In this document: in pieces, positions 1-57,345 of the stretch
Layout of the letters: every line of letters starts with the position of its first letter
Numbering within the stretch: position 1 is the stretch's first letter
From: Marinilabiliales bacterium
Lineage (GTDB): Bacteria > Bacteroidota > Bacteroidia > Bacteroidales > PUMT01
Assembly: GCA_007695015.1 (NCBI GenBank)
Contig: REEN01000063.1
Span: forward strand, 101,302 to 158,646
Reading direction: 5' to 3'
DNA length: 57,345 nucleotides
Notes under the pieces: model-generated
What the model was told of the DNA's origin: nothing
Database searches by the model: none
The model's input: the letters and a program-made list of their open reading frames with translations, nothing else
Program-made: the position numbers and the translations under genes

Positions 1-453
1 TTCAGGGGAGGCGGCTTCTCGTCCACCTTCCTTACCAGGGGAGGAATGCCTGTCACGCTTTCGCGGATAAACATTATCGGCAATCTTGGCCCCGTCCTTC
101 AGATTGCCGAAGGGTATACGGCCGAACTGCCGGAGGGGGTGCACGATATGTTGAATAAAAGGACAGACCCCACCTGGCCGACCACCTGGTTTGTGCCCAA
201 CCTGACGGGGAAGGGCGCCTTCAGCGATGTATACTCGGTGATGGCCAACTGGGGTGCAAACCATGGGGCATTTTCATACGGCCATATAGGCGCCGACCTG
301 ATAAGTCTGGCATCACTGCTCCGTATACCGGTATGCATGCATAACGTGCCGGATGAGAAGATATACCGCCCCTCGGCATGGGCTGCTTTCGGAATGGAGT
401 CCGAAGGGGCCGATTACAGGGCATGCAGCGCTTATGGACCTTTGTACGGATAA
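1..453 (+). CDS. fucI: L-fucose isomerase, C-terminal part (5' truncated by window edge)
   Basis: The open frame enters at base 1 and stops at 451-453, so only the last ~150 residues are present; a full family member is ~590 residues. L-fucose isomerase converts L-fucose to L-fuculose, the first cytoplasmic step of fucose catabolism, using Mn2+. The visible part matches the FucI C-terminal domain almost word for word: [58 protein letters not shown] and the final [11 protein letters not shown]. The in-frame ATG at 46 is internal and not the start. It is followed by the fucose permease 133 bp downstream on the same strand, which supports L-fucose rather than D-arabinose as the substrate, although FucI enzymes accept both. 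Very confident in the family; nothing can be said about the missing N-terminus. Confidence 0.95.
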
Positions 454-461
454 TACTGTCA

Positions 462-520
462 AATCCCGGTGGAGGGAAGATGGCTGCCTGCCATGATGTA
501 ACAGCAGGAGCCCCGGGATT
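462..520 (+). promoter_or_regulatory. Compound hairpin in the fucI-fucP spacer
   Basis: Two nested stems: AATCCCGG (462-469) pairs with CCGGGATT (513-520), and inside it GGCTGCCTGC (482-491) pairs with GCAGGAGCC (504-512) with one bulged G. There is no T-run after it, so a full intrinsic terminator is unlikely. It could be a partial terminator or a processing/stability element that sets the fucI to fucP ratio in a shared transcript. The structure is seen directly; the role is inference. Confidence 0.4.
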
Positions 521-586
521 ATAATTGCGGGCAATACAGTTATGGAACAATAACATGTGATTTATATATCTTTATTTAATTGACCA

Positions 587-1852
587 ATGAGAAAAGCGAC
601 ACCTCTTCTGCCTTTTATACTTGTTACCTCATTATTTTTCATGTGGGGACTGGCAAACAATATGACCGATACCCTGCTGGCTGCTTTCAGGAGGATAATG
701 AGCATGTCCGATTTCCAGACCTCTTTTGTGCAGATGTCCTTTTACGGGGCATATTTCTGCCTGGCGCTGCCGGCAGCCATCTTCATCAAAAGGTTTACCT
801 ACAAGGCAGGCATACTGCTGGGCCTTGGGATGTTCATTGCCGGTGGACTCCTTTTCTATCCGGCAAGCATAACTATGACCTACGGACATTTCCTGGGAGC
901 GCTCTTCATCCTTGCCGGGGGACTGTCGGTACTGGAGACCACTGCCAATCCCTACATAATTGCTATGGGGCCGGAGGAGTCGGGTACCAGGCGGCTTAAC
1001 TTCGCACAGTCATTCAATCCAATCGGCTCAATAACCGGGGTTGTACTGAGCAAGTTTTTCATCCTGTCGCACCTCAACCATGCCGATGCGACACAGAGGG
1101 CAGTGATGAGTCACGAGGAGCTTACCCTTGTAAGGTCGCAGGAGCTGAACGCCATGATGGGACCCTATGTGGGTGTGGCGCTCTTCCTGCTGGTGATATG
1201 GCTGGTCATTGCATTCACAAAAATGCCGAAGGCATCTGATGTCAGGGCAAAAGTCGATGTCAGGGCCAGTATAGGGCGGCTTCTGAAAAACTCCAGGTAC
1301 GTTAGCGGTGTTATCGCCCAGTTTTTCTATGTAGGGGCACAGATAGGCGTCTGGTCCTTTACCATAAGGTATGTTATGATTGAGCTTGGAACCAATGAGC
1401 AGCAGGCTTCTTCATGGTACATAGCAGCGCTGGTGGTGTTCACCGTGCTGAGGTTTGTTTTTACCGGACTGATGAAGTTTTTCAGTCCCCGTCACCTTCT
1501 GAGCTTCTCGGCGGTGCTGGCCATAATATGCACCCTCGGGGTGGTTACCCTCAGCGGGTATGCCGCCACGGTTTCACTGGTGGCCATATCGGCCTGTATG
1601 TCGCTCATGTTCCCGACTATTTACGGTATATCGGTCAAGGGGCTGGGAGATGATACCAAGATAGGGGCAAGCGGACTTATAATGGCAATTCTGGGTGGCG
1701 CGGTACTGACCGCCATACAGGGCCAGGTATCCGACCTTACCGGCAGCATAAGGCTGGCCTACCTGGTACCCGGGTTCTGCTTCCTGCTGATAGCTGTTTA
1801 CGGCTATTTCGGCAGCTTCAACATTTTCAGAAGGGAGCCGGTAATATCCTGA
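587..1852 (+). CDS. fucP: L-fucose:H+ symporter (MFS)
   Basis: Inner-membrane major facilitator protein of 421 residues that imports L-fucose with a proton. The N-terminus PFILVTSLFFMWGLANNMTD is the FucP-family signature of helix 1, and the stretch GGLSVLETTANPYI is characteristic of FHS/FucP sugar symporters, as are RLNFAQSFNPIG and a long hydrophobic pattern consistent with 12 transmembrane helices. Length is close to E. coli FucP (438). The ATG at 587 places the first helix directly at the N-terminus. It lies downstream of fucI on the same strand, so the two are probably co-transcribed. FHS permeases for other hexoses share much of this sequence; the fucI linkage is the main reason for naming it fucP. 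Confidence 0.9.
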   Translation: MRKATPLLPFILVTSLFFMWGLANNMTDTLLAAFRRIMSMSDFQTSFVQMSFYGAYFCLALPAAIFIKRFTYKAGILLGLGMFIAGGLLFYPASITMTYGHFLGALFILAGGLSVLETTANPYIIAMGPEESGTRRLNFAQSFNPIGSITGVVLSKFFILSHLNHADATQRAVMSHEELTLVRSQELNAMMGPYVGVALFLLVIWLVIAFTKMPKASDVRAKVDVRASIGRLLKNSRYVSGVIAQFFYVGAQIGVWSFTIRYVMIELGTNEQQASSWYIAALVVFTVLRFVFTGLMKFFSPRHLLSFSAVLAIICTLGVVTLSGYAATVSLVAISACMSLMFPTIYGISVKGLGDDTKIGASGLIMAILGGAVLTAIQGQVSDLTGSIRLAYLVPGFCFLLIAVYGYFGSFNIFRREPVIS

Positions 1853-1921
1853 CGGTTATTTTAGTCACGCCGGCCTCACCATATAGGACTGGTTACCAGT
1901 ACGCCGGAGCCTGATAATAAT

Positions 1922-3406
1922 TCAGCCTTTTTCAACAAGGTTTATGAAATTCCTGAATACATTATCCCACATGCCGGTATCTTCGGGCATGTAAACCTCT
2001 GTATCAAATGAGTTTTTTACAATACTGCGGATCTCTTCAAGCGAACTGACCTGTCCGCAGGCCAGTGCCTGCATCAATATGTTGCCCGCCGCGGTGCCCT
2101 CGGCAGGGCCGGTGATCACCTTTTTTCCCGTTGCATTGGCGGTGAACCGGCACAGCATCTTGTTGCGCGTGCCTCCGCCTATAATGTGTATTGTATTTAT
2201 CTTCCTTCCCGACACTTCCTGGAGCTGCTCGAGCACATACCTGTACTTAAGGGCAAGGCTTTCAAGGATCGCCCTCACATATGCGCCCCTTGAAGCGGGT
2301 TTCGCCTGGCCTGTCTGGTTGCAGAATGCATCGATTTCAGAAACCATGTTTCGGGGACTGAAAAACTGTTCGTGGTCGGGGTCTATCAGCGCCCGGAACG
2401 GTTCGGCCTTTCCGGCCTCCTCAATAAGTGAGGGGTAATCGCAGCCGGGATCGGCCTCCTTCCATTTTTCGCGGCACTGTTGCAGCAGCCACAGGCCCAT
2501 TATGTTTTTCAGGAACCTGAACCTTTTCCCGGCACCGCCCTCGTTGGAGAAGTTATATTTGAAGGTTTTCTCATTCACCAGTGGCGCATCAAGCTCCAGT
2601 CCCATCAACGACCAGGTTCCCGAGCTTATGTATGCCCAGTCGTCACCCTCTGCGGGCACGGCAACAATGGCCGAGCCGGTATCGTGAGAGCAGACAGATG
2701 CAACATCAACATTTTTCAGCCCCGACTGCCGGCAGGCATCATCACTAAGGCTGCCGATCACCTGCCCGGGTTCAATGATCTCGTTCATAAACGAACCATC
2801 GAGTCCGACCGCACCCAGAAGCTCCTCTTCCCACTCTCCCCTGAAAGGGTTGTAAAGCTGTGAGGTAGTGGCAAAGCTGAATTCTGTCTTTTTCACACCC
2901 GACAGCAGGTAGTTGAGCAGGTCGGGAAGAAACATGACCCGCTCACCGGCATCCAGTGCCAGGTCATTGCTGAGTCTCATTGCATGGAGGTGGTAGAGGC
3001 TGTTGAACGGCTGCATCGAGATGCCTGTAAGCGCATAGATCCTTTCCGGAGGAATGATCCTGTGAAAATCATGCATAGCTTTGATTACCTGTGGATCGCG
3101 GTAGGCATAGGGTATACGGACTATTGTCCCGTCAGCGGCCAGCATACCGAAATCAACACCCCACGAGTCAACCGCTATGGAACGCGGCTCTGAATCTTCT
3201 TCCCTGCAGCAAATAAGGGCCCTGATCATCTCTTCGTAAAACCTGTAAATGTTCCAGTAAAGATGTCCGCCCAGGGGAAGCATGCCTGTTTTAAATCTGT
3301 ATATCTCTTTCAGCACCAGCCTTTCTCCCAGAAAAGTGCCTGCTACAGCCCGGCTGCTCTCCGCCCCGAAGTCAAATGCAAGAAACGGGCCTTCTTTTTT
3401 TGTCAT
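1922..3406 (-). CDS. Rhamnulokinase-family sugar kinase, probable L-fuculokinase
   Basis: FGGY-family carbohydrate kinase of 494 residues that phosphorylates a ketose such as L-fuculose or L-rhamnulose with ATP in the cytoplasm. The N-terminal phosphate loop reads AFDFGAESSRA, the substrate region holds AVDSWGVDFGML, and the ATPase core has SSGTWSLMGLE, IIGGGTRNKMLC and GPAEGTAAGNILMQA. By sequence pattern it resembles RhaB more than E. coli FucK, but Bacteroides fucose operons use a RhaB-like kinase as FucK. Next to fucI and fucP the natural substrate is therefore probably L-fuculose. It converges on fucP with 69 bp between stops. No aldolase (fucA/rhaD) is visible in the window. The family is certain; the substrate is inferred from context. 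Confidence 0.88.
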   Translation of the reverse strand: MTKKEGPFLAFDFGAESSRAVAGTFLGERLVLKEIYRFKTGMLPLGGHLYWNIYRFYEEMIRALICCREEDSEPRSIAVDSWGVDFGMLAADGTIVRIPYAYRDPQVIKAMHDFHRIIPPERIYALTGISMQPFNSLYHLHAMRLSNDLALDAGERVMFLPDLLNYLLSGVKKTEFSFATTSQLYNPFRGEWEEELLGAVGLDGSFMNEIIEPGQVIGSLSDDACRQSGLKNVDVASVCSHDTGSAIVAVPAEGDDWAYISSGTWSLMGLELDAPLVNEKTFKYNFSNEGGAGKRFRFLKNIMGLWLLQQCREKWKEADPGCDYPSLIEEAGKAEPFRALIDPDHEQFFSPRNMVSEIDAFCNQTGQAKPASRGAYVRAILESLALKYRYVLEQLQEVSGRKINTIHIIGGGTRNKMLCRFTANATGKKVITGPAEGTAAGNILMQALACGQVSSLEEIRSIVKNSFDTEVYMPEDTGMWDNVFRNFINLVEKG

Positions 3407-3439
3407 TGAAACAAGGTTTTCGGTAATGCCCTAAAATAC

Positions 3440-3478
3440 AAAAAAAGGAGCCATTTCCAATAAAATGAAAATGGCTCC
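3440..3478 (-). terminator. Rho-independent terminator of the acyl-CoA synthetase gene
   Basis: GGAGCCATTT (3447-3456) pairs perfectly with AAATGGCTCC (3469-3478) around a 12-nt loop. On the minus strand the stem is followed at once by seven T residues. It lies 81 bp past the stop of the acyl-CoA synthetase gene and before the start of the kinase gene, so it separates the two minus-strand units. Confidence 0.85.
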
Positions 3479-3558
3479 GGGATCAGTATCTATTAAGAGG
3501 CAGAGCCCCGAAATCTTACACAGAATTTATTGTTTCTGAACCGCAGGACAGAATGATG

Positions 3559-5226
3559 CTATTCCTCCTCCATGTAGAGGAAACGCTTGATGCTTTTCTT
3601 CGGGGTTTTTTCAAACTCCTCCGGGTAAATCCGGACCTTCGAAAGGCTCATGTAGACCGGCATCTCCTTGTTGAGGTTTTTGCGATGGTTCTCCATGATC
3701 GCCTCCAGCTGCACTTCATCAACCCCGTCGGCTTTTGCCGTTTCGTAATCGGGATAAACAAGTCCGATCAGCTTACTTGTTTTTTTACTCTCTATAACCA
3801 CAGATTCGAGGATGTAATTCATATTGTTCAGCTTGGCCTCGATCTCCTCAGGGTAGATGTTCTGGCCCGAGGGTCCGAGCAGCATGCTCTTGCTGCGTCC
3901 CTTGATAAAGACGAAGTTCTCATTGTCAATGATGCCAAGGTCGCCGGTGCGCAACCATCCATCGTCGACGAGGACTGCATTGGTTGCCTCTTCATTCTTA
4001 TAATAGCCCAGCATGACATTCTCTCCGCGAACCATGATCTCACCCACTTCATTGTAGGGGTCGGCCGAGTCGATCTTAACCTCCATCCCGTCAACAACTT
4101 TTCCGGCTGAACCAAGCTTGGTCTCTTTCCATCCCGCATAGCTGATGAGCGGACCGCATTCGGTCATGCCATAGCCGATAGTGAATGGAAATCCTATTTT
4201 GTTGAAGAACAGTTCCACATCCTTGTTAAGCGCAGCACCTCCAATTACCACTTCGTGGAAATTGCCGCCGAACACATCGATCAGTTTGTTCCGGATCTTT
4301 TTGTATATAAGCTTATTTATGCCCGGGATCTTCAGCAGCACCTTCATTGCAGGTTTTTCAAGAGCGGGCAGAAGCTGTTTCTTATATATTTTTTCTATGA
4401 TAAGGGGCACTGCAAGAACAAGCCTTGGCTTAATCTCCTTGAATGCCCCGAGTATGATCTGGGGCGAAGGTGTCCTGGTGAGGAATGTGATGTGGCACCC
4501 CAGGGTGAAGGGGAAGAGGAACTCGAAAGCACATCCGTATGAATGGGCAAGCGGCAGGAACGACACAATGGCGTCGCCCGGCTGGAGAGGCATATTGTTG
4601 TGTGCGAACACTACATTGGATACAATGCTGTTGTGCGCAAGCATGACCCCCTTTGAAAAACCAGTTGTCCCGGAAGTATAGCTTATCACTGCCAGGTCGG
4701 AATTGGGCACCTCCTCAAGGCTGAAGTTTTCAGCCGTAAGTCCGCCAGGGTATTTTTCTTCATAAAGCTTGTCAATACCGGCCACTACATCTTTCAGTGC
4801 GCCATTACCCATATCCGACAGCAGAGAAAAATCGTTAACCGAAAAGATCCCGCGAAGGTTTTTCATCTCCTTTTCGCTGAGAGTTTCAAGGATATTGTCG
4901 GCAACGAACAACACAACCGAATCGGAGTGGTTGACGATATGGTGTACGTCATTTGGCTTGAAATCCGGTAAAACAGGCACAATTACCGCTCCATAGGATA
5001 TGGTCGCCAGGTAAACCATGGTCCAGTGTGCCGAATTCTTGCCGAGAAGTGCGATTTTATCGCCCCGCTTCACCCCGCCTTTCTCAAAGGCGATATGGAT
5101 ACGGGCGATCCTGTGGGCAACATCGGAATACTTGTAGCTTGCTCCCTTATAGTCGGAGAAGGCCGAAATGTCCCAGTTATTCCTGATACTGTCCTCAATG
5201 AACTGAACAAAGTTTTCTTTCATCAT
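3559..5226 (-). CDS. Long-chain fatty acid--CoA ligase (AMP-binding, FadD/ACSL type)
   Basis: ATP-dependent acyl-adenylate/thioester-forming enzyme of 555 residues that activates fatty acids to acyl-CoA for degradation or lipid synthesis. The P-loop-like adenylation motif is SYTSGTTGFSKGV, the A5 motif is GYGMTECGPLIS, the A8 region is GWLRTGDLG, and the C-terminal catalytic lysine region ends TPKKSIKRF. Length fits bacterial ACSL enzymes. The two in-frame ATG codons at 5226 and 5223 are equally possible starts. It is monocistronic: it has its own -33/-7 promoter (5254-5284) and a strong terminator (3440-3478). Chain-length preference cannot be read from the sequence. Confidence 0.9.
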   Translation of the reverse strand: MMKENFVQFIEDSIRNNWDISAFSDYKGASYKYSDVAHRIARIHIAFEKGGVKRGDKIALLGKNSAHWTMVYLATISYGAVIVPVLPDFKPNDVHHIVNHSDSVVLFVADNILETLSEKEMKNLRGIFSVNDFSLLSDMGNGALKDVVAGIDKLYEEKYPGGLTAENFSLEEVPNSDLAVISYTSGTTGFSKGVMLAHNSIVSNVVFAHNNMPLQPGDAIVSFLPLAHSYGCAFEFLFPFTLGCHITFLTRTPSPQIILGAFKEIKPRLVLAVPLIIEKIYKKQLLPALEKPAMKVLLKIPGINKLIYKKIRNKLIDVFGGNFHEVVIGGAALNKDVELFFNKIGFPFTIGYGMTECGPLISYAGWKETKLGSAGKVVDGMEVKIDSADPYNEVGEIMVRGENVMLGYYKNEEATNAVLVDDGWLRTGDLGIIDNENFVFIKGRSKSMLLGPSGQNIYPEEIEAKLNNMNYILESVVIESKKTSKLIGLVYPDYETAKADGVDEVQLEAIMENHRKNLNKEMPVYMSLSKVRIYPEEFEKTPKKSIKRFLYMEEE

Positions 5227-5551
5227 AGTTTTTGGGAAAGATTGGTTTGACCGTAAATTTAAATAAAGAATGAGAGAAATTCAACCCGGAGCAGAAAATA
5301 GTCGAAAAATAGATAGTAATATAAGCTGCGAAGGTTAACAGGTTACATTTTTGCAGATGAGCCATATTGCCTGTAACCGGTGATAATTAACATGTGCAGG
5401 GCACTGAAATTCTGACTTTGACATCCGTATAATCATTTGATTTTCCTGCCATTGTTTGAAAAAAAATACTTAAATTGCCGTTAAAAGATTTCAGGCAGAG
5501 CTCATGGCAATTATTATTATCTCTATTAAAAACCAACCATAATCATTGACA
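5227..5551. other. 325-bp divergent intergenic region without a gene
   Basis: AT-rich spacer between the leftward acyl-CoA synthetase gene and the rightward universal stress gene. It holds the leftward promoter at 5254-5284. On the rightward side there is a loose -7 candidate (TTAAATTGC near 5470-5478, preceded by TTTG at 5455-5458). A weak inverted pair GGTTAC/GTAACC flanks 5341-5385. No ORF, RNA gene or riboswitch fold was recognised. Confidence 0.5.
5254..5284 (-). promoter_or_regulatory. Bacteroidota-type promoter of the acyl-CoA synthetase gene
   Basis: On the minus strand TTG (282-284 within 5282-5284) is followed after 20 bp by TAAATTTA (5254-5261), close to the TTG/TAnnTTTG pattern of the Bacteroidota housekeeping sigma factor. 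It ends 28 bp before the start codon. Confidence 0.45.
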
Positions 5552-6409
5552 ATGAAGCAGATTATTGTACCACTTGATTTTTCTGATGAGTCAATCAACG
5601 GGCTTGAACTGGCCATTATGATATCATCAAAAACAAAAGCAGGCATCCAGCTTGTTTATGTAATTGGCAAAACTTCGGAGATCAGTGACATGTCAAAGGA
5701 TGAAGAGCAGCGTATAGCCAAGTCGAAGCTCCGGGAGATACAGGCCAAATATGAGCACAAGCTCCCTTCAGGGGTTGAGCTGAGCTATATTGTCAAAAAG
5801 GGCAAGGTGTATAAAGAGGTTGTCGAACAGGCAGATGCCTTTGAAAATTCCATAATTGCAGCATCAACCCAGGGAGCCTCCGGTTTTGAGGAACGCTTCA
5901 TCGGAAGCAACGCGTTCAGGATCATTACTGCGAGTGAAAAGCCGGTAATTACAATAAGGCACGGCGTGGTGCCCAAGACATTCAGGAAAATACTGCTGCC
6001 CATTGACTATACCCAGGATACCAGGCAGAAGGTTCCCTACACGGCAGAGGTAGCAAGAATTTTCGGGTCGAAGGTCCATGTGCTTGCCGTTTCCGGCGGA
6101 AGGGACCAGGAGCTGGTGCAGAGGGTCAAATCATGGGCCAACCAGGTTGTTGAATACCTTAACGACGGCGGTATTGAGACGGAGTTTTCCACACGTACCG
6201 GGGAAGATATAACTGATATAATCGTTGATTATGCCGGTTCAGAAAAGATTGACCTTATATCGATCATGACTGACCAGGCCTCTTCGATCGCAAATTTCAT
6301 AATCGGGAATAATGCCCAGCAGCTGCTTAACAGATCGCCCGTACCGGTTCTTTGTATAACCCCCAGGGATTTGGGTGTGAAGGGAGGCTTTGCCACCTCA
6401 GGAGGCTGA
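5552..6409 (+). CDS. Universal stress protein with two UspA domains
   Basis: Cytoplasmic protein of 285 residues made of two tandem UspA-like alpha/beta domains, roughly residues 1-140 and 145-280. Domain 1 begins KQIIVPLDFSDES and ends with the nucleotide-binding type motif TQGASGFEERFIGSNA; domain 2 begins RKILLPIDYTQDTR and ends RSPVPVLCITPR. Domain 2 has a degenerate glycine motif (IGNNAQQLL), so perhaps only domain 1 binds ATP. Two-domain Usps of this length are common in Bacteroidota, where they respond to stress or growth arrest, but the partner is unknown. The ATG at 5552 is preferred over the upstream in-frame TTG at 5546 because it starts exactly at the conserved first strand. It is monocistronic. 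Confidence 0.88.
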   Translation: MKQIIVPLDFSDESINGLELAIMISSKTKAGIQLVYVIGKTSEISDMSKDEEQRIAKSKLREIQAKYEHKLPSGVELSYIVKKGKVYKEVVEQADAFENSIIAASTQGASGFEERFIGSNAFRIITASEKPVITIRHGVVPKTFRKILLPIDYTQDTRQKVPYTAEVARIFGSKVHVLAVSGGRDQELVQRVKSWANQVVEYLNDGGIETEFSTRTGEDITDIIVDYAGSEKIDLISIMTDQASSIANFIIGNNAQQLLNRSPVPVLCITPRDLGVKGGFATSGG

Positions 6410-6429
6410 CAGCATGATGATATGAGGCA

Positions 6430-6455
6430 AAGGGGCGAGCAGTGATTTGCCCCTT
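6430..6455. terminator. Possible bidirectional terminator between convergent genes
   Basis: AAGGGGC (6430-6436) pairs with GCCCCTT (6449-6455) around a 12-nt loop, between the ends of the stress-protein gene and the Ig-like lipoprotein gene. The flanking T-runs are short, so the call is weak. Confidence 0.3.
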
Positions 6456-6456
6456 A

Positions 6457-8475
6457 CTAAAATTCCCATTTCTCTTCTATAGACCAATTAGCCCTGGTAT
6501 TTATTACCGTGTGGAAGAAAAGGACTTTTTCTGGCTGTATCCCCTTAAGGTAATTACCTGTATCCCATTTACGGTTCTCATTGTCGTCAAATATAGCTTT
6601 CAGCCTGAATTGGCCGGGCTGCAGAAAGTCAAACGTGATTGTGGTATCTTCGCTGGTATAGGACTCCCTGATCACTCTCCCCCGGTCATTTATGAGCTGT
6701 ATGATCAAAGGTCCTGTAACTCCGCTCAGATTTAATACAATGCTACCGTAGTCATCCTTCGCCCTTGTCCGGAACGCAAGGCTGAGTGAATCGGAAAGCA
6801 CCCCGAATATATCTTCAAAAGCACCCGGTAGGGCGGTAAAGCGGTATTCTTCCGCCTCCAGCCACTCAGTTACAAGATCAAATTTCCTTATGCGCAGGGA
6901 ATCTTCAGTAAGTTCAAAGCTGCGGGAAACCGTATCATTGTCCCTTATGACAGCCAGGTCCATTAACGAATAATCAAACGATTCAAGTGGCGAGGGAAAG
7001 GATAACCGGAGGTTCCGGTTTAGTTCCATGTTGCCCCTTTCAGCAGTCCCGAAAGTTACCTCAAGGACGGGTTCCTCAGCCGCAGCGGCCTGCCGTCGTG
7101 CAGTGGTGCGTGCCACGTAATTCAGGGTGACGGTATCAGTAACGGTCCTGATTGAATCGGAAGGCCCGTCAGCCCTGTAACTGACGGCAAACCGCAGGGA
7201 CTCCCGGCTTCTTGTTTCGGCATCTGTGATCCATAACCAGATACTGTCGTTACGGGTATTCCTCTCTTTCATCATCCAGTCCGCCGGGGGATCAAAGTTG
7301 AGAGGTTCGGCCGACCAACCCGGGGTAACGGGAAGGTTGAACACAAAAAAGAGCTTACCCTGGCGGGGCCTTTCGGTGCGTCTTATATACTGACGTCCTG
7401 CTTCCTCTTTGAACAGAAAAAGGGTGTCTTCGGTCCGAAAACCGAACCGGGGGCCGGGATCATAATAATCTTCAGTCACCGGCACCGTATCAACGTCATG
7501 CACTCCCGCATGAACAGCGGCCCCTTCCTGCTGCGGCGCGACGATTGTGTCAGTCTGCTGCTGTGCCCCGGCGATTGTGTCAGTCTGCTGCTGCATATCA
7601 GACATTTGCTGCATGTCTGGCATCTGCTGCATGTCTGGCATCTGCTGCATGTCAGGTTCTTCCGGCTGCCGTGTAATGCCTTCTCCCGGTGGCTCCTCCG
7701 TCACGGGAAGGACCTCTTCAAATACCAGGGTGTCAGGAATAAGATCCGGCCGGGCAGCGTCTGGATGGAAGTCCGGAACCAGTAGATCCTCATGGAAAGC
7801 TATTGCCTCTTCACCTGGCTGGTTATACAGGTAATTGTTCCCGGCACCCTTCAGGGCAAACACCTTTAAGGTGTCAGTTCTCAGGTTGTTCAGCCTGAAC
7901 CGGCCGTCTTTGCCGGTACGGGTGGCATAAAGAGGCATCTGCCTGTAAGGAACAGAATCGTGCAGATTGTCATACAGCATAACAATCACACCCTCCATAG
8001 GTTCGTTGTCAAAGGCATTGATTACAATACCCGAATAATACAGGGAATCAATAATGTCGCCGGTTGAAAAGACGAACTCGAAATTTGTAAGAACGTTACC
8101 CTCGTTCAGGTCGACTATCGCTTCGCCAAAATTGAGTGTGTAGGTCGTGTTTGGAACAAGCTCCGAATTCAGGTCTATCAGAAGGTTTCTTCCCCTGACC
8201 CTGAACTCAGGCCTCTCTTTCTGCGGAGGGGTAATTATGAACTGCTGGTTAATGTTGCGCAACTGGATGAACTCATCGAACTCAATCCTTATCGCAGTAC
8301 CTGTAAAACGCGTCGAATAGTTGGGCGGTTCGCTGCTGACCACTTCAGGGGGAATCGTGTCGCGCGGCCCTCCTGTTGGCGGGATAATATTGGCGCAACG
8401 GGGGAAAAGCAGCGGCAGGACAAGCACTGCAGCTAAAAATATTGCTGCAAGGGGGATCTTCTTCAACAAACTCAT
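6457..8475 (-). CDS. Large Ig-like (Big_5/SbsA-type) domain lipoprotein
   Basis: Envelope lipoprotein of 672 residues. The N-terminus MSLLKK plus a hydrophobic stretch ends in LLFPRC, a plausible lipobox, followed by ANIIPPTGGPRDTIPP, a hallmark of a family widespread in Bacteroidota. Residues ~30-130 form a bacterial Ig-like domain (RIEFDEFIQL, VPNTTYTLNFGEAI). Residues ~145-215 look like a carboxypeptidase-regulatory beta-sandwich (GIVINAFDNEPMEGVIVML, GRFRLNNLRTDTLKVFAL). The middle (~270-320) is a Gln/Met/Asp-rich repeat linker, and further beta-rich sequence ends in FRLKAIFDDNENRKWDTG. The start at 8475 is chosen over the TTG at 8487 because of the lipobox distance and the -7 box at 8492-8499. 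It probably sits in the outer membrane; its function is unknown. It is divergent from lgt, the enzyme that would lipidate it. Confidence 0.78.
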   Translation of the reverse strand: MSLLKKIPLAAIFLAAVLVLPLLFPRCANIIPPTGGPRDTIPPEVVSSEPPNYSTRFTGTAIRIEFDEFIQLRNINQQFIITPPQKERPEFRVRGRNLLIDLNSELVPNTTYTLNFGEAIVDLNEGNVLTNFEFVFSTGDIIDSLYYSGIVINAFDNEPMEGVIVMLYDNLHDSVPYRQMPLYATRTGKDGRFRLNNLRTDTLKVFALKGAGNNYLYNQPGEEAIAFHEDLLVPDFHPDAARPDLIPDTLVFEEVLPVTEEPPGEGITRQPEEPDMQQMPDMQQMPDMQQMSDMQQQTDTIAGAQQQTDTIVAPQQEGAAVHAGVHDVDTVPVTEDYYDPGPRFGFRTEDTLFLFKEEAGRQYIRRTERPRQGKLFFVFNLPVTPGWSAEPLNFDPPADWMMKERNTRNDSIWLWITDAETRSRESLRFAVSYRADGPSDSIRTVTDTVTLNYVARTTARRQAAAAEEPVLEVTFGTAERGNMELNRNLRLSFPSPLESFDYSLMDLAVIRDNDTVSRSFELTEDSLRIRKFDLVTEWLEAEEYRFTALPGAFEDIFGVLSDSLSLAFRTRAKDDYGSIVLNLSGVTGPLIIQLINDRGRVIRESYTSEDTTITFDFLQPGQFRLKAIFDDNENRKWDTGNYLKGIQPEKVLFFHTVINTRANWSIEEKWEF
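7542..7659 (-). repeat. In-frame tandem repeats (30-bp and 18-bp units) in the lipoprotein gene
   Basis: CGATTGTGTCAGTCTGCTG occurs twice 30 bp apart (from 7542 and 7572), followed by 18-bp units CATGTCTGGCATCTGCTG at 594-611 (diverged), 612-629 and 630-647 of the 7000 block (7594-7647) plus a partial fourth. They encode QQQTDTI and QMPDMQ units in a low-complexity linker between beta domains. The number of units is likely to vary between strains. Confidence 0.85.
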
Positions 8476-8491
8476 AATGTATTTCAAGGTG

Positions 8492-8499
8492 CAAATATA
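8492..8499 (-). promoter_or_regulatory. -7 box of the Ig-like lipoprotein gene
   Basis: TATATTTG on the minus strand, an exact TAnnTTTG match, 17 bp before the ATG at 8475. No clear -33 element is visible. Transcription would begin within a few bases of the ATG, which argues against the alternative upstream TTG start. Confidence 0.5.
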
Positions 8500-8562
8500 T
8501 TACAATAGGGCATAAATATTATTAATAATACTTGTTTCCACGGCCTATTATTGCGATTCTTT

Positions 8563-8570
8563 TATATTTT
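8563..8570 (+). promoter_or_regulatory. -7 box upstream of lgt
   Basis: TATATTTT (one mismatch to TAnnTTTG) 26 bp upstream of the ATG at 8596. It lies downstream of the alternative TTG at 8551, so it supports the shorter Lgt protein. Confidence 0.35.
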
Positions 8571-8595
8571 TACCATCCCATTAAAACAAACAGCT

Positions 8596-9405
8596 ATGCT
8601 ACTGACTTCCATAGAGTGGACCGCCGATCCCGAAATATTCAGAATTGGCAATTTTGCTGTTCGATGGTACGGGTTGCTTTTTGCATCGGCCTTTTTTTTC
8701 GGGTACCTGGTTTTTCTCAGGATATTCAAAAAGGAGGGCATTTCGGTCGAACTGCTTGACAGGCTGACGGTATATACTGCTATAGGCACCATAATAGGAG
8801 CAAGGCTCGGACACTGCCTCTTCTATGAACCTGCCTACTACCTCAGCAATCCACTGGAGATACTGAAGATATGGAAGGGGGGACTTGCAAGTCACGGTGC
8901 GGCCATAGGAATACTGGTAGCTCTTTATTACTATTCAAAAAGTGTCAGGAGGCCATACCTGTGGATTCTGGACCGTATAGTAATTGTTGTTGCCCTGGGA
9001 GGGTTTTTCATACGGATGGGTAACCTGATGAATTCAGAGATATACGGTGTGGAAACGTCCCTGCCATGGGGATTTATCTTTGCGCTTGCCGGGGAAACGG
9101 TACCAAAACATCCCACGCAGATATATGAAGGGCTTTCCTACCTGGCCATTTTCGGGCTGCTTTATGCAATGTACTTTAAGCAGGATGGCAAACCGAAGGA
9201 GGGTTACCTGTTCAGCATATTTCTCATACTGCTGTGGACAGTCAGGTTCCTGATCGAATTCATTAAGGAGGTGCAGGTTGATTTTGAAATGGCAATGAGA
9301 CTAAATATGGGACAGTGGTTAAGTGTGCCGTTCATTATTGCAGGCGTGGCATTGCTTTTGTGGTCCTATAAAAGAGGCCGTGAAATACCGGCAAAGGGAA
9401 AATAA
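8596..9405 (+). CDS. lgt: Prolipoprotein diacylglyceryl transferase
   Basis: Inner-membrane enzyme of 269 residues that transfers diacylglycerol from phosphatidylglycerol to the lipobox cysteine of prolipoproteins, the first step of lipoprotein maturation. Family motifs are clear: VRWYGLLFASAFFFGYL in helix 1, KGGLASHGAAIGI with the catalytic-region histidine, the Lgt signature as FIRMGNLMNSEIYG, and HPTQIYEGL. About seven membrane segments fit the known fold. The ATG at 8596 is chosen because the family starts just before the first helix. Lipoprotein genes are its neighbours on both sides (6457-8475 and 10716-11543). Confidence 0.95.
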   Translation: MLLTSIEWTADPEIFRIGNFAVRWYGLLFASAFFFGYLVFLRIFKKEGISVELLDRLTVYTAIGTIIGARLGHCLFYEPAYYLSNPLEILKIWKGGLASHGAAIGILVALYYYSKSVRRPYLWILDRIVIVVALGGFFIRMGNLMNSEIYGVETSLPWGFIFALAGETVPKHPTQIYEGLSYLAIFGLLYAMYFKQDGKPKEGYLFSIFLILLWTVRFLIEFIKEVQVDFEMAMRLNMGQWLSVPFIIAGVALLLWSYKRGREIPAKGK

Positions 9406-9410
9406 TCATG

Positions 9411-9447
9411 CAGGCTCCCGGGTCTGACCCCGGTAGCCGCAGTTTTT
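9411..9447 (+). terminator. Terminator after lgt
   Basis: GGCTCCCGGGT (9413-9423) pairs with ACCCCGGTAGCC (9427-9438) with one mismatch and one bulge, followed by GCAGTTTTT. It starts 7 bp after the lgt stop codon. Confidence 0.5.
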
Positions 9448-9507
9448 ATCCCGGCAGTGTATGTATTTGTTATTCAAGTATTAATCTTTTTAACCAGAGG
9501 TAAATCG

Positions 9508-10422
9508 ATGGACAAGGAGGGAATGACTGACAATTCCGCGAAAGCGAAATTATCATCACAAAAACTGACAAGGATACTGATAGGGCTGACAGCACTTTTG
9601 GTAGTGCTGATTGTGGTACTCGGCTGGCTTCTGTACGACAGGAAGCAGGAGGCCATCAAACTGGCGGAGGTAACAGAAGAAAGGTTCCATCTTATACGCG
9701 ATTTCGAAGATCTTTCGTATGAGTATGCAATGCTGAGGACTGATAATGACAGCATGAATGCACAGCTTGATGCCAGGCAGGAAGAGATCGAGGGCCTTAT
9801 TGAAGAACTGAACCGCACCAGGATCAACAATGCTGCTGCAATAAACCAGTACAGGAGGGAACTTGGCACACTGAGGGATGTGCTGAAGAGTTACATCGTG
9901 CAGGTTGACTCTCTTAACCAGGCTAATATACAGCTGAGGCAGGAGAATGTGGCGGTAAGGCAGCAGGCAGCAAGGTTTGAGACCCAGCTGCAGCAAGAAA
10001 GGGAGATCAAGGAAGATCTGTCGGCGAGGGTTGAACTTGGTTCAAGGCTTATTGTTGAAAATCTTGTGGCCTCACCCATTAACCGGCGGGGACGTGAGAT
10101 TAGCAGGATCGGGCGCACCGAGCAGATACAGGTCTGTTTTACCCTGAAAAGAAACGCAATTGCTGAAGCCGGAATGCGCACGGTATATATGCGGATCAAA
10201 AGACCTGACGGACTCGTGCTGGCAACTTCGGCCGACAATGTAATGATGGTTGATGGCGAACCGTTTGTTTTCACGGCTTCAAGGCAGATAAACTATGAAA
10301 ATATCGATCTTGATGCCTGTATCTATTATGATGATGACGGAAGCCTGATCGCAGGCGATTACCAGGTTGAGGTATACGCCGACGGGTACATTCTGGGATC
10401 AACCGGCTTCTCACTGAGATAG
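9508..10422 (+). CDS. Single-pass membrane protein with long coiled coil, unknown function
   Basis: Protein of 304 residues that I do not recognise as a named family. Residues ~20-45 are one hydrophobic membrane helix (ILIGLTALLVVLIVVLGWLL). Residues ~50-180 are a coiled coil rich in Glu/Gln/Arg (EEIEGLIEELNRTR, QLQQEREIKEDL). A C-terminal beta-rich domain of ~115 residues follows (RIGRTEQIQVCFTLKRN, VYMRIKRPDGLVLA, IAGDYQVEVYADG). The topology suggests an inner-membrane anchor with a periplasmic coiled coil and sensor-like head. The ATG at 9508 is preferred over GTG 9457, which would add a second hydrophobic stretch, and over ATG 9523. It is followed by an unknown lipoprotein gene 293 bp downstream. 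Confidence 0.65.
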   Translation: MDKEGMTDNSAKAKLSSQKLTRILIGLTALLVVLIVVLGWLLYDRKQEAIKLAEVTEERFHLIRDFEDLSYEYAMLRTDNDSMNAQLDARQEEIEGLIEELNRTRINNAAAINQYRRELGTLRDVLKSYIVQVDSLNQANIQLRQENVAVRQQAARFETQLQQEREIKEDLSARVELGSRLIVENLVASPINRRGREISRIGRTEQIQVCFTLKRNAIAEAGMRTVYMRIKRPDGLVLATSADNVMMVDGEPFVFTASRQINYENIDLDACIYYDDDGSLIAGDYQVEVYADGYILGSTGFSLR

Positions 10423-10620
10423 TGGTCGGCAGACTGTAAAATGCCTGATCTGCAGGATGAACCGCTTCGCTTTAACTTATATTATTTAACAGTTGAAACT
10501 TATTTATCGTCTATGAATTTATGAAATGGTTCAGAAACCCTGCTTTTCAATGCGTTGAATCCTCATGCCGGGCTCTATACTTTGATCTGTCTGTAAATGA
10601 TGAGGATTTCCCATTAAATC

Positions 10621-10657
10621 TTTTTTCATCCGTCTGTGTATAATTTGGATGAAAAAA
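10621..10657 (+). repeat. 11-bp inverted repeat overlapping the -33 element (candidate operator)
   Basis: TTTTTTCATCC (10621-10631) and GGATGAAAAAA (10647-10657) are perfect inverted copies around a 15-bp spacer. The right arm overlaps the last base of the TTTG -33 element. A bound dimeric repressor would block the promoter; a terminator role for the distant upstream gene is the alternative. Confidence 0.5.
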
Positions 10658-10673
10658 ATTTCATGTATATTTG
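10644..10673 (+). promoter_or_regulatory. Promoter of the lipoprotein gene at 10716
   Basis: TTTG (10644-10647), 18 bp, then TATATTTG (10666-10673): a textbook Bacteroidota -33/-7 pair, 42 bp upstream of the ATG. Confidence 0.7.
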
Positions 10674-10715
10674 AGTATTATTTCGTTAAGTAAAATTATT
10701 AAACAATAAATTCAG

Positions 10716-11543
10716 ATGGAGAAAGTCAGAATATTCCGTTATTTCGTTCCTGCCGTTGTTGTTGCGCTTCTGTTCTCATCATGCGGCGGCAGACAGGAAA
10801 GAGAAACCAGGACCGTTACCGCCGAAAGGGACAGGACAGAAACAACCGTCCGTTCCATTGAGGGTCTTGAAGATTATCCAATCCCAACTTCAGTGGAAGT
10901 TGTTCAGATGCTGAATCGTGCTGGTGCAGCATATATTCTCGGGATTTCAAATCCTGCTGCTAATGTTGACAACTACTTTACCGAGTACAGCAAGGCCCTG
11001 AACCTTGGAGTGTACGGGGCTGATCTGAGCTATGCGGCAACCTATGAGATGCACCAGGACATCAGGAAATACCTCCAGGTTTGCAAGCAGCTTATAGACG
11101 AGCTAAATATTTCCACCACATTCAACCAGGTCTTTGTACAGCGTGTGGAGAGGAACCTGGAAGATAAGGATTCGCTTATAGCAATAGTTTCTGAATCGGT
11201 TTACGATACTTATCTTTTCCTTACCGAGAACCGGAGGGACGACCTCTCGCTGCTTGTTATGACCGGAAGCTGGATTGAAGGTATGTACCTCACCTCGCAG
11301 ATTGCAATTGGTGCCAGGGACAATACAGAAATTACCGATATAATCCTGGCGCAGGATGAGCCTCTGGAAAAACTTCTCGAACTGTTGGATGATCATGAGG
11401 ATGATCCTTTCATTTACGGTTTTTACCAGGATCTGGAAGAGATATACATATTTTTAAAAGATATCCGTTCGCCCATGACTGCGCAGCAGCTTGATACTTT
11501 TGCCGAAAAGATTGAGACACTCAGATACCGGATAACATCCTGA
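10716..11543 (+). CDS. Predicted lipoprotein of unknown function
   Basis: Protein of 275 residues with a lipoprotein signal peptide: VPAVVVALLFSSCGGR, so the mature chain begins at Cys ~24. After a charged, disordered linker (~25-55) the chain is almost wholly helical (EDYPIPTSVEVVQMLNRAG, EYSKALNLGVYGADLSYA, LKDIRSPMTAQQLDTFAEKI). I recall similar unnamed proteins in other Bacteroidota but no assigned function. It has a strong promoter with a possible operator upstream and a terminator downstream (11569-11597), so it is a regulated single-gene unit. The ABC transporter gene follows. Confidence 0.72.
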   Translation: MEKVRIFRYFVPAVVVALLFSSCGGRQERETRTVTAERDRTETTVRSIEGLEDYPIPTSVEVVQMLNRAGAAYILGISNPAANVDNYFTEYSKALNLGVYGADLSYAATYEMHQDIRKYLQVCKQLIDELNISTTFNQVFVQRVERNLEDKDSLIAIVSESVYDTYLFLTENRRDDLSLLVMTGSWIEGMYLTSQIAIGARDNTEITDIILAQDEPLEKLLELLDDHEDDPFIYGFYQDLEEIYIFLKDIRSPMTAQQLDTFAEKIETLRYRITS

Positions 11544-11568
11544 TAGTAAGACATTAGGGGCGTTTAAG

Positions 11569-11597
11569 GCCGGCATCTGGTTTTTGCCGGCTTTTTT
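11569..11597 (+). terminator. Rho-independent terminator after the lipoprotein gene
   Basis: GCCGGCA (11569-11575) pairs with TGCCGGC (11585-11591) around a 9-nt loop and is followed directly by six T residues, 25 bp past the stop codon. Confidence 0.85.
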
Positions 11598-11664
11598 GTA
11601 AGCTTGCATGACAGACATTTGCCGGGTATGACATATAAACGAGTCCTGAAGCCGGGCTCCGGTG

Positions 11665-11688
11665 AACCGGACAATATATGTTCCGGTT
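11665..11688 (+). repeat. Inverted repeat upstream of the ABC transporter gene
   Basis: AACCGGA (11665-11671) and TCCGGTT (11682-11688) around 10 bp of AT-rich sequence, 36 bp before the start codon. The symmetry and position suit a repressor or activator site; no regulator gene is adjacent. Confidence 0.4.
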
Positions 11689-11723
11689 ACCTTGAAATTC
11701 TGAACTTTAAACCTTAACCGGAA

Positions 11724-14700
11724 ATGAGTGAATCAATTTTAAATGCGTTGATTCATTTGTTTGCACTTGTTGCCAATGTAAACGACAGGCGGGTCTCCGA
11801 GAGGGGCCGTGCTGTTGTACGCTCCTATCTCAGGCAGCACGTTGATGATGACGCTGCTGAAGAATACCTGAAACTTTTTGACGACTATTTTGATTTTTAT
11901 ACCCGGGAGCTGAAGGAGACCGGTGATGACTGGCCCGACAGCCGTATGCTGAGATCGCAGGTTGAAAATATCTGTAATCAGATCAACCGTGACCTGCATC
12001 AGAACGACAGGATGATAGTTTTCCTGAGGCTGCTGGAGTTTGTAAACGAAGACTATATACTTTCCAGCGCCGAAAATGAATTTATACAGGCCGTTGCAGA
12101 GAACTTCAATATATCTTCCAGGGAGGTCGAAGATGCTATGGCCTTCATCCTGGGAAAAAAGTATGGGAAGATAGCGCCTGAAAACAGGCTTGTGATCAGA
12201 AAACCAGATGAAACCACAATCGATGAGCTGGAAGGAGCATGGGTTGATAGGCATAAACCCAAAAACGCCGATAAGCAGATTGTCATAGAAAGGGAAGGCC
12301 TGAAGGGGAAGATCATAGTCCTTCTTATCAGGAGTTCGGGTTTCTTTGTCTTCAGGTACACCGGCAACGGCCATCTCACATATGAGGGGCAACCCATTTC
12401 AAATGAGAAATTCTATATTTTCAACAGGGGTGGCATAATAAGAGGTAAAAAGATAGACCCGGTCTATTATACGGAGATATCGTCCATATTTTTCAGGATT
12501 TCGCGCGGTATCAGGATAGTTCTGAGCGCCGAAGATGTTGAATACCGGTACCCGCTCAGCAGTAATGGCATCAGGCCCTTCAGCTTCTCCGAAGAATCAG
12601 GGCAGATAATCGGCATCATGGGCGTGAGCGGATCAGGTAAGTCAACCCTTCTGAATGTCCTCAACGGCAAGCTGAAGCCACGCCGCGGAAGGGTTCTGAT
12701 AAATACGTTTGATGTACACAGGGAGCCTGACAAGATCGAGGGACAGATAGGCTTTGTTCCACAGGATGATCTCCTTATCGAGGAACTGACCGTTTTTCAA
12801 AATCTCTATTACAATGCGAGGCTCTGCTTTGGCAATCTCGATAGCGAGAGTATAAACGGCCTTGTTGACAGGGTGCTTGCTGATCTGGGACTTGAGGAGA
12901 TAAAGCATCTCAAGGTTGGCAGCCCTCTGAAGAAATTTATAAGCGGCGGACAACGGAAACGGCTGAATATAGGGCTGGAGCTTATACGCGAACCATCCAT
13001 CCTCTTTGTCGATGAGCCAACCAGCGGTCTCTCGTCGCTCGATTCCGACATAGTGATGGCCCTTCTCAAAGAGCAGGCCATGAAGGGCAAGCTTGTCATT
13101 GCCAACATTCATCAACCCTCTTCAGAAAATTTTAAACTGCTCGACAAGCTCTGGATAATCGACAAGGGAGGCTATCCCATCTATAACGGGAATCCGCTCG
13201 ATGCACTGGTCTATTTCCGGACTATCAGCGGGCATGTGAGTCCGGGACATACAGAGTGCAGCTGTTGCGGCAATGTGTCTTCAGAGCAGATACTGAAGAT
13301 AGTGGAAGCCAAGGAGGTGGGTAAAAGCGGGCATTATACCCAGAAAAGAAAGACTGAGCCTGAGCAATGGTATGAGCATTACAGGGAAAAGATTGCCGGC
13401 GGGCTGGAGAAAAAGGTGATAAGCAATGTACTGCCACCCAATAATTTTTCCCTTCCGGGGATAGAGAAGCAGTTCTGGATATACAGCGTCAGGAACTACC
13501 TGGCAAAGTTCAGCAACAGGCAGTATCTGCTTGTAAGCCTTCTGGAGGCCCCGGTGCTGGCTATCATCCTGGGCTATTTTACAAAATATTTACATGAGGG
13601 GCAGTATATCTTTGCCGAAAATGTGAATATCCCGGCTTTCCTTTTCATGGCTGTTGTGGTAGCGCTGTTTCTCGGCATGTCGCTCAGTGCTGAGGAGATC
13701 ATACGTGACAGGAAGATCCTGGAGAGGGAATCTTTCCTCAACCTTAGCTGGTTCAGTTATCTGAATTCAAAGTTGGGCTGGGTATTCCTTGTGTCTGCTG
13801 TTCAGATGATAACTTTTGTGATAGTTGGTAATCTTATTCTTGAGATCAGGGGGATGACACTCACTTACTGGCTTGTTCTTTTCAGTACGGCCTGCTTTGC
13901 CAATGTACTCGGTCTCTTTATCTCGTCGGCGTTCAACTCGGTGGTTACAATCTATATACTGGTTCCTTTTCTACTGGTACCCCAGTTGCTGCTTGGCGGC
14001 GTTGTGGTCAGGTTTGACGACCTGCACGACAGTGTTGCAGACAAGAGGTTCGTGCCCATTGTCGGCGACCTGATGGCTTCCCGCTGGGCACTCGAGGCCC
14101 TTGCAGTTGAACAGTTTGCACAAAACCGCTTTCAGCGCCATTTCTTTCAATATGAGCAGCAGAACAGTTTCGCATCATACAAGTCGACATTCCTGATCCC
14201 CCGGCTTATTGCCAAGGCAGAGCTTGCCGAAAGAAACCTGGGTTTGGGGATCGATTCAATACCGACGGCAAGGAACCTGTTGATCCTGAGAAATGAGATC
14301 GATTACCTGCAAAGGGCTTCAGGCCTGATGCCCTTTGAGTTCATCGGCAGGATTAATATGGAGGATTTTGACCGGTTCACTGCCGAAGAAACGACAGGCT
14401 ATCTTATTTATATGAGACTTCATTTTTCCCAGATTGCACGCCAAGCTGCAAGGAGCCGTGACAGTGCCTACCGTGCGCTTGAATTGCGTATCGGCAGTGA
14501 TCAGCTTCAGCGTATGCGTCATAATTATCATAACAAGGCGCTTGCCGATATTGTGCAGAACCGGCACGAGGTCAACGTGATATACAAGTCCGAGGACCGC
14601 CTCATACAGAAGAGGGATCCGATCTACCTTATACCCGACAACAACTGGGGCAGGGCACATTTCTACGCGCCGGTCAAAAGGTTCAACAATGTTTACGTTG

Positions 14701-14831
14701 ACACCCTGTGGTTTAACATCTCAGCACTCTGGCTGATGTCGCTGCTGCTCTATCTCGGCATACTCCTGCATATACCAAAGAAGGTGGTAAACTACCTGGA
14801 GAGCTTCAGGTTCTATTCCTTCAAAGGCTGA
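11724..14831 (+). CDS. ABCG/White-type ABC transporter, fused ATPase and permease with extra N-terminal domains
   Basis: Single chain of 1035 residues. Residues ~1-160 are helical and acidic and resemble a TerB-like domain. Residues ~190-285 are a beta-rich region that could be FHA-like (RLVIRKPDETT, GQPISNEKFYIFNRGG). The ATPase (~290-510) has Walker A GVSGSGKST, Q-loop GFVPQDD, signature SGGQRKR, Walker B SILFVDEPTSGL and H-loop IANIHQPS. An ABC-2 type permease follows: ~6 hydrophobic segments in residues ~610-800, a ~200-residue soluble insertion (~770-975) and a last helix near residue 1000. ATPase-before-permease order and the DEPTSGL box are typical of the ABCG group. The substrate is unknown. 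The start ATG fits the first helix and no better upstream codon is seen. Confidence 0.85.
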   Translation: MSESILNALIHLFALVANVNDRRVSERGRAVVRSYLRQHVDDDAAEEYLKLFDDYFDFYTRELKETGDDWPDSRMLRSQVENICNQINRDLHQNDRMIVFLRLLEFVNEDYILSSAENEFIQAVAENFNISSREVEDAMAFILGKKYGKIAPENRLVIRKPDETTIDELEGAWVDRHKPKNADKQIVIEREGLKGKIIVLLIRSSGFFVFRYTGNGHLTYEGQPISNEKFYIFNRGGIIRGKKIDPVYYTEISSIFFRISRGIRIVLSAEDVEYRYPLSSNGIRPFSFSEESGQIIGIMGVSGSGKSTLLNVLNGKLKPRRGRVLINTFDVHREPDKIEGQIGFVPQDDLLIEELTVFQNLYYNARLCFGNLDSESINGLVDRVLADLGLEEIKHLKVGSPLKKFISGGQRKRLNIGLELIREPSILFVDEPTSGLSSLDSDIVMALLKEQAMKGKLVIANIHQPSSENFKLLDKLWIIDKGGYPIYNGNPLDALVYFRTISGHVSPGHTECSCCGNVSSEQILKIVEAKEVGKSGHYTQKRKTEPEQWYEHYREKIAGGLEKKVISNVLPPNNFSLPGIEKQFWIYSVRNYLAKFSNRQYLLVSLLEAPVLAIILGYFTKYLHEGQYIFAENVNIPAFLFMAVVVALFLGMSLSAEEIIRDRKILERESFLNLSWFSYLNSKLGWVFLVSAVQMITFVIVGNLILEIRGMTLTYWLVLFSTACFANVLGLFISSAFNSVVTIYILVPFLLVPQLLLGGVVVRFDDLHDSVADKRFVPIVGDLMASRWALEALAVEQFAQNRFQRHFFQYEQQNSFASYKSTFLIPRLIAKAELAERNLGLGIDSIPTARNLLILRNEIDYLQRASGLMPFEFIGRINMEDFDRFTAEETTGYLIYMRLHFSQIARQAARSRDSAYRALELRIGSDQLQRMRHNYHNKALADIVQNRHEVNVIYKSEDRLIQKRDPIYLIPDNNWGRAHFYAPVKRFNNVYVDTLWFNISALWLMSLLLYLGILLHIPKKVVNYLESFRFYSFKG

Positions 14832-14874
14832 TCATCGCAGGCCTGGGTGGGCTATCAGGCTCTGATTTTCAATT

Positions 14875-14905
14875 GCAGGCAATGACTGACAATCTTATTG
14901 CCTGC
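14875..14905 (+). repeat. 9-bp inverted repeat after the ABC gene
   Basis: GCAGGCAAT (14875-14883) and ATTGCCTGC (14897-14905) with a 13-nt loop. There is no following T-run, so this is at best a weak terminator or a transcript 3' stabiliser. Confidence 0.3.
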
Positions 14906-15008
14906 TTGCCGACCCCGCCCGGCAGTCGCTATAAAATCTCCAGCCTTGCCGGCACTGAATGCGGGATGCGGTATAAAGGCTGTTGGATTGGTGTTGTTGA
15001 TAAAACAG

Positions 15009-15045
15009 AAAAACCCCCTGCAACGTGATTGTTACAGGGGGTTTT
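15009..15045. terminator. Strong bidirectional terminator downstream of tRNA-Leu
   Basis: CCCCCTGCAAC (15014-15024) pairs with GTTACAGGGGG (15031-15041), an 11-bp stem with one G-U pair and a 6-nt loop. It is flanked by TTTT on the plus strand and TTTTT on the minus strand. It starts a few bases past the 3' end of the tRNA and also faces the end of the ABC transporter transcript. Confidence 0.85.
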
Positions 15046-15048
15046 CTG

Positions 15049-15132
15049 TACCCGGGGCCGGGATCGAACCGGCACGGCATTGCTGCCACTGGTGTTTGAG
15101 ACCAGCGCGTCTACCAATTCCGCCACCCGGGC
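15049..15132 (-). tRNA. tRNA-Leu(CAA)
   Basis: An 84-nt class II tRNA. Read on the minus strand: acceptor GCCCGGG pairs with CCCGGGT (G1-U72 wobble), discriminator A73. The D-arm contains GGAATTGGTAGACGC, the anticodon stem is CTGGT/ACCAG with loop CTCAAAC giving anticodon CAA (reads UUG), and a long variable arm has stem GGCA/TGCC. The T-arm is GCCGG-TTCGATC-CCGGC. The long variable arm and A73 identify leucine. CCA is not encoded. It has its own promoter and terminator. Confidence 0.95.
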
Positions 15133-15156
15133 ATGGTAATCAGGCTCGCGGGCATG

Positions 15157-15188
15157 CGAAGATAAATAATTGTTGCATAACAGACAAA
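15157..15188 (-). promoter_or_regulatory. Promoter of tRNA-Leu
   Basis: On the minus strand TTTG (15185-15188), 20 bp, then TATCTTCG (15157-15164, one mismatch to TAnnTTTG), 24 bp upstream of the mature tRNA 5' end. Confidence 0.5.
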
Positions 15189-15318
15189 ATATATATCCCG
15201 GCAAAAATACATCCTTGGCTTTTAAGCTAAAGGCTCCGGCAAGATAAAAAATCATTTGTAAGAGAAATCGAACGCGGGTCAGCAAAACCCGGGGGTTAGA
15301 AGCGTTTGCCATGGTTTA

Positions 15319-15424
15319 CCGTCAGCCGGTTGAAGAGAGGACTCTTTTGCGAAGTTGCCGGCATGAACGGCAAGGCACCAGAATTTGGTTGCCGTCAGCC
15401 GGTAGAAAAGAGAACCCTTTTGCC
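15319..15424 (-). repeat. Duplicated 3' tail of dxs
   Basis: The 33 bp at 15392-15424, which hold the last dxs codons and its TGA, recur at 15319-15351 with 28 of 33 bases identical, offset 73 bp. Read in the same frame the second copy gives KRVLSSTG-stop against KRVLFSTG-stop, and weaker similarity continues about eight codons further upstream. It looks like an old partial tandem duplication of the gene end. Confidence 0.6.
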
Positions 15425-17326
15425 CGCCAGCTTTTTGGCTGACCTGACAATGCCTGCCTTGTCGAACCCGCACTCAGCATATAGCTCCGAGAGGGTACCC
15501 TGGTCGGTGAACCTGTCAGGTATTCCCAGCCGCACTACCCTGGCCCTGTAATCATGGACCGCCATGAATTCAATTACAGCCGACCCGAAGCCTCCGGTAA
15601 TCATACCGTCTTCTATGGTAATCACCCTGGTGAACTTGCCGAATATGGTGTGTAGGAGTTCCTCGTCAAGGGGTTTTACGAAGCGCATATCATAATGTGC
15701 CGCGCTGATATTGTCCTTTTCGAGTTCTTTGCAGGCCTCTGCCGCAAAGTTGCCCGGATGACCGATACTGAGGATGGCCAGATCGGCACCGTCGCGCAGT
15801 TTCCTTCCCCGGCCGACAGGAATCTCCCTGAACGGCTTCCTCCAGTCCACCATAACCCCGTTGCCTCTTGGATAGCGTATCACAAAAGGCCCCTTATCTT
15901 TCAGCTGGGCTGTATACATCAGGTTTCGAAGCTCTTCCTCGTTCATGGGTGCCGACACGGTCATATTGGGAATGGCCCTCATATAGGTGATATCAAAAAA
16001 GCCGTGATGGGTTGCCCCGTCATCTCCCACCAGTCCCCCACGATCCAGGCAGAAGACGACGTTGAGATTTTGCAGGGCAACGTCATGAATGACCTGGTCA
16101 TAGGCCCTCTGTATAAATGATGAGTAAATGTTGCAGAAGGGCAGAAGTCCCTTGACTGCAAGTCCGGCAGAAAAAGTTACTGCATGCTGCTCGGCAATGC
16201 CCACATCAAAGGTGCGGTCGGGCATCTTTTCCATCATGATGTTGAGGGAACACCCGGTAGGCATTGCTGGTGTGATGCCCACTATGGCTTCATTCTTTTC
16301 GGCAAGCTCAAGGATCGTGTGACCAAAAACATCCTGGTACCGGGGAGGCAGGGGTTCATCAGAATGCACCCTGAATATCTCACCTGTTTTTTTGTCGAAC
16401 AGGCCCGGTGCATGCCACATCGTCTGGTTCTTTTCGGCATGCGGGAACCCTTTGCCCTTTATGGTTCTTACATGCAGCAGTTTCGGACCGGGAATCTGCT
16501 TAAGGTCCTTCAACACCCTGGTAAGGTATACTACATCGTGTCCGTCAATTGGTCCGAAATACCTGAAATTCATTGATTCAAACAGGTTGCTGTGCTTCAG
16601 CAAAGCTGTTTTAAGACCGTGTTCTATCTTCTGGGCCGCCTCTCTTGCATTTGGCCCCAGCTTGCTTATCTTTCCGAGAAGATGCCACAGCTCGTCCTTT
16701 ATCTTGTTGTATGTCTGCGATGTAGTTATATCCAGCAGGTACTCCTTGAGGGCGCCGACGTTGGGATCAATGGCTATATTGTTGTCGTTCAGTATGACAA
16801 GCAAATTGGAGTTTCTTATGCCGGCGTTGTTAAGTCCTTCGAATGCAAGTCCCCCGGTCATTGAACCGTCGCCTATAACTGCCACAAACTGCCTCTCACT
16901 CTCTTTTTTGATTTCTGAGGCGACTGCCATACCCAGTGCGGCTGATATTGAGGTGGAGGAGTGTCCAACTCCGAAGCAGTCGTGTTCACTCTCTTTCAGC
17001 TTGGGAAAACCGCTTATGCCCTTGTACTTTCTGTTGGTGTGGAACACTTTTCGCCGGCCGGTCAGTATCTTGTGACCGTATGCCTGGTGTCCGACATCCC
17101 AGATAATAGTATCCCTGGGTGTCGTGAACACATAATGGAGTGCAACGGTCAGCTCGACAACACCAAGGCTGGCCCCGAAATGTCCGGGATTGGCAGAAAC
17201 CACATCAATAATAAATTTTCTGACCTCATCGCTTACCCCGATGAGTTCTTCAGGCGATAGTTTCTGCAGGTCTGCAGGATAATCTATCCTGTCCAGAAAC
17301 GGATAATCAGTATTTGTCGGCTTCAT
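15395..17326 (-). CDS. dxs: 1-deoxy-D-xylulose-5-phosphate synthase
   Basis: Thiamine-diphosphate enzyme of 643 residues that condenses pyruvate and glyceraldehyde 3-phosphate to DXP, the entry step of the MEP isoprenoid pathway and a precursor for thiamine and pyridoxal. N-terminal domain: [20 protein letters not shown] and [14 protein letters not shown]. The ThDP/Mg motif is [19 protein letters not shown]. The pyrimidine-binding domain has [17 protein letters not shown] with the catalytic Glu, and [15 protein letters not shown]. The transketolase C-terminal domain holds [17 protein letters not shown]. Length is normal. Its tail is partly duplicated downstream (15319-15351). The 334-bp upstream spacer is rich in AT repeats. 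Confidence 0.97.
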
Positions 17327-17359
17327 TTTTTAAATCCCTGCCTCCGCTAAAAGTCAAGC

Positions 17360-17518
17360 AAATGTACATAAAATTTTTTTCATCAAAATTTCACAAAGAC
17401 AGATGACAAAAATTTTTATGGGAAAGCGAAGCGGTTCCGACTGTAAGACAAAATTTTGTTTCTTTTTAAAGACAAAATTTTGGATTATTTACAGGAGAAA
17501 TGTACATAAAATTTTTTT
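17360..17518. repeat. Direct-repeat cluster centred on CAAAATTTTG palindromes
   Basis: The outer pair is an identical 21-nt sequence 138 bp apart (17360-17380, 17498-17518). The inner pair is an identical 14-nt sequence 24 bp apart (17445, 17469), each containing the palindrome CAAAATTTTG. Confidence 0.7.
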
Positions 17519-17623
17519 TATGAGATAGCCAAAATGCCTGGATCAACATATTATTACAGGCCGGCTAAACGATAATATTAGAGGTTAAAGCCCGTTTTAT
17601 CTCTTAATTGACGAGTTACTTCT

Positions 17624-17631
17624 TATATTTG
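17624..17631 (+). promoter_or_regulatory. -7 box of the OmpA-family gene
   Basis: TATATTTG, exact TAnnTTTG match, 29 bp upstream of the ATG at 17661. No convincing -33 element at the usual spacing. Confidence 0.55.
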
Positions 17632-17660
17632 CAGGCACAAGTAAAAACAAACTTTTTCCA

Positions 17661-18665
17661 ATGGGCAACTATAAATCAATCTTTGTGTTTACCGTCATAA
17701 TGCTCGCAGCTTCATGTGTTCCCGCAAAACACTTTCAGGAAATGCGGGATGAAAAGGTTCGTTCGGAACAGGAACGTGATTCGTTGCTTATTGAGAATAA
17801 GAGAATGGATGTGGCCCTGACTGAGATGGAAGCCCGGATCTTGGTGTTGAATAATGAAATAGAACAACTTATTTTGGACAGCACAGACAGGGCGCTTATA
17901 CTGCGTAACACAAGGGCCGAGCTGGAGAGAACACGTCGCCAGTACAATGAGCTGCAGGAGACACAGGAGGCGGTACTCAAGGGGAGCGCCCGGGAGACCA
18001 CCAGGCTGCTCCAGCAGCTTCAGACCACCCAGGAAGATCTGATGGCACGGGAGGACCGCCTGAAAGAGATTGAAAAGGATCTTACAGAGAAGGAGCAGGC
18101 ACTCGGCACTTTGAAAGCTGACCTGGACAGGAGAAACGAAAGGCTTATGGAGCTGGAGGACGTACTTGCCCGTCAGGACTCGGTTGTCAATGCCCTGCAC
18201 AACACAATCTCGGCCGCACTAAGGGGATTTGAGGGACAGGGTTTATCAGTGCATGAGAAAAACGGAAAGGTTTACGTATCGCTTGAGGAGCAGTTGCTTT
18301 TCCAGACCGGCAGCACCGTGGTTGATACAGAAGGCGAGAGGGCGCTGAGAGATCTGGCAGAAGTGCTTGAAGAAAATCCCGAAATCAATATTATGATTGA
18401 GGGGCATACCGATAATGTACCTGTGATACCCGGTCCGAGGATGAGGGACAATTGGGACCTTAGCGTGCTAAGGGCAACATCAATAGTAAGGATACTGCTT
18501 GATGGCACCGGAATCGACCCTACCAGGCTTCTGGTTGCAGGCAGAGGCGAGTATATGCCGCTTGAGCAGGGTGATACCCCTGAGGCCCGGAGAATAAACC
18601 GGCGTACAGAGATCATCCTCACTCCCCAGCTGGATGAGCTGTTCAGGATTATCCAGCCGAATTGA
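17661..18665 (+). CDS. OmpA-family lipoprotein with N-terminal coiled coil
   Basis: Envelope protein of 334 residues. The signal FVFTVIMLAASCVPAK has a lipobox with Cys at ~19. Residues ~25-180 are a continuous coiled coil (heptads such as EARILVLNNEIEQLI and LQQLQTTQEDLMARE). Residues ~215-325 are an OmpA/MotB peptidoglycan-binding domain: LLFQTGSTVV, IMIEGHTDNVPV, NWDLSVLRATSIVRIL, RLLVAGRGEYMP and ARRINRRTEIIL, including the Asp and Arg that contact diaminopimelate. It probably links the outer membrane to the cell wall across the periplasm. Length and order resemble other coiled-coil OmpA proteins. It is a single gene, divergent from dxs and convergent with the SpoIIE-type gene. Confidence 0.87.
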   Translation: MGNYKSIFVFTVIMLAASCVPAKHFQEMRDEKVRSEQERDSLLIENKRMDVALTEMEARILVLNNEIEQLILDSTDRALILRNTRAELERTRRQYNELQETQEAVLKGSARETTRLLQQLQTTQEDLMAREDRLKEIEKDLTEKEQALGTLKADLDRRNERLMELEDVLARQDSVVNALHNTISAALRGFEGQGLSVHEKNGKVYVSLEEQLLFQTGSTVVDTEGERALRDLAEVLEENPEINIMIEGHTDNVPVIPGPRMRDNWDLSVLRATSIVRILLDGTGIDPTRLLVAGRGEYMPLEQGDTPEARRINRRTEIILTPQLDELFRIIQPN

Positions 18666-18739
18666 TTCCGGTAGAAGCATCACTGGCAAAACGGGGTGCA
18701 GACACCATAATACGATGGTCCAGGTTCAGATGAACGCGG

Positions 18740-21700
18740 TCAGAATCGTTTGCCGATAATCAGCACATCGTCAAGCTGTTCGTAATCGTTACCCATCCAC
18801 TCAAGCAACGTTTTTTCCAGGACAACCTTCTGCTCTGTCAACGGCCTGGAGCTAATGTCGGTAAGAAGCCGTTTGAGGTTTTTGGACATGAACTTTTTTC
18901 CCCTGTCACCTCCAAACTGATCGGCAAAGCCGTCGGAGAAGATATATATGGTATCTCCCGGCTTTATCTCTATTTCATGATTGCTGTAATTCTGTTCTCC
19001 GGGCTCGTGACCTATAGCCAGTTTATCGGCCTTGTATTCTGCAAGTTCTCCATTCCTCACAAGGTAAAGAGAGTTATATGCTCCTGCATATTCGACGATA
19101 TTATTATCCTGGTTATAGACTATAAGCGACATATCCATCCCGTCCCTGACACCTTCGCTTACTTCCACATTCTGGTGAAGCGTATGGTATACCTCTTCAT
19201 TCAGTTTGTCGAGTATCTTACCGGGCTCTGTTATCTTCATTTCTTTCACAACTTTGTTCAGGCCGTTGTGACCGATAAGCGACATGAAGGCCCCCGGAAC
19301 GCCGTGACCGGTACAATCGACGGCAGCGATCATATCTGTGCCGTTACTCCTCAGCATCCAGTAGAAATCGCCGCTCACAATATCTTTGGGCCTGAATAAC
19401 ACAAAAATATCATCGATTATGTCTTCTGCCGGGAGTATGGCATCCTGTAGCCTTTTTGCATAGTTTATGCTGTCTGTAATGTCCTTGTTCTTCATTGCCA
19501 GGAGGATATTCTTTTCTGATATCTCCCTGGTCCTTTCCTCCACCTTCTCTTCAAGTACCCGTTTTTCCCTGATCAGGTTCCTCTCCCTGATTTTAATGTA
19601 GAGTACTATTGTGATAATGCCTGCAATAATAAACGAGGTAATCCCCCACCAGCTTGCATACCACGGGGGCCTTATCCTGAAGCTGAAGCTTGCCGGTTCA
19701 GTGTTCCATATATCCTGGCTGTTGGTTGCCATCACCCTGAAGGTGTATCGTCCCGGAGACAGTCCCGGATATATGGCACTTGTCTCACGGGTCACCGGGC
19801 GCCAATCCGGGTCAGCTCCTTCGAGCATCACCCTGAATCTCACTGCACCGGGATTGGTGAGGCTAATGCTGTTATAATCGAAGATCAGTGAATTTTCCCG
19901 GTAACTCAGCTGAAGTCCCTCCTGAAGGTCCCTGTCAACATAGTTGACCCTGAGGCGGGTGAAATGGGTGTGTGATTCTGCCAGTTCAACGGGCGATAAT
20001 TCCGGCTCATATACCATTGCACCCATTACAGTCCCGAACCACAACCTGCCTCTGTTATCCCTGTAAGCAGCATTTCTTACCGCTTCAATACCCGTGAAGC
20101 CGTTATGCCTTGTATAGGTAAAAATCCTGTCCTTTTTAAGGTTGTACCTGTTGAGTCCCCTGCTGGTACCAATATAGATATTTTCATCATCAGATATTAT
20201 CAGACTGATGTAATTACCAAGGAGACCATCGGCCACTTCAAGCCTCTTTATTATGCCACTGCCGTCAGTAACAATTACGCCGTGTGATTCTGTCCCTATC
20301 CATATATTCCCGGCGGTATCCTCGGTCATGCACAGGGGTGTGAACTGTTCGTCAAGTTCAACAGGTGACGCAGTCATATTTTCGTCGATGATGGCAATTC
20401 CCCTTCCTGCCGAACCAACCCAGAGCCTGCCCTGTGTATCGTAAAACAGGGATGAAATGTCATTACCGGCTATACCGGAGCCCTGGGTGAATATTCCGTT
20501 ATCACCGGTATCTATGTTATACCAGGCTACAAAGGAGTTGGTCCCGAGCCACAGGTTGTTATTGTCGTCAATCTCCATCGCGGTGGGACTTACCGAACCC
20601 CTGGGAAGCAGGTCGCCAAGTATGAAATCTGTTGTATAATCCCTGAACCTGCCCGTAGAGGTGTTGTACATGCCCACACCGGCAACATCAGTGCTTATCC
20701 AGATATTGCCGTTCTGATCTCCCCTGATGAGCCTGACCCTTTCGAGCGAAAAGTGATCAAAAGAGGTAAAGCTCGAAAATGCCTCATTGTCGGGCAGAGA
20801 AGGGTCAAACAGGGTGATCCCGCCCTGGGTCCCTATCCAGAACCGCTGAGACCTGTCCTGGTAAACGGCCCATACCTGATTATCTACCAGTCCGTCTGCC
20901 ATCTGGTATGAAACCAGATGTTCTCCCTTATATATGGCAATACCGTTCTCATTGGTCCCGATCAGCACATTCCCTTCCTTGTCGCCGGCAAATGCCCTGA
21001 TCATATTATCGGTCATCCCGTTATCAACATCGTAAACAGTTATTTGCTGATCCCTGATCCTGGTTATTCCTCCTCCCCAGGTGCCGATCCAGATGGCGCC
21101 CTCATCGTCTTCGAAGATACAGCTTATCCAGTTGTGGGATAATCCGTCACGGGCATCGTATATGGTCAGTTCGCCATCTGTGGTGTTATATTTGTAAAGG
21201 CCTCCGTTGTATGTCCCGAACCACATATTGTTGCGGCTATCCTCGAACATACAGGTGATCTGGAAATAGCGAGGCAGCCATTCGGGCCTGAAAGGGGTAA
21301 AGATATTTTCCTGACGGTTGTATGTGCTGATACCCATGTCAGTAATAAAATAAAGGGTTCCGTCCCTGCCTTTGTGGGATTCAAAGATGCGGGGACTGAT
21401 GGTGCCGCCGCTGTAGTGCTCCCAGGTAAAATCGTCAGGGTTATCATACGGATTAATGATTTTCATTGTACCGTTACCCACAGTGGTTATCCATATCTCT
21501 CCCGCTTCTGTTTCAATGATTGAGCTTATATGGGTGCTTAATTCGTTCCCGCTGAACGGAGGAATGTGGAAGTTCTCGCCGTCGAAAAGGGATACCTGGC
21601 CGTCGTGATGCCCTGACCAAATACGCCCCTCCCTGTCCTCGAGCAGCACCCGGATAGCTCCCGGTGCCAGTCCGTCTCCGGCTGAAAAGTTTATGAAGAC

Positions 21701-21937
21701 ATGCCCGTCAAATGATGACAACCCGGCATCCGTACCCATCCATATATAGCCCTTACGGTCCTGCAGCAGATCATATACCTTCGACTGTGCCAGTCCGTCA
21801 GCCACACCATAGCTGTCAAAAAAATATGTCTGCGACAATGCGGGGCGGACTGCCGTGATGCAGATAAAAACAAGAAAGACCAGCAGGCCTGAGGGCTTGC
21901 TGGTCTTTTTCGGGCGACTTTTGTCAGGGTTTCGCAT
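18740..21937 (-). CDS. Reg_prop propeller sensor with C-terminal SpoIIE/PP2C phosphatase
   Basis: Membrane signalling protein of 1065 residues. A signal/anchor (GLLVFLVFICITAVRPALSQ) is followed by two seven-bladed-type propellers built from two-component-regulator repeats (~40-680), with recurring DREGRIWSGHHDG, DDEGAIWIGTWGGG and NNNLWLGTN units. A Y_Y_Y domain follows (~690-755, ending SPGRYTFRVMATNS). A transmembrane helix lies near 765 (SFIIAGIITIVLYIKI), then a short coiled coil, then a PP2C/SpoIIE domain (~830-1063) with IVSGDFYWMLRSNG, AAVDCTGHGVPGAFMS, YIFSDGFADQFGG and QLDDVLIIGKRF, retaining the metal-binding aspartates. A periplasmic signal would control dephosphorylation of a cytoplasmic target, perhaps an anti-anti-sigma factor, but no such gene is nearby. 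It is 121 bp downstream of a caspase-like gene on the same strand. Confidence 0.9.
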   Translation of the reverse strand: MRNPDKSRPKKTSKPSGLLVFLVFICITAVRPALSQTYFFDSYGVADGLAQSKVYDLLQDRKGYIWMGTDAGLSSFDGHVFINFSAGDGLAPGAIRVLLEDREGRIWSGHHDGQVSLFDGENFHIPPFSGNELSTHISSIIETEAGEIWITTVGNGTMKIINPYDNPDDFTWEHYSGGTISPRIFESHKGRDGTLYFITDMGISTYNRQENIFTPFRPEWLPRYFQITCMFEDSRNNMWFGTYNGGLYKYNTTDGELTIYDARDGLSHNWISCIFEDDEGAIWIGTWGGGITRIRDQQITVYDVDNGMTDNMIRAFAGDKEGNVLIGTNENGIAIYKGEHLVSYQMADGLVDNQVWAVYQDRSQRFWIGTQGGITLFDPSLPDNEAFSSFTSFDHFSLERVRLIRGDQNGNIWISTDVAGVGMYNTSTGRFRDYTTDFILGDLLPRGSVSPTAMEIDDNNNLWLGTNSFVAWYNIDTGDNGIFTQGSGIAGNDISSLFYDTQGRLWVGSAGRGIAIIDENMTASPVELDEQFTPLCMTEDTAGNIWIGTESHGVIVTDGSGIIKRLEVADGLLGNYISLIISDDENIYIGTSRGLNRYNLKKDRIFTYTRHNGFTGIEAVRNAAYRDNRGRLWFGTVMGAMVYEPELSPVELAESHTHFTRLRVNYVDRDLQEGLQLSYRENSLIFDYNSISLTNPGAVRFRVMLEGADPDWRPVTRETSAIYPGLSPGRYTFRVMATNSQDIWNTEPASFSFRIRPPWYASWWGITSFIIAGIITIVLYIKIRERNLIREKRVLEEKVEERTREISEKNILLAMKNKDITDSINYAKRLQDAILPAEDIIDDIFVLFRPKDIVSGDFYWMLRSNGTDMIAAVDCTGHGVPGAFMSLIGHNGLNKVVKEMKITEPGKILDKLNEEVYHTLHQNVEVSEGVRDGMDMSLIVYNQDNNIVEYAGAYNSLYLVRNGELAEYKADKLAIGHEPGEQNYSNHEIEIKPGDTIYIFSDGFADQFGGDRGKKFMSKNLKRLLTDISSRPLTEQKVVLEKTLLEWMGNDYEQLDDVLIIGKRF
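21874..21909 (-). promoter_or_regulatory. Very stable hairpin inside the 5' coding end of the SpoIIE-type gene
   Basis: Bases 21874-21889 pair with 21894-21909: a 16-bp stem with wobbles only at the base and one position inside, and a 4-nt loop. Core arms are AGACCAGCAGGCC and GGCTTGCTGGTCT. T-rich sequence flanks it on both strands, giving a terminator-like shape 28-64 nt inside the coding region. It may act as an attenuator or limit translation. Confidence 0.55.
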
Positions 21938-22017
21938 AATGGTTTTTATTGCTGCAGGCTGCCTCCATCCTTATTGCAGGCAACTTGTGGTTAAACTGAC
22001 GTTAAGATACCTGCCTG

Positions 22018-22032
22018 TATACTGGCAGTATA
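22018..22032. repeat. 15-bp palindrome between the caspase-like and SpoIIE-type genes
   Basis: TATACTG-G-CAGTATA, perfect arms of 7 bp around one base, 27 bp past the caspase stop and about 80 bp before the start of the phosphatase gene. Candidate operator for the downstream gene; unproven. Confidence 0.35.
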
Positions 22033-22058
22033 ATTGCAGAATACCGGAAGTGACATGG

Positions 22059-22844
22059 CTACTGTTCCCGCGCCACGAAGAAGAAGGTGCCGCCTTCATC
22101 CTCAAGTCCGGCGATCTTTCCAAACCTGGGCCTGGCCTGGTTATTGCGCGATGCAGCTATCGTTACCTGGGTAACGATGTTCTCTATCGGCAGGCAGGGA
22201 TTGGCATTATTTGCCAGGGCGCTTGCAAATGTATTTGTAAAGGCCGAATTCTCGGTAGCGAATTCGTAACCTGAGGAGGTAAGCACCTGTGATGACCTTG
22301 CCGGCCCGGACATCAACTCACTGCAGCTCCGGTTAGTGGGTATTGAACGCATAGCCTGGTAAAATGTGGGGCCCGATTCACAGGCATCAGTCACTACCAG
22401 GGTGTTCGTTACCGATTCGGAGTATTCTCTGAGCGACTGCCTGAGCGAATTCATGTTATAGTAGGTGAACTCATCGTCGAGTGTGGCATCCACAGGTATC
22501 CAGTAACCAATGTTGTTAATGAATTTACCGTGACCGGCATACCATACCATGATAGCGTTCACCTCATTCTCTACCACAAGGTTACGGAACTCTTTTGCGA
22601 AAAAATCTTCCATCTCCTGTTTTGTCATGTTCTTGACATGAATGATCCTGTCAATCAGATAACCCTGGAGAGAGCTCTTCATAAGCTCAATGTCGGTTGT
22701 GGGGCCGGTAAGGCTGGCAAAAGATTCGTAATCGGTGTTTTCAATGAAGACCACCCATGTTTTTCCCATGGGATTGAATTCCTCCTGTGCAAAGAGCGCC
22801 GGAGAAAGACAGAGCAGGATTAATAACAATCTTAGCTTCTTCAT
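22059..22844 (-). CDS. Small secreted caspase-like (C14) protein
   Basis: Protein of 261 residues with a Sec signal peptide (LRLLLILLCLSPALFAQEE) and one caspase/metacaspase-type domain. The fold markers are WVVFIENTDYESF (strand 1), IMVWYAGHGKF with the catalytic His (~residue 103), and LVVTDACESGP with the catalytic Cys (~154). VLTSSGYEFATE and FTNTFASALANN fit the following helix. Caspase-like enzymes cleave after Arg/Lys (metacaspases, gingipains) or Asp; the specificity here is unknown. No prodomain or adaptor domain is present. It would work in the periplasm or outside the cell. It probably shares a transcript with the SpoIIE-type gene. A second, much larger caspase protein is encoded 7 kb away (29732-32122). 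Confidence 0.8.
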   Translation of the reverse strand: MKKLRLLLILLCLSPALFAQEEFNPMGKTWVVFIENTDYESFASLTGPTTDIELMKSSLQGYLIDRIIHVKNMTKQEMEDFFAKEFRNLVVENEVNAIMVWYAGHGKFINNIGYWIPVDATLDDEFTYYNMNSLRQSLREYSESVTNTLVVTDACESGPTFYQAMRSIPTNRSCSELMSGPARSSQVLTSSGYEFATENSAFTNTFASALANNANPCLPIENIVTQVTIAASRNNQARPRFGKIAGLEDEGGTFFFVAREQ

Positions 22845-23028
22845 ATCAATAGATTTAATTTAATTATTGCCACATTTAATCCCTGTGCTTCATGGCATTT
22901 TATTCCGTAAACTGAAGCAGGTCAAATAATAAATGATATAAATCAAAATTACAGAAAATCAGGAACGAATCCAACACCATTGGCGTAAACAGCCATAAGT
23001 GTCCGAAACGTCATTCATTTATAGGTTG

Positions 23029-24129
23029 TTAGGGGATAAATTCAGATGAGCTGTTATATATAAACTGCAAATGACTGTTACCGGTCTCCATCTGCCTGAC
23101 GATTTTTCCCTGCAAAGACGGCGCCTTAACCCCTTTTCTGAAGTCTTTTGGTCCGGTGAAGACACGTGCCTCATCCCACAGATTTTTTTCAATAAACCTC
23201 GAAAGGGTGTATGCCCCCCCTTCAATAATAAGCGACTGGATATCCTGTGAATGCAGGTAGTTCAGCATTTGCATCCCGACAGTATCGTCAAATAACAGGG
23301 GTACATAACGGATATTGTTACCTTCTGCGGGATAAACCCTCTCTTTAGCGGTTGAGGTTTTGCAGGGTTCGGTAAAGACTACCGTACTGATGCTGTTGTC
23401 AAGCACATGATGCTGCCTGCCCAGTTTCAGGCTCCTGTCGATGACCACCCTGAGGGGATCACGGCCTGACCACAACCGTACGTTAAGACGCGGGTTATCC
23501 TTGAGAACTGTATTTGTGCCTGCAAGAATAGCCTGCTCCTCAGCCCTCCATTTGTGAACCAGGATACGTGCAGTCTTTGAGGTTATCCAGTTTGGCCCGA
23601 CAGGCGAGCCGGGGGCTCTCACAAGATCGATAAAACCGTCGGCCGACTGTGCCCATTTGAGTATTATCCATGGCCTCCTGTGGAGGTTCCAGGTAAAAAA
23701 GCGCCGGTTGATATGCCTGCAATCACTTTCCAGAATTCCGCCGTTGACCTCTATCCCATTTTCTTTAAGACGGGTTATGCCCCGTCCTGAAACAAGGGGG
23801 TTGGGGTCTGCAGTCCCGATGACGACACGGGGGATCCCGCATTTAATGATAAGATCGGTGCAGGGTGGTGTTTTACCAAAATGGGAGCAGGGCTCAAGGT
23901 TGACATAAAGTGTTGAATCTTTGAGGGTGCCGGGGTCTTTTACGTTCCCAATTGCATTTGTTTCTGCATGGGCGCCGCCGTATATTTTGTGGTACCCTTC
24001 GCCTGTGATGACGCCGCGGTGCACAATAACAGCTCCCACCATCGGGTTTGGCGCCGTGTATCCTTTTCCTCTGAGTGAAATTTCAAGGCAGCGGCGCATA
24101 TATTTTACTTCTTCAGCGGGTTGCGGCAT
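23029..24129 (-). CDS. ribD: Bifunctional riboflavin biosynthesis protein RibD
   Basis: Two-domain enzyme of 366 residues for the second and third steps of riboflavin synthesis from GTP. The N-terminal deaminase (~1-145) has the zinc signature HAETNAI and LEPCSHFGKTPPCTDL; NPMVGAVIV is the conserved N-terminal strand. The C-terminal reductase (~150-366) has ILKWAQSADGFIDL, WRAEEQAILAGTNTVLKDNP, RDPLRVVIDRSL and LIIEGGAYTLSRFIE. The ATG at 24129 is preferred over TTG at 24132, as it gives the usual short lead before the first helix. It is divergent from prmC with a 55-bp gap. Other rib genes are not in the window. Confidence 0.96.
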   Translation of the reverse strand: MPQPAEEVKYMRRCLEISLRGKGYTAPNPMVGAVIVHRGVITGEGYHKIYGGAHAETNAIGNVKDPGTLKDSTLYVNLEPCSHFGKTPPCTDLIIKCGIPRVVIGTADPNPLVSGRGITRLKENGIEVNGGILESDCRHINRRFFTWNLHRRPWIILKWAQSADGFIDLVRAPGSPVGPNWITSKTARILVHKWRAEEQAILAGTNTVLKDNPRLNVRLWSGRDPLRVVIDRSLKLGRQHHVLDNSISTVVFTEPCKTSTAKERVYPAEGNNIRYVPLLFDDTVGMQMLNYLHSQDIQSLIIEGGAYTLSRFIEKNLWDEARVFTGPKDFRKGVKAPSLQGKIVRQMETGNSHLQFIYNSSSEFIP

Positions 24130-24184
24130 CAACTTTTTTTATATGTTTTGTGATTATTTAACAAAAAATATCAATCTTTGGAGA

Positions 24185-25045
24185 ATGAACCGGGAAGCCC
24201 CCGTTGTTGGCGATGCGATCAGACATATCAGGAATGAGCTTGCCGGCATCTATCCGGCCGGGGAGATCAGGGGTTTTACCGAACTTATATTCGAGCATCT
24301 CTTCAAATATTCCAAAACTGATTTGCTGATACATAACGATACAAAATTATCCAATTCTGCGTTTTTTCAAATAGAGGATTTTGTAAGGCAGTTAAAACAT
24401 CATAAGCCGGTTCAGTATATCCTTGGCGAGGCATGGTTCTATGGCCTGAAGCTTGAAGTCAATCCGCGGGTACTCATCCCGAGGCAGGAGACAGAGGAGC
24501 TTGTCAGGTGGATAATCGAAGATACCGGAAGCAGTTCTGTGAAGATACTGGATATAGGGACGGGCAGCGGTTGCATAGCTATTGCCCTGGACCTGAATTT
24601 GCCGCTTTCAGATGTTGAGGCATTTGATAAATCTGCCGGCGCCGTTGAGGTTGCTTCGGGAAATGCTGCCAGGACCGGCGCCTCAGTAAGTTGTTACTGC
24701 GATGATATTTTAAATCCGGTTGTTGTAAATACAGCCATATATGATATTATTGTAAGCAATCCTCCGTATGTGACAGTATCGGAAAGATTGCTGATGGACA
24801 GGAATGTTCTCTGTTATGAGCCCGTTGAAGCACTGTTTGTTCCTGACAGCCAGGCGCTGATCTATTACGAGGCTATTGCCGGGTTCGGGCGTGAATCTCT
24901 TAAAGAGGGAGGAAGGCTCTACCTGGAAATCAACGAGGCGAAACACGGGGAGGTCCTGCAATTGCTTAAAAGACACCTGTACAGGAATATTGAATTAAAA
25001 AAGGATATTAACGGCAAATACAGGATGGTAAAAGCTGTTATCTGA
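24185..25045 (+). CDS. prmC: Release factor glutamine N5-methyltransferase
   Basis: SAM-dependent enzyme of 286 residues that methylates the GGQ glutamine of release factors RF1 and RF2. An N-terminal helical domain (~1-90) is followed by the Rossmann methyltransferase: RVLIPRQETEELV, the SAM loop ILDIGTGSGCIAIAL, and the active-site motif VSNPPYVT that binds the target glutamine. The open frame runs far upstream, but ATG 24185 (MNREAPVVGD) gives the family's normal length; ATG 24143 would overlap the ribD leader. One of its substrates, RF2, is encoded in this window at 32314. It is followed by recX on the same strand with a 71-bp gap. Confidence 0.93.
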   Translation: MNREAPVVGDAIRHIRNELAGIYPAGEIRGFTELIFEHLFKYSKTDLLIHNDTKLSNSAFFQIEDFVRQLKHHKPVQYILGEAWFYGLKLEVNPRVLIPRQETEELVRWIIEDTGSSSVKILDIGTGSGCIAIALDLNLPLSDVEAFDKSAGAVEVASGNAARTGASVSCYCDDILNPVVVNTAIYDIIVSNPPYVTVSERLLMDRNVLCYEPVEALFVPDSQALIYYEAIAGFGRESLKEGGRLYLEINEAKHGEVLQLLKRHLYRNIELKKDINGKYRMVKAVI

Positions 25046-25116
25046 ACAGGTGCCGGTTTGGTTTTTCGCTGCCCGGGAAATAGTCATGTTCATAATATTG
25101 TAATTGATAAAAACAG

Positions 25117-25602
25117 ATGAGTACGAAGAAGGTCATCAACCATTCAGAGGCACTTGACAAGATACGAAAATTTTGTGCTGCCGAGGAGAAATGCCGGTAT
25201 GATGTGAGAAAGAAACTTTTTGACTGGGGAGTTAGCTCAGGTGATACAGAAAAGATAATCAACTCGCTGGTGGAAGATAAATTTGTCGATGAGTGGAGGT
25301 TTGCAAGACTGTTTGCAGGCAGTAAGTTCCGCAATAACAAATGGGGCAGGATCAAGATATCCTATGAGCTTACCAGGAAAAACATTGCCCGGAACATTAT
25401 TGAGGATGCTCTGATAAGGATAGATGAGACAGAATACCTTGACATGCTCACAAAAGAACTCAGGAAAAAACAGAGATCGGTTTCGGCCGGTGATGAATGG
25501 ACTCTCAGGGCCAAGCTTCACCGTTACGCAAGCAGCAAAGGCTATGAAAATGAGATCATCAACAAGGTGCTTGATGATATGATAACAACTACCGAAGCCT
25601 AG
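25117..25602 (+). CDS. recX: RecX regulatory protein
   Basis: Small helical protein of 161 residues that inhibits RecA filament extension and ATPase. The family's three-helix repeats are visible: CRYDVRKKLFDWGVSSGDTE, INSLVEDKFVDEWRFARLF, and KWGRIKISYELTRKNIARNI. The length is typical for RecX. No recA is adjacent, which is usual for Bacteroidota. It lies 71 bp after prmC and is likely co-transcribed; it converges on the minus-strand caspase operon. Confidence 0.9.
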   Translation: MSTKKVINHSEALDKIRKFCAAEEKCRYDVRKKLFDWGVSSGDTEKIINSLVEDKFVDEWRFARLFAGSKFRNNKWGRIKISYELTRKNIARNIIEDALIRIDETEYLDMLTKELRKKQRSVSAGDEWTLRAKLHRYASSKGYENEIINKVLDDMITTTEA

Positions 25603-25650
25603 CTGATTGAGGCTTTGCACCGTGATTATACCGTATGAGGTCGTAAATTA

Positions 25651-27861
25651 TTATCTATTACTGAAAACCATCTCTCCTTCCGTCGATAGAATAAGATATT
25701 GCAGATTTCCACTTCTATGCGGAGGTTCGCCCGGATATCCCATAAGGTTGATGATATTGCTTGAAATGGCGAATACACGGTCAACATAAAAACTGCTACT
25801 GGCAATAACAGGAGTAGTTTGCAGGAGTCTCCCGTCAAATGATACGTCGGCGATCATCAGGCCCCAGTCGGTTCCATTGTTGCCGGTTGTCAGTAATTCA
25901 TTAAGATAGACAACATATTTGTCTTCTGCCCTGACCATCCCGGCAAAATTGCCTTTAACATTCAACTTTGTTTCCCATGAAACTTTACCTGTTGAATCTG
26001 CCTGGCAAACCGATATTTCAGAAAAGAAGGTGTCATCATCTTTTGCTTTTTTGCCCATCACTATATGACAGAGCTGGTTTATCTCATCATAGGCAAGGTA
26101 TAGAGGGTAGCCGTTATTTTCAATTTTCTCCTGATAGATAATATTGCCGTTATTGTCGATGTGGACCAGTGTGTTAATGTAACTAACAGTACCCGGCGCA
26201 ATGAAGTCACTATCATTCCCGGTTTTTGCTGAAGAAAGAATGATTACCCCGTTTTCGTATGCAAACACCTTTTTTGCCGTGTTGTCAAGGATAGTTACAT
26301 TCCTGTTTGTAGTTCCGACTTCTTTTATCCATTCAATTTTCTGTTCTTCTGATATTTTTGCAACAAACGGAACGTTTGTCCCGGACTTTCTTGCATAACC
26401 CGCTGCAAATGCCGGAATTCCATGCAAATAGGCAACATCTTCGGTAAAGTAGACGGAATTTTCGTCGGGCAGTCCGGCAGGAAACGGACTGAGCGGTATC
26501 AGCACTCCGTCACGTCCTTCTGCAGGGGGAAAAGATCTTCTCGCCATTTCTTCATTTCTGAAATAGGCATTAAGATTTCCCAGGCCATTATTAAACCAGG
26601 ATTTAAGGAAAAGTTGCTGATTGTTGTAATGCTCCCGCAGTCCGCTCACACCATTGTAATAATCGTCAAAGAAATCCCTGAAACGCCCGGCTCTCTCAGG
26701 TGTTATTGCACTATTGAACTGGTCAAGTTCTTCAAGGGTTTCATTCAACTGCAAGGCAAGCCTGTAGTAATACCGAAGTTTGCGGGCCATTAACAGCATG
26801 CTGCTGTCATTTGGGTTATTGATAGTGTTCCTGGAAAGTTGCAAAAATGATTGTCGTTTGTCATTGTAATTAAAAAGTTCTCTTATCAGTGAGTTATTGT
26901 CAAATCGCCCGAGCCTGAACAGGAATAATTCATCGAACGAATCAAGGGCGGTTTCCTGGTCAATATGGGGTGCCTGGGTGAGGTAACTGTAATTGTAGAT
27001 GAACTTTTTTTCTATCTCTTCAATCTCCTGCCTCAGCGCAAGAATATCGTTCTGATATATATTCCTGAATTCTTTGACCCATGCACCATAATCCCATATG
27101 TTAAATTCATCCATAAGGAAGTCACTGTTGGTGATCCCGTCAAGCCTGAAGGTATTTATTGGTCTTGTTCTGTACTCCTGGTTATAGTCCGTTAAGGGGA
27201 ACTCATCAATCAGCGCTTTGTACCTGTCAAACGCCTTTATTGTATTTGCATACTCCTGTTCAAGTTCATCGAGATGTGAAAGAAGAAACATGTCAGTTCT
27301 CAGCAGGGCCTCATTATAACTGTCATAACTGTTATTGATTTCGTTAAAGAGCCTTACACAGTTATTATAGTGGTTTTTTGAGCTTTCCAGCGCCTCAAAG
27401 ATCGTGGTTAGTTTTTCTTTAAAGAATTTATTGTGTTCAAGTCGGTGTGCAACATATTCAAGTACATCCTCATTGGTAAGCCTTGAATCTGATGCAGTAA
27501 CCGGGATGTTTGAATATAGCTCCCTGTTTCGTCTAACCTCATTGCTTTCGAGGAAGACAGGGAAGAGTCCGTAATATACAATCGCATTGTTTATATAATG
27601 CTGAACAAGCCTGTATTGTCTTAATGGGTCAAGCTCCTCAATGATTTTTTCACAAAGATGTCCCAGCTGAATATAGGTGTTGGCAAAAGCCGGATTTTGA
27701 TGCTGGTATTCAAATAGCCTGTAATAGGCCTGCTCATTGGTAAGGTTGTCCAGGTTGCTTATAATATCTTCAAAAGATTGCTGCTGCCCGCTTGTTATAA
27801 AAAGCAGTCCTGTTAAAAGTATCAGCAAACATGAAACGCATATTCTTCTAATCATGTTCAT
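25651..27861 (-). CDS. Secreted helical protein with C-terminal propeller-like region, third gene of the caspase operon
   Basis: Protein of 736 residues that I do not recognise. A signal peptide (IRRICVSCLLILLTGLLFITSGQQ) suggests export. Residues ~25-460 are predominantly helical with many Tyr/Asn/Glu and long amphipathic stretches (ALLRTDMFLLSHLDELEQEY, LRYYYRLALQLNETLEEL) that look TPR- or tether-like. Residues ~470-736 are beta-rich with a repeating pattern such as HIDNNGNIIYQEKIENNG and LILSTEGEMVFSNR, suggesting a beta-propeller. No catalytic motif was seen. ATG 27861 (MNMIRR) overlaps the stop codon of the WD40-OmpA gene (27848-27850), a sign of translational coupling; the upstream TTG/ATG extensions are less likely. 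The role is inferred only from the operon. Confidence 0.7.
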   Translation of the reverse strand: MNMIRRICVSCLLILLTGLLFITSGQQQSFEDIISNLDNLTNEQAYYRLFEYQHQNPAFANTYIQLGHLCEKIIEELDPLRQYRLVQHYINNAIVYYGLFPVFLESNEVRRNRELYSNIPVTASDSRLTNEDVLEYVAHRLEHNKFFKEKLTTIFEALESSKNHYNNCVRLFNEINNSYDSYNEALLRTDMFLLSHLDELEQEYANTIKAFDRYKALIDEFPLTDYNQEYRTRPINTFRLDGITNSDFLMDEFNIWDYGAWVKEFRNIYQNDILALRQEIEEIEKKFIYNYSYLTQAPHIDQETALDSFDELFLFRLGRFDNNSLIRELFNYNDKRQSFLQLSRNTINNPNDSSMLLMARKLRYYYRLALQLNETLEELDQFNSAITPERAGRFRDFFDDYYNGVSGLREHYNNQQLFLKSWFNNGLGNLNAYFRNEEMARRSFPPAEGRDGVLIPLSPFPAGLPDENSVYFTEDVAYLHGIPAFAAGYARKSGTNVPFVAKISEEQKIEWIKEVGTTNRNVTILDNTAKKVFAYENGVIILSSAKTGNDSDFIAPGTVSYINTLVHIDNNGNIIYQEKIENNGYPLYLAYDEINQLCHIVMGKKAKDDDTFFSEISVCQADSTGKVSWETKLNVKGNFAGMVRAEDKYVVYLNELLTTGNNGTDWGLMIADVSFDGRLLQTTPVIASSSFYVDRVFAISSNIINLMGYPGEPPHRSGNLQYLILSTEGEMVFSNR

Positions 27862-29698
27862 CGGTAATATCTTGGTTATTGTCACTGGCAATTTCAATTA
27901 TTTTGAACTCTACCCGTCTGTTCATGGCCCTGTTATCTTCCGATGTGTTGGGCATCAAGGGTCTGTTGGAGCCGTATCCCCTTGATACAAGCCTGTTTTC
28001 AGCGATATCGTTATCCAGCAGATAGTTTACGACTGACCGGGATCTTCTGCCTGAAAGAAGCATATTGTAGGCATCAGTGCCAATGTCGCAGGTATGGGCG
28101 GATATTTCAATCGTTATCCGCGGATTGTCAAGGAGCAGTCCGACAACCCGGTCAAGCTCAATGAATGATTCACTAGTCAGATCGGCCGAATTCGTGGCGA
28201 ATGTAATATTGTTCAATACGATTGCCACCTCTTCACGCAGGGGGGCCAGTTCAACCCCGATATCGGCCCCCTCAACATCAGGTATGCTGATTACCTCATT
28301 GTGGAACAGGTAACCCTCGGCCCCGCTTATGGAAATTTCATATTGATCGCTTTCCCTCAGCCATACAGAAACCGTCCTTGACCGATATCTGCTCAATAGC
28401 TCTTCCAGCATATCTGCCCTGTACTCTATATTCAGAATATCTGAGCTGATCATACCTTCACTGTAGAACAGGTCGATCCTGACCTGATTATTACCCTCAT
28501 TGAGAAACACCACACTTTCATTTACAATTGGTTTATCAGGGGTCAGATCAAGGTTTGCTTTTGTAATATGAGTTTCATTGTTAACGTAGAGGTTCATTCT
28601 CTCAACCGGATATCCTGACGAGATACTGTATATGACAGGGTATCCCGTGCTGATACTTTCAAGATTGTTTTCGGTAATCCATCTTATCTCAGGTTTGTGC
28701 AGCGGCCCGGATGGGCTGTCAGCTATTTTTGAGGGGGCCGGACCAATGCCGAGTCCGGAAATGTCCCATATTTTCAGGGTATCACAAAACCGGGATGCAG
28801 CAAAAAGCTCTTTTCCGTCCGGTCTTATGTTGACAGATGTTACCGGTTGAGCCTGCAGGCCTGAGTGGAAGGCAATACCGCCTGAATTGATATCTGAGAC
28901 AACCAGGTATCTGTCTTCTCCTCCACTGATGATATACCTGCCGTCGGGACTGAAACAGAGATCGCCGACATTACCGGTGTGTACAAGTATGGCGTTTTCA
29001 AGGGTGAGATTGTAGGTATTCCATATGCTTATCCGGCTATTGTTGCCTGAACTTGCAATAAAATTGCCACTGGGACTGAATCGCAGTGTATTTATTGGAC
29101 CATTCTTTTTAATATCAGAGCTTATCAGGCTGCCTGTCGCAAGGTCCCAAACAAATATTTCTCCCATGCTGGTTCCTGCAGCCACCTTCTGTCCGCCCGG
29201 ATGAAAATCCACTTTCGTTATTTTGCCATCAGGTTCGTCAAAAACATGGATATTATTTCCTGTTGCGAAATCCCATATCCTTACTGTTCTATCACCGCTG
29301 CCCGATGCAATAAACCTGTCATCGAAGCTTACAGCAACAGAGGTGACCGCGTCAGTATGACCGGGCAGGCTCCTTAAGATCTCACCTGGAACTGCATCCC
29401 AGACAGAAATCATGTTGTTCATGCTTCCTGCAACCAGGTATTGGCCTGTGGATGAGAAACTGACCGACAGTGGCTGGTGAGGCAGGCCTGTTATTTCGTT
29501 CAGAATATGCCCTGTTCCGGCCTCTTTGATGATAACTCTCATATCTGCACCGGCAGTGGCCAGGTATTTGCCATTGGGGCTGTAGTGTGAGGAGACCACA
29601 TAGTGGTTGTGTTCAACCACAATTTGTTCAGTGACCTTCTGCCCGGAAAGGGGGCTATTGCAGGCCAGTATAAGCAATATGCCAAATAAGCGCCTCAT
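27848..29698 (-). CDS. Secreted WD40 propeller fused to OmpA peptidoglycan-binding domain, second gene of the caspase operon
   Basis: Protein of 616 residues. A signal peptide (MRRLFGILLILACNSPLSGQ, possibly a lipobox at Cys 13) is followed by a seven-unit WD40 propeller (~30-315) with clear GH/WD units: PGHTDAVTSVAVSFDDRFIA, SGSGDRTVRIWDFATG, SPSGNFIASSG and SPDGRYIISGGEDRYLVVSD. A beta-rich linker (~330-490) leads to an OmpA domain (~505-606): ITFATNSADLTSES, ITIEISAHTCDIG, YNMLLSGRRSRSVVNYLL, RLVSRGYGSNRP and DNRAMNRRVEFKI. It would anchor a protein-binding propeller to the cell wall. It starts 33 bp after the caspase gene and overlaps the third gene. WD40 with OmpA recalls the T9SS subunit PorE, though PorE has a PD40 propeller and a TPR region. 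Confidence 0.85.
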   Translation of the reverse strand: MRRLFGILLILACNSPLSGQKVTEQIVVEHNHYVVSSHYSPNGKYLATAGADMRVIIKEAGTGHILNEITGLPHQPLSVSFSSTGQYLVAGSMNNMISVWDAVPGEILRSLPGHTDAVTSVAVSFDDRFIASGSGDRTVRIWDFATGNNIHVFDEPDGKITKVDFHPGGQKVAAGTSMGEIFVWDLATGSLISSDIKKNGPINTLRFSPSGNFIASSGNNSRISIWNTYNLTLENAILVHTGNVGDLCFSPDGRYIISGGEDRYLVVSDINSGGIAFHSGLQAQPVTSVNIRPDGKELFAASRFCDTLKIWDISGLGIGPAPSKIADSPSGPLHKPEIRWITENNLESISTGYPVIYSISSGYPVERMNLYVNNETHITKANLDLTPDKPIVNESVVFLNEGNNQVRIDLFYSEGMISSDILNIEYRADMLEELLSRYRSRTVSVWLRESDQYEISISGAEGYLFHNEVISIPDVEGADIGVELAPLREEVAIVLNNITFATNSADLTSESFIELDRVVGLLLDNPRITIEISAHTCDIGTDAYNMLLSGRRSRSVVNYLLDNDIAENRLVSRGYGSNRPLMPNTSEDNRAMNRRVEFKIIEIASDNNQDITDEHD

Positions 29699-29731
29699 TA
29701 TATTTTCTTTATGTTGTTAACACCTGTTTAA

Positions 29732-32122
29732 TTAATTAAATATCCACTCATGCCACGCCTCTTCTATCGTGGGACTGACATTTGTCTGCGGTGTTTGTTC
29801 GGCATTGTTAACCATGATAGATCTTATGGCAACCGTTTGTCTCAAATAATCCGAAAACTCCCTGTAGGTTATATTACCCTTGGTCTCCTTAATTTTATTC
29901 AGAGCGAAGTAGGTAAAAATTCCGTGTTGCTTTTCCCTGAATGGATGAGCTATCTGGGCTTCACTGCTGGCAGAGAAAACCACCAGGTTCCCGCTCAGCA
30001 TGTCTTCTCTTGGGCGCACTCTTACCGCCCTTGCCGAAACAAGTCCCACATTCCGTGCACCTCCGCTGAAGCATGCATCAAGAAAAACCGTTACCCTGTT
30101 TGCCGGATATTTGGTGAGCTGGCCATAAAGGTCACTCAGTTTAACTGCAAAATCCAGGTTTGAGCCTGTAACATCTACAGGAATGATATAGGGATCCCTG
30201 GTATTATGATCGGGTAGGCCATGTCCTGCATAATAGAAAAAGACCTCCGCATTGCCGTCGAGAGCGTTTATTATGCCTGCCAGTTTTCTTATCTCAAGTT
30301 GCATCTCTATGCTTCGTGCGTTGGTAAGGAAAAGGATGTTCTCTTCGGGCACACCAAATACATTAATGGCATATTTCCTGAACAGCTCGGCGTCCCTTAT
30401 TGCGTAATCGACATTTGCCTCCCTCTGCAGTCCTACCTGGTAGGAGCTGTAATCTTCGTTCCCTATTATTAGAGCAAACCGGAGAGGATTAGAAGGGTTA
30501 CGGAATGGGATGAAGCTGATGTCATCCTGTCGCGGACTTGCCTGTGCTACCGCTCCGGCTGCATCATCAGGCACCGGCTGTGAGAATGTGTTGACCGATA
30601 TTACCTCTTCCCTGTTCAGGTTCTTAAAGGTAACCTGTGCATTTACCGGCAGACTTGTTTCATTATCGGTTATTGCAACCTCGAACATTCTCTTTCTTGG
30701 TTCCAGGGCGATATCTCTTTCGAACCTGGAGAAAATTATATCTCCGAAAAGGTCAAAATCAAAACTGTCACTTTCAAATCCGCCGGTCGCTGCGTTAATC
30801 CGGTAATTGTTACCTACAGGTAAGCGGAGGGTGAATGACCCCGGCTCATGGGCGATCGCCTCAATCATTTTGTTCTCGTTAAGATTCAACGCATGAACAT
30901 CTGCATCAAGAGGCCTGAATATTTCACTGTCGTAAACAGAAATATCCAGCTCAACCTCGTTAAACAACTCAATGAGTGGTGGTCCGGTAATCTTTTCCTC
31001 CTGTCTGTAGTCAATCTGGAAGCTGGCGAATGAAAACCCCGGGTTCCTTATGTCAATTATATAATTTGCCTCATCGAGCAGTTTGAGATGATACATCCCT
31101 GTCTGACTGCTACTGAAAAATTCACCCAGCCGGTTCAGTGTTATAGGGTCATATACCACAAGCGGTGTGTTTAATGGCTGTTTGCTTTCAAGGTGCTCTA
31201 TCCTGCCGGTTGCCGCTATTGTTTTAAGGGGGCTGAACTGTTCAGGCAGCCCTGACCTGTATATAGTGCCTGTAATATCCCTTCTTGTTTCGGTTCGGAT
31301 CAGGAAATAGATGTTGTTGCCGGCAATCCTGGGATAAATATTGGTTGCTTCAGATCCTATATTTTCGATCAGCATTGGTATCGTCCATGCACCCAGGATC
31401 TGTCTGACATAATATATGTTATACCCGTCTCTGTGATTATCCTGGTCGACAGAGGAGAAATATATGGATCTTGTATCAGGGGCAATGTATAAACCATATT
31501 GGCAGTCCTGGTTGATGATGTCATGCAGAGGTTCCGGCTCACCCCATTCTCCCAATTCATTTTTTGTCAGAGAATAGAAGATCTCACAATCCGGGGTCCT
31601 TGGTGGTTTTCGTATATCAGCATCAGGATTGCTGCGTGAGAAATAGAAGGTCAGCATTCCCGGTGGCATGGCAGGATGTAATTCATCTAGCGGACTGTTA
31701 ACCCGGGTACACATCGGAACAGGTTCGCTCCAGCTATTGTTTTCCCGAACCGAATAATAGATATCATAACCCCCTTCACCACCGGGGAAATTCGCATGGT
31801 AGTATAAAATGCTTTCGTCAAAATAGAGGAATGGTCCTCCGATATCGGAGTTACCGTCGCCAAAACTGTTTATTGCATTGAGGGGGGTGGGATAACTCCA
31901 TGCACTTCCGTCAAAACGGCTTTCAAACAGTTGCCCTCTGTTGTTCAGCCTCATTGCGACCACCATATAATCTTCGGTGGAACTGATATCGAAACCTGTC
32001 ACATTATTCCATTCTGAAACCCTTACCGGTTTTTCGGCCTGGCCTGAAGCAACGGCAAGGTTCAGTGCCAGGACAGATATCAGTATTGTTTTGAGTGAAT
32101 TCAAAATAGGGCTCATCTGCAT
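29732..32122 (-). CDS. Secreted PD40/CRD protein with C-terminal caspase domain, first gene of the caspase operon
   Basis: Protein of 796 residues (start ATG 32122 or 32116). Signal peptide: LKTILISVLALNLAVASGQA. Residues ~35-300 are PD40-type propeller units (DIGGPFLYFDESILYYH, LHPAMPPGMLTFYFSRSN, LYIAPDTRSIYFSSVDQDN). Residues ~305-520 hold about three carboxypeptidase-regulatory-like units (GRIEHLESKQPLNTPLVVYD, FEVAITDNETSLPVNAQVTF). Residues ~545-796 are a C14 caspase domain: FALIIGNEDYSSY, FFYYAGHGLPD with catalytic His (~633) and VTVFLDACFSGG with catalytic Cys (~683), then SGNLVVFSASSEAQIA and GIFTYFALNKI. Both dyad residues are kept, so it is probably an active protease outside the cytoplasm. 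It leads the operon and is preceded by its own promoter (32164-32197). The substrate and trigger are unknown. Confidence 0.88.
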   Translation of the reverse strand: MQMSPILNSLKTILISVLALNLAVASGQAEKPVRVSEWNNVTGFDISSTEDYMVVAMRLNNRGQLFESRFDGSAWSYPTPLNAINSFGDGNSDIGGPFLYFDESILYYHANFPGGEGGYDIYYSVRENNSWSEPVPMCTRVNSPLDELHPAMPPGMLTFYFSRSNPDADIRKPPRTPDCEIFYSLTKNELGEWGEPEPLHDIINQDCQYGLYIAPDTRSIYFSSVDQDNHRDGYNIYYVRQILGAWTIPMLIENIGSEATNIYPRIAGNNIYFLIRTETRRDITGTIYRSGLPEQFSPLKTIAATGRIEHLESKQPLNTPLVVYDPITLNRLGEFFSSSQTGMYHLKLLDEANYIIDIRNPGFSFASFQIDYRQEEKITGPPLIELFNEVELDISVYDSEIFRPLDADVHALNLNENKMIEAIAHEPGSFTLRLPVGNNYRINAATGGFESDSFDFDLFGDIIFSRFERDIALEPRKRMFEVAITDNETSLPVNAQVTFKNLNREEVISVNTFSQPVPDDAAGAVAQASPRQDDISFIPFRNPSNPLRFALIIGNEDYSSYQVGLQREANVDYAIRDAELFRKYAINVFGVPEENILFLTNARSIEMQLEIRKLAGIINALDGNAEVFFYYAGHGLPDHNTRDPYIIPVDVTGSNLDFAVKLSDLYGQLTKYPANRVTVFLDACFSGGARNVGLVSARAVRVRPREDMLSGNLVVFSASSEAQIAHPFREKQHGIFTYFALNKIKETKGNITYREFSDYLRQTVAIRSIMVNNAEQTPQTNVSPTIEEAWHEWIFN

Positions 32123-32163
32123 AATAAAAGGTTGGCAAATAGTTGATCAGCAATAAAACAAAA

Positions 32164-32195
32164 TCAAATTAGAGAAAACCATTCAATTTTGCAAA
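32164..32195 (-). promoter_or_regulatory. Candidate promoter of the caspase operon
   Basis: On the minus strand TTTG (32192-32195, within TTTTTG) is followed after 20 bp by TAATTTGA (32164-32171), a one-base-short variant of TAnnTTTG, 41 bp upstream of the start codon. Confidence 0.4.
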
Positions 32196-32267
32196 AACGA
32201 ACAGAAAAAACATCAAAAAACTTTACACAAGAAACCTTATCCATGGGACAAAACCTAATTATTAGGC

Positions 32268-32296
32268 TTGTCTTGTGGCAGGATTATGTAAATTTG
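32268..32296 (+). promoter_or_regulatory. Promoter of prfB
   Basis: TTG (32268-32270), 18 bp, then TAAATTTG (32289-32296), an exact -7 match, 17 bp upstream of the prfB ATG. Confidence 0.6.
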
Positions 32297-32313
32297 CATT
32301 AAAACCATTCGAT

Positions 32314-33403
32314 ATGATTACGGCAGATAACCTTAAAGATCTTGTAAGGCGGAGTGATGCGCTGAGGAGGCATCTTTGACATAGACAAAAAGATATTACA
32401 GATTGAAGAACAGGAAGAGAAGACGCAGGATCCCGATTTCTGGAATGACCCGAAAGAGGCTGAGAAGCAACTGAAGGCTATATCTTCTTTGAAGAGCTGG
32501 ACCGGTGGTTATGAAAAGGTTCGGAATGCAGTCGAAGAGCTGGAGATCCTGTACGATTACTACCACGAAGACGAGGCTGATGAGAATGAGGTAGATCAGC
32601 AATACAAAAAGGCACAGAAGCTTATTGAAGACCTGGAGTTCAGGAATATGCTAAGCCTGGAAGAGGATGTGCTCGGCGCCATACTTAAGATAAATGCCGG
32701 TGCCGGCGGTACCGAAAGCCTTGACTGGGCAGAGATGCTGATGCGTATGTACCTGAGGTGGGGAGAGAAGAACGGGTACCAGGTGAGGCAGCTTGATTTC
32801 CAGGACGGGGAGGAGGCGGGTATCAAGACCGTCACTTTTGAGTTTACCGGCGATTTTGCATACGGCTACCTGAAGAGCGAATCGGGTGTTCACCGGCTGG
32901 TGAGGCTGTCGCCTTTCGATGCCAACCACAAAAGGCATACATCATTCGCTTCGGTCTTTGTATCGCCTCTCGTTGATGAAAGCATAGACATAGTTGTTAA
33001 CCCGTCGGATATTACCTGGGAAACCTACCGGGCGAGCGGTGCAGGCGGCCAGAATGTGAACAAGGTCGAGACCGCGGTAAGGCTCAGGCACCTTCCATCA
33101 GGGCTCGTGGTTGAGAACCAGGAGGACCGCTCACAGTTGAAGAACAAGGAGAATGCGATGAAGATACTCAGGTCGCAGCTTTATGAGATGGAACTCGAGA
33201 AGCGCCGGCAGGCGCAGGCCGAGATAGAGAGCGGCAAGAAGAAGATAGAGTGGGGCTCGCAGATCAGGAACTATGTGCTTCACCCGTACAAGCTCGTGAA
33301 AGATGTAAGGACCGGTTACGAGACATCGAACGTTCAGGATGTGCTTGACGGTGAGCTGGATGACTTCATCAAGGCTTATTTGATGGAGTTCGGGTCGCAG
33401 TAA
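32314..33403 (+). CDS. prfB: Peptide chain release factor 2, with programmed +1 frameshift
   Basis: RF2 terminates translation at UGA and UAA. The gene is split: codons 1-21 (ATG 32314 to CTT 32374) end at an in-frame TGA (32377-32379). A +1 shift there joins GAC (32378) and continues to the stop at 33403, giving ~362 residues, normal for RF2. The downstream part has the stop-codon-reading SPF tripeptide (LVRLSPFDANHKRH) and the catalytic GGQ loop (SGAGGQNVNKVETA). The N-terminal helix pair continues smoothly across the shift (DALRRHL then DIDKKILQIEEQEE). The shift makes synthesis self-limiting: when RF2 is scarce the ribosome pauses at UGA and slips. The GGQ glutamine is the target of PrmC, encoded at 24185. 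Confidence 0.97.
32365..32380 (+). promoter_or_regulatory. RF2 programmed frameshift site
   Basis: AGGAGG (32365-32370), a Shine-Dalgarno-like stimulator, then CAT, then the slippery CTT-TGA-C (32374-32380). Spacing and sequence match the classic prfB element of E. coli (AGGGGG-TAT-CTT-TGA-C). Confidence 0.95.
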
Positions 33404-33444
33404 AGAGTGAAATACGTGATATCAAAACCTAAATTCCTCTTACC

Positions 33445-35064
33445 ATGTCCTCACCAGTTTTCAGATTTCAGCAACAGTTCCCCCTGGGGGAAGAGAAAAC
33501 CGATTATTACCTGCTAACTGCAAATCATGTGTCCACCGCGCTCTTTGAAGGCAAAGAGATGCTGGTAGTCGCCGGGGAAGGCCTTGCAGAGCTGGCCCGG
33601 GCAGCCATGCATGACTGCTCTTTTATGCTGCGTACCACACATATCAGTCAGGTGGCAGCAATTCTGGATGATCCTGAAGCAAGTGAAAATGATAAGTATG
33701 TGGCGTTGACGATGCTCAGGAATGCGGAAATTTCTGCCAAAGGGGTGCTCCCTTTCTGCCAGGATACCGGCACGGCCACCATCATTGCAAAAAAGGGTCA
33801 GCAGGTCTGGACCGGCGGTGGGGATGAAGAGGCCCTGGCCAGGGGTGTTTTCAAGACCTTTACAGAGGAGAATCTCAGGTATTCGCAGACCGTGCCGCTC
33901 GACATGTACACCGAGAAGAACTCGGGCACCAACCTGCCGGCGCAGACCGACATCTATGCTGTTGACGGCAGCGAGTACAACTTCCTTTTCCTGGCCAAGG
34001 GAGGCGGATCGGCCAACAAGACCAATCTTTACCAGGAGACCAAGGCTCTGCTTAACGCGGAAAAGCTCGAAAAGTTCCTGGTTGAAAAGATGCGTTCGCT
34101 GGGCACCGCCGCCTGTCCGCCTTACCACATAGCCTTCGTTATAGGCGGCACTTCGGCCGAGGCCTGCCTCAAGACGGTAAAGCTGGCTTCTGCAAAATAC
34201 CTGGATACACTTCCCCGAAAGGGTAATCAGGACGGACAGGCATTCAGGGATGTGGAGCTCGAAGAAAGGGTACTTAAGGCCTCCCGGGAACTCGGGATAG
34301 GAGCCCAGTTCGGGGGTAAATATTTTGCCCTCGACATACGGATCATAAGGCTTCCCAGGCACGGGGCCTCATGTCCGGTAGGCATGGGTGTGTCGTGCGC
34401 GGCCGACCGGAACATCAAGGCGAAGATAAACAGGGAGGGTATCTGGATCGAGAAGCTGGAGAGGGACCCGGGAAGGTTCATACCTGGCCCGTACAGGAAG
34501 GATGAAGTGAACGGCGCGGTCAGGGTCAATCTTGACAGGCCGATGAAAGAGATACTTGCACAGCTTTCTGAACACCCGGTCGGCACCCGCCTGTCGCTTA
34601 ACGGTACCATAATTGTAGGACGCGATATAGCACATGCCAGGCTCAAGGAGAGGATTGACAAGGGAGAGGGCCTGCCTCAGTATATCAAGGACCACCCGAT
34701 ATATTATGCCGGACCGGCAAAGACCCCCGAAGGCATGCCCTCGGGATCGTTCGGACCCACCACCGCAGGGCGCATGGACTCTTATGTTGACCTTTTCCAG
34801 GGCAATGGGGGAAGCATGATAATGATTGCCAAGGGCAACCGGAGCAAGCAGGTTACTGATGCATGCAAAAAGCATGGCGGCTTTTACCTGGGCAGCATAG
34901 GAGGGCCCGCAGCGCTGCTTGCCCAGGAGAACATCAGGAAGGTCGAGCTGCTGGAGTACCCCGAACTGGGAATGGAGGCAATCTACCGAATAGAGGTGGA
35001 AGATTTTCCTGCATTCATACTTGTTGACGACAAGGGCAACGACTTTTACGCGCAAAACTGCTGA
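33445..35064 (+). CDS. Fumarate hydratase, class I (iron-sulfur)
   Basis: Oxygen-sensitive [4Fe-4S] fumarase of 539 residues that interconverts fumarate and malate. It is the single-chain FumA/FumB type: the alpha part carries [32 protein letters not shown] and GGSANKTNL; the beta part carries [21 protein letters not shown] and [22 protein letters not shown]. Candidate cluster cysteines are in [16 protein letters not shown] and [10 protein letters not shown], as in E. coli FumA. It starts 41 bp after prfB and ends 35 bp before a class II fumarase gene, so the two fumarases are probably co-transcribed. Confidence 0.95.
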
Positions 35065-35099
35065 GCTTTTTTGTTAACTCTGCAAACAAATAGTTGATT

Positions 35100-36479
35100 A
35101 TGTACAGAACAGAACATGATACCATGGGGCCTGTTGAGGTTCCTGCAGATAAGTACTGGGGCGCCCAGACACAGCGCTCAATAAATAATTTCAGGATAGG
35201 CGGCGAAAAGATGCCGGTTGAGGTGATCAGGGCATTTGCCGTTCTGAAGAAGGCAGCGGCCCTTACCAATAATGAACTCGGAGTGCTGCCCGATGATAAG
35301 ACAACCCTTATCTGCAGTGTATGTGATGAGATCTCTGCCGGACTGCTTGATGAGCATTTCCCTCTTGTTGTGTGGCAGACCGGGTCGGGTACCCAGACCA
35401 ACATGAATCTTAACGAGGTGATCGCCAACCGGGCCCATGTCCTTGCCGGCGGAAGTGTGGGAGAGGGGACACCCCCGGTCCATCCCAATGACGATGTCAA
35501 CCGGTCGCAGTCCTCCAACGACACTTTTCCCACTGCAATGCATATTGCCGCCTACAAAATGCTGATGGAGGTCACCATACCCGGACTTGAAAAACTGAGG
35601 GAGACGCTGGCGGCCAAGTCGAAAGAGTTTGCCGGCGTTGTGAAGACCGGCCGCACACACTGGATGGATGCAACTCCGCTTACCCTGGGGCAGGAGTTTT
35701 CGGGCTATGTATCACAGATTGATCATCAGATGAAGGCCCTGCGCAGCACACTGCCCCACCTTGCCGAACTGGCTCTTGGTGGCACCGCTGTGGGGACCGG
35801 ACTGAATGCACCAAAAGGGTATGACGATCTGGTGGCGGCTAAAATTGCTGAGCTCACCGGCTACCCCTTCATCAGTGCACCCAACAAGTTCGAGGCTCTC
35901 TCGGCAAATGATGCGGTGGTTAAGGTTTCGGGCGCGCTTAAGGGAGTTGCTGTAAGCCTCATGAAGATTGCCAATGACCTCAGGGCCCTGGCCTCAGGAC
36001 CCCGGTCCGGCATAGGCGAGATCATCCTGCCTGCAAATGAGCCGGGCTCGTCAATTATGCCAGGCAAGGTAAACCCCACGCAGATAGAGGCCCTTACTAT
36101 GGTCTGCGCCCAGGTAATCGGCAATGACCTGGCCATCACCACCGGGGGAATGCAGGGGCATTTTCAGCTCAACGTGTTCAAGCCGGTAATGATATATAAC
36201 CTCCTGAATTCTGCCCGGCTGCTGGGTGATGCTGCTGTTTCCCTTAACGACAATTGCGTTGCCGGCATTGAGCCTGACAGGGAAAAGATAGCACGTAACC
36301 TGGAAAACTCACTGATGCTTGTTACCGCGCTTAATCCCCATATCGGCTACGAGAATGCTGCCAGGATAGCGAAGAAGGCATATGCTGAGAACAAAACCCT
36401 CAGGCAGGCTGCCCTGGAACTGGAGCTGCTGACAGAAGAGCAGTTCAGCGAATGGGTGGATCCTGAGAAGATGATATGA
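35100..36479 (+). CDS. fumC: Fumarate hydratase, class II
   Basis: Homotetrameric, iron-independent and oxygen-stable fumarase of 459 residues, unrelated in fold to the class I enzyme encoded just upstream. N-terminus [67 protein letters not shown] with the catalytic His; and the superfamily signature [11 protein letters not shown] on the mobile loop. The ATG at 35100 is chosen over the TTG two codons upstream. Its last codons plus flank are repeated downstream (36500-36529). Holding both fumarases suggests use under low-oxygen or low-iron versus aerobic conditions. Confidence 0.96.
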
Positions 36480-36529
36480 CCAGTCCGGCCGGCCATGAAA
36501 AGATGATATGACAGCTCCGGCAGGCCATG
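36468..36529 (+). repeat. Duplicated tail of fumC
   Basis: The 30 bp at 36468-36497, spanning the last fumC codons and stop, recur at 36500-36529 with 26 of 30 bases identical. A second imperfect pair, GATCGACCTG followed by TGTTGTT or TGTGGTT, lies further on near 36567 and 36605. The spacer 36480-36692 otherwise holds GC-rich CCGG-containing sequence and no gene. Confidence 0.65.
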
Positions 36530-36692
36530 TTGTGGTGAACGGCTCCGGCTCCGGAAGCCTTTATGATCGACCTGCTGTTGTTCCCGGCACGGATTTCAGG
36601 CAGGATCGACCTGATGTGGTTAACGGGTCCGGTTAGGTTATCAGGTCGTGCCGGCGGGAACCAATCTGGCGTGAAAGGGCCCGGCTCCGGGA

Positions 36693-37505
36693 TCAGAACT
36701 CTGCGTTCTCCTTCACAAACCGGGTGATCAGTTCGGCTGATCGTTCCGGCTCCTCTACAAAGCCAATATGGCCCGAATTATCAAGTGCCTCAAACTGTCC
36801 GGTCCGCGGAAGCTTAACTTTTTTTGCAGCATCCTCAAACGGGATATAGTTATCATGCCTGCCGGCTATTAAAAGCACAGGCTTACCGGTTGCGGCAAGC
36901 AGCGTTTCCCTCGAAGGCCTTTTCATCATGCCGTTAAGGCAGGCCACAATGCCTTCATCGGGTGTTGAAGTTGCAATGGCGGTGGCCCTCTCAACCTCGT
37001 GTGCCAGCCGTTCAAGATTAACTGAAGCAAATGCACGCGGAATGTTTATTTTGGATATCAGCTCCTTTTTGCCCTGGTTTACAAGCACTATCTCACGGCA
37101 CCTGTTGTTCATCACCTGTTTCGTGTCGGGCAAAGGGTGTGAGTGAAACAGGCACAGCCCTGCAAGCCGGTCAGGATAAAGCTCCAGAAATGCAAGTCCC
37201 CCATAACCCCCCATCGAATGCCCCACGATAAAGCATTTATCAGCTTCGCAGTGGTCCAGCACCGCGGCAACACTTTCTGCAAGCAGCTCCATTTCATGCA
37301 CTTCGCCTGTTACACCCGATTTCCCGTGGCCCGGGAGGTCGGGGCAGATAACCCTGAAATGTTTCTCAAGCCGTTCCCTGAAGCCGTCCCATATTTCAAG
37401 CGATTCGAGGTAACCGTGCAGGAGCACCAAGGCAGGACCTCTGCCGCTATCGGTAAACCTGAGGCTTGTATTGAGGAATGGGATCGTTTGTGTCATGGCA
37501 GTCAT
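36693..37505 (-). CDS. Alpha/beta hydrolase
   Basis: Cytoplasmic hydrolase of 270 residues with the classic fold. Oxyanion motif VLLHGYLESLEIWDGF; DLPGHGKSG; nucleophile elbow FIVGHSMGGYGGLAFLE (Ser); acid in IAGRHDNYIPFEDA; and the catalytic His in LDNSGHIGFVEEPERS. The overall pattern resembles small-molecule esterases and C-C hydrolases (BioH/MhpC-like). The substrate is unknown. The ATG at 37505 is preferred over upstream GTG/ATT-type extensions because MTAMTQTIPFLN leads straight into the first strand. It sits alone on the minus strand between fumC and the sdh operon. Confidence 0.85.
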   Translation of the reverse strand: MTAMTQTIPFLNTSLRFTDSGRGPALVLLHGYLESLEIWDGFRERLEKHFRVICPDLPGHGKSGVTGEVHEMELLAESVAAVLDHCEADKCFIVGHSMGGYGGLAFLELYPDRLAGLCLFHSHPLPDTKQVMNNRCREIVLVNQGKKELISKINIPRAFASVNLERLAHEVERATAIATSTPDEGIVACLNGMMKRPSRETLLAATGKPVLLIAGRHDNYIPFEDAAKKVKLPRTGQFEALDNSGHIGFVEEPERSAELITRFVKENAEF

Positions 37506-37602
37506 ATTTTTGTTCTTGCCAATCCTGGCACCCCGCAAATTTATCAAAAGTTGAAAATATAAATGGAATAAATATAAATTAACTGTAGATGACCTTTTTA
37601 TG

Positions 37603-37633
37603 TTGAAAATATGTTATGAAGGGAATATATTTG
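37603..37633 (+). promoter_or_regulatory. Promoter of the sdhCAB operon
   Basis: TTG (37603-37605), 20 bp, then TATATTTG (37626-37633), an exact -7 match, with ~50 nt of leader before the sdhC ATG. Confidence 0.6.
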
Positions 37634-37688
37634 TTTAACCGGTATTTTTCCGGCAGATGTTTCCGATAACAGTTCTAATTTTAAGCCT

Positions 37689-38363
37689 ATGAGTAGTTTT
37701 TTGAATGCATCGATTGGCAGGAAATTCCTTGTAAGCATTTCCGGCCTGTTCCTGATAACCTTTCTTGCCGTGCACCTTACCGTCAACCTCTTTTTACTGG
37801 TGGGCCAGGAAGCATATAATATGGCTGCACACTTTATGGCAACCAATCCTGCCATCAAGATTATGGAGCCGGCGCTGGCGCTTGGATTTCTTTTGCATAT
37901 TGTGGTTTCTGCCTACCTTACCCTGACCAATCAGGGCACCAGGCCACAGAGATATTCCATGGTTGATCAGCGCAAGACAAGCAGCTGGCCTTCGCGCAAC
38001 ATGTTTATCCTGGGGCTGCTTATCCTGATATTCCTGGCTCTGCACCTTTCCAATTTCTGGTATAAAATGAAATTCGGAGGAGTGACCTATATAGAATATG
38101 ACGGTGTACAGGTCCAGGATGCCTATACCCTGGTAACCGGAAAGTTTATTATCTGGTGGTATGCCTTGATCTATGTTGCAGGCGCGGTAATCCTGGGGCT
38201 CCATCTGTTGCACGGTTTTCAGTCGGCTTTCCAGACCCTGGGTCTGAGCAACCAGTTATGGCACAAAAGGCTTACTGTAATAGGCACTGTCTATGCATTG
38301 ATAATAGCTGCCGGATTTGCCATTATTCCGGTCTGGTTCCTTTCCGGGACCTTTCTAAACTGA
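37689..38363 (+). CDS. sdhC: Succinate dehydrogenase/fumarate reductase cytochrome b subunit
   Basis: Inner-membrane anchor of 224 residues with about five transmembrane helices, the Bacteroidota-type single cytochrome b that binds two haems and exchanges electrons with menaquinone. Histidines placed to ligate haem lie in the helices FLAVHLTVNLF, GFLLHIVVSAYL, LALHLSNFWYK and LGLHLLHGFQSAF. The N-terminus SSFLNASIGRKFLVSISGLFL is typical of this family. It is the first gene of sdhCAB with a good promoter upstream. The direction of the complex (succinate oxidation or fumarate reduction) cannot be read from sequence. Confidence 0.93.
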   Translation: MSSFLNASIGRKFLVSISGLFLITFLAVHLTVNLFLLVGQEAYNMAAHFMATNPAIKIMEPALALGFLLHIVVSAYLTLTNQGTRPQRYSMVDQRKTSSWPSRNMFILGLLILIFLALHLSNFWYKMKFGGVTYIEYDGVQVQDAYTLVTGKFIIWWYALIYVAGAVILGLHLLHGFQSAFQTLGLSNQLWHKRLTVIGTVYALIIAAGFAIIPVWFLSGTFLN

Positions 38364-38414
38364 TCTGCCGTGTATTAATTAATAAACGTTATTAACCAAT
38401 CACTCCAATAAGAT

Positions 38415-40334
38415 ATGAGCAAATTAGATGCAAAGATCCCCGGAGGCCCGCTGGCTGATAAATGGAGCAATCACAAAAACAGTGTAAAGCTCGTTAACCC
38501 TGCCAATAAGGCAAAGCTTGACATAATTATGGTCGGCACCGGGCTTGCAGGAGCATCTGCCGCTGCAACCCTGGCTGAACTGGGGTATAACGTCAAGGCG
38601 TTCTGTTTCCAGGACTCTCCGCGCAGGGCCCACTCCGTCGCTGCGCAGGGGGGCATTAACGCTGCCAAGAACTACAAGAATGACGGCGACAGCGTTTTCC
38701 GCCTTTTCAACGATGTTATCAAGGGAGGCGACTACCGGTCACGGGAGGCCAATGTATTCCGTGCCGCCGAGGTCAGCAACCAGACGATAGACCAGATGGT
38801 TGCCGCGGGAGTGCCTTTTGCACGCGAATACAGCGGCTATCTCGACAACAGGTCATTCGGGGGAGTTCAGGTTTCGCGGACCTTCTATGCGAGGGGGCAG
38901 ACCGGACAGCAGTGTCTCATTGGCGCTTACAGCGGAATGATAAGGCAGATGGCAAAAGGCAAGGTGACTGTGTACAGCAGGAGGGATATGCTCGATCTTG
39001 TGGTGGTTGATGGCAGGGCAAGGGGAATAATAACCCGCAACCTGGTTACCGGTGAGATTGAGAGGCACTCGGCGCATGCCGTCGTGCTTGCATCGGGGGG
39101 CTATGGTACCATTTACTACCTGTCGACCCTGGCCGTCGGCTCAAATGCCTCGGCAGCATGGTCAGCTCACAAAAAGGGCGCTTTTTTTTCCAACCCGAGC
39201 TTTGTGCAGATTCATCCGACAAGCCTTCCCCAGCTTAACGATTACCAGGCCAAGCTCACGCTGATGTCGGAATCGCTGAGGAACGACGGGCGAATATGGG
39301 TGCCGAAAGAGAAAGGTGACAAGAGGCATCCCAACCAGATACCTGAAGAGGAGAGGGACTACTACCTTGAAAGGCGTTACCCGGCATTCGGCAACCTGGT
39401 GCCAAGGGATGTTGCATCAAGGGCCGCCAAGGAGAGATGCGATGCTGGTTACGGGGTTGGCGATACGGGGCTTTCAGTTTACCTTGATTTCAGCCGGGCT
39501 ATTGAAAAACATGGCAAGGAGGCTATAGAGGCCAAATATGGCAACCTCTTCGAAATGTATGAAAAGATAACGGGAACAAACCCCTACAATGAACCTATGA
39601 GGATATACCCGGCAGGCCACTATACCATGGGGGGACTCTGGGTAGATTACAACCTGATGACTACCATACCGGGACTTTTTGCAATAGGGGAGTCAAATTT
39701 CTCCGATCACGGGGCCAACAGGCTGGGAGCAGGATCGCTTATGCAGTGTTCGGGTGACGGTTATTTCATATTACCTGTTACAATAGGTGATTATCTTGCC
39801 GATGAGATAAGGACTCCACGCATACCCACCGACCTGCCTGAGTTTGAGTCAGCCGAAAAAGATGTGGTTGACAGGTTGCACAGCCTTTTGGCTGTTAACG
39901 GGAAACAGACAGTTACCTCGTTCCATAAGAGGCTGGGGAGGATAATGTGGGATCAGTGCGGCATGGTACGTAGCGAGGAGAGCCTGAAAAAGGCTCTTGG
40001 CATGATTGAGGAGCTGAAGGAAGAGTTCTGGAGAGATGTGAAGATACCCGGAACAGCCGGGGACCTGAACCATGAGCTTGAGAAGGCGGTTAAGGTGGCT
40101 GATTTCTTTGAGCTGGGACGGCTGATGTGCCAGGACGCACTCGACAGGAAGGAATCGTGCGGCGCCCATTTCCGCGAAGAGAGTCAGACACCCGAGGGGG
40201 AAGCACAAAGGATAGACAGCGAATATTCATATGTGGCTACATGGGAGTATAATGGAGAGGGTAAGGACCATAAGCTTCATAAGGAGGAGCTGAAATTTGA
40301 GAATGCCAGGATCCAACAGAGAAGTTACAAATAA
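38415..40334 (+). CDS. sdhA: Succinate dehydrogenase/fumarate reductase flavoprotein subunit
   Basis: Catalytic subunit of 639 residues with covalently bound FAD that oxidises succinate or reduces fumarate on the cytoplasmic face. The Rossmann FAD-binding motif is [20 protein letters not shown]. The FAD-attachment histidine is in [15 protein letters not shown]. The substrate-site segments are [21 protein letters not shown] and [11 protein letters not shown], with the FAD-contacting [20 protein letters not shown]. The C-terminal helical domain is complete. It lies 51 bp after sdhC and 94 bp before sdhB. Substrate residues look intact. Confidence 0.96.
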
Positions 40335-40428
40335 CAGTGCTGCAATCACAAGGTGAACGCTTGCAGCTGCAGTGCACAGGCAGACATGGTAACGGCATGC
40401 ATGAAACAGATAATAAAACATTACCAAT

Positions 40429-41172
40429 ATGGATATTAAACTCAAAATCTGGAGGCAGGAGGGCCCCAAAAGCGCGGGCAGTTTCGTCGACTATAACCTG
40501 ACAGGTGTTTCGAAGGATATGTCCTTCCTCGAAATGCTGGATTTTCTCAATAAGAGACTTATTGAGAACGGAGATGACCCTGTTGTCTTTGAGCATGACT
40601 GCCGTGAAGGCATTTGCGGTTCATGCGCCCTATATATTAACGGCCGGCCCCATGGACCAGACGACCTGGTTACCACCTGTGAGCTCAGGATGACAAAATT
40701 CAATGATGGTGATACAATTGTGATCGAGCCATGGAGAGCAAAACCTTTTCCAGTTATAAAGGATTTGATAGCAGACAGGCATGCATTTGACAAGATAATG
40801 GAGGCGGGAGGGTTCATCTCGGTCAATACCGGCTCAGCTCCTGAGGCCAATTCCATTCCCGTGCCAAGGGAAAAAGCTGAAGAAGCTTTCGACGCGGCTG
40901 CCTGTATCGGATGCGGTGCGTGCGTGGCAGCCTGCAAAAACTCCTCGGCCATGCTCTTCGTGGCGGCAAAGGTCTCACACCTTGCACTGCTTCCCCAGGG
41001 CAGGGCTGAATCAGGAAAGAGGGCGCGGGCGATGCTGGCCAAAATGGATGAGCTCGGCTTTGGCAGCTGTACCAATACCGGAGCATGTGAAGCAGAATGC
41101 CCCAAGGGGATATCGCTTGCTCATATAGCAAGGCTCAACCGGGAGTTCCTGAAAGAAGGATTCAGGAGCTGA
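40429..41172 (+). CDS. sdhB: Succinate dehydrogenase/fumarate reductase iron-sulfur subunit
   Basis: Electron-transfer subunit of 247 residues carrying three clusters. The [2Fe-2S] cysteines are in [18 protein letters not shown] with a fourth in VTTCELR. The C-terminal clusters are bound by [18 protein letters not shown] and by [15 protein letters not shown], the latter supplying [3Fe-4S] and [4Fe-4S] ligands. It links the FAD in SdhA to the haems in SdhC. It is the last gene of the operon; the next gene, pepP, converges from the other strand. Confidence 0.96.
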
Positions 41173-41234
41173 CGGCCGGGACCAAATAATTGTAGTATAA
41201 TTTGCCTCCTTCAGCAAGCACCAGTTGATGAGCT

Positions 41235-42635
41235 TCAGGAACCGACAGGCTGCTGCATGGTATGTTCTATCTCTGCCACTGTTTTGGGTATCGGTATTCC
41301 CAGTACCCTGCATCCCTCAGCAGTAACCAGTATATCATCTTCAATGCGTATTCCCCCGAAATTCTTCCATTGTTCAACCTTGCCGTAATCGATGAAATTT
41401 TTGAATTTGCCCTCACTTCTCCATTTGTCAATCAGGGCGGGGATGAAATAGATGCCCGGTTCGGAGGTAAGCACAAAGCCCTTTTGCAGCCTTCTTCCCA
41501 GTCTCAGAAATGCCAGTCCGAATTGCCCGGACCTCTTTACCTCATCATCGTATCCCACGTTGTCCTCTCCCAGGTCTTCCATATCATGGGCATCAAGACC
41601 CAGCATATGTCCCAGTCCGTGAGGAAAGAACAATGCATGTGCGCCCTGATGAACCGCCTCTTCGGGATCTCCCTTCATCAGGCCCAGATCAATGAGTCCC
41701 CTTGCAATTATTCCGGCAGACTTAAGGTGGATGTCACGGTAGGGCACGCCTGGTTTTATCGAATCGACAGAGGATTGCAATGCGGCCAGCACTATCTGAT
41801 ACACATCCTTCTGCTGCGGCAGGAATTTTCCGCCGACAGGCACCGAACGTGTAATATCGCTTGAGTAACGCATTGATGTCTCACTGCCTGCGTCGGTAAC
41901 CATTATCTGCCCTTTTTTCAGGATATTGCCGTGGTAATGGTTATGCAGGGTCTGACCCTGTACGCTCAGTATTACAGGGAAGGAGACAGGGTTGCCATGA
42001 GACAGTGAGATGCCCTCAACCCGGCCGGCTATCTCTCTTTCATACACCCCGGGCATTGCCATTTTCATGGCGGCGGTATGCATTTCACAGGCTATGTCAA
42101 CCGCCTTTTCTATCTCGGCAATCTCTTCATCAGATTTGATTGATCGCTGACTGACAACTGCCTTTATAAGTGCCCTTGAAGCCCTTTGCTGTACCTCTGA
42201 GTGATGGATGCCCAGCCAGCTTTCCAGGCGCAGTATCCTCTCCTCACGGTAAGGCGGCAGGTAGTGGATTTCTCTATTCGAGTCAACGGCCTGTTTCAGT
42301 ATTTTCCCCAGCTCTTTGTACGGCATGGCCTTATCTGTTCCCGACTTTTCGCCCAGTGAACGGATTGAGGGGCGGGGACCCATCCAGATAATATCGTCAA
42401 TCCCTGCATCGTCGCCAAACAGCATGTGGACATTCTCATCGAGGTCAATAAGTCCGGCCAATCCCTGCTGGTCAATACCAAAAAAATAGAGAAACGAGCT
42501 GTCCTGCCTGAAGTGATAGGTGTTGGCCCTGTAGTTCATTGAGGCATCTTCATTGCCCGGCAGAAGCACAAGTCCCTTTCCGGTATCTTTTGCAAGCCTG
42601 TTCCTTCTCTGCCTGTATACGTCTGGTTTGAACAT
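41235..42635 (-). CDS. pepP: Xaa-Pro aminopeptidase (aminopeptidase P family)
   Basis: Dinuclear-metal (Mn) peptidase of 466 residues in the M24B family that removes an N-terminal residue preceding proline. The N-terminal creatinase-like domain (~1-170) includes YHFRQDSSFLYFFGIDQQG. The pita-bread catalytic domain has both metal aspartates in MVTDAGSETSMRYSSDITR, the His in FPHGLGHMLGLDAHD, and the two Glu ligands in LTSEPGIYFIP and GGIRIEDDILVT. All five metal ligands are present. It is monocistronic and divergent from the conserved unknown gene at 42830. Bacteroidota often encode several S9/M24 proline peptidases; a DPP-IV-like one is at 45915. Confidence 0.93.
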   Translation of the reverse strand: MFKPDVYRQRRNRLAKDTGKGLVLLPGNEDASMNYRANTYHFRQDSSFLYFFGIDQQGLAGLIDLDENVHMLFGDDAGIDDIIWMGPRPSIRSLGEKSGTDKAMPYKELGKILKQAVDSNREIHYLPPYREERILRLESWLGIHHSEVQQRASRALIKAVVSQRSIKSDEEIAEIEKAVDIACEMHTAAMKMAMPGVYEREIAGRVEGISLSHGNPVSFPVILSVQGQTLHNHYHGNILKKGQIMVTDAGSETSMRYSSDITRSVPVGGKFLPQQKDVYQIVLAALQSSVDSIKPGVPYRDIHLKSAGIIARGLIDLGLMKGDPEEAVHQGAHALFFPHGLGHMLGLDAHDMEDLGEDNVGYDDEVKRSGQFGLAFLRLGRRLQKGFVLTSEPGIYFIPALIDKWRSEGKFKNFIDYGKVEQWKNFGGIRIEDDILVTAEGCRVLGIPIPKTVAEIEHTMQQPVGS

Positions 42636-42719
42636 TATTACATTGGTTTTTTGGGACAGGTGGATCGCTTCTCCTGTTACCCGGTTAAAGGCATTTGCCA
42701 GCTGCTAAAATAACATCAA

Positions 42720-42741
42720 AATAATTTTCGTCAAAATTATT
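42720..42741. repeat. Perfect 9-bp inverted repeat in the pepP/42830 divergent spacer
   Basis: AATAATTTT (42720-42728) and AAAATTATT (42733-42741) around CGTC. It lies 85 bp upstream of pepP and 89 bp upstream of the rightward gene, a position suiting a shared operator. A loose rightward -7 (TATATTCG, from about 42773) is nearby. Confidence 0.4.
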
Positions 42742-42829
42742 GCGAATAGCTGTTGTTGTTTAATATAATATTATATATTCGCAGAAACGACTCCTTTATC
42801 AACAGGTTATTAACGAAGCTCTGTTAATT

Positions 42830-43561
42830 ATGCCCTACCGGCGTCTTCCAAATACGGACAAAGCACGTCTTAAGGCGATGAACATTGCCCTTTCCAAGGG
42901 AAAGGAGCTTCCACCATTCAAGCTGGCCTTTAGTCAGAAAACATTCCAGAACCTGCAGTCTTTCCTGAGCACATATGAAAATGCTATCCTGTTCTACAGG
43001 CAGTCCTATACCATGCAGACAAAAAAGAACAAGGAGTATTCGGTAAGTCTCAAAAAGGCAAAAATGTACATCTCCCATTTCATCCAGGTCATGAACATGG
43101 CAATTTTACGCGGCGATCTGCAGCCGGCAATAAGAAAATATTTCGGTATTGATGCAGATGAAACAAAAACGCCATCGCTCAGTACTGAGGGGGACGTGAT
43201 AGAGTGGGGTTCCAGACTGATTGACGGTGAGGCGAAGCGCGTCATTGAGGGGAACACCCCGGTAACAAATCCGACCATCGCACTTGTTCGTGTAAGGTAT
43301 GAGACTTTCATGGACAGGCACCACCACCAGAAAACCCTTCAGAAGAACACGGCCAGGGCGCTCGAAAATCTCACCGAACTGCGTAATGAGGCTGACAGGA
43401 TCATACTCCGTATCTGGAACGAGGTGGAGGACTCATTCAAGGACCTGCCCGGCGACCTGATGAGGGAAAAGGCAAAGGAGTACGGACTGGTATACGTTTA
43501 CCGGAAGAATGAGATTGGCAGCATTAACTTCTTCGGCAACAGCAAAACCGGGGCTGGTTGA
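42830..43561 (+). CDS. Conserved helical protein of unknown function
   Basis: Soluble protein of 243 residues with no signal peptide or membrane segment; I recognise it only as a type of uncharacterised protein found in Bacteroidota. It is rich in Lys/Arg/Asn and mostly helical, for example LPNTDKARLKAMNIALSKGK, KKAKMYISHFIQVMNMAILR and TARALENLTELRNEADRII. A central loop region (~95-140) contains a run of acidic and Thr/Pro residues and VRYETFMDRHHHQKT. The basic N-terminal half could bind nucleic acid, which is a guess. The C-terminus YRKNEIGSINFFGNSK is beta-prone. It is a single gene between pepP (divergent) and the CPBP protease (convergent). Confidence 0.7.
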   Translation: MPYRRLPNTDKARLKAMNIALSKGKELPPFKLAFSQKTFQNLQSFLSTYENAILFYRQSYTMQTKKNKEYSVSLKKAKMYISHFIQVMNMAILRGDLQPAIRKYFGIDADETKTPSLSTEGDVIEWGSRLIDGEAKRVIEGNTPVTNPTIALVRVRYETFMDRHHHQKTLQKNTARALENLTELRNEADRIILRIWNEVEDSFKDLPGDLMREKAKEYGLVYVYRKNEIGSINFFGNSKTGAG

Positions 43562-43672
43562 CAACAGGAGGCTGAATCTTCCTGCTGACAGCGTCCGCTT
43601 GCCGGGTGCAGGCACCGGCCGGGCCGGTAACGGGTCCCGGGGGACTGCCTGCCTGACGGTGTGTAACCGGAC

Positions 43673-44614
43673 TTAGCCTCTTCTGTACAATGTTGGTGAC
43701 TGCCGTTTTTCTTTACTGTAGAATATCCCGATAAAGACTGTGAATACCAGCACACTTGCAAGGGCATATATCCAGTCGCCCTCGCCGGCTCCTATGGTCT
43801 CTATCTCTTCACTCAGCTGGTTTTTGTAAATGAAGTAATAGACGAATACTGCCGCCGCGTTGTTAACGAAGTGAGCCAGTACTGGCACCCACATTGTCCC
43901 GCTCCACACCAGCAGGTAGCCGAACAACGCCCCCAGGACGGTGCGCGGCAGGAAGCCGTAAAACTGAAGGTGCATGGCGCTGAAGATTATGGCGGCGATC
44001 CATATTCCCAGGTGGTGGCTCCTGGTCCATTCCGAAAACAGACGCTGAATGACACCCCTGAACAGCAGCTCCTCACCAACGGCAGGGATTACAGCTATCA
44101 TCACGAGGTTCACGAACAGGCCGGTTACCGTGTCAACCCTCAGGAAACTCTTTATCAGGTTTTCAGCAGTCTCTTCGGTAGTTTTCATCCACTCTTCGAG
44201 CCCTGACAGCGCTTCCGGCAGGGAAAGCTGGGCGTTGAACCAGGCAAGCAGGTTGATCAGGGGTATGGCCGAGAGCATCACCAGGACTGTAAGAATTGCA
44301 GCCCTGCGGCTTATTCCCCTGTCCATGTTGAGGTAACCCAGGATACTGCCTCCGAAGAACCATGCCAGTATGAACGGGGGTATAACGAAAAGTCCGATTG
44401 ACTGCACTACCTGGAAGTACCTGAGCAGGTCAAGGTACCTGGGATGCGCTATATTGGAAAGACTCTCAAACAGCTCGATAAAACCCAGTCCGAACAAAGG
44501 TATTGCCAGCAGGAGTCCACCAAGCAGGGTTGCCAGAAAAACAGAGATGACAATAAATGCCGAAAAGACCAGCTTGACGAATGGTCCTGTATTTTGAAGA
44601 GGTCCGTTGCGCAT
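43673..44614 (-). CDS. CPBP-family intramembrane metalloprotease (Rce1/Abi type)
   Basis: Inner-membrane protein of 313 residues with about eight hydrophobic segments. The three catalytic motifs of the CPBP family are intact: AVGEELLFRGVIQRLF (EExxxR), IIFSAMHLQF (FxxxH) and VLAHFVNNAAAVF (HxxxN). Family members cleave CAAX-like peptides, process or protect against bacteriocins, or act as membrane regulators; no peptide gene that could be its substrate is adjacent. The MRN start at 44614 leads directly into the first helix. It is divergent from dusB with an 87-bp gap. Confidence 0.88.
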   Translation of the reverse strand: MRNGPLQNTGPFVKLVFSAFIVISVFLATLLGGLLLAIPLFGLGFIELFESLSNIAHPRYLDLLRYFQVVQSIGLFVIPPFILAWFFGGSILGYLNMDRGISRRAAILTVLVMLSAIPLINLLAWFNAQLSLPEALSGLEEWMKTTEETAENLIKSFLRVDTVTGLFVNLVMIAVIPAVGEELLFRGVIQRLFSEWTRSHHLGIWIAAIIFSAMHLQFYGFLPRTVLGALFGYLLVWSGTMWVPVLAHFVNNAAAVFVYYFIYKNQLSEEIETIGAGEGDWIYALASVLVFTVFIGIFYSKEKRQSPTLYRRG

Positions 44615-44669
44615 ACCGGCAAAAATATGAAATTATGGCCAATCGTTCACACAGAACAAAAAAACCTCT

Positions 44670-44677
44670 TAATTTTG
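44670..44677 (+). promoter_or_regulatory. -7 box of dusB
   Basis: TAATTTTG, an exact TAnnTTTG match, 24 bp before GTG 44702. If used, the longer dusB start codons would not be transcribed. Confidence 0.4.
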
Positions 44678-44701
44678 CTGGTCAAAAAATTCAGCATCCC
44701 G

Positions 44702-45688
44702 GTGAAGATCGATAACATAGAGCTCAGAGAGAGGCCCCTGTTCCTCGCGCCGATGGAAGACATTACCGATCCGTCTTTCAGGTTTATGTGCAAGAAATTC
44801 GGGGCAGATATGATGTACACTGAATTCATATCGAGCGACGGACTTATACGGGATGGCAGGAAGAGCCTGAGGAAACTTGACATATTCGATTATGAGAGGC
44901 CCATGGGCATCCAGCTTTACGGCCACATAACAGACTCCATGGTTGCCGGCGCACGTTTGGCTGAAAAGTCCGCTCCCGATCTTCTGGACATAAATTTCGG
45001 ATGCCCGGTAAGGAAGATATCCAACAGGGGCGCCGGCTCGGGAATGTTTCGCAATATCCCCCTTATGATCAGCATGACCGGCGAGATTGTCAGATGCACC
45101 ACCCTTCCCGTGACCGTCAAGACCCGGCTCGGGTGGGATGAGAACAGCAAGCCCATAGTCGAGGTTGCCGAGCGTTTGCAGGACCAGGGGATAAAGGCCA
45201 TCACCATACATGGCCGCACGCGGTCGCAGATGTACAGGGGGGTGGCGGACTGGACCCTGATCGGGGCGGTCAGGAACAATTCGAGAATGAAGATCCCGGT
45301 GATAGGGAACGGCGACATCGATTCTCCTGAAAAAGCCGCAGAGATGTTCGACAGGTACGGGGTTGACGGCATCATGATAGGAAGAGCCACTGTGGGCCGG
45401 CCCTGGATATTCAGGGAGATAAGGCACTACCTGGATACGGGTGAGCTGTTGCCGCCGCCAACCCTGCAGGAGAAGTCCAATATCGCACGCGAGCATTTCC
45501 TCAAATCGCTCGAATGGAAAGGGGAGAAGGTGGGAATACTGCAGATGAGAAGGCATTTTGTGGCGTACTTCAAAAGCCTGGCACACTTCAGGGATACCAG
45601 GCTGAAGCTCCTGACATCGCTCGACCCGGAGGAGATCCTCTCCATCATTGATAGAATACCCGGGCAGTTCAGGGAAATAAAGCAATAG
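44702..45688 (+). CDS. dusB: tRNA-dihydrouridine synthase
   Basis: FMN enzyme of 328 residues that reduces specific uridines in the tRNA D-loop with NADPH. TIM-barrel motifs: PLFLAPMEDITDPSFR, MYTEFISSDGLIRD, GIQLYGHITDSM, INFGCPVRKISNRGAGSG (catalytic Cys), TVKTRLGW, ITIHGRTRSQMYRGVADW and IGNGDIDSPEKAAEMF with FMN-phosphate contacts at GIMIGRATVGRPWIF. The start is uncertain. GTG 44702 gives MKIDNIELRERP, the standard family N-terminus, and lies 24 bp after a TAATTTTG -7 box (44670-44677). Alternatives are TTG 44675 and ATG 44627, which add up to 25 residues not seen in the family. Confidence 0.92.
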   Translation: MKIDNIELRERPLFLAPMEDITDPSFRFMCKKFGADMMYTEFISSDGLIRDGRKSLRKLDIFDYERPMGIQLYGHITDSMVAGARLAEKSAPDLLDINFGCPVRKISNRGAGSGMFRNIPLMISMTGEIVRCTTLPVTVKTRLGWDENSKPIVEVAERLQDQGIKAITIHGRTRSQMYRGVADWTLIGAVRNNSRMKIPVIGNGDIDSPEKAAEMFDRYGVDGIMIGRATVGRPWIFREIRHYLDTGELLPPPTLQEKSNIAREHFLKSLEWKGEKVGILQMRRHFVAYFKSLAHFRDTRLKLLTSLDPEEILSIIDRIPGQFREIKQ

Positions 45689-45773
45689 AAGCCACAGGCC
45701 TGCCCGGGCGCTCCCCGGGAAACAGCTTCATTGTAAGGCCCGCCAGCCGGGGTTGCCGGGTTCACACACGCCG

Positions 45774-45830
45774 CCGGCACACCCCCATGCTGCCCATCGC
45801 CCCCGGCACACTACCGTGCTGCCCATCGCC
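45774..45830. repeat. 29-bp tandem repeat (two units) in the spacer before the S9 peptidase gene
   Basis: CCGGCACAC, three or four variable bases, then TGCTGCCCATCGCC, occurs at 45774-45802 and 45803-45830. The 226-bp spacer is otherwise GC-rich until the AT-rich promoter region just before 45915. No ORF or RNA was recognised. Confidence 0.7.
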
Positions 45831-45914
45831 GCCGTGATGCCAATTTTCCCCGGCCTTTCTGTGAACATTTTTTTGTATTTTGCGCGCTGTTAACAAACCA
45901 ACTGCATTTACGAC

Positions 45915-48269
45915 ATGACAAAAAGAGCTCTTTCCATCCTGATGGCAATATGCCTTTCACTCCTGCCGGGATCACTGTGGGCGCAATCCTCCACGCTCTC
46001 ACTGGAAGATATAATGAAAGGTGAGGAGTTCACCGGGCACCAGCCCTCATCCATAAGCTGGTGTGACGACAGCAGGCTTGTTTATTTCTGGTGGAACCCC
46101 GAAAACAACCCCTCCGATTCGCTGTATATATATGATACGGGAACGGGCCAGGTGAACAGGGCCACACCGGCTCAAAGGAGGCAGCTTGCTCCCCGGCAGG
46201 CTGTTTATAATGAGGAGCGGACAAAAAAAGTATATACCAGGAACGGCGACCTTTTCATAACCGACCTCAATTCCTCACAAACCAGGCAGCTGACCGAAAC
46301 ACTGCAGCCGGCCTCCTCACCTGCTTTTACCGGCAACGAAAAGGGGATAACCTATATATCAGGCAATAACCTTTTTCTGTACGACCTGGAAAAAGGCACA
46401 ATCCGCCAACTGACCGATTTTCGCCGGGGCCGGGAACCCTCTGATTCCCCGGAAAGTGAACAGGACCGGTGGCTGGAGAGTCAGCAGACCGGACTTTTCG
46501 AGGTCCTTCGTGAGAGAAAGGAACTTGAGGAGTTACGCAGGGAGCAGCGAGAGAGGGAGCAGCCCGACAGGCCGCTTGCAATATATACCGGAAATGCTGC
46601 CGTAAGGGATATCCGCTTATGTCCACGCGGCCGGTTCATAACTTATATGTATTCCGTAAGCGCCGATGCGCGGCAGACCATGATGCCCGACTACGTTACC
46701 ATGTCGGGCTATACCGAAGAGACGATGGTAAGGCCAAAGGTGGGCGCCCCACAGATGCCAGTCTCCATGGGTATTTACGACACGGAAAAAGGGGAAAAAT
46801 ATGATGTAGGCACCGGTAACATACCCGGGCTGAGAGATGTGCCAGCCTATATGAGGGAATACGGTTTTGAGGATGAGGAGCTGAAAGCCGACAGGGAGGT
46901 CTCCATTACGGCCCTTTTATGGTCGCCCGATGGCAGCCGTGCCGTTGTCAATATCAGGGCAAGGGACAACAAGGACCGCTGGATCATGCTTCTCGATCCG
47001 GAAACGGGAACACTGAGTCCGCTCGACAGGCAGAGGGACGAGGCATGGATAGCCGGGCCCGGCATCAATGTGTGGGGCCGGTCGGGCATGGGCTGGCTGC
47101 CCGACAACAAAACGATATGGTTCCAGAGCGAGGATTCGGGCTATTCGCATCTCTACACCCTTGATGTCACTACAGGCAGGAAAAGGGCCCTGACCTCCGG
47201 CAGGTTTGAGGTGTACAACCCGCAGTTATCGAAAGATAAGGATTACTGGTACTTCACCTCCAATGAGGTTCATCCCGGTGAGCGTCATTTTTACAGGATG
47301 CCTTTCGGCGGAGGTCGCCGCACACAGATCACTACGACAGAGGGGAGGCACGATGTGACCCTCTCTCCCGATGAGAAGACGCTTGCAATACGTTATTCCT
47401 ACTACAACAAACCCTGGGAACTTTATATAATGGATAACCGGCCTGATGCTGCGATGGAGCAGGTTACCGAATCCCTAACCCCGGAGTTCATGGCATACGA
47501 CTGGAGGGTGCCTGAGCTTATAACCTTTACGGCGGAAGACGGCGAAGAGGTATGGGCCAGGCTGTACAGGCCCGAAAACCCTGAGCCGGGCGGACCGGCG
47601 GTAATCTTCGTGCACGGGGCAGGATACCTTCAGAATGCGCACAAGTGGTGGAGCAGCTACCACAGGGAGTATATGTTCCACAATCTGCTCGTTGACCTGG
47701 GGTTCACGGTGCTTGACACCGATTTCAGGGCCAGCGCAGGTTATGGCAGGGACTGGCGCACTGGTATTTACAGGCACATGGGAGGCAAGGACCTGTCAGA
47801 CAATGTTGACGGAGCCCGTTTCCTGGTCGAGGAGTACGGCATCGATCCCGGCAGGATCGGTATTTACGGTGGATCTTACGGAGGGTTCATAACCCTCATG
47901 GCGATGTTCAACCACCCCGATGTTTTCGCGGCCGGTGCGGCGCTGCGGTCGGTAACCGACTGGGCGCATTACAGCCACGGGTACACCTCCAACATACTGA
48001 ACACCCCGGTGTGCGACAGCCTGGCCTATGTTCGCAGCTCGCCCATATACTTCGCAGAGGGACTCGAAGGGGCGCTGCTGATGTGCCACGGGATGGTTGA
48101 CGATAACGTGCACTTCCAGGACATTGTAAGGCTCACACAGCGACTTATCGAGCTGGGCAAGGAGAACTGGGAACTGGCGGTTTACCCCGTAGAGCGGCAT
48201 GCCTTTACTGAAACCAGCAGCTGGGTTGACGAGTACAGGAGAATTCTCAGGTTGTTCAAAGAGCTGTAA
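45915..48269 (+). CDS. Secreted dipeptidyl peptidase IV-like S9 peptidase
   Basis: Serine exopeptidase of 784 residues. A signal peptide (LSILMAICLSLLPGSLWAQ) sends it to the periplasm or outside. Residues ~30-530 form the DPP-IV eight-bladed propeller (LFITDLNSSQTRQLTETL, LYTLDVTTGRKRALTSG). The alpha/beta-hydrolase domain follows (~540-784) with nucleophile GIYGGSYGGFITLMAM (Ser ~655), Asp in GMVDDNVHFQD (~729) and His in PVERHAFTE (~762). The acidic/basic stretch EVLRERKELEELRREQRERE (~195-215) is a likely helical insertion in the propeller. DPP-IV releases Xaa-Pro dipeptides; pepP nearby acts on related substrates. It lies 20 bp upstream of a GT4 gene. Confidence 0.92.
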   Translation: MTKRALSILMAICLSLLPGSLWAQSSTLSLEDIMKGEEFTGHQPSSISWCDDSRLVYFWWNPENNPSDSLYIYDTGTGQVNRATPAQRRQLAPRQAVYNEERTKKVYTRNGDLFITDLNSSQTRQLTETLQPASSPAFTGNEKGITYISGNNLFLYDLEKGTIRQLTDFRRGREPSDSPESEQDRWLESQQTGLFEVLRERKELEELRREQREREQPDRPLAIYTGNAAVRDIRLCPRGRFITYMYSVSADARQTMMPDYVTMSGYTEETMVRPKVGAPQMPVSMGIYDTEKGEKYDVGTGNIPGLRDVPAYMREYGFEDEELKADREVSITALLWSPDGSRAVVNIRARDNKDRWIMLLDPETGTLSPLDRQRDEAWIAGPGINVWGRSGMGWLPDNKTIWFQSEDSGYSHLYTLDVTTGRKRALTSGRFEVYNPQLSKDKDYWYFTSNEVHPGERHFYRMPFGGGRRTQITTTEGRHDVTLSPDEKTLAIRYSYYNKPWELYIMDNRPDAAMEQVTESLTPEFMAYDWRVPELITFTAEDGEEVWARLYRPENPEPGGPAVIFVHGAGYLQNAHKWWSSYHREYMFHNLLVDLGFTVLDTDFRASAGYGRDWRTGIYRHMGGKDLSDNVDGARFLVEEYGIDPGRIGIYGGSYGGFITLMAMFNHPDVFAAGAALRSVTDWAHYSHGYTSNILNTPVCDSLAYVRSSPIYFAEGLEGALLMCHGMVDDNVHFQDIVRLTQRLIELGKENWELAVYPVERHAFTETSSWVDEYRRILRLFKEL

Positions 48270-48289
48270 AATATGAAAGGGACAGAGAT

Positions 48290-49441
48290 ATGAAAATACT
48301 GATGGTGCTGGACCACGAGTTTCCGCCTGATGTAAGGGTGGAGAATGAGGCTCTTGCACTTGTCAACGCCGGCCACGAGGTGCACCTGGCTTGTTATACC
48401 AGAAAGGACCGGCCGCAAAGGGATAATTTCAGGGGTATCATCATTCAACGGATCCCGCTGTCAACCCTGCTGTACAAGGCAAGTGTTGCCGCGCTGACCT
48501 TCCCGTTCTACTTCAGCTTCTGGGAGCGGTTCCTCGATAAGATAATCAGCGATAATGGTATAGAGGCCCTGCACATACATGACCTGCCACTTGCAAAGGT
48601 GGGGAAGATACTGAAATACCGGTATGGCCTGAAGCTGGTGGTTGACCTTCATGAAAACTGGCCGGCCCTGCTGAAGGTGTCGGCCCATACCAGGACAGTT
48701 GCCGGACGGCTGCTTTCACCGGTCTTCCTTTGGGAGCGGTATGAAAGGAGCATCTTGCGCCATGCAGATGCAATTATCGTAGTAGTGGAGGAAGCCAGGG
48801 ATAGGCTGGCCGCTGAAGGGCAAGACAGGGAAGGTATTGCGGTTGTAAGCAATACCCTGAACAGGGACAGCTTTCAGCTGCCCGACAAGGGTCCCGACCC
48901 TGATCATTATACATTGTATTATGCAGGGGGCATTACTTATCACAGGGGGCTGCACACGGTAATAGAGGCGCTTTCGCTTGTCGGCGACAGGATCCCCGGT
49001 ATCCGCCTCCGGATAGCAGGATCGGGAAAATACCTGGAGCCACTGAAGGATCTTGCAGGCAAAAAAAACCTTGGCACCCGTGTTGAGTTTACCGGGCAAC
49101 TTACCCTTGAAGAGGTAGCCGGCTACCTGGCAGAGGCAGATGCCGCACTGATCCCGCACCTTAAAACCGGTCACACAGACAGTACGATCCCGCATAAACT
49201 TTTTCAGTACATGTATGCCAACAAACCGGTTATTGCAAGTGACTGCCTCCCTTTGGAAAGGATCATAACAGAAACACAGTCGGGTATAATCTTCAGGTCG
49301 GGTTCGGCCACAGACCTGGCAGACAAACTGGTGGCGCTCTACGAAAAGAGGGTAACAGTTCTTCCCGCCAGAAAGTGGGTTGAGCAGAAGTATAACTGGG
49401 AGGCCGATGCCGGCGTCCTCGTTTCGCTGTACGAAAAATAA
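48290..49441 (+). CDS. Glycosyltransferase family 4
   Basis: GT-B retaining glycosyltransferase of 383 residues, cytoplasmic face of the membrane, for a cell-surface glycan. N-terminal acceptor domain: ILMVLDHEFPPDVRVENEA and LHIHDLPLAKVGK, VVDLHENWPALLK. C-terminal donor domain: LYYAGGITYHRGLHTVIEAL, IRLRIAGSGKYL, RVEFTGQLTLEEVAGYLAEAD and the nucleotide-sugar Glu-x7-Glu region around KLFQYMYANKPVIASDCLP. The donor sugar is unknown. It is 20 bp after the S9 peptidase stop, so possibly co-transcribed by chance, and it converges on the flippase gene. Confidence 0.9.
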   Translation: MKILMVLDHEFPPDVRVENEALALVNAGHEVHLACYTRKDRPQRDNFRGIIIQRIPLSTLLYKASVAALTFPFYFSFWERFLDKIISDNGIEALHIHDLPLAKVGKILKYRYGLKLVVDLHENWPALLKVSAHTRTVAGRLLSPVFLWERYERSILRHADAIIVVVEEARDRLAAEGQDREGIAVVSNTLNRDSFQLPDKGPDPDHYTLYYAGGITYHRGLHTVIEALSLVGDRIPGIRLRIAGSGKYLEPLKDLAGKKNLGTRVEFTGQLTLEEVAGYLAEADAALIPHLKTGHTDSTIPHKLFQYMYANKPVIASDCLPLERIITETQSGIIFRSGSATDLADKLVALYEKRVTVLPARKWVEQKYNWEADAGVLVSLYEK

Positions 49442-49562
49442 CCAGGCCCGTCACCGGCAGGACCTGTGCGCAGCAATGCATGCAGATATAAGGGGTTTCA
49501 CCGGCAAGCCCTGTCCGCCAACCTCTACCGGCAGTTATCAGGCCCTTCCCCGGCGGTGAGGG

Positions 49563-51008
49563 TCAGCCCCTCTTCGGCCGCAGTATAGAAACTATATCCT
49601 CCCGGTAAACCCTTGTCATGCCCGCCGCCACATAAATGACCAGTAGCGATGAGGTAACAAAAGGCTCCAGGGAAAAAGCAACTTTCAGGATCTCAAGAGC
49701 TATAGCGAGCACCACAACAGACAGGGGGAACGAAAAGACTTTGGTATTGTCGTACGCCGACGGGGCATGCCTTCGCTGCAATATCTGCAAGGCAATGATC
49801 TGAATGATGTAGGCTGTCAAAAAAGCAATGATGGCGCCGTAATAGCCGATCTTTGGTGTAATCAGCCAGTTGATGCCCAGGTTGATCGCCAGCACGGAGC
49901 TGTTGAGGTAGAAGAAAATGGCGGACTTCTTTTTGAAGAGCAGCGGCCAGGCGAACACCTGGTATTGCGCCCTCAGGATGAACCTCACGAACACCACGGT
50001 TACCAGTCCCGCCGACATGGTCAGCCCTGTTTCATAGAATACTGAGATGAAGACCATGACAGGGATTATGCTTACGGCAATGATACCGGTGGCTTCAGCC
50101 ATGAATATGCCGGTGAGGGATCTTATCTCCTCTTTTCGTTTGTCTGCCCCCTCCTTGAGGTACCTGAAAATCTCAGGCTGGACGGCGCTTGAGAGCCCCT
50201 GGATTATCATCTGGAGGCCAATTGCAAACTTCATCGCATTATCGTAGATGCCCAGTGATTCAGGATCCTTTAGCAGAAAGAACCTGTCGGCGAAAAGAAG
50301 TCCCCAAAAAATCAGTTCGGTCATGAAGAGGGGGCCTGTAAAGCGACGCAGTTCGCCCATAAGAGACCTGTTATAACGAAGTCCGCATCTGCTATAGGTA
50401 TAGACTACCAGGATCAGGGCAATTACCGACCCTCCTGCCGCCGTCCCATGCACGTAACCAATGAATGAAAGTTCAAGCAGGAAGACCCCGGCCAGCTGGA
50501 AGCCCGACCTGAAGATGCCAGAAAAGAAGCTGACTGCAGCAAAGGCCTGAACCTTCTTTTCATTCCTGTAGAGGGCGAGAAGGGTTGTTATTATTGACCT
50601 GTTGAGGCCCGAGATAACCAGTGCGGGCCCGTACCTGCCGAAATCCTGCAGCGCCTCCTGCGGGAAAAGCTGACCGATATGCGGAGCCAGCACCAGCACC
50701 ACTCCCAGTAGAAGCAGTCCCCTCCCCAGTATGCCGGTGAGTATGCCCGACACCAGGTTCTTGTACCCGGCGGGGTCATCCTTGTGATCGTAATAGAACC
50801 TGGTTATCCCGCTGCCCATTCCGAAGGTGCAGACTATAAATACAATGGTTATGATAGCCTCTGTAATGGCAAGGTATCCGAAGTCGACCGGACCGAGCCG
50901 GGCCTCGCCCTCGATCACCGGGTAAACCACAAGCTGCAGCAGGGCGGGGAAAGCGGCAAAAAATGTATATATGGCCGAAAGCTTGAAATGTTCTCTCAGG
51001 TTTATCAT
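49563..51008 (-). CDS. Wzx-type oligosaccharide flippase (MATE/PST family)
   Basis: Inner-membrane protein of 481 residues with about 12-14 hydrophobic segments, of the polysaccharide-transporter branch that flips lipid-linked glycan units to the periplasmic side. Typical features are the N-terminal LSAIYTFFAAFPALLQLVVYP, GPVDFGYLAITEAIITIVF, and GSGITRFYYDHKDD between helices 2 and 3. ATG 51008 (MINLREHFK) is preferred over the codon at 51047, which adds a poorly conserved lead. Glycosyltransferase genes flank it at 48290 and 52933, which fits a small glycan or lipopolysaccharide locus; polymerase and ligase genes are not in the window. Confidence 0.87.
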   Translation of the reverse strand: MINLREHFKLSAIYTFFAAFPALLQLVVYPVIEGEARLGPVDFGYLAITEAIITIVFIVCTFGMGSGITRFYYDHKDDPAGYKNLVSGILTGILGRGLLLLGVVLVLAPHIGQLFPQEALQDFGRYGPALVISGLNRSIITTLLALYRNEKKVQAFAAVSFFSGIFRSGFQLAGVFLLELSFIGYVHGTAAGGSVIALILVVYTYSRCGLRYNRSLMGELRRFTGPLFMTELIFWGLLFADRFFLLKDPESLGIYDNAMKFAIGLQMIIQGLSSAVQPEIFRYLKEGADKRKEEIRSLTGIFMAEATGIIAVSIIPVMVFISVFYETGLTMSAGLVTVVFVRFILRAQYQVFAWPLLFKKKSAIFFYLNSSVLAINLGINWLITPKIGYYGAIIAFLTAYIIQIIALQILQRRHAPSAYDNTKVFSFPLSVVVLAIALEILKVAFSLEPFVTSSLLVIYVAAGMTRVYREDIVSILRPKRG

Positions 51009-51138
51009 CCTGCCGGAGTCGATATATGGTTTAAGCAAAAGTAACAAAAAAAAGCACCTGCAGCAGCCGTACCCTTCCCCGAAAGGGATATCACTTCAAA
51101 AAAACCATGGCCGGGCCTTATAACTAAACATTTTCCCT

Positions 51139-51146
51139 TATTTTTG
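51139..51146 (+). promoter_or_regulatory. -7 box of glyS
   Basis: TATTTTTG, an exact TAnnTTTG match, 74 bp upstream of ATG 51221. It lies upstream of the in-frame alternative start at 51152, so it does not decide between them. Confidence 0.35.
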
Positions 51147-51220
51147 TCGGATTGTTCAAACTGCCGGGCAACCTGCAGCACACCCGCCCGGCGGCGGAAG
51201 CTTTACAGAAACATCTGATT

Positions 51221-52771
51221 ATGAAACAGGAAGACCTCTTTAAGAAACTCACGGCCCATTGCAAGGAGTACGGCTACATTTTCCAGTCGTCGGAGATCTA
51301 TGACGGCCTCAGCGCGGTATACGACTACGGGCAGTACGGTGCAGAACTCAAGAATAACATCAGGAAATACTGGTGGGACGCGATGGTGCTGCTCAATGAC
51401 GAGATAGTCGGCATCGATTCGGCTATTTTCATGCACCCCGAAGTATGGAAAGCTTCGGGTCACGTCGATGCTTTCAACGACCCGCTGATCGACAACAAGG
51501 ATTCCAAGAAGCGCTACAGGGCCGACGTGCTTATCGAAGAGCACATCGAGAAGCTCGAAGAGAAGATCGGCAAGGAGGTAAACAAGGCGGCCAAACGTTT
51601 CGGCGATAGTTTTGACGAAAGGATGTTCCGCCAGACCAACCAGCGGGTACTTGACACGGCAGGGAAGATAGCCTCCATAAAAAAACGTTATGTCGATGCA
51701 TCAGAGCGGGACGACCTGGCAGAGATAAGGCAGATCATCATCGACTGCGAGATAGCCGATCCCGTTTCGGGGTCGCGCAACTGGACCGACGTAAGGCAGT
51801 TCAACCTGATGTTCGACACGAAGCTGGGCTCGGTAAGCGAAGACGCCAGCAAGATTTACCTGCGCCCCGAGACAGCACAGGGTATCTTTGTCAACTTCAT
51901 GAACGTGCAGAAGTCCGGCCGCATGAAGCTCCCCTTCGGCATTGCCCAGGTAGGGAAGGCCTTCAGGAACGAGATCGTTGCAAGGCAGTTCATCTTCCGC
52001 ATGCGCGAGTTCGAGCAGATGGAGATGCAGTATTTTATCCGCCCCGGCGATGAGCAGGAGTGGTACGAGCACTGGAAGGAGAAGCGGATGAGGTGGCACA
52101 AGGCGCTGGGCTTCGACCCCGGCAAGCTGCGTTTTCACGACCACGACAAGCTGGCCCACTATGCCAAGGCTGCCACCGATATAGAATTTGAATTCCCGTT
52201 CGGGTTCAAGGAGGTTGAGGGGATACATTCGCGCACCGACTATGACCTGTCGCAGCACCAGAAGTTCTGCGGCCGCAAGCTGCAGTATTTCGACAACGAG
52301 CTGAACAAGAGCTACGTGCCATACGTGGTTGAAACCTCGATCGGGCTTGACAGGATGTTCCTGACGGTTATTGCCGCCGCCTGGGCAGAGGAGAAGATCA
52401 AAAAGGAGAACGGCACAGAAGACGAGCGCGTGGTACTGAGGCTTCCGCCCGCCCTGGCGCCGGTCAAGCTGGCAATATTCCCGCTGGTAAAGAAGGACGG
52501 ACTTGCTGAAATATCGGCCGCGATACGCGATGAACTAAGGTTCGATTTCGCCTGCCAGTACGAGGAGAAAGATTCGATTGGCCGCCGTTACAGGAGGCAG
52601 GATGCCATCGGCACACCCTTCTGCATCACCGTCGACCACCAGACGAAGGAGGACGAGACCGTAACCATAAGGCACCGCGACACGATGGAGCAGGAGAGGG
52701 TGCCGGTAAAGGCGCTGCGCGAGATAATAGGAGAGAAGGTAAACATGAAGAAGCTGCTCAGGGCGATTTGA
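51221..52771 (+). CDS. glyS: Glycyl-tRNA synthetase (single-chain, alpha2 type)
   Basis: Class II synthetase of 516 residues that charges tRNA-Gly. It is the dimeric type also found in archaea and eukaryotes, not the alpha2beta2 GlyQ/GlyS type. Motifs: CKEYGYIFQSSEIYDGLSA at the N-terminus, RPETAQGIFVNFMN and KAFRNEIVARQFIFRMREFEQMEM (motif 2), VETSIGLDRMFL (motif 3), and a C-terminal anticodon-binding domain (LAPVKLAIFPLVKKDG, IGRRYRRQDAIGTPFCITVD). ATG 51221 (MKQEDLFKKL) matches the family start; the longer frame from 51152 adds an unlikely 23 residues. Confidence 0.96.
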   Translation: MKQEDLFKKLTAHCKEYGYIFQSSEIYDGLSAVYDYGQYGAELKNNIRKYWWDAMVLLNDEIVGIDSAIFMHPEVWKASGHVDAFNDPLIDNKDSKKRYRADVLIEEHIEKLEEKIGKEVNKAAKRFGDSFDERMFRQTNQRVLDTAGKIASIKKRYVDASERDDLAEIRQIIIDCEIADPVSGSRNWTDVRQFNLMFDTKLGSVSEDASKIYLRPETAQGIFVNFMNVQKSGRMKLPFGIAQVGKAFRNEIVARQFIFRMREFEQMEMQYFIRPGDEQEWYEHWKEKRMRWHKALGFDPGKLRFHDHDKLAHYAKAATDIEFEFPFGFKEVEGIHSRTDYDLSQHQKFCGRKLQYFDNELNKSYVPYVVETSIGLDRMFLTVIAAAWAEEKIKKENGTEDERVVLRLPPALAPVKLAIFPLVKKDGLAEISAAIRDELRFDFACQYEEKDSIGRRYRRQDAIGTPFCITVDHQTKEDETVTIRHRDTMEQERVPVKALREIIGEKVNMKKLLRAI

Positions 52772-52932
52772 CCGGGCCCTGGTTTTGCGTTAACCGGCAC
52801 ACTGTTATTAAGGTTTCCCGGGCAGCAGCAAAGGATCATGACCGTTTCCCTTACGGGGAAGAAAACGTTGCAGTAAGTACAGCAGATGGCTGCCGTTGTT
52901 AAACCATTATCCGCCTCCGGCAACAGAGCATT

Positions 52933-54366
52933 ATGAAAAAGGTCCTGATAATAACCTATTACTGGCCTCCCAGCGGCGGAGCAGGAGTTCAGCGCTGGCT
53001 CAAGTTCTCCAGGTACCTGCCTCAGTACGGCATAGAACCCTTCGTAATTACCGTCGATAAGGATTATGCCTCCTACCCCCAGCCTGACCCCAGCCTCGAA
53101 AAGGATGTTCCCGGGCAACTGAAGGTTTTTAAGACAAGGTCATTCGAAGTGTTGCGTGTCGTGGCCCGCCTTTTCGGAAAAGATAAGATGCCTTACGGCG
53201 GATTCGCAAATATTGACGATGCCGGCAGTCCCCTGCAGACCATCCTGCGGTTCATACGCGGCAACTTCTTCATTCCTGACGCCCGCAAAGGCTGGAACCG
53301 GTATGCCCTGAAAAAGTCCGCCGAACTGATCTCCCTGCATGGTATAGAGACCGTCATCACCACCGGCCCGCCCCACTCCACCCACCTGGTGGGCAGGAAG
53401 CTGAAACAGAAGACGGGAGTACGGTGGATAGCCGACTTCAGGGATCCGTGGACCGACATATATTATTATAAGAGGCTTCTGCATACACCACTGGCAAACA
53501 GTATTGACCGCCGGCTCGAGAGGAAGGTGCTGGAAGAGGCCGACAGGGTGATAGCCGTGAACAGCTCGACGGCGCGGCTGCTGGGCAGCAAGACAGGGCG
53601 CCTGGATGCAGGCAGTATAGAGGTCATCACCAACGGGTACGATGAGGAGGACTTCAAGGAGCCGGCTGCACCTGCCACCTCGGTTACCCGGCCCGATCCG
53701 GTTGCCTCTGGCACCACTGGCTCCGCGGTTGCTCCGGGTACCCGGCCCGATCCGGACACCAAGGCCGTTTCGCCCGATCCGGACACCCCGGCTGGTTCTC
53801 CCGCCCCGCCCGCAGATTTTACCATAACCTATTCGGGGACCATCTCCGGGCAGTACCGCCCGAAGGTTTTCTTCAGGGCCTTTTCGAAGCTTATCGGGCA
53901 GCATCCCGGCATCAGGTTCAGGCTGCAGATCGCAGGAAGTGTTGCCGCCGGCACAGAAAAGGAGATAAAGGAGAGCGGGCTTGCCGGTAATTACGAGTAC
54001 CTGGGGTATCTCAGCCACGAAGAGCTCGTCTCTCTCCTCAAAAGCAGTACAGCCCTGCTCTACATGTTTCCCGACATCCAGTCTTACAGCGGCTCATCGG
54101 GCAAGCTGTTCGAGTACCTGGCAGCAGGCAGGCCTGTTATTGCTGTCGATTCGGCCGGCAGCGATGCCGCGGCGATCATCGCCGAATGCGATGCCGGCAA
54201 AAGCTTCACCAGGGAAGATGAGGAGGGGCTTTACAGCTATATGAACGAACTGGTTGAAAGATTTAAAAAAGAGGGCAGCCTGACAGCCGGCAACGGCAGG
54301 CAGGTTGAATACACCAGGAAAAACCTCACCGGCCGGCTTGCCCGGCTTATCACATCCACTTCCTGA
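52933..54366 (+). CDS. Glycosyltransferase family 4 with an in-frame 9-residue tandem-repeat insertion
   Basis: GT-B glycosyltransferase of 477 residues. N-terminal domain (~1-240): VLIITYYWPPSGGAGVQRW, ETVITTGPPHSTHLVGRKL, VRWIADFRDPWTDI. C-terminal donor domain (~295-477): ITYSGTISGQYRPKVFF, YEYLGYLSHEELVSLLKSS, SSGKLFEYLAAGRPVIAVD. These resemble the WcaI/GT4 glycan enzymes of Bacteroidota. The odd part is residues ~244-294, between the domains: a Pro/Asp/Thr/Ala-rich run of about five 9-residue units (TRPDPVASG, TTGSAVAPG, TRPDPDTKA, VSPDPDTPA) absent from usual members. It should form a flexible spacer. The reading frame is intact, so the enzyme is probably functional. Confidence 0.9.
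   Translation: MKKVLIITYYWPPSGGAGVQRWLKFSRYLPQYGIEPFVITVDKDYASYPQPDPSLEKDVPGQLKVFKTRSFEVLRVVARLFGKDKMPYGGFANIDDAGSPLQTILRFIRGNFFIPDARKGWNRYALKKSAELISLHGIETVITTGPPHSTHLVGRKLKQKTGVRWIADFRDPWTDIYYYKRLLHTPLANSIDRRLERKVLEEADRVIAVNSSTARLLGSKTGRLDAGSIEVITNGYDEEDFKEPAAPATSVTRPDPVASGTTGSAVAPGTRPDPDTKAVSPDPDTPAGSPAPPADFTITYSGTISGQYRPKVFFRAFSKLIGQHPGIRFRLQIAGSVAAGTEKEIKESGLAGNYEYLGYLSHEELVSLLKSSTALLYMFPDIQSYSGSSGKLFEYLAAGRPVIAVDSAGSDAAAIIAECDAGKSFTREDEEGLYSYMNELVERFKKEGSLTAGNGRQVEYTRKNLTGRLARLITSTS
53686..53811 (+). repeat. 27-bp in-frame minisatellite in a glycosyltransferase gene
   Basis: The core GCCCGATCCGG recurs at 53691, 53745 and 53772, i.e. at multiples of 27 bp; the unit TACCCGGCCCGATCCGG is identical at 53685-53701 and 53739-53755. 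Four full 9-codon units (residues 252-287) and a partial fifth are seen. GC content is clearly higher than in the flanking gene. Confidence 0.85.
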
Positions 54367-54495
54367 CTGTTCACGTTATCCTGTGCTATTTCCTATTTTC
54401 CGGCAGTTGACCAGATTGACAGCATACCCTTTGAATCAGACCATATATATATGGCCACCCTTAATAAGACGGATGATGGTGTGTATGTATCTCAT

Positions 54496-57345
54496 TTACC
54501 TGATAATTGTAACGTGTCCCTGGATAGGAGGCTTACCTATGTCCCTGTATATAATGTAGAAGTAGGAATCCATCGGCAGTATCTGCCCGTTGTTGCTTGT
54601 GCCATCCCAGGGATCGGGATAACCCACCCGGGAGCGGTACACCAGTTCACCCATCCGGTTGTAAACCTCCACTACAGCATTGGGATATAGCTCTCCAAGT
54701 CTTCCGGCCACCGTTGAACCGATTACCCAGTAATCGTTAAATCCGTCATCATTTGGAGTGAACGCATTGGGTATCCTGATGCAAAGTTCGTGGGCCACAT
54801 CCACCAGTATTGTATCCAGGAGGATGCAGTTGTTGAAGTCTTCTATGGTAACATAATAGACACCCTCTCCTATATTATATATATTCTCGGTAGTATGTCC
54901 GCTTGACCATGAATAGATGTAGGGGAATGTACCTCCGCTAACATTAAGCTCGATAGAGCCGTCTTCAATTTCATCGCAGAATGGCAGGTTCACCTCGGGA
55001 TCGGTTATGAGCCTCTCAGGTTGATATACCCTGATAGTGGTATCAAGAATACAATTATTGACGTCAGTTATCCTGAGGAAGTGAGACCCGGCAGGAAGTC
55101 CGGTTGCCACAGGAGATGCCTGTCCGTCCTCCCAGTTAAAGTATAGTTCACCGGTTCCGCCCCTAACATCCAGTGAGATAAGTCCATCACTGAACCCGTA
55201 ACAGCTTACATCATCCACATAAGCGCTTAGCACTATCTCCTCCGGTTCGGTAACGACCACGGTTGCTTCTGACGGGCAGCCAACATCATCGAGAACATGC
55301 ACATAGTATTCACCTGCCGGCACATCTACAAGGTTCTGTTCTGTAGATCCGTTTGACCACTGGAAGTTGAACGGCGGATATTCACCGATAATTTCAAGTT
55401 CAACCGTGGCATCTGATGATCCGTAACAGGAGACGCCATAACCATGATAGTTTGTCCTGACAAAAGCAGTTACCTCAAAGGGCGGCAGCGCACCGACCTC
55501 AATCGTTATACTTTCAACACAATCCTTAGCATCAGTGACCCACAGTGTATATGTTCCTCCTCTCATATGAGAGATATCGGCTGCTGTATTGTCCGGCAGT
55601 TCATATCCTTCAGGAGCCTCCCAGTAGTAGGTATATGGAGCCGTTCCCCCGGTAACTGTTGTTATTGCACTACCATCATCGTTAATGTCGCAGGTGGCAT
55701 CGGTAACATCGACTTCAATTGATATCGGATCCGGTTCGCCGACCAGCAGAGTGTTCAGTGGGTCATAACCGTCGAGCGAATTGTATTCACAACCCTTTCC
55801 GTCGGTTATTGTCACACTGTACTGTCCTGCTATCAGGTTGCTCTGGTTCTGAGTTGTGTTATCTTCGAAAACAAAACCTTCCGGTCCCACCCATTCGAAT
55901 GAGTATGGAGGCCCGCCACCCTCGCGTACAGTTGTTATCCTTAATCGCCCGTCAGATCCTCCATAGCATGAAACATTGTCACGGGCAAAGTTCACTGCAA
56001 TAGGATCGGGGTTGGAAAGTCTTAATGACCCCTCAGCCACACAGTTATTCGCATCTGTTACGGTCACGTCATAGCGGCCGAAAGCAATATGTCCTATTAC
56101 CTCCTGGTCGGATGTAAATCCGTCGGGCCCCGTCCATCTTATCTCAAATGGCCCCGAACCTGTCGCGGGCACAACAGTAAGCTCGCCAGTAAACGATCCG
56201 AAACATTCAACATCCTGGCTGATAAAGAGAGTGTCAATAGGTATCGGGTTCACCCTGATAACCACATCGGTCGGAATCCCTGGTGCACATCCGGTTGAAA
56301 GAGCCACGGGAGTTACCGTATATGTTACATACTGGGTCCTTTTTGTATGGTTCTCCAGGTTCTGAAGAATATTTGCTCCCTGTGCAAGGTTGTTCCCTGA
56401 CGGGGTAAACCCGGTAACATCACCCGGATCTCCTGTTGCCGTGGTTACATAGTTGAATGTGATCACACCGTCAGTAACCGTGGTCGGAGAGGTAAGGAAA
56501 AAGTCTGCGAACGAGCCTGTACATATTGTATCCCTGTCGTTCAGGAGCGACGACGTAACTATTGGCGTGGGATTGAGATAAATGGTAAAGTTAAACTCAC
56601 CGCCCTCGCTGCAGTAACCGCTGCCCGGTCCGCGATAATCCCTTATCCTGGCCTTGAAATTGTAATGAATTACCTGCACCTCGTTGGTCAGGTTCTGCAG
56701 GTCGTGAACAAGGTCAACCCTGTCGTAGTCGCCGTCAGCAGGCACACCCGCCACCATGCCTGTTTGGTATGTTGTTGTAAGCGTGTAAATCTTATCGCCA
56801 ATAACCGCCCCGTTGAGGTCTTCGATCTCAAACACGATCTCACTCAGGTCACAATACACGGTCTCTTCGAGCGTGACGGAGATCAAAGGTGTCGGGTTGA
56901 CATAAACGTATATTGTGGTATCCCCGCCCTGGTCACAATACCCGAAATTGTTTCCGGTCCGGTCGTCCCTTATCATTGCCTTGAAGTGATAGGTAACAAC
57001 CTGTACTTCGCTGGTATGGTTAACCAGGAAGTCGGAGAAGTCCGTTCCCGCCTCATACTCGCCTGTTGCGCGGACCCCTTCCACTGTTCCCGTGAATGAT
57101 GTGGTAAGCTGGTAAACCTTTTCTCCTTCCACATCGCCCAACAGGTCGGTTACATCGATAGAGACTGTTGATGAATCGCACACGATTGTGTCGGCAATGA
57201 ATACCTCGAGCCTTGGCGTCGGATTGACAGATACCGTAATGGAGGTATCTCCTCCGGTATCGCAATACCCGAAGTTGTTTCCGCTGCGGTCGTCTCTTAT
57301 GAGTGCCTTGAAGTGGTATGTTACAGTCTGGACCTCGTTAGTATG
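54496..57345 (-). CDS. SprB-repeat surface protein with T9SS type B sorting domain (5' truncated by window edge)
   Basis: The frame stays open to the window edge, so only the last ~949 residues are seen; the GTG at 57183 is internal. From the N-side: two complete and one partial ~115-residue tandem units (each with VNPTP, YCD, TYHFKA-IRD and YCDQGG-type cysteines), one diverged unit, then about seven SprB repeats of ~80 residues (VSCYGGSDGRLRI, GTAPYTYYWEAPEG, QYSVTITDGKGC), as in gliding adhesin SprB and other huge Bacteroidota surface proteins. The end is a gliding-motility-type CTD: IPNAFTPNDDGFNDYW, VVEVYNRMGELVYR and DPWDGTSNNG, which directs export and attachment by the type IX secretion system. 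Function is probably adhesion or gliding. No other T9SS component is in the window. Confidence 0.92.
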   Translation of the reverse strand, partial: HTNEVQTVTYHFKALIRDDRSGNNFGYCDTGGDTSITVSVNPTPRLEVFIADTIVCDSSTVSIDVTDLLGDVEGEKVYQLTTSFTGTVEGVRATGEYEAGTDFSDFLVNHTSEVQVVTYHFKAMIRDDRTGNNFGYCDQGGDTTIYVYVNPTPLISVTLEETVYCDLSEIVFEIEDLNGAVIGDKIYTLTTTYQTGMVAGVPADGDYDRVDLVHDLQNLTNEVQVIHYNFKARIRDYRGPGSGYCSEGGEFNFTIYLNPTPIVTSSLLNDRDTICTGSFADFFLTSPTTVTDGVITFNYVTTATGDPGDVTGFTPSGNNLAQGANILQNLENHTKRTQYVTYTVTPVALSTGCAPGIPTDVVIRVNPIPIDTLFISQDVECFGSFTGELTVVPATGSGPFEIRWTGPDGFTSDQEVIGHIAFGRYDVTVTDANNCVAEGSLRLSNPDPIAVNFARDNVSCYGGSDGRLRITTVREGGGPPYSFEWVGPEGFVFEDNTTQNQSNLIAGQYSVTITDGKGCEYNSLDGYDPLNTLLVGEPDPISIEVDVTDATCDINDDGSAITTVTGGTAPYTYYWEAPEGYELPDNTAADISHMRGGTYTLWVTDAKDCVESITIEVGALPPFEVTAFVRTNYHGYGVSCYGSSDATVELEIIGEYPPFNFQWSNGSTEQNLVDVPAGEYYVHVLDDVGCPSEATVVVTEPEEIVLSAYVDDVSCYGFSDGLISLDVRGGTGELYFNWEDGQASPVATGLPAGSHFLRITDVNNCILDTTIRVYQPERLITDPEVNLPFCDEIEDGSIELNVSGGTFPYIYSWSSGHTTENIYNIGEGVYYVTIEDFNNCILLDTILVDVAHELCIRIPNAFTPNDDGFNDYWVIGSTVAGRLGELYPNAVVEVYNRMGELVYRSRVGYPDPWDGTSNNGQILPMDSYFYIIYRDIGKPPIQGHVTIIR
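56500..57345 (-). repeat. Tandem DNA repeats encoding ~115-residue cysteine-containing units
   Basis: The segment around 57230-57345 and that around 56910-57015 are near-identical over about 100 bp (CAATACCCGAA, TTGTTTCCG, CGGTCGTC, CCTTGAAGTG are shared blocks); a third, more diverged copy covers 56580-56690. The array continues beyond the window. Confidence 0.7.

Follow-up and report, generated by a model that had tools for sequence, protein, structure and literature searches.

Bacterial proteases of the orthocaspase/metacaspase type (family C14) are described as cleaving after Arg or Lys (PMC6426788). A 2012 survey of 217 metacaspase operons reported an OmpA domain in 14 of them and named WD40 as the most frequent companion domain (PMC3501461), so neighbourhoods that combine a caspase with OmpA are, as such, not new; when we searched open-access full text for an exported caspase on a scaffold of the kind analysed here, this survey was the only relevant article returned. 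Craspase, a caspase-like protease of the TPR-CHAT type, is reported to be turned on by a bound partner (PMC9729208), and partner-gated activity therefore has a precedent. For scaffolds of the envelope, the OmpA domain of PorE is described as holding peptidoglycan via Asp576, Asn584 and Arg591 (PMC7192894).

Here we analyse a three-gene locus in the genome of a Marinilabiliales bacterium, lying within a stretch of 57,345 nucleotides that we call the window. An earlier note, made from the letters alone, had described these genes as a cell-wall-anchored caspase platform. Alignments and an empty site in a sibling genome show the locus, at the level of sequence, to be a rearranged version of a conserved gene pair, present as one inserted block.

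Results

Architecture of the locus

The source genome is a draft of 118 contigs and the locus lies inside a contig of 158.6 kb. Three genes follow one another on the minus strand (Table 1), and the arrangement given in the earlier note was confirmed: 33 bases separate genes 1 and 2, whereas genes 2 and 3 share 14 bases when gene 3 is read from its ATG. The longest frame of gene 3 (25651-27897, minus strand) begins with a TTG and comprises 748 residues, the ATG at 27861 (residue 13) being the likelier start. As previously noted, all three proteins begin with a stretch resembling an export signal, read by eye in each case, and the product of gene 2, which has a LILAC motif, could be a lipoprotein. 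A promoter and terminator scan of the locus stayed at shuffle level.

Gene 1 matches Peptidase_C14 with a Pfam E value of 5.5e-16 (59.4 bits against a cut-off of 21.4). Its His634 and Cys684 align with a His and a Cys in 28 of the 28 distinct best-matching caspases, and with both the fold match and the dyad the protein belongs to family C14 (orthocaspase/metacaspase type). The intact His-Cys caspase reported earlier thus stands, with the Cys at 684 where about 683 had been given. The names of the N-terminal domains were taken from a relative (L027) that passes for both PD40 and CRD, as well as from partial NCBIfam matches to PorE and CHU_0125; on gene 1 itself, Pfam reported no PD40 and the CRD stayed below its cut-off (18.2 versus 32.3 bits).

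Gene 3 (hereafter G3 for its product family) had been assigned to no known family, and indeed it gave no match at E 0.01 in Pfam, NCBIfam or PADLOC. An AlphaFold2 model built from five sequences (mean pLDDT 63; construct of 736 residues) is helical in its N-terminal part and forms a beta-propeller from about residue 470 onwards, which agrees with the helical/propeller character proposed before. The best 50 Foldseek matches to this model comprised propeller proteins as well as unrelated folds, at TM-scores below 0.4; given these scores and the mean pLDDT of the model, we draw no function for G3. Sequence searches of solved structures with genes 1 and 3 returned no useful match. With five window proteins as input, PADLOC detected no known anti-phage system and gave only a generic 'caspase' model (33.7 bits) together with OmpA/MotB-type (ZorB) and repeat-type matches, so that the defence role considered in the earlier note is left unsupported.

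Table 1. Features of the three-gene locus (window coordinates)
Feature	Position	Strand	Remarks
Inserted block, recX-prfB interval	25588-32301		6,714 bp; three genes and gene 1 leader
Gene 1 (P0001)	29732-32122	-	796 aa; PD40-CRD1-CRD2-half CRD3 and caspase; export-like start
Gene 1, scaffold N part	30587-32122	-	about residues 1-512; stops in CRD3 past the third strand; 43% identity to G152 scaffold gene
Gene 1, caspase domain (C14)	29777-30481	-	residues 548-782 (Pfam); 64% identity to caspase of G152 WD40-Ig-caspase gene
Gene 1, His634 codon	30221-30223	-	
Gene 1, Cys684 codon	30071-30073	-	
Gene 2 (P0002)	27848-29698	-	616 aa; WD40-Ig, half CRD3 and OmpA; export-like start
Gene 2, donor N part	28385-29698	-	signal; WD40 propeller (residues ca. 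25-318); Ig-like domain assigned by eye (ca. 330-425)
Gene 2, scaffold C part	27848-28378	-	CRD3 strands 4-7 (from model) and OmpA (Pfam 499-594)
Gene 2, Cys537 codon	28088-28090	-	at the peptidoglycan-binding Asp position of relatives
Gene 3 (P0003, G3)	25651-27861	-	from ATG; export-like start; predicted helical N part and C-terminal beta-propeller

The three genes form a single inserted block

We compared the locus with 12 genomes of its genus and 3 of its family, 15 in all. A prfB match was present in 14 of the 15 and loci were taken for nine of those 14; recX and prfB are neighbours in all nine, at most 436 bases apart. One sibling (G004, locus L136), with a prfB that is 94% identical, carries an empty site: its sequence follows that of the window as far as 25587, resumes at 32302 and has 13 bp in place of the block, and the flanks at the outer borders share 92-93% identity with the window. 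This empty site shows the three genes to be one inserted block. The earlier claim of one tightly coupled unit is borne out. The block also replaces the final codons of recX, and no long coding frame other than the three genes was assigned to it.

GC content drops to 44.0% in the block from 47.3% and 53.3% in the 5 kb on either side. No G3 match was found in any of these 15 related genomes, nor did any of them match the caspase part of P0001 at E 0.001; the P0001 matches listed in these genomes all fall inside residues 31-458, with identities of at most 47%. We infer that the block arrived by horizontal transfer.

Genes 1 and 2 are chimeras of two parental genes

Residues 1-510 of gene 1, followed by gene 2 from about residue 441, align to consecutive parts of one scaffold ORF, while residues 25-430 (approximately) of gene 2, followed by about 530-796 of gene 1, align to consecutive parts of one WD40-Ig-caspase ORF. 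As aligned, gene 1 is a scaffold N part joined to a caspase and gene 2 is a WD40-Ig part joined to a scaffold C part, the two parents having swapped halves in a permuted order (scaffold-N, donor-C, donor-N, scaffold-C and G3 along the unit). The cut in the donor lies in the linker between Ig and caspase. A chimeric origin of the locus is, in our judgement, very highly probable.

The nearest WD40-Ig-caspase protein is that of Bacteroidales bacterium UBA2287 (G152:C12, locus L103, 751 aa), with identities of 64% over the caspase and 35% over the WD40-Ig part. It is the best caspase match among the matches listed from 393 genomes and the best non-self WD40 match from 247 genomes. Since UBA2287 carries an unsplit scaffold and G3 as well (identities of 43% for the scaffold N part, 54% for the OmpA part and 40% for G3), both parental gene types occur in one genome. 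In a caspase tree of 31 rows, 29 of them different, the window groups with the UBA2287 gene and with L022 of its own genome (94/94), and with L022 alone at 86/58. L022 is 60% identical to the window caspase and is without a WD40 match, as are the other caspase genes of the same genome that were examined for the WD40 part (L023, L024 and P0004, the last of which the genome-wide C14 family search missed, making its C14 counts lower bounds). L022 was rejected as the donor for want of the WD40 match, the choice between it and the UBA2287 gene being weakly resolved in the tree. A single donor is likely.

No second chimera was listed. Only the window P0001 covers both PD40 and caspase among the matches from 393 genomes of the order, its own included, and 385 genomes of the class, in surveys that scored two candidates per genome, the class survey at E <= 1e-60 and the order survey as the strongest matches listed. 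Of the other P0001 matches listed, some are confined to the scaffold part and stop at about 510-525, and the rest are confined to the caspase part and start at 457-550; those caspase-part matches that begin before residue 530 touch the half-CRD or the linker, never PD40. So far the chimera is known from a single draft genome. That genes 1 and 2 might be exchanged halves of two ancestral genes had not been raised in the earlier note.

The split falls in a predicted loop of CRD3

We modelled the intact scaffold of UBA2287 from four sequences. Mean pLDDT was 55 overall, with block means of 76-89 over residues 501-540 and 63-90 across CRD3, and the cut corresponds to the loop between the strands at 510-514 and 523-529. 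On this model gene 1 keeps strands 1-3 of CRD3 and gene 2 keeps strands 4-7. Aligned to 34 scaffolds, the two window halves meet end to end with every strand retained. The halves keep 4/5 and 10/14 of the conserved CRD3 positions; the corresponding values are 11/15 and 21/29 for the intact CRD1 and CRD2, 52/63 for OmpA and 30/51 for PD40, and the relatives that score lower than the window number 2/34 for PD40 and 4/34 for CRD3C. Over CRD3C, junction residues included, the window shares 38-45% identity with four host scaffolds and UBA2287 shares 43-78% with three of those, which points to faster change of this half in the window; over CRD3N the values are 41-49% for the window versus 32-62% for UBA2287. 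The CRD3 halves are therefore recognisable and mostly kept, with some relaxation possible.

The OmpA domain was inspected at the residues with which peptidoglycan-binding OmpA_C domains hold diaminopimelate. The Asp is present in 34 of the 34 scaffold relatives and is replaced by Cys537 in the window, the Arg being kept, so that the Asp-Arg combination is lost. Because of this substitution the cell-wall anchoring proposed earlier is doubtful, and it is the weakest part of the platform idea.

A conserved scaffold-G3 pair

In all, 38 G3 loci outside the window (37 from 36 genomes, and L108) were typed with local profiles; the labels SpoIIE, CHAT, C14 and scaffold come from profiles of 3-9 sequences each, confirmed in part by Pfam. 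In 34 of these loci a single ORF with an N-terminal PD40-CRD part and a C-terminal OmpA domain lies directly upstream of G3. Three of the other four (G334, G268, G400) end at a contig border on the scaffold side, and the last (G071) is a true exception. The scaffold is one ORF in all 34 relatives and two genes in the window, where G3 nevertheless lies directly 3' of the PD40-CRD...OmpA sequence. A caspase match inside the scaffold gene was found in none of the 34. By this typing the conserved unit is the scaffold-G3 pair and not a trio with a caspase; the three-gene caspase arrangement is not conserved, and a conserved caspase-containing three-gene system was rejected on the matches listed from the order and class genomes surveyed.

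G3 was matched in 16 of 99 genomes, counting the source genome and a weak match in G064 (1.6e-4), a genome that lies outside both the 38 loci and the CHAT expectation given below and is counted in a 17-genome sum. Profile matches occurred in 60 of 393 genomes of the order, 37 of them strong (E below 1e-40, own genome counted). At 1e-20 the class sample gave 5 of 385: the source genome, one further member of the order, and three genomes from other orders whose matches are confined to the N part. The scaffold is intact in all four loci from named genomes (Bacteroidales bacterium UBA2287, ADurb.Bin008, USDE_maxbin.088_sub and Breznakibacter xylanolyticus DSM 6779). Identity between the window G3 and its four nearest relatives is 37-42%.

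Two kinds of neighbour recur beside the pair. A gene matching the Reg_prop-Y_Y_Y-SpoIIE profile lies at most 400 bases from G3 in 18 of the 38 loci, 15 times downstream on the same strand, twice convergent and once upstream, and all three such neighbours submitted to Pfam were confirmed. A TPR-CHAT gene with an export-like start adjoins the pair in five loci, and the other 33 show no CHAT neighbour. In two of the five (G033 and G242, family f19) it is immediately upstream on the same strand, the frames abutting or, in G033, sharing an 8-base stop-to-stop overlap; in the other three (UBA2287 and G387 of family f25, and L108) it is divergent. The H-ATHG and SACET motifs, which we take to be catalytic in CHAT, were found in all five proteins. 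With a CHAT gene border within 1.5 kb, 0.07 cases would be expected over 36 genomes (P of two or more, 0.002), and within 6 kb 0.39 (P of two or more, 0.059), both distances having been picked post hoc and the cases counting as two independent lineages, not five. Two loci from a single genus (G070, G268) also have a C14 gene at a distance of about 5 kb. The CHAT neighbours in two families give a modest hint of a link between protease and scaffold, and this part of the earlier proposal, a protease held on a scaffold, remains plausible.

Discussion

The best explanation overall, to which we give a probability of roughly 0.5, is a rearranged pair, present as an inserted block, whose two chimeric products pair in trans to form a gated protease of two chains. 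The simplest single event would be one Campbell-like crossover between the scaffold gene and a donor gene that was circular or repeated in tandem, since this would give the observed order of parts. Both products would then be exported to the periplasm, where the CRD3 halves might pair in trans by fragment complementation and rebuild the scaffold with G3. Such pairing would set the caspase beside the WD40 sensor, its former partner in a single chain, and the activity of the resulting two-chain protease would depend both on assembly and on the ligands of the propellers. In other members the pair lies next to a Reg_prop-SpoIIE receptor or a TPR-CHAT protease, and by analogy envelope sensing with a proteolytic output would be the likely role. 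That the locus functions as a re-paired, gated periplasmic protease is a tentative proposal, somewhat less likely than not. It is tempting to go further and see here a natural split-protein protease switch, created by one circular-gene crossover with obligate re-pairing, and in the pair an exchangeable dock for caspase folds, occupied by CHAT in two families and by C14 in the window, with a Reg_prop-SpoIIE phosphatase receptor as the recipient of its signal, although this wider picture is speculative and itself doubtful.

Genes 1 and 2 could instead encode two separate working proteins, a caspase tethered to half a scaffold and an independent WD40-OmpA protein, with the half-CRDs left unpaired. 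Both junctions adjoin linker-like donor sequence, and each protein keeps whole domains: the Ig-like domain in gene 2, and PD40, CRD1 and CRD2 in gene 1, can be aligned with the parents from end to end. However, both half-CRDs still have their strands and most of their conserved residues, and free half-sandwiches are usually unstable, and we consider independent proteins rather unlikely. A dead or decaying rearrangement, in which the insertion broke the scaffold and the remnants are there by chance, is less probable again. It would be in keeping with the single genome, the lost peptidoglycan-binding Asp, the PD40 count of 30/51 (low among relatives) and a CRD3C that resembles the hosts less than these resemble each other, but it sits poorly with three long intact ORFs, an intact His/Cys dyad, 52/63 conserved positions in OmpA and a G3 that retains 37-42% identity to its four nearest relatives.

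Gene order, export-like starts and the dyad would all suit the conserved, cell-wall-anchored three-gene caspase system of the earlier note; yet a second caspase version was found neither at the 34 scaffold genes nor among the matches listed from 393 order and 385 class genomes, and the OmpA Asp is a Cys, which together make such a system very improbable. Finally, a draft of 118 contigs might have joined unrelated pieces during assembly. Against such an artefact, both joins are in frame, each parent is cut once, the locus is inside the 158.6-kb contig and its outer borders match the empty site of the sibling at 92-93% identity, and we give it hardly any credence.

Read as a rearranged pair, the locus offers a concrete case of a bacterial caspase wired into an envelope scaffold through domain exchange, with both parental gene types in one relative (UBA2287) and a sibling in which the insertion site is empty. 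A conserved scaffold-G3 pair with SpoIIE and, in two families, CHAT neighbours also emerges from the comparison, and the role of exported bacterial caspases becomes testable in a cultured organism in which the pair is intact, such as Breznakibacter xylanolyticus DSM 6779.

Comparison with known systems

PorE, a scaffold of type IX secretion (NF052230), and CHU_0125 (NF053607) are likewise described as combining a beta-propeller with an OmpA-like domain, PorE having a CRD as well (PMC7192894, PMC5891637). Both gave partial HMM matches to the two window halves, at 48.2 and 97.8 bits against 600 for PorE and 47.9 and 110.8 bits against 620 for CHU_0125, and membership of either family was rejected. 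In contrast to these scaffolds, the window sequence is spread over two genes with no TPR reported, includes a caspase and has lost the Asp.

Metacaspase-NACHT-WD40 (apoptosome-like) proteins are generally regarded as cytoplasmic. They also link a WD40 propeller to a C14 protease, as described in PMC3501461. The window proteins have export-like starts, and no NACHT, NB-ARC or other NTPase domain was found among their Pfam matches (for gene 2, the best 25 of 44), which leaves the likeness to apoptosomes drawn in the earlier note unsupported. TPR-CHAT proteases such as Craspase are caspase-like and partner-switched, but they belong to the CHAT family and not to C14, and Craspase is described as RNA-guided (PMC9729208). 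The WD40-Ig-caspase (C14) proteins of the same order, for example that of UBA2287, have the same WD40, Ig-like and caspase domains and the same export-like start; these relatives are single chains, whereas in the window the protein is cut at the Ig-caspase linker and spread over two genes.

Caspase Genes in the Window and Elsewhere in the Genome

The window holds a second small caspase, P0004, which has an export-like start and the residues His105 and Cys155, and the gene directly downstream encodes the receptor P0005. These two genes form a caspase-receptor pair separate from the inserted block, from which they lie 2.7 kb away. The P0004/P0005 pair was found in two of the nine sibling loci, those of genomes G004 (97/93%) and G001 (84/70%), and also in G056 (locus L104; 52% and 34%). 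A genome-wide Pfam search of the own genome returned four C14 genes, P0004 not among them; scored directly against Pfam C14, P0004 gave 5.7e-15, bringing the total to at least five. The caspase of own-genome locus L022 shares 60% identity with the window's caspase domain and has no WD40 match; after it come several short frames that look, from their starts, like genes for exported proteins.

Insertion Site and Gene Neighborhoods

The sequence GATATGATAACA occurs twice in the empty site of G004, flanking both sides of the 13 bases that the insert replaces.

Coordinates of the features described
Feature	Location	Remarks
L022 caspase gene	4052-5740	own genome, C104; export-like start
P0004 + P0005 gene pair	window 18740-22844 (-)	small caspase, then Reg_prop-Y_Y_Y-SpoIIE receptor
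Insertion-site sequence	window 25575-25587 and 32310-32325; G004 L136 10109-10150	
TPR-CHAT / PD40-CRD-OmpA / G3 run	L039 2418-14181; L158 2551-14452	three genes
Sigma-54 response regulator gene	L101 6634-7812; L102 3252-4496	Pfam for L101; similar sequence start for L102

The run in which TPR-CHAT stands beside the scaffold and its gene 3 partner (G3) was seen in two genera of one family, in both loci with a SpoIIE-type gene convergent with it. In UBA2287 and ADurb.Bin008, the sigma-54 response regulator gene lies downstream of G3, with two consecutive CHAT genes on the side opposite this regulator.
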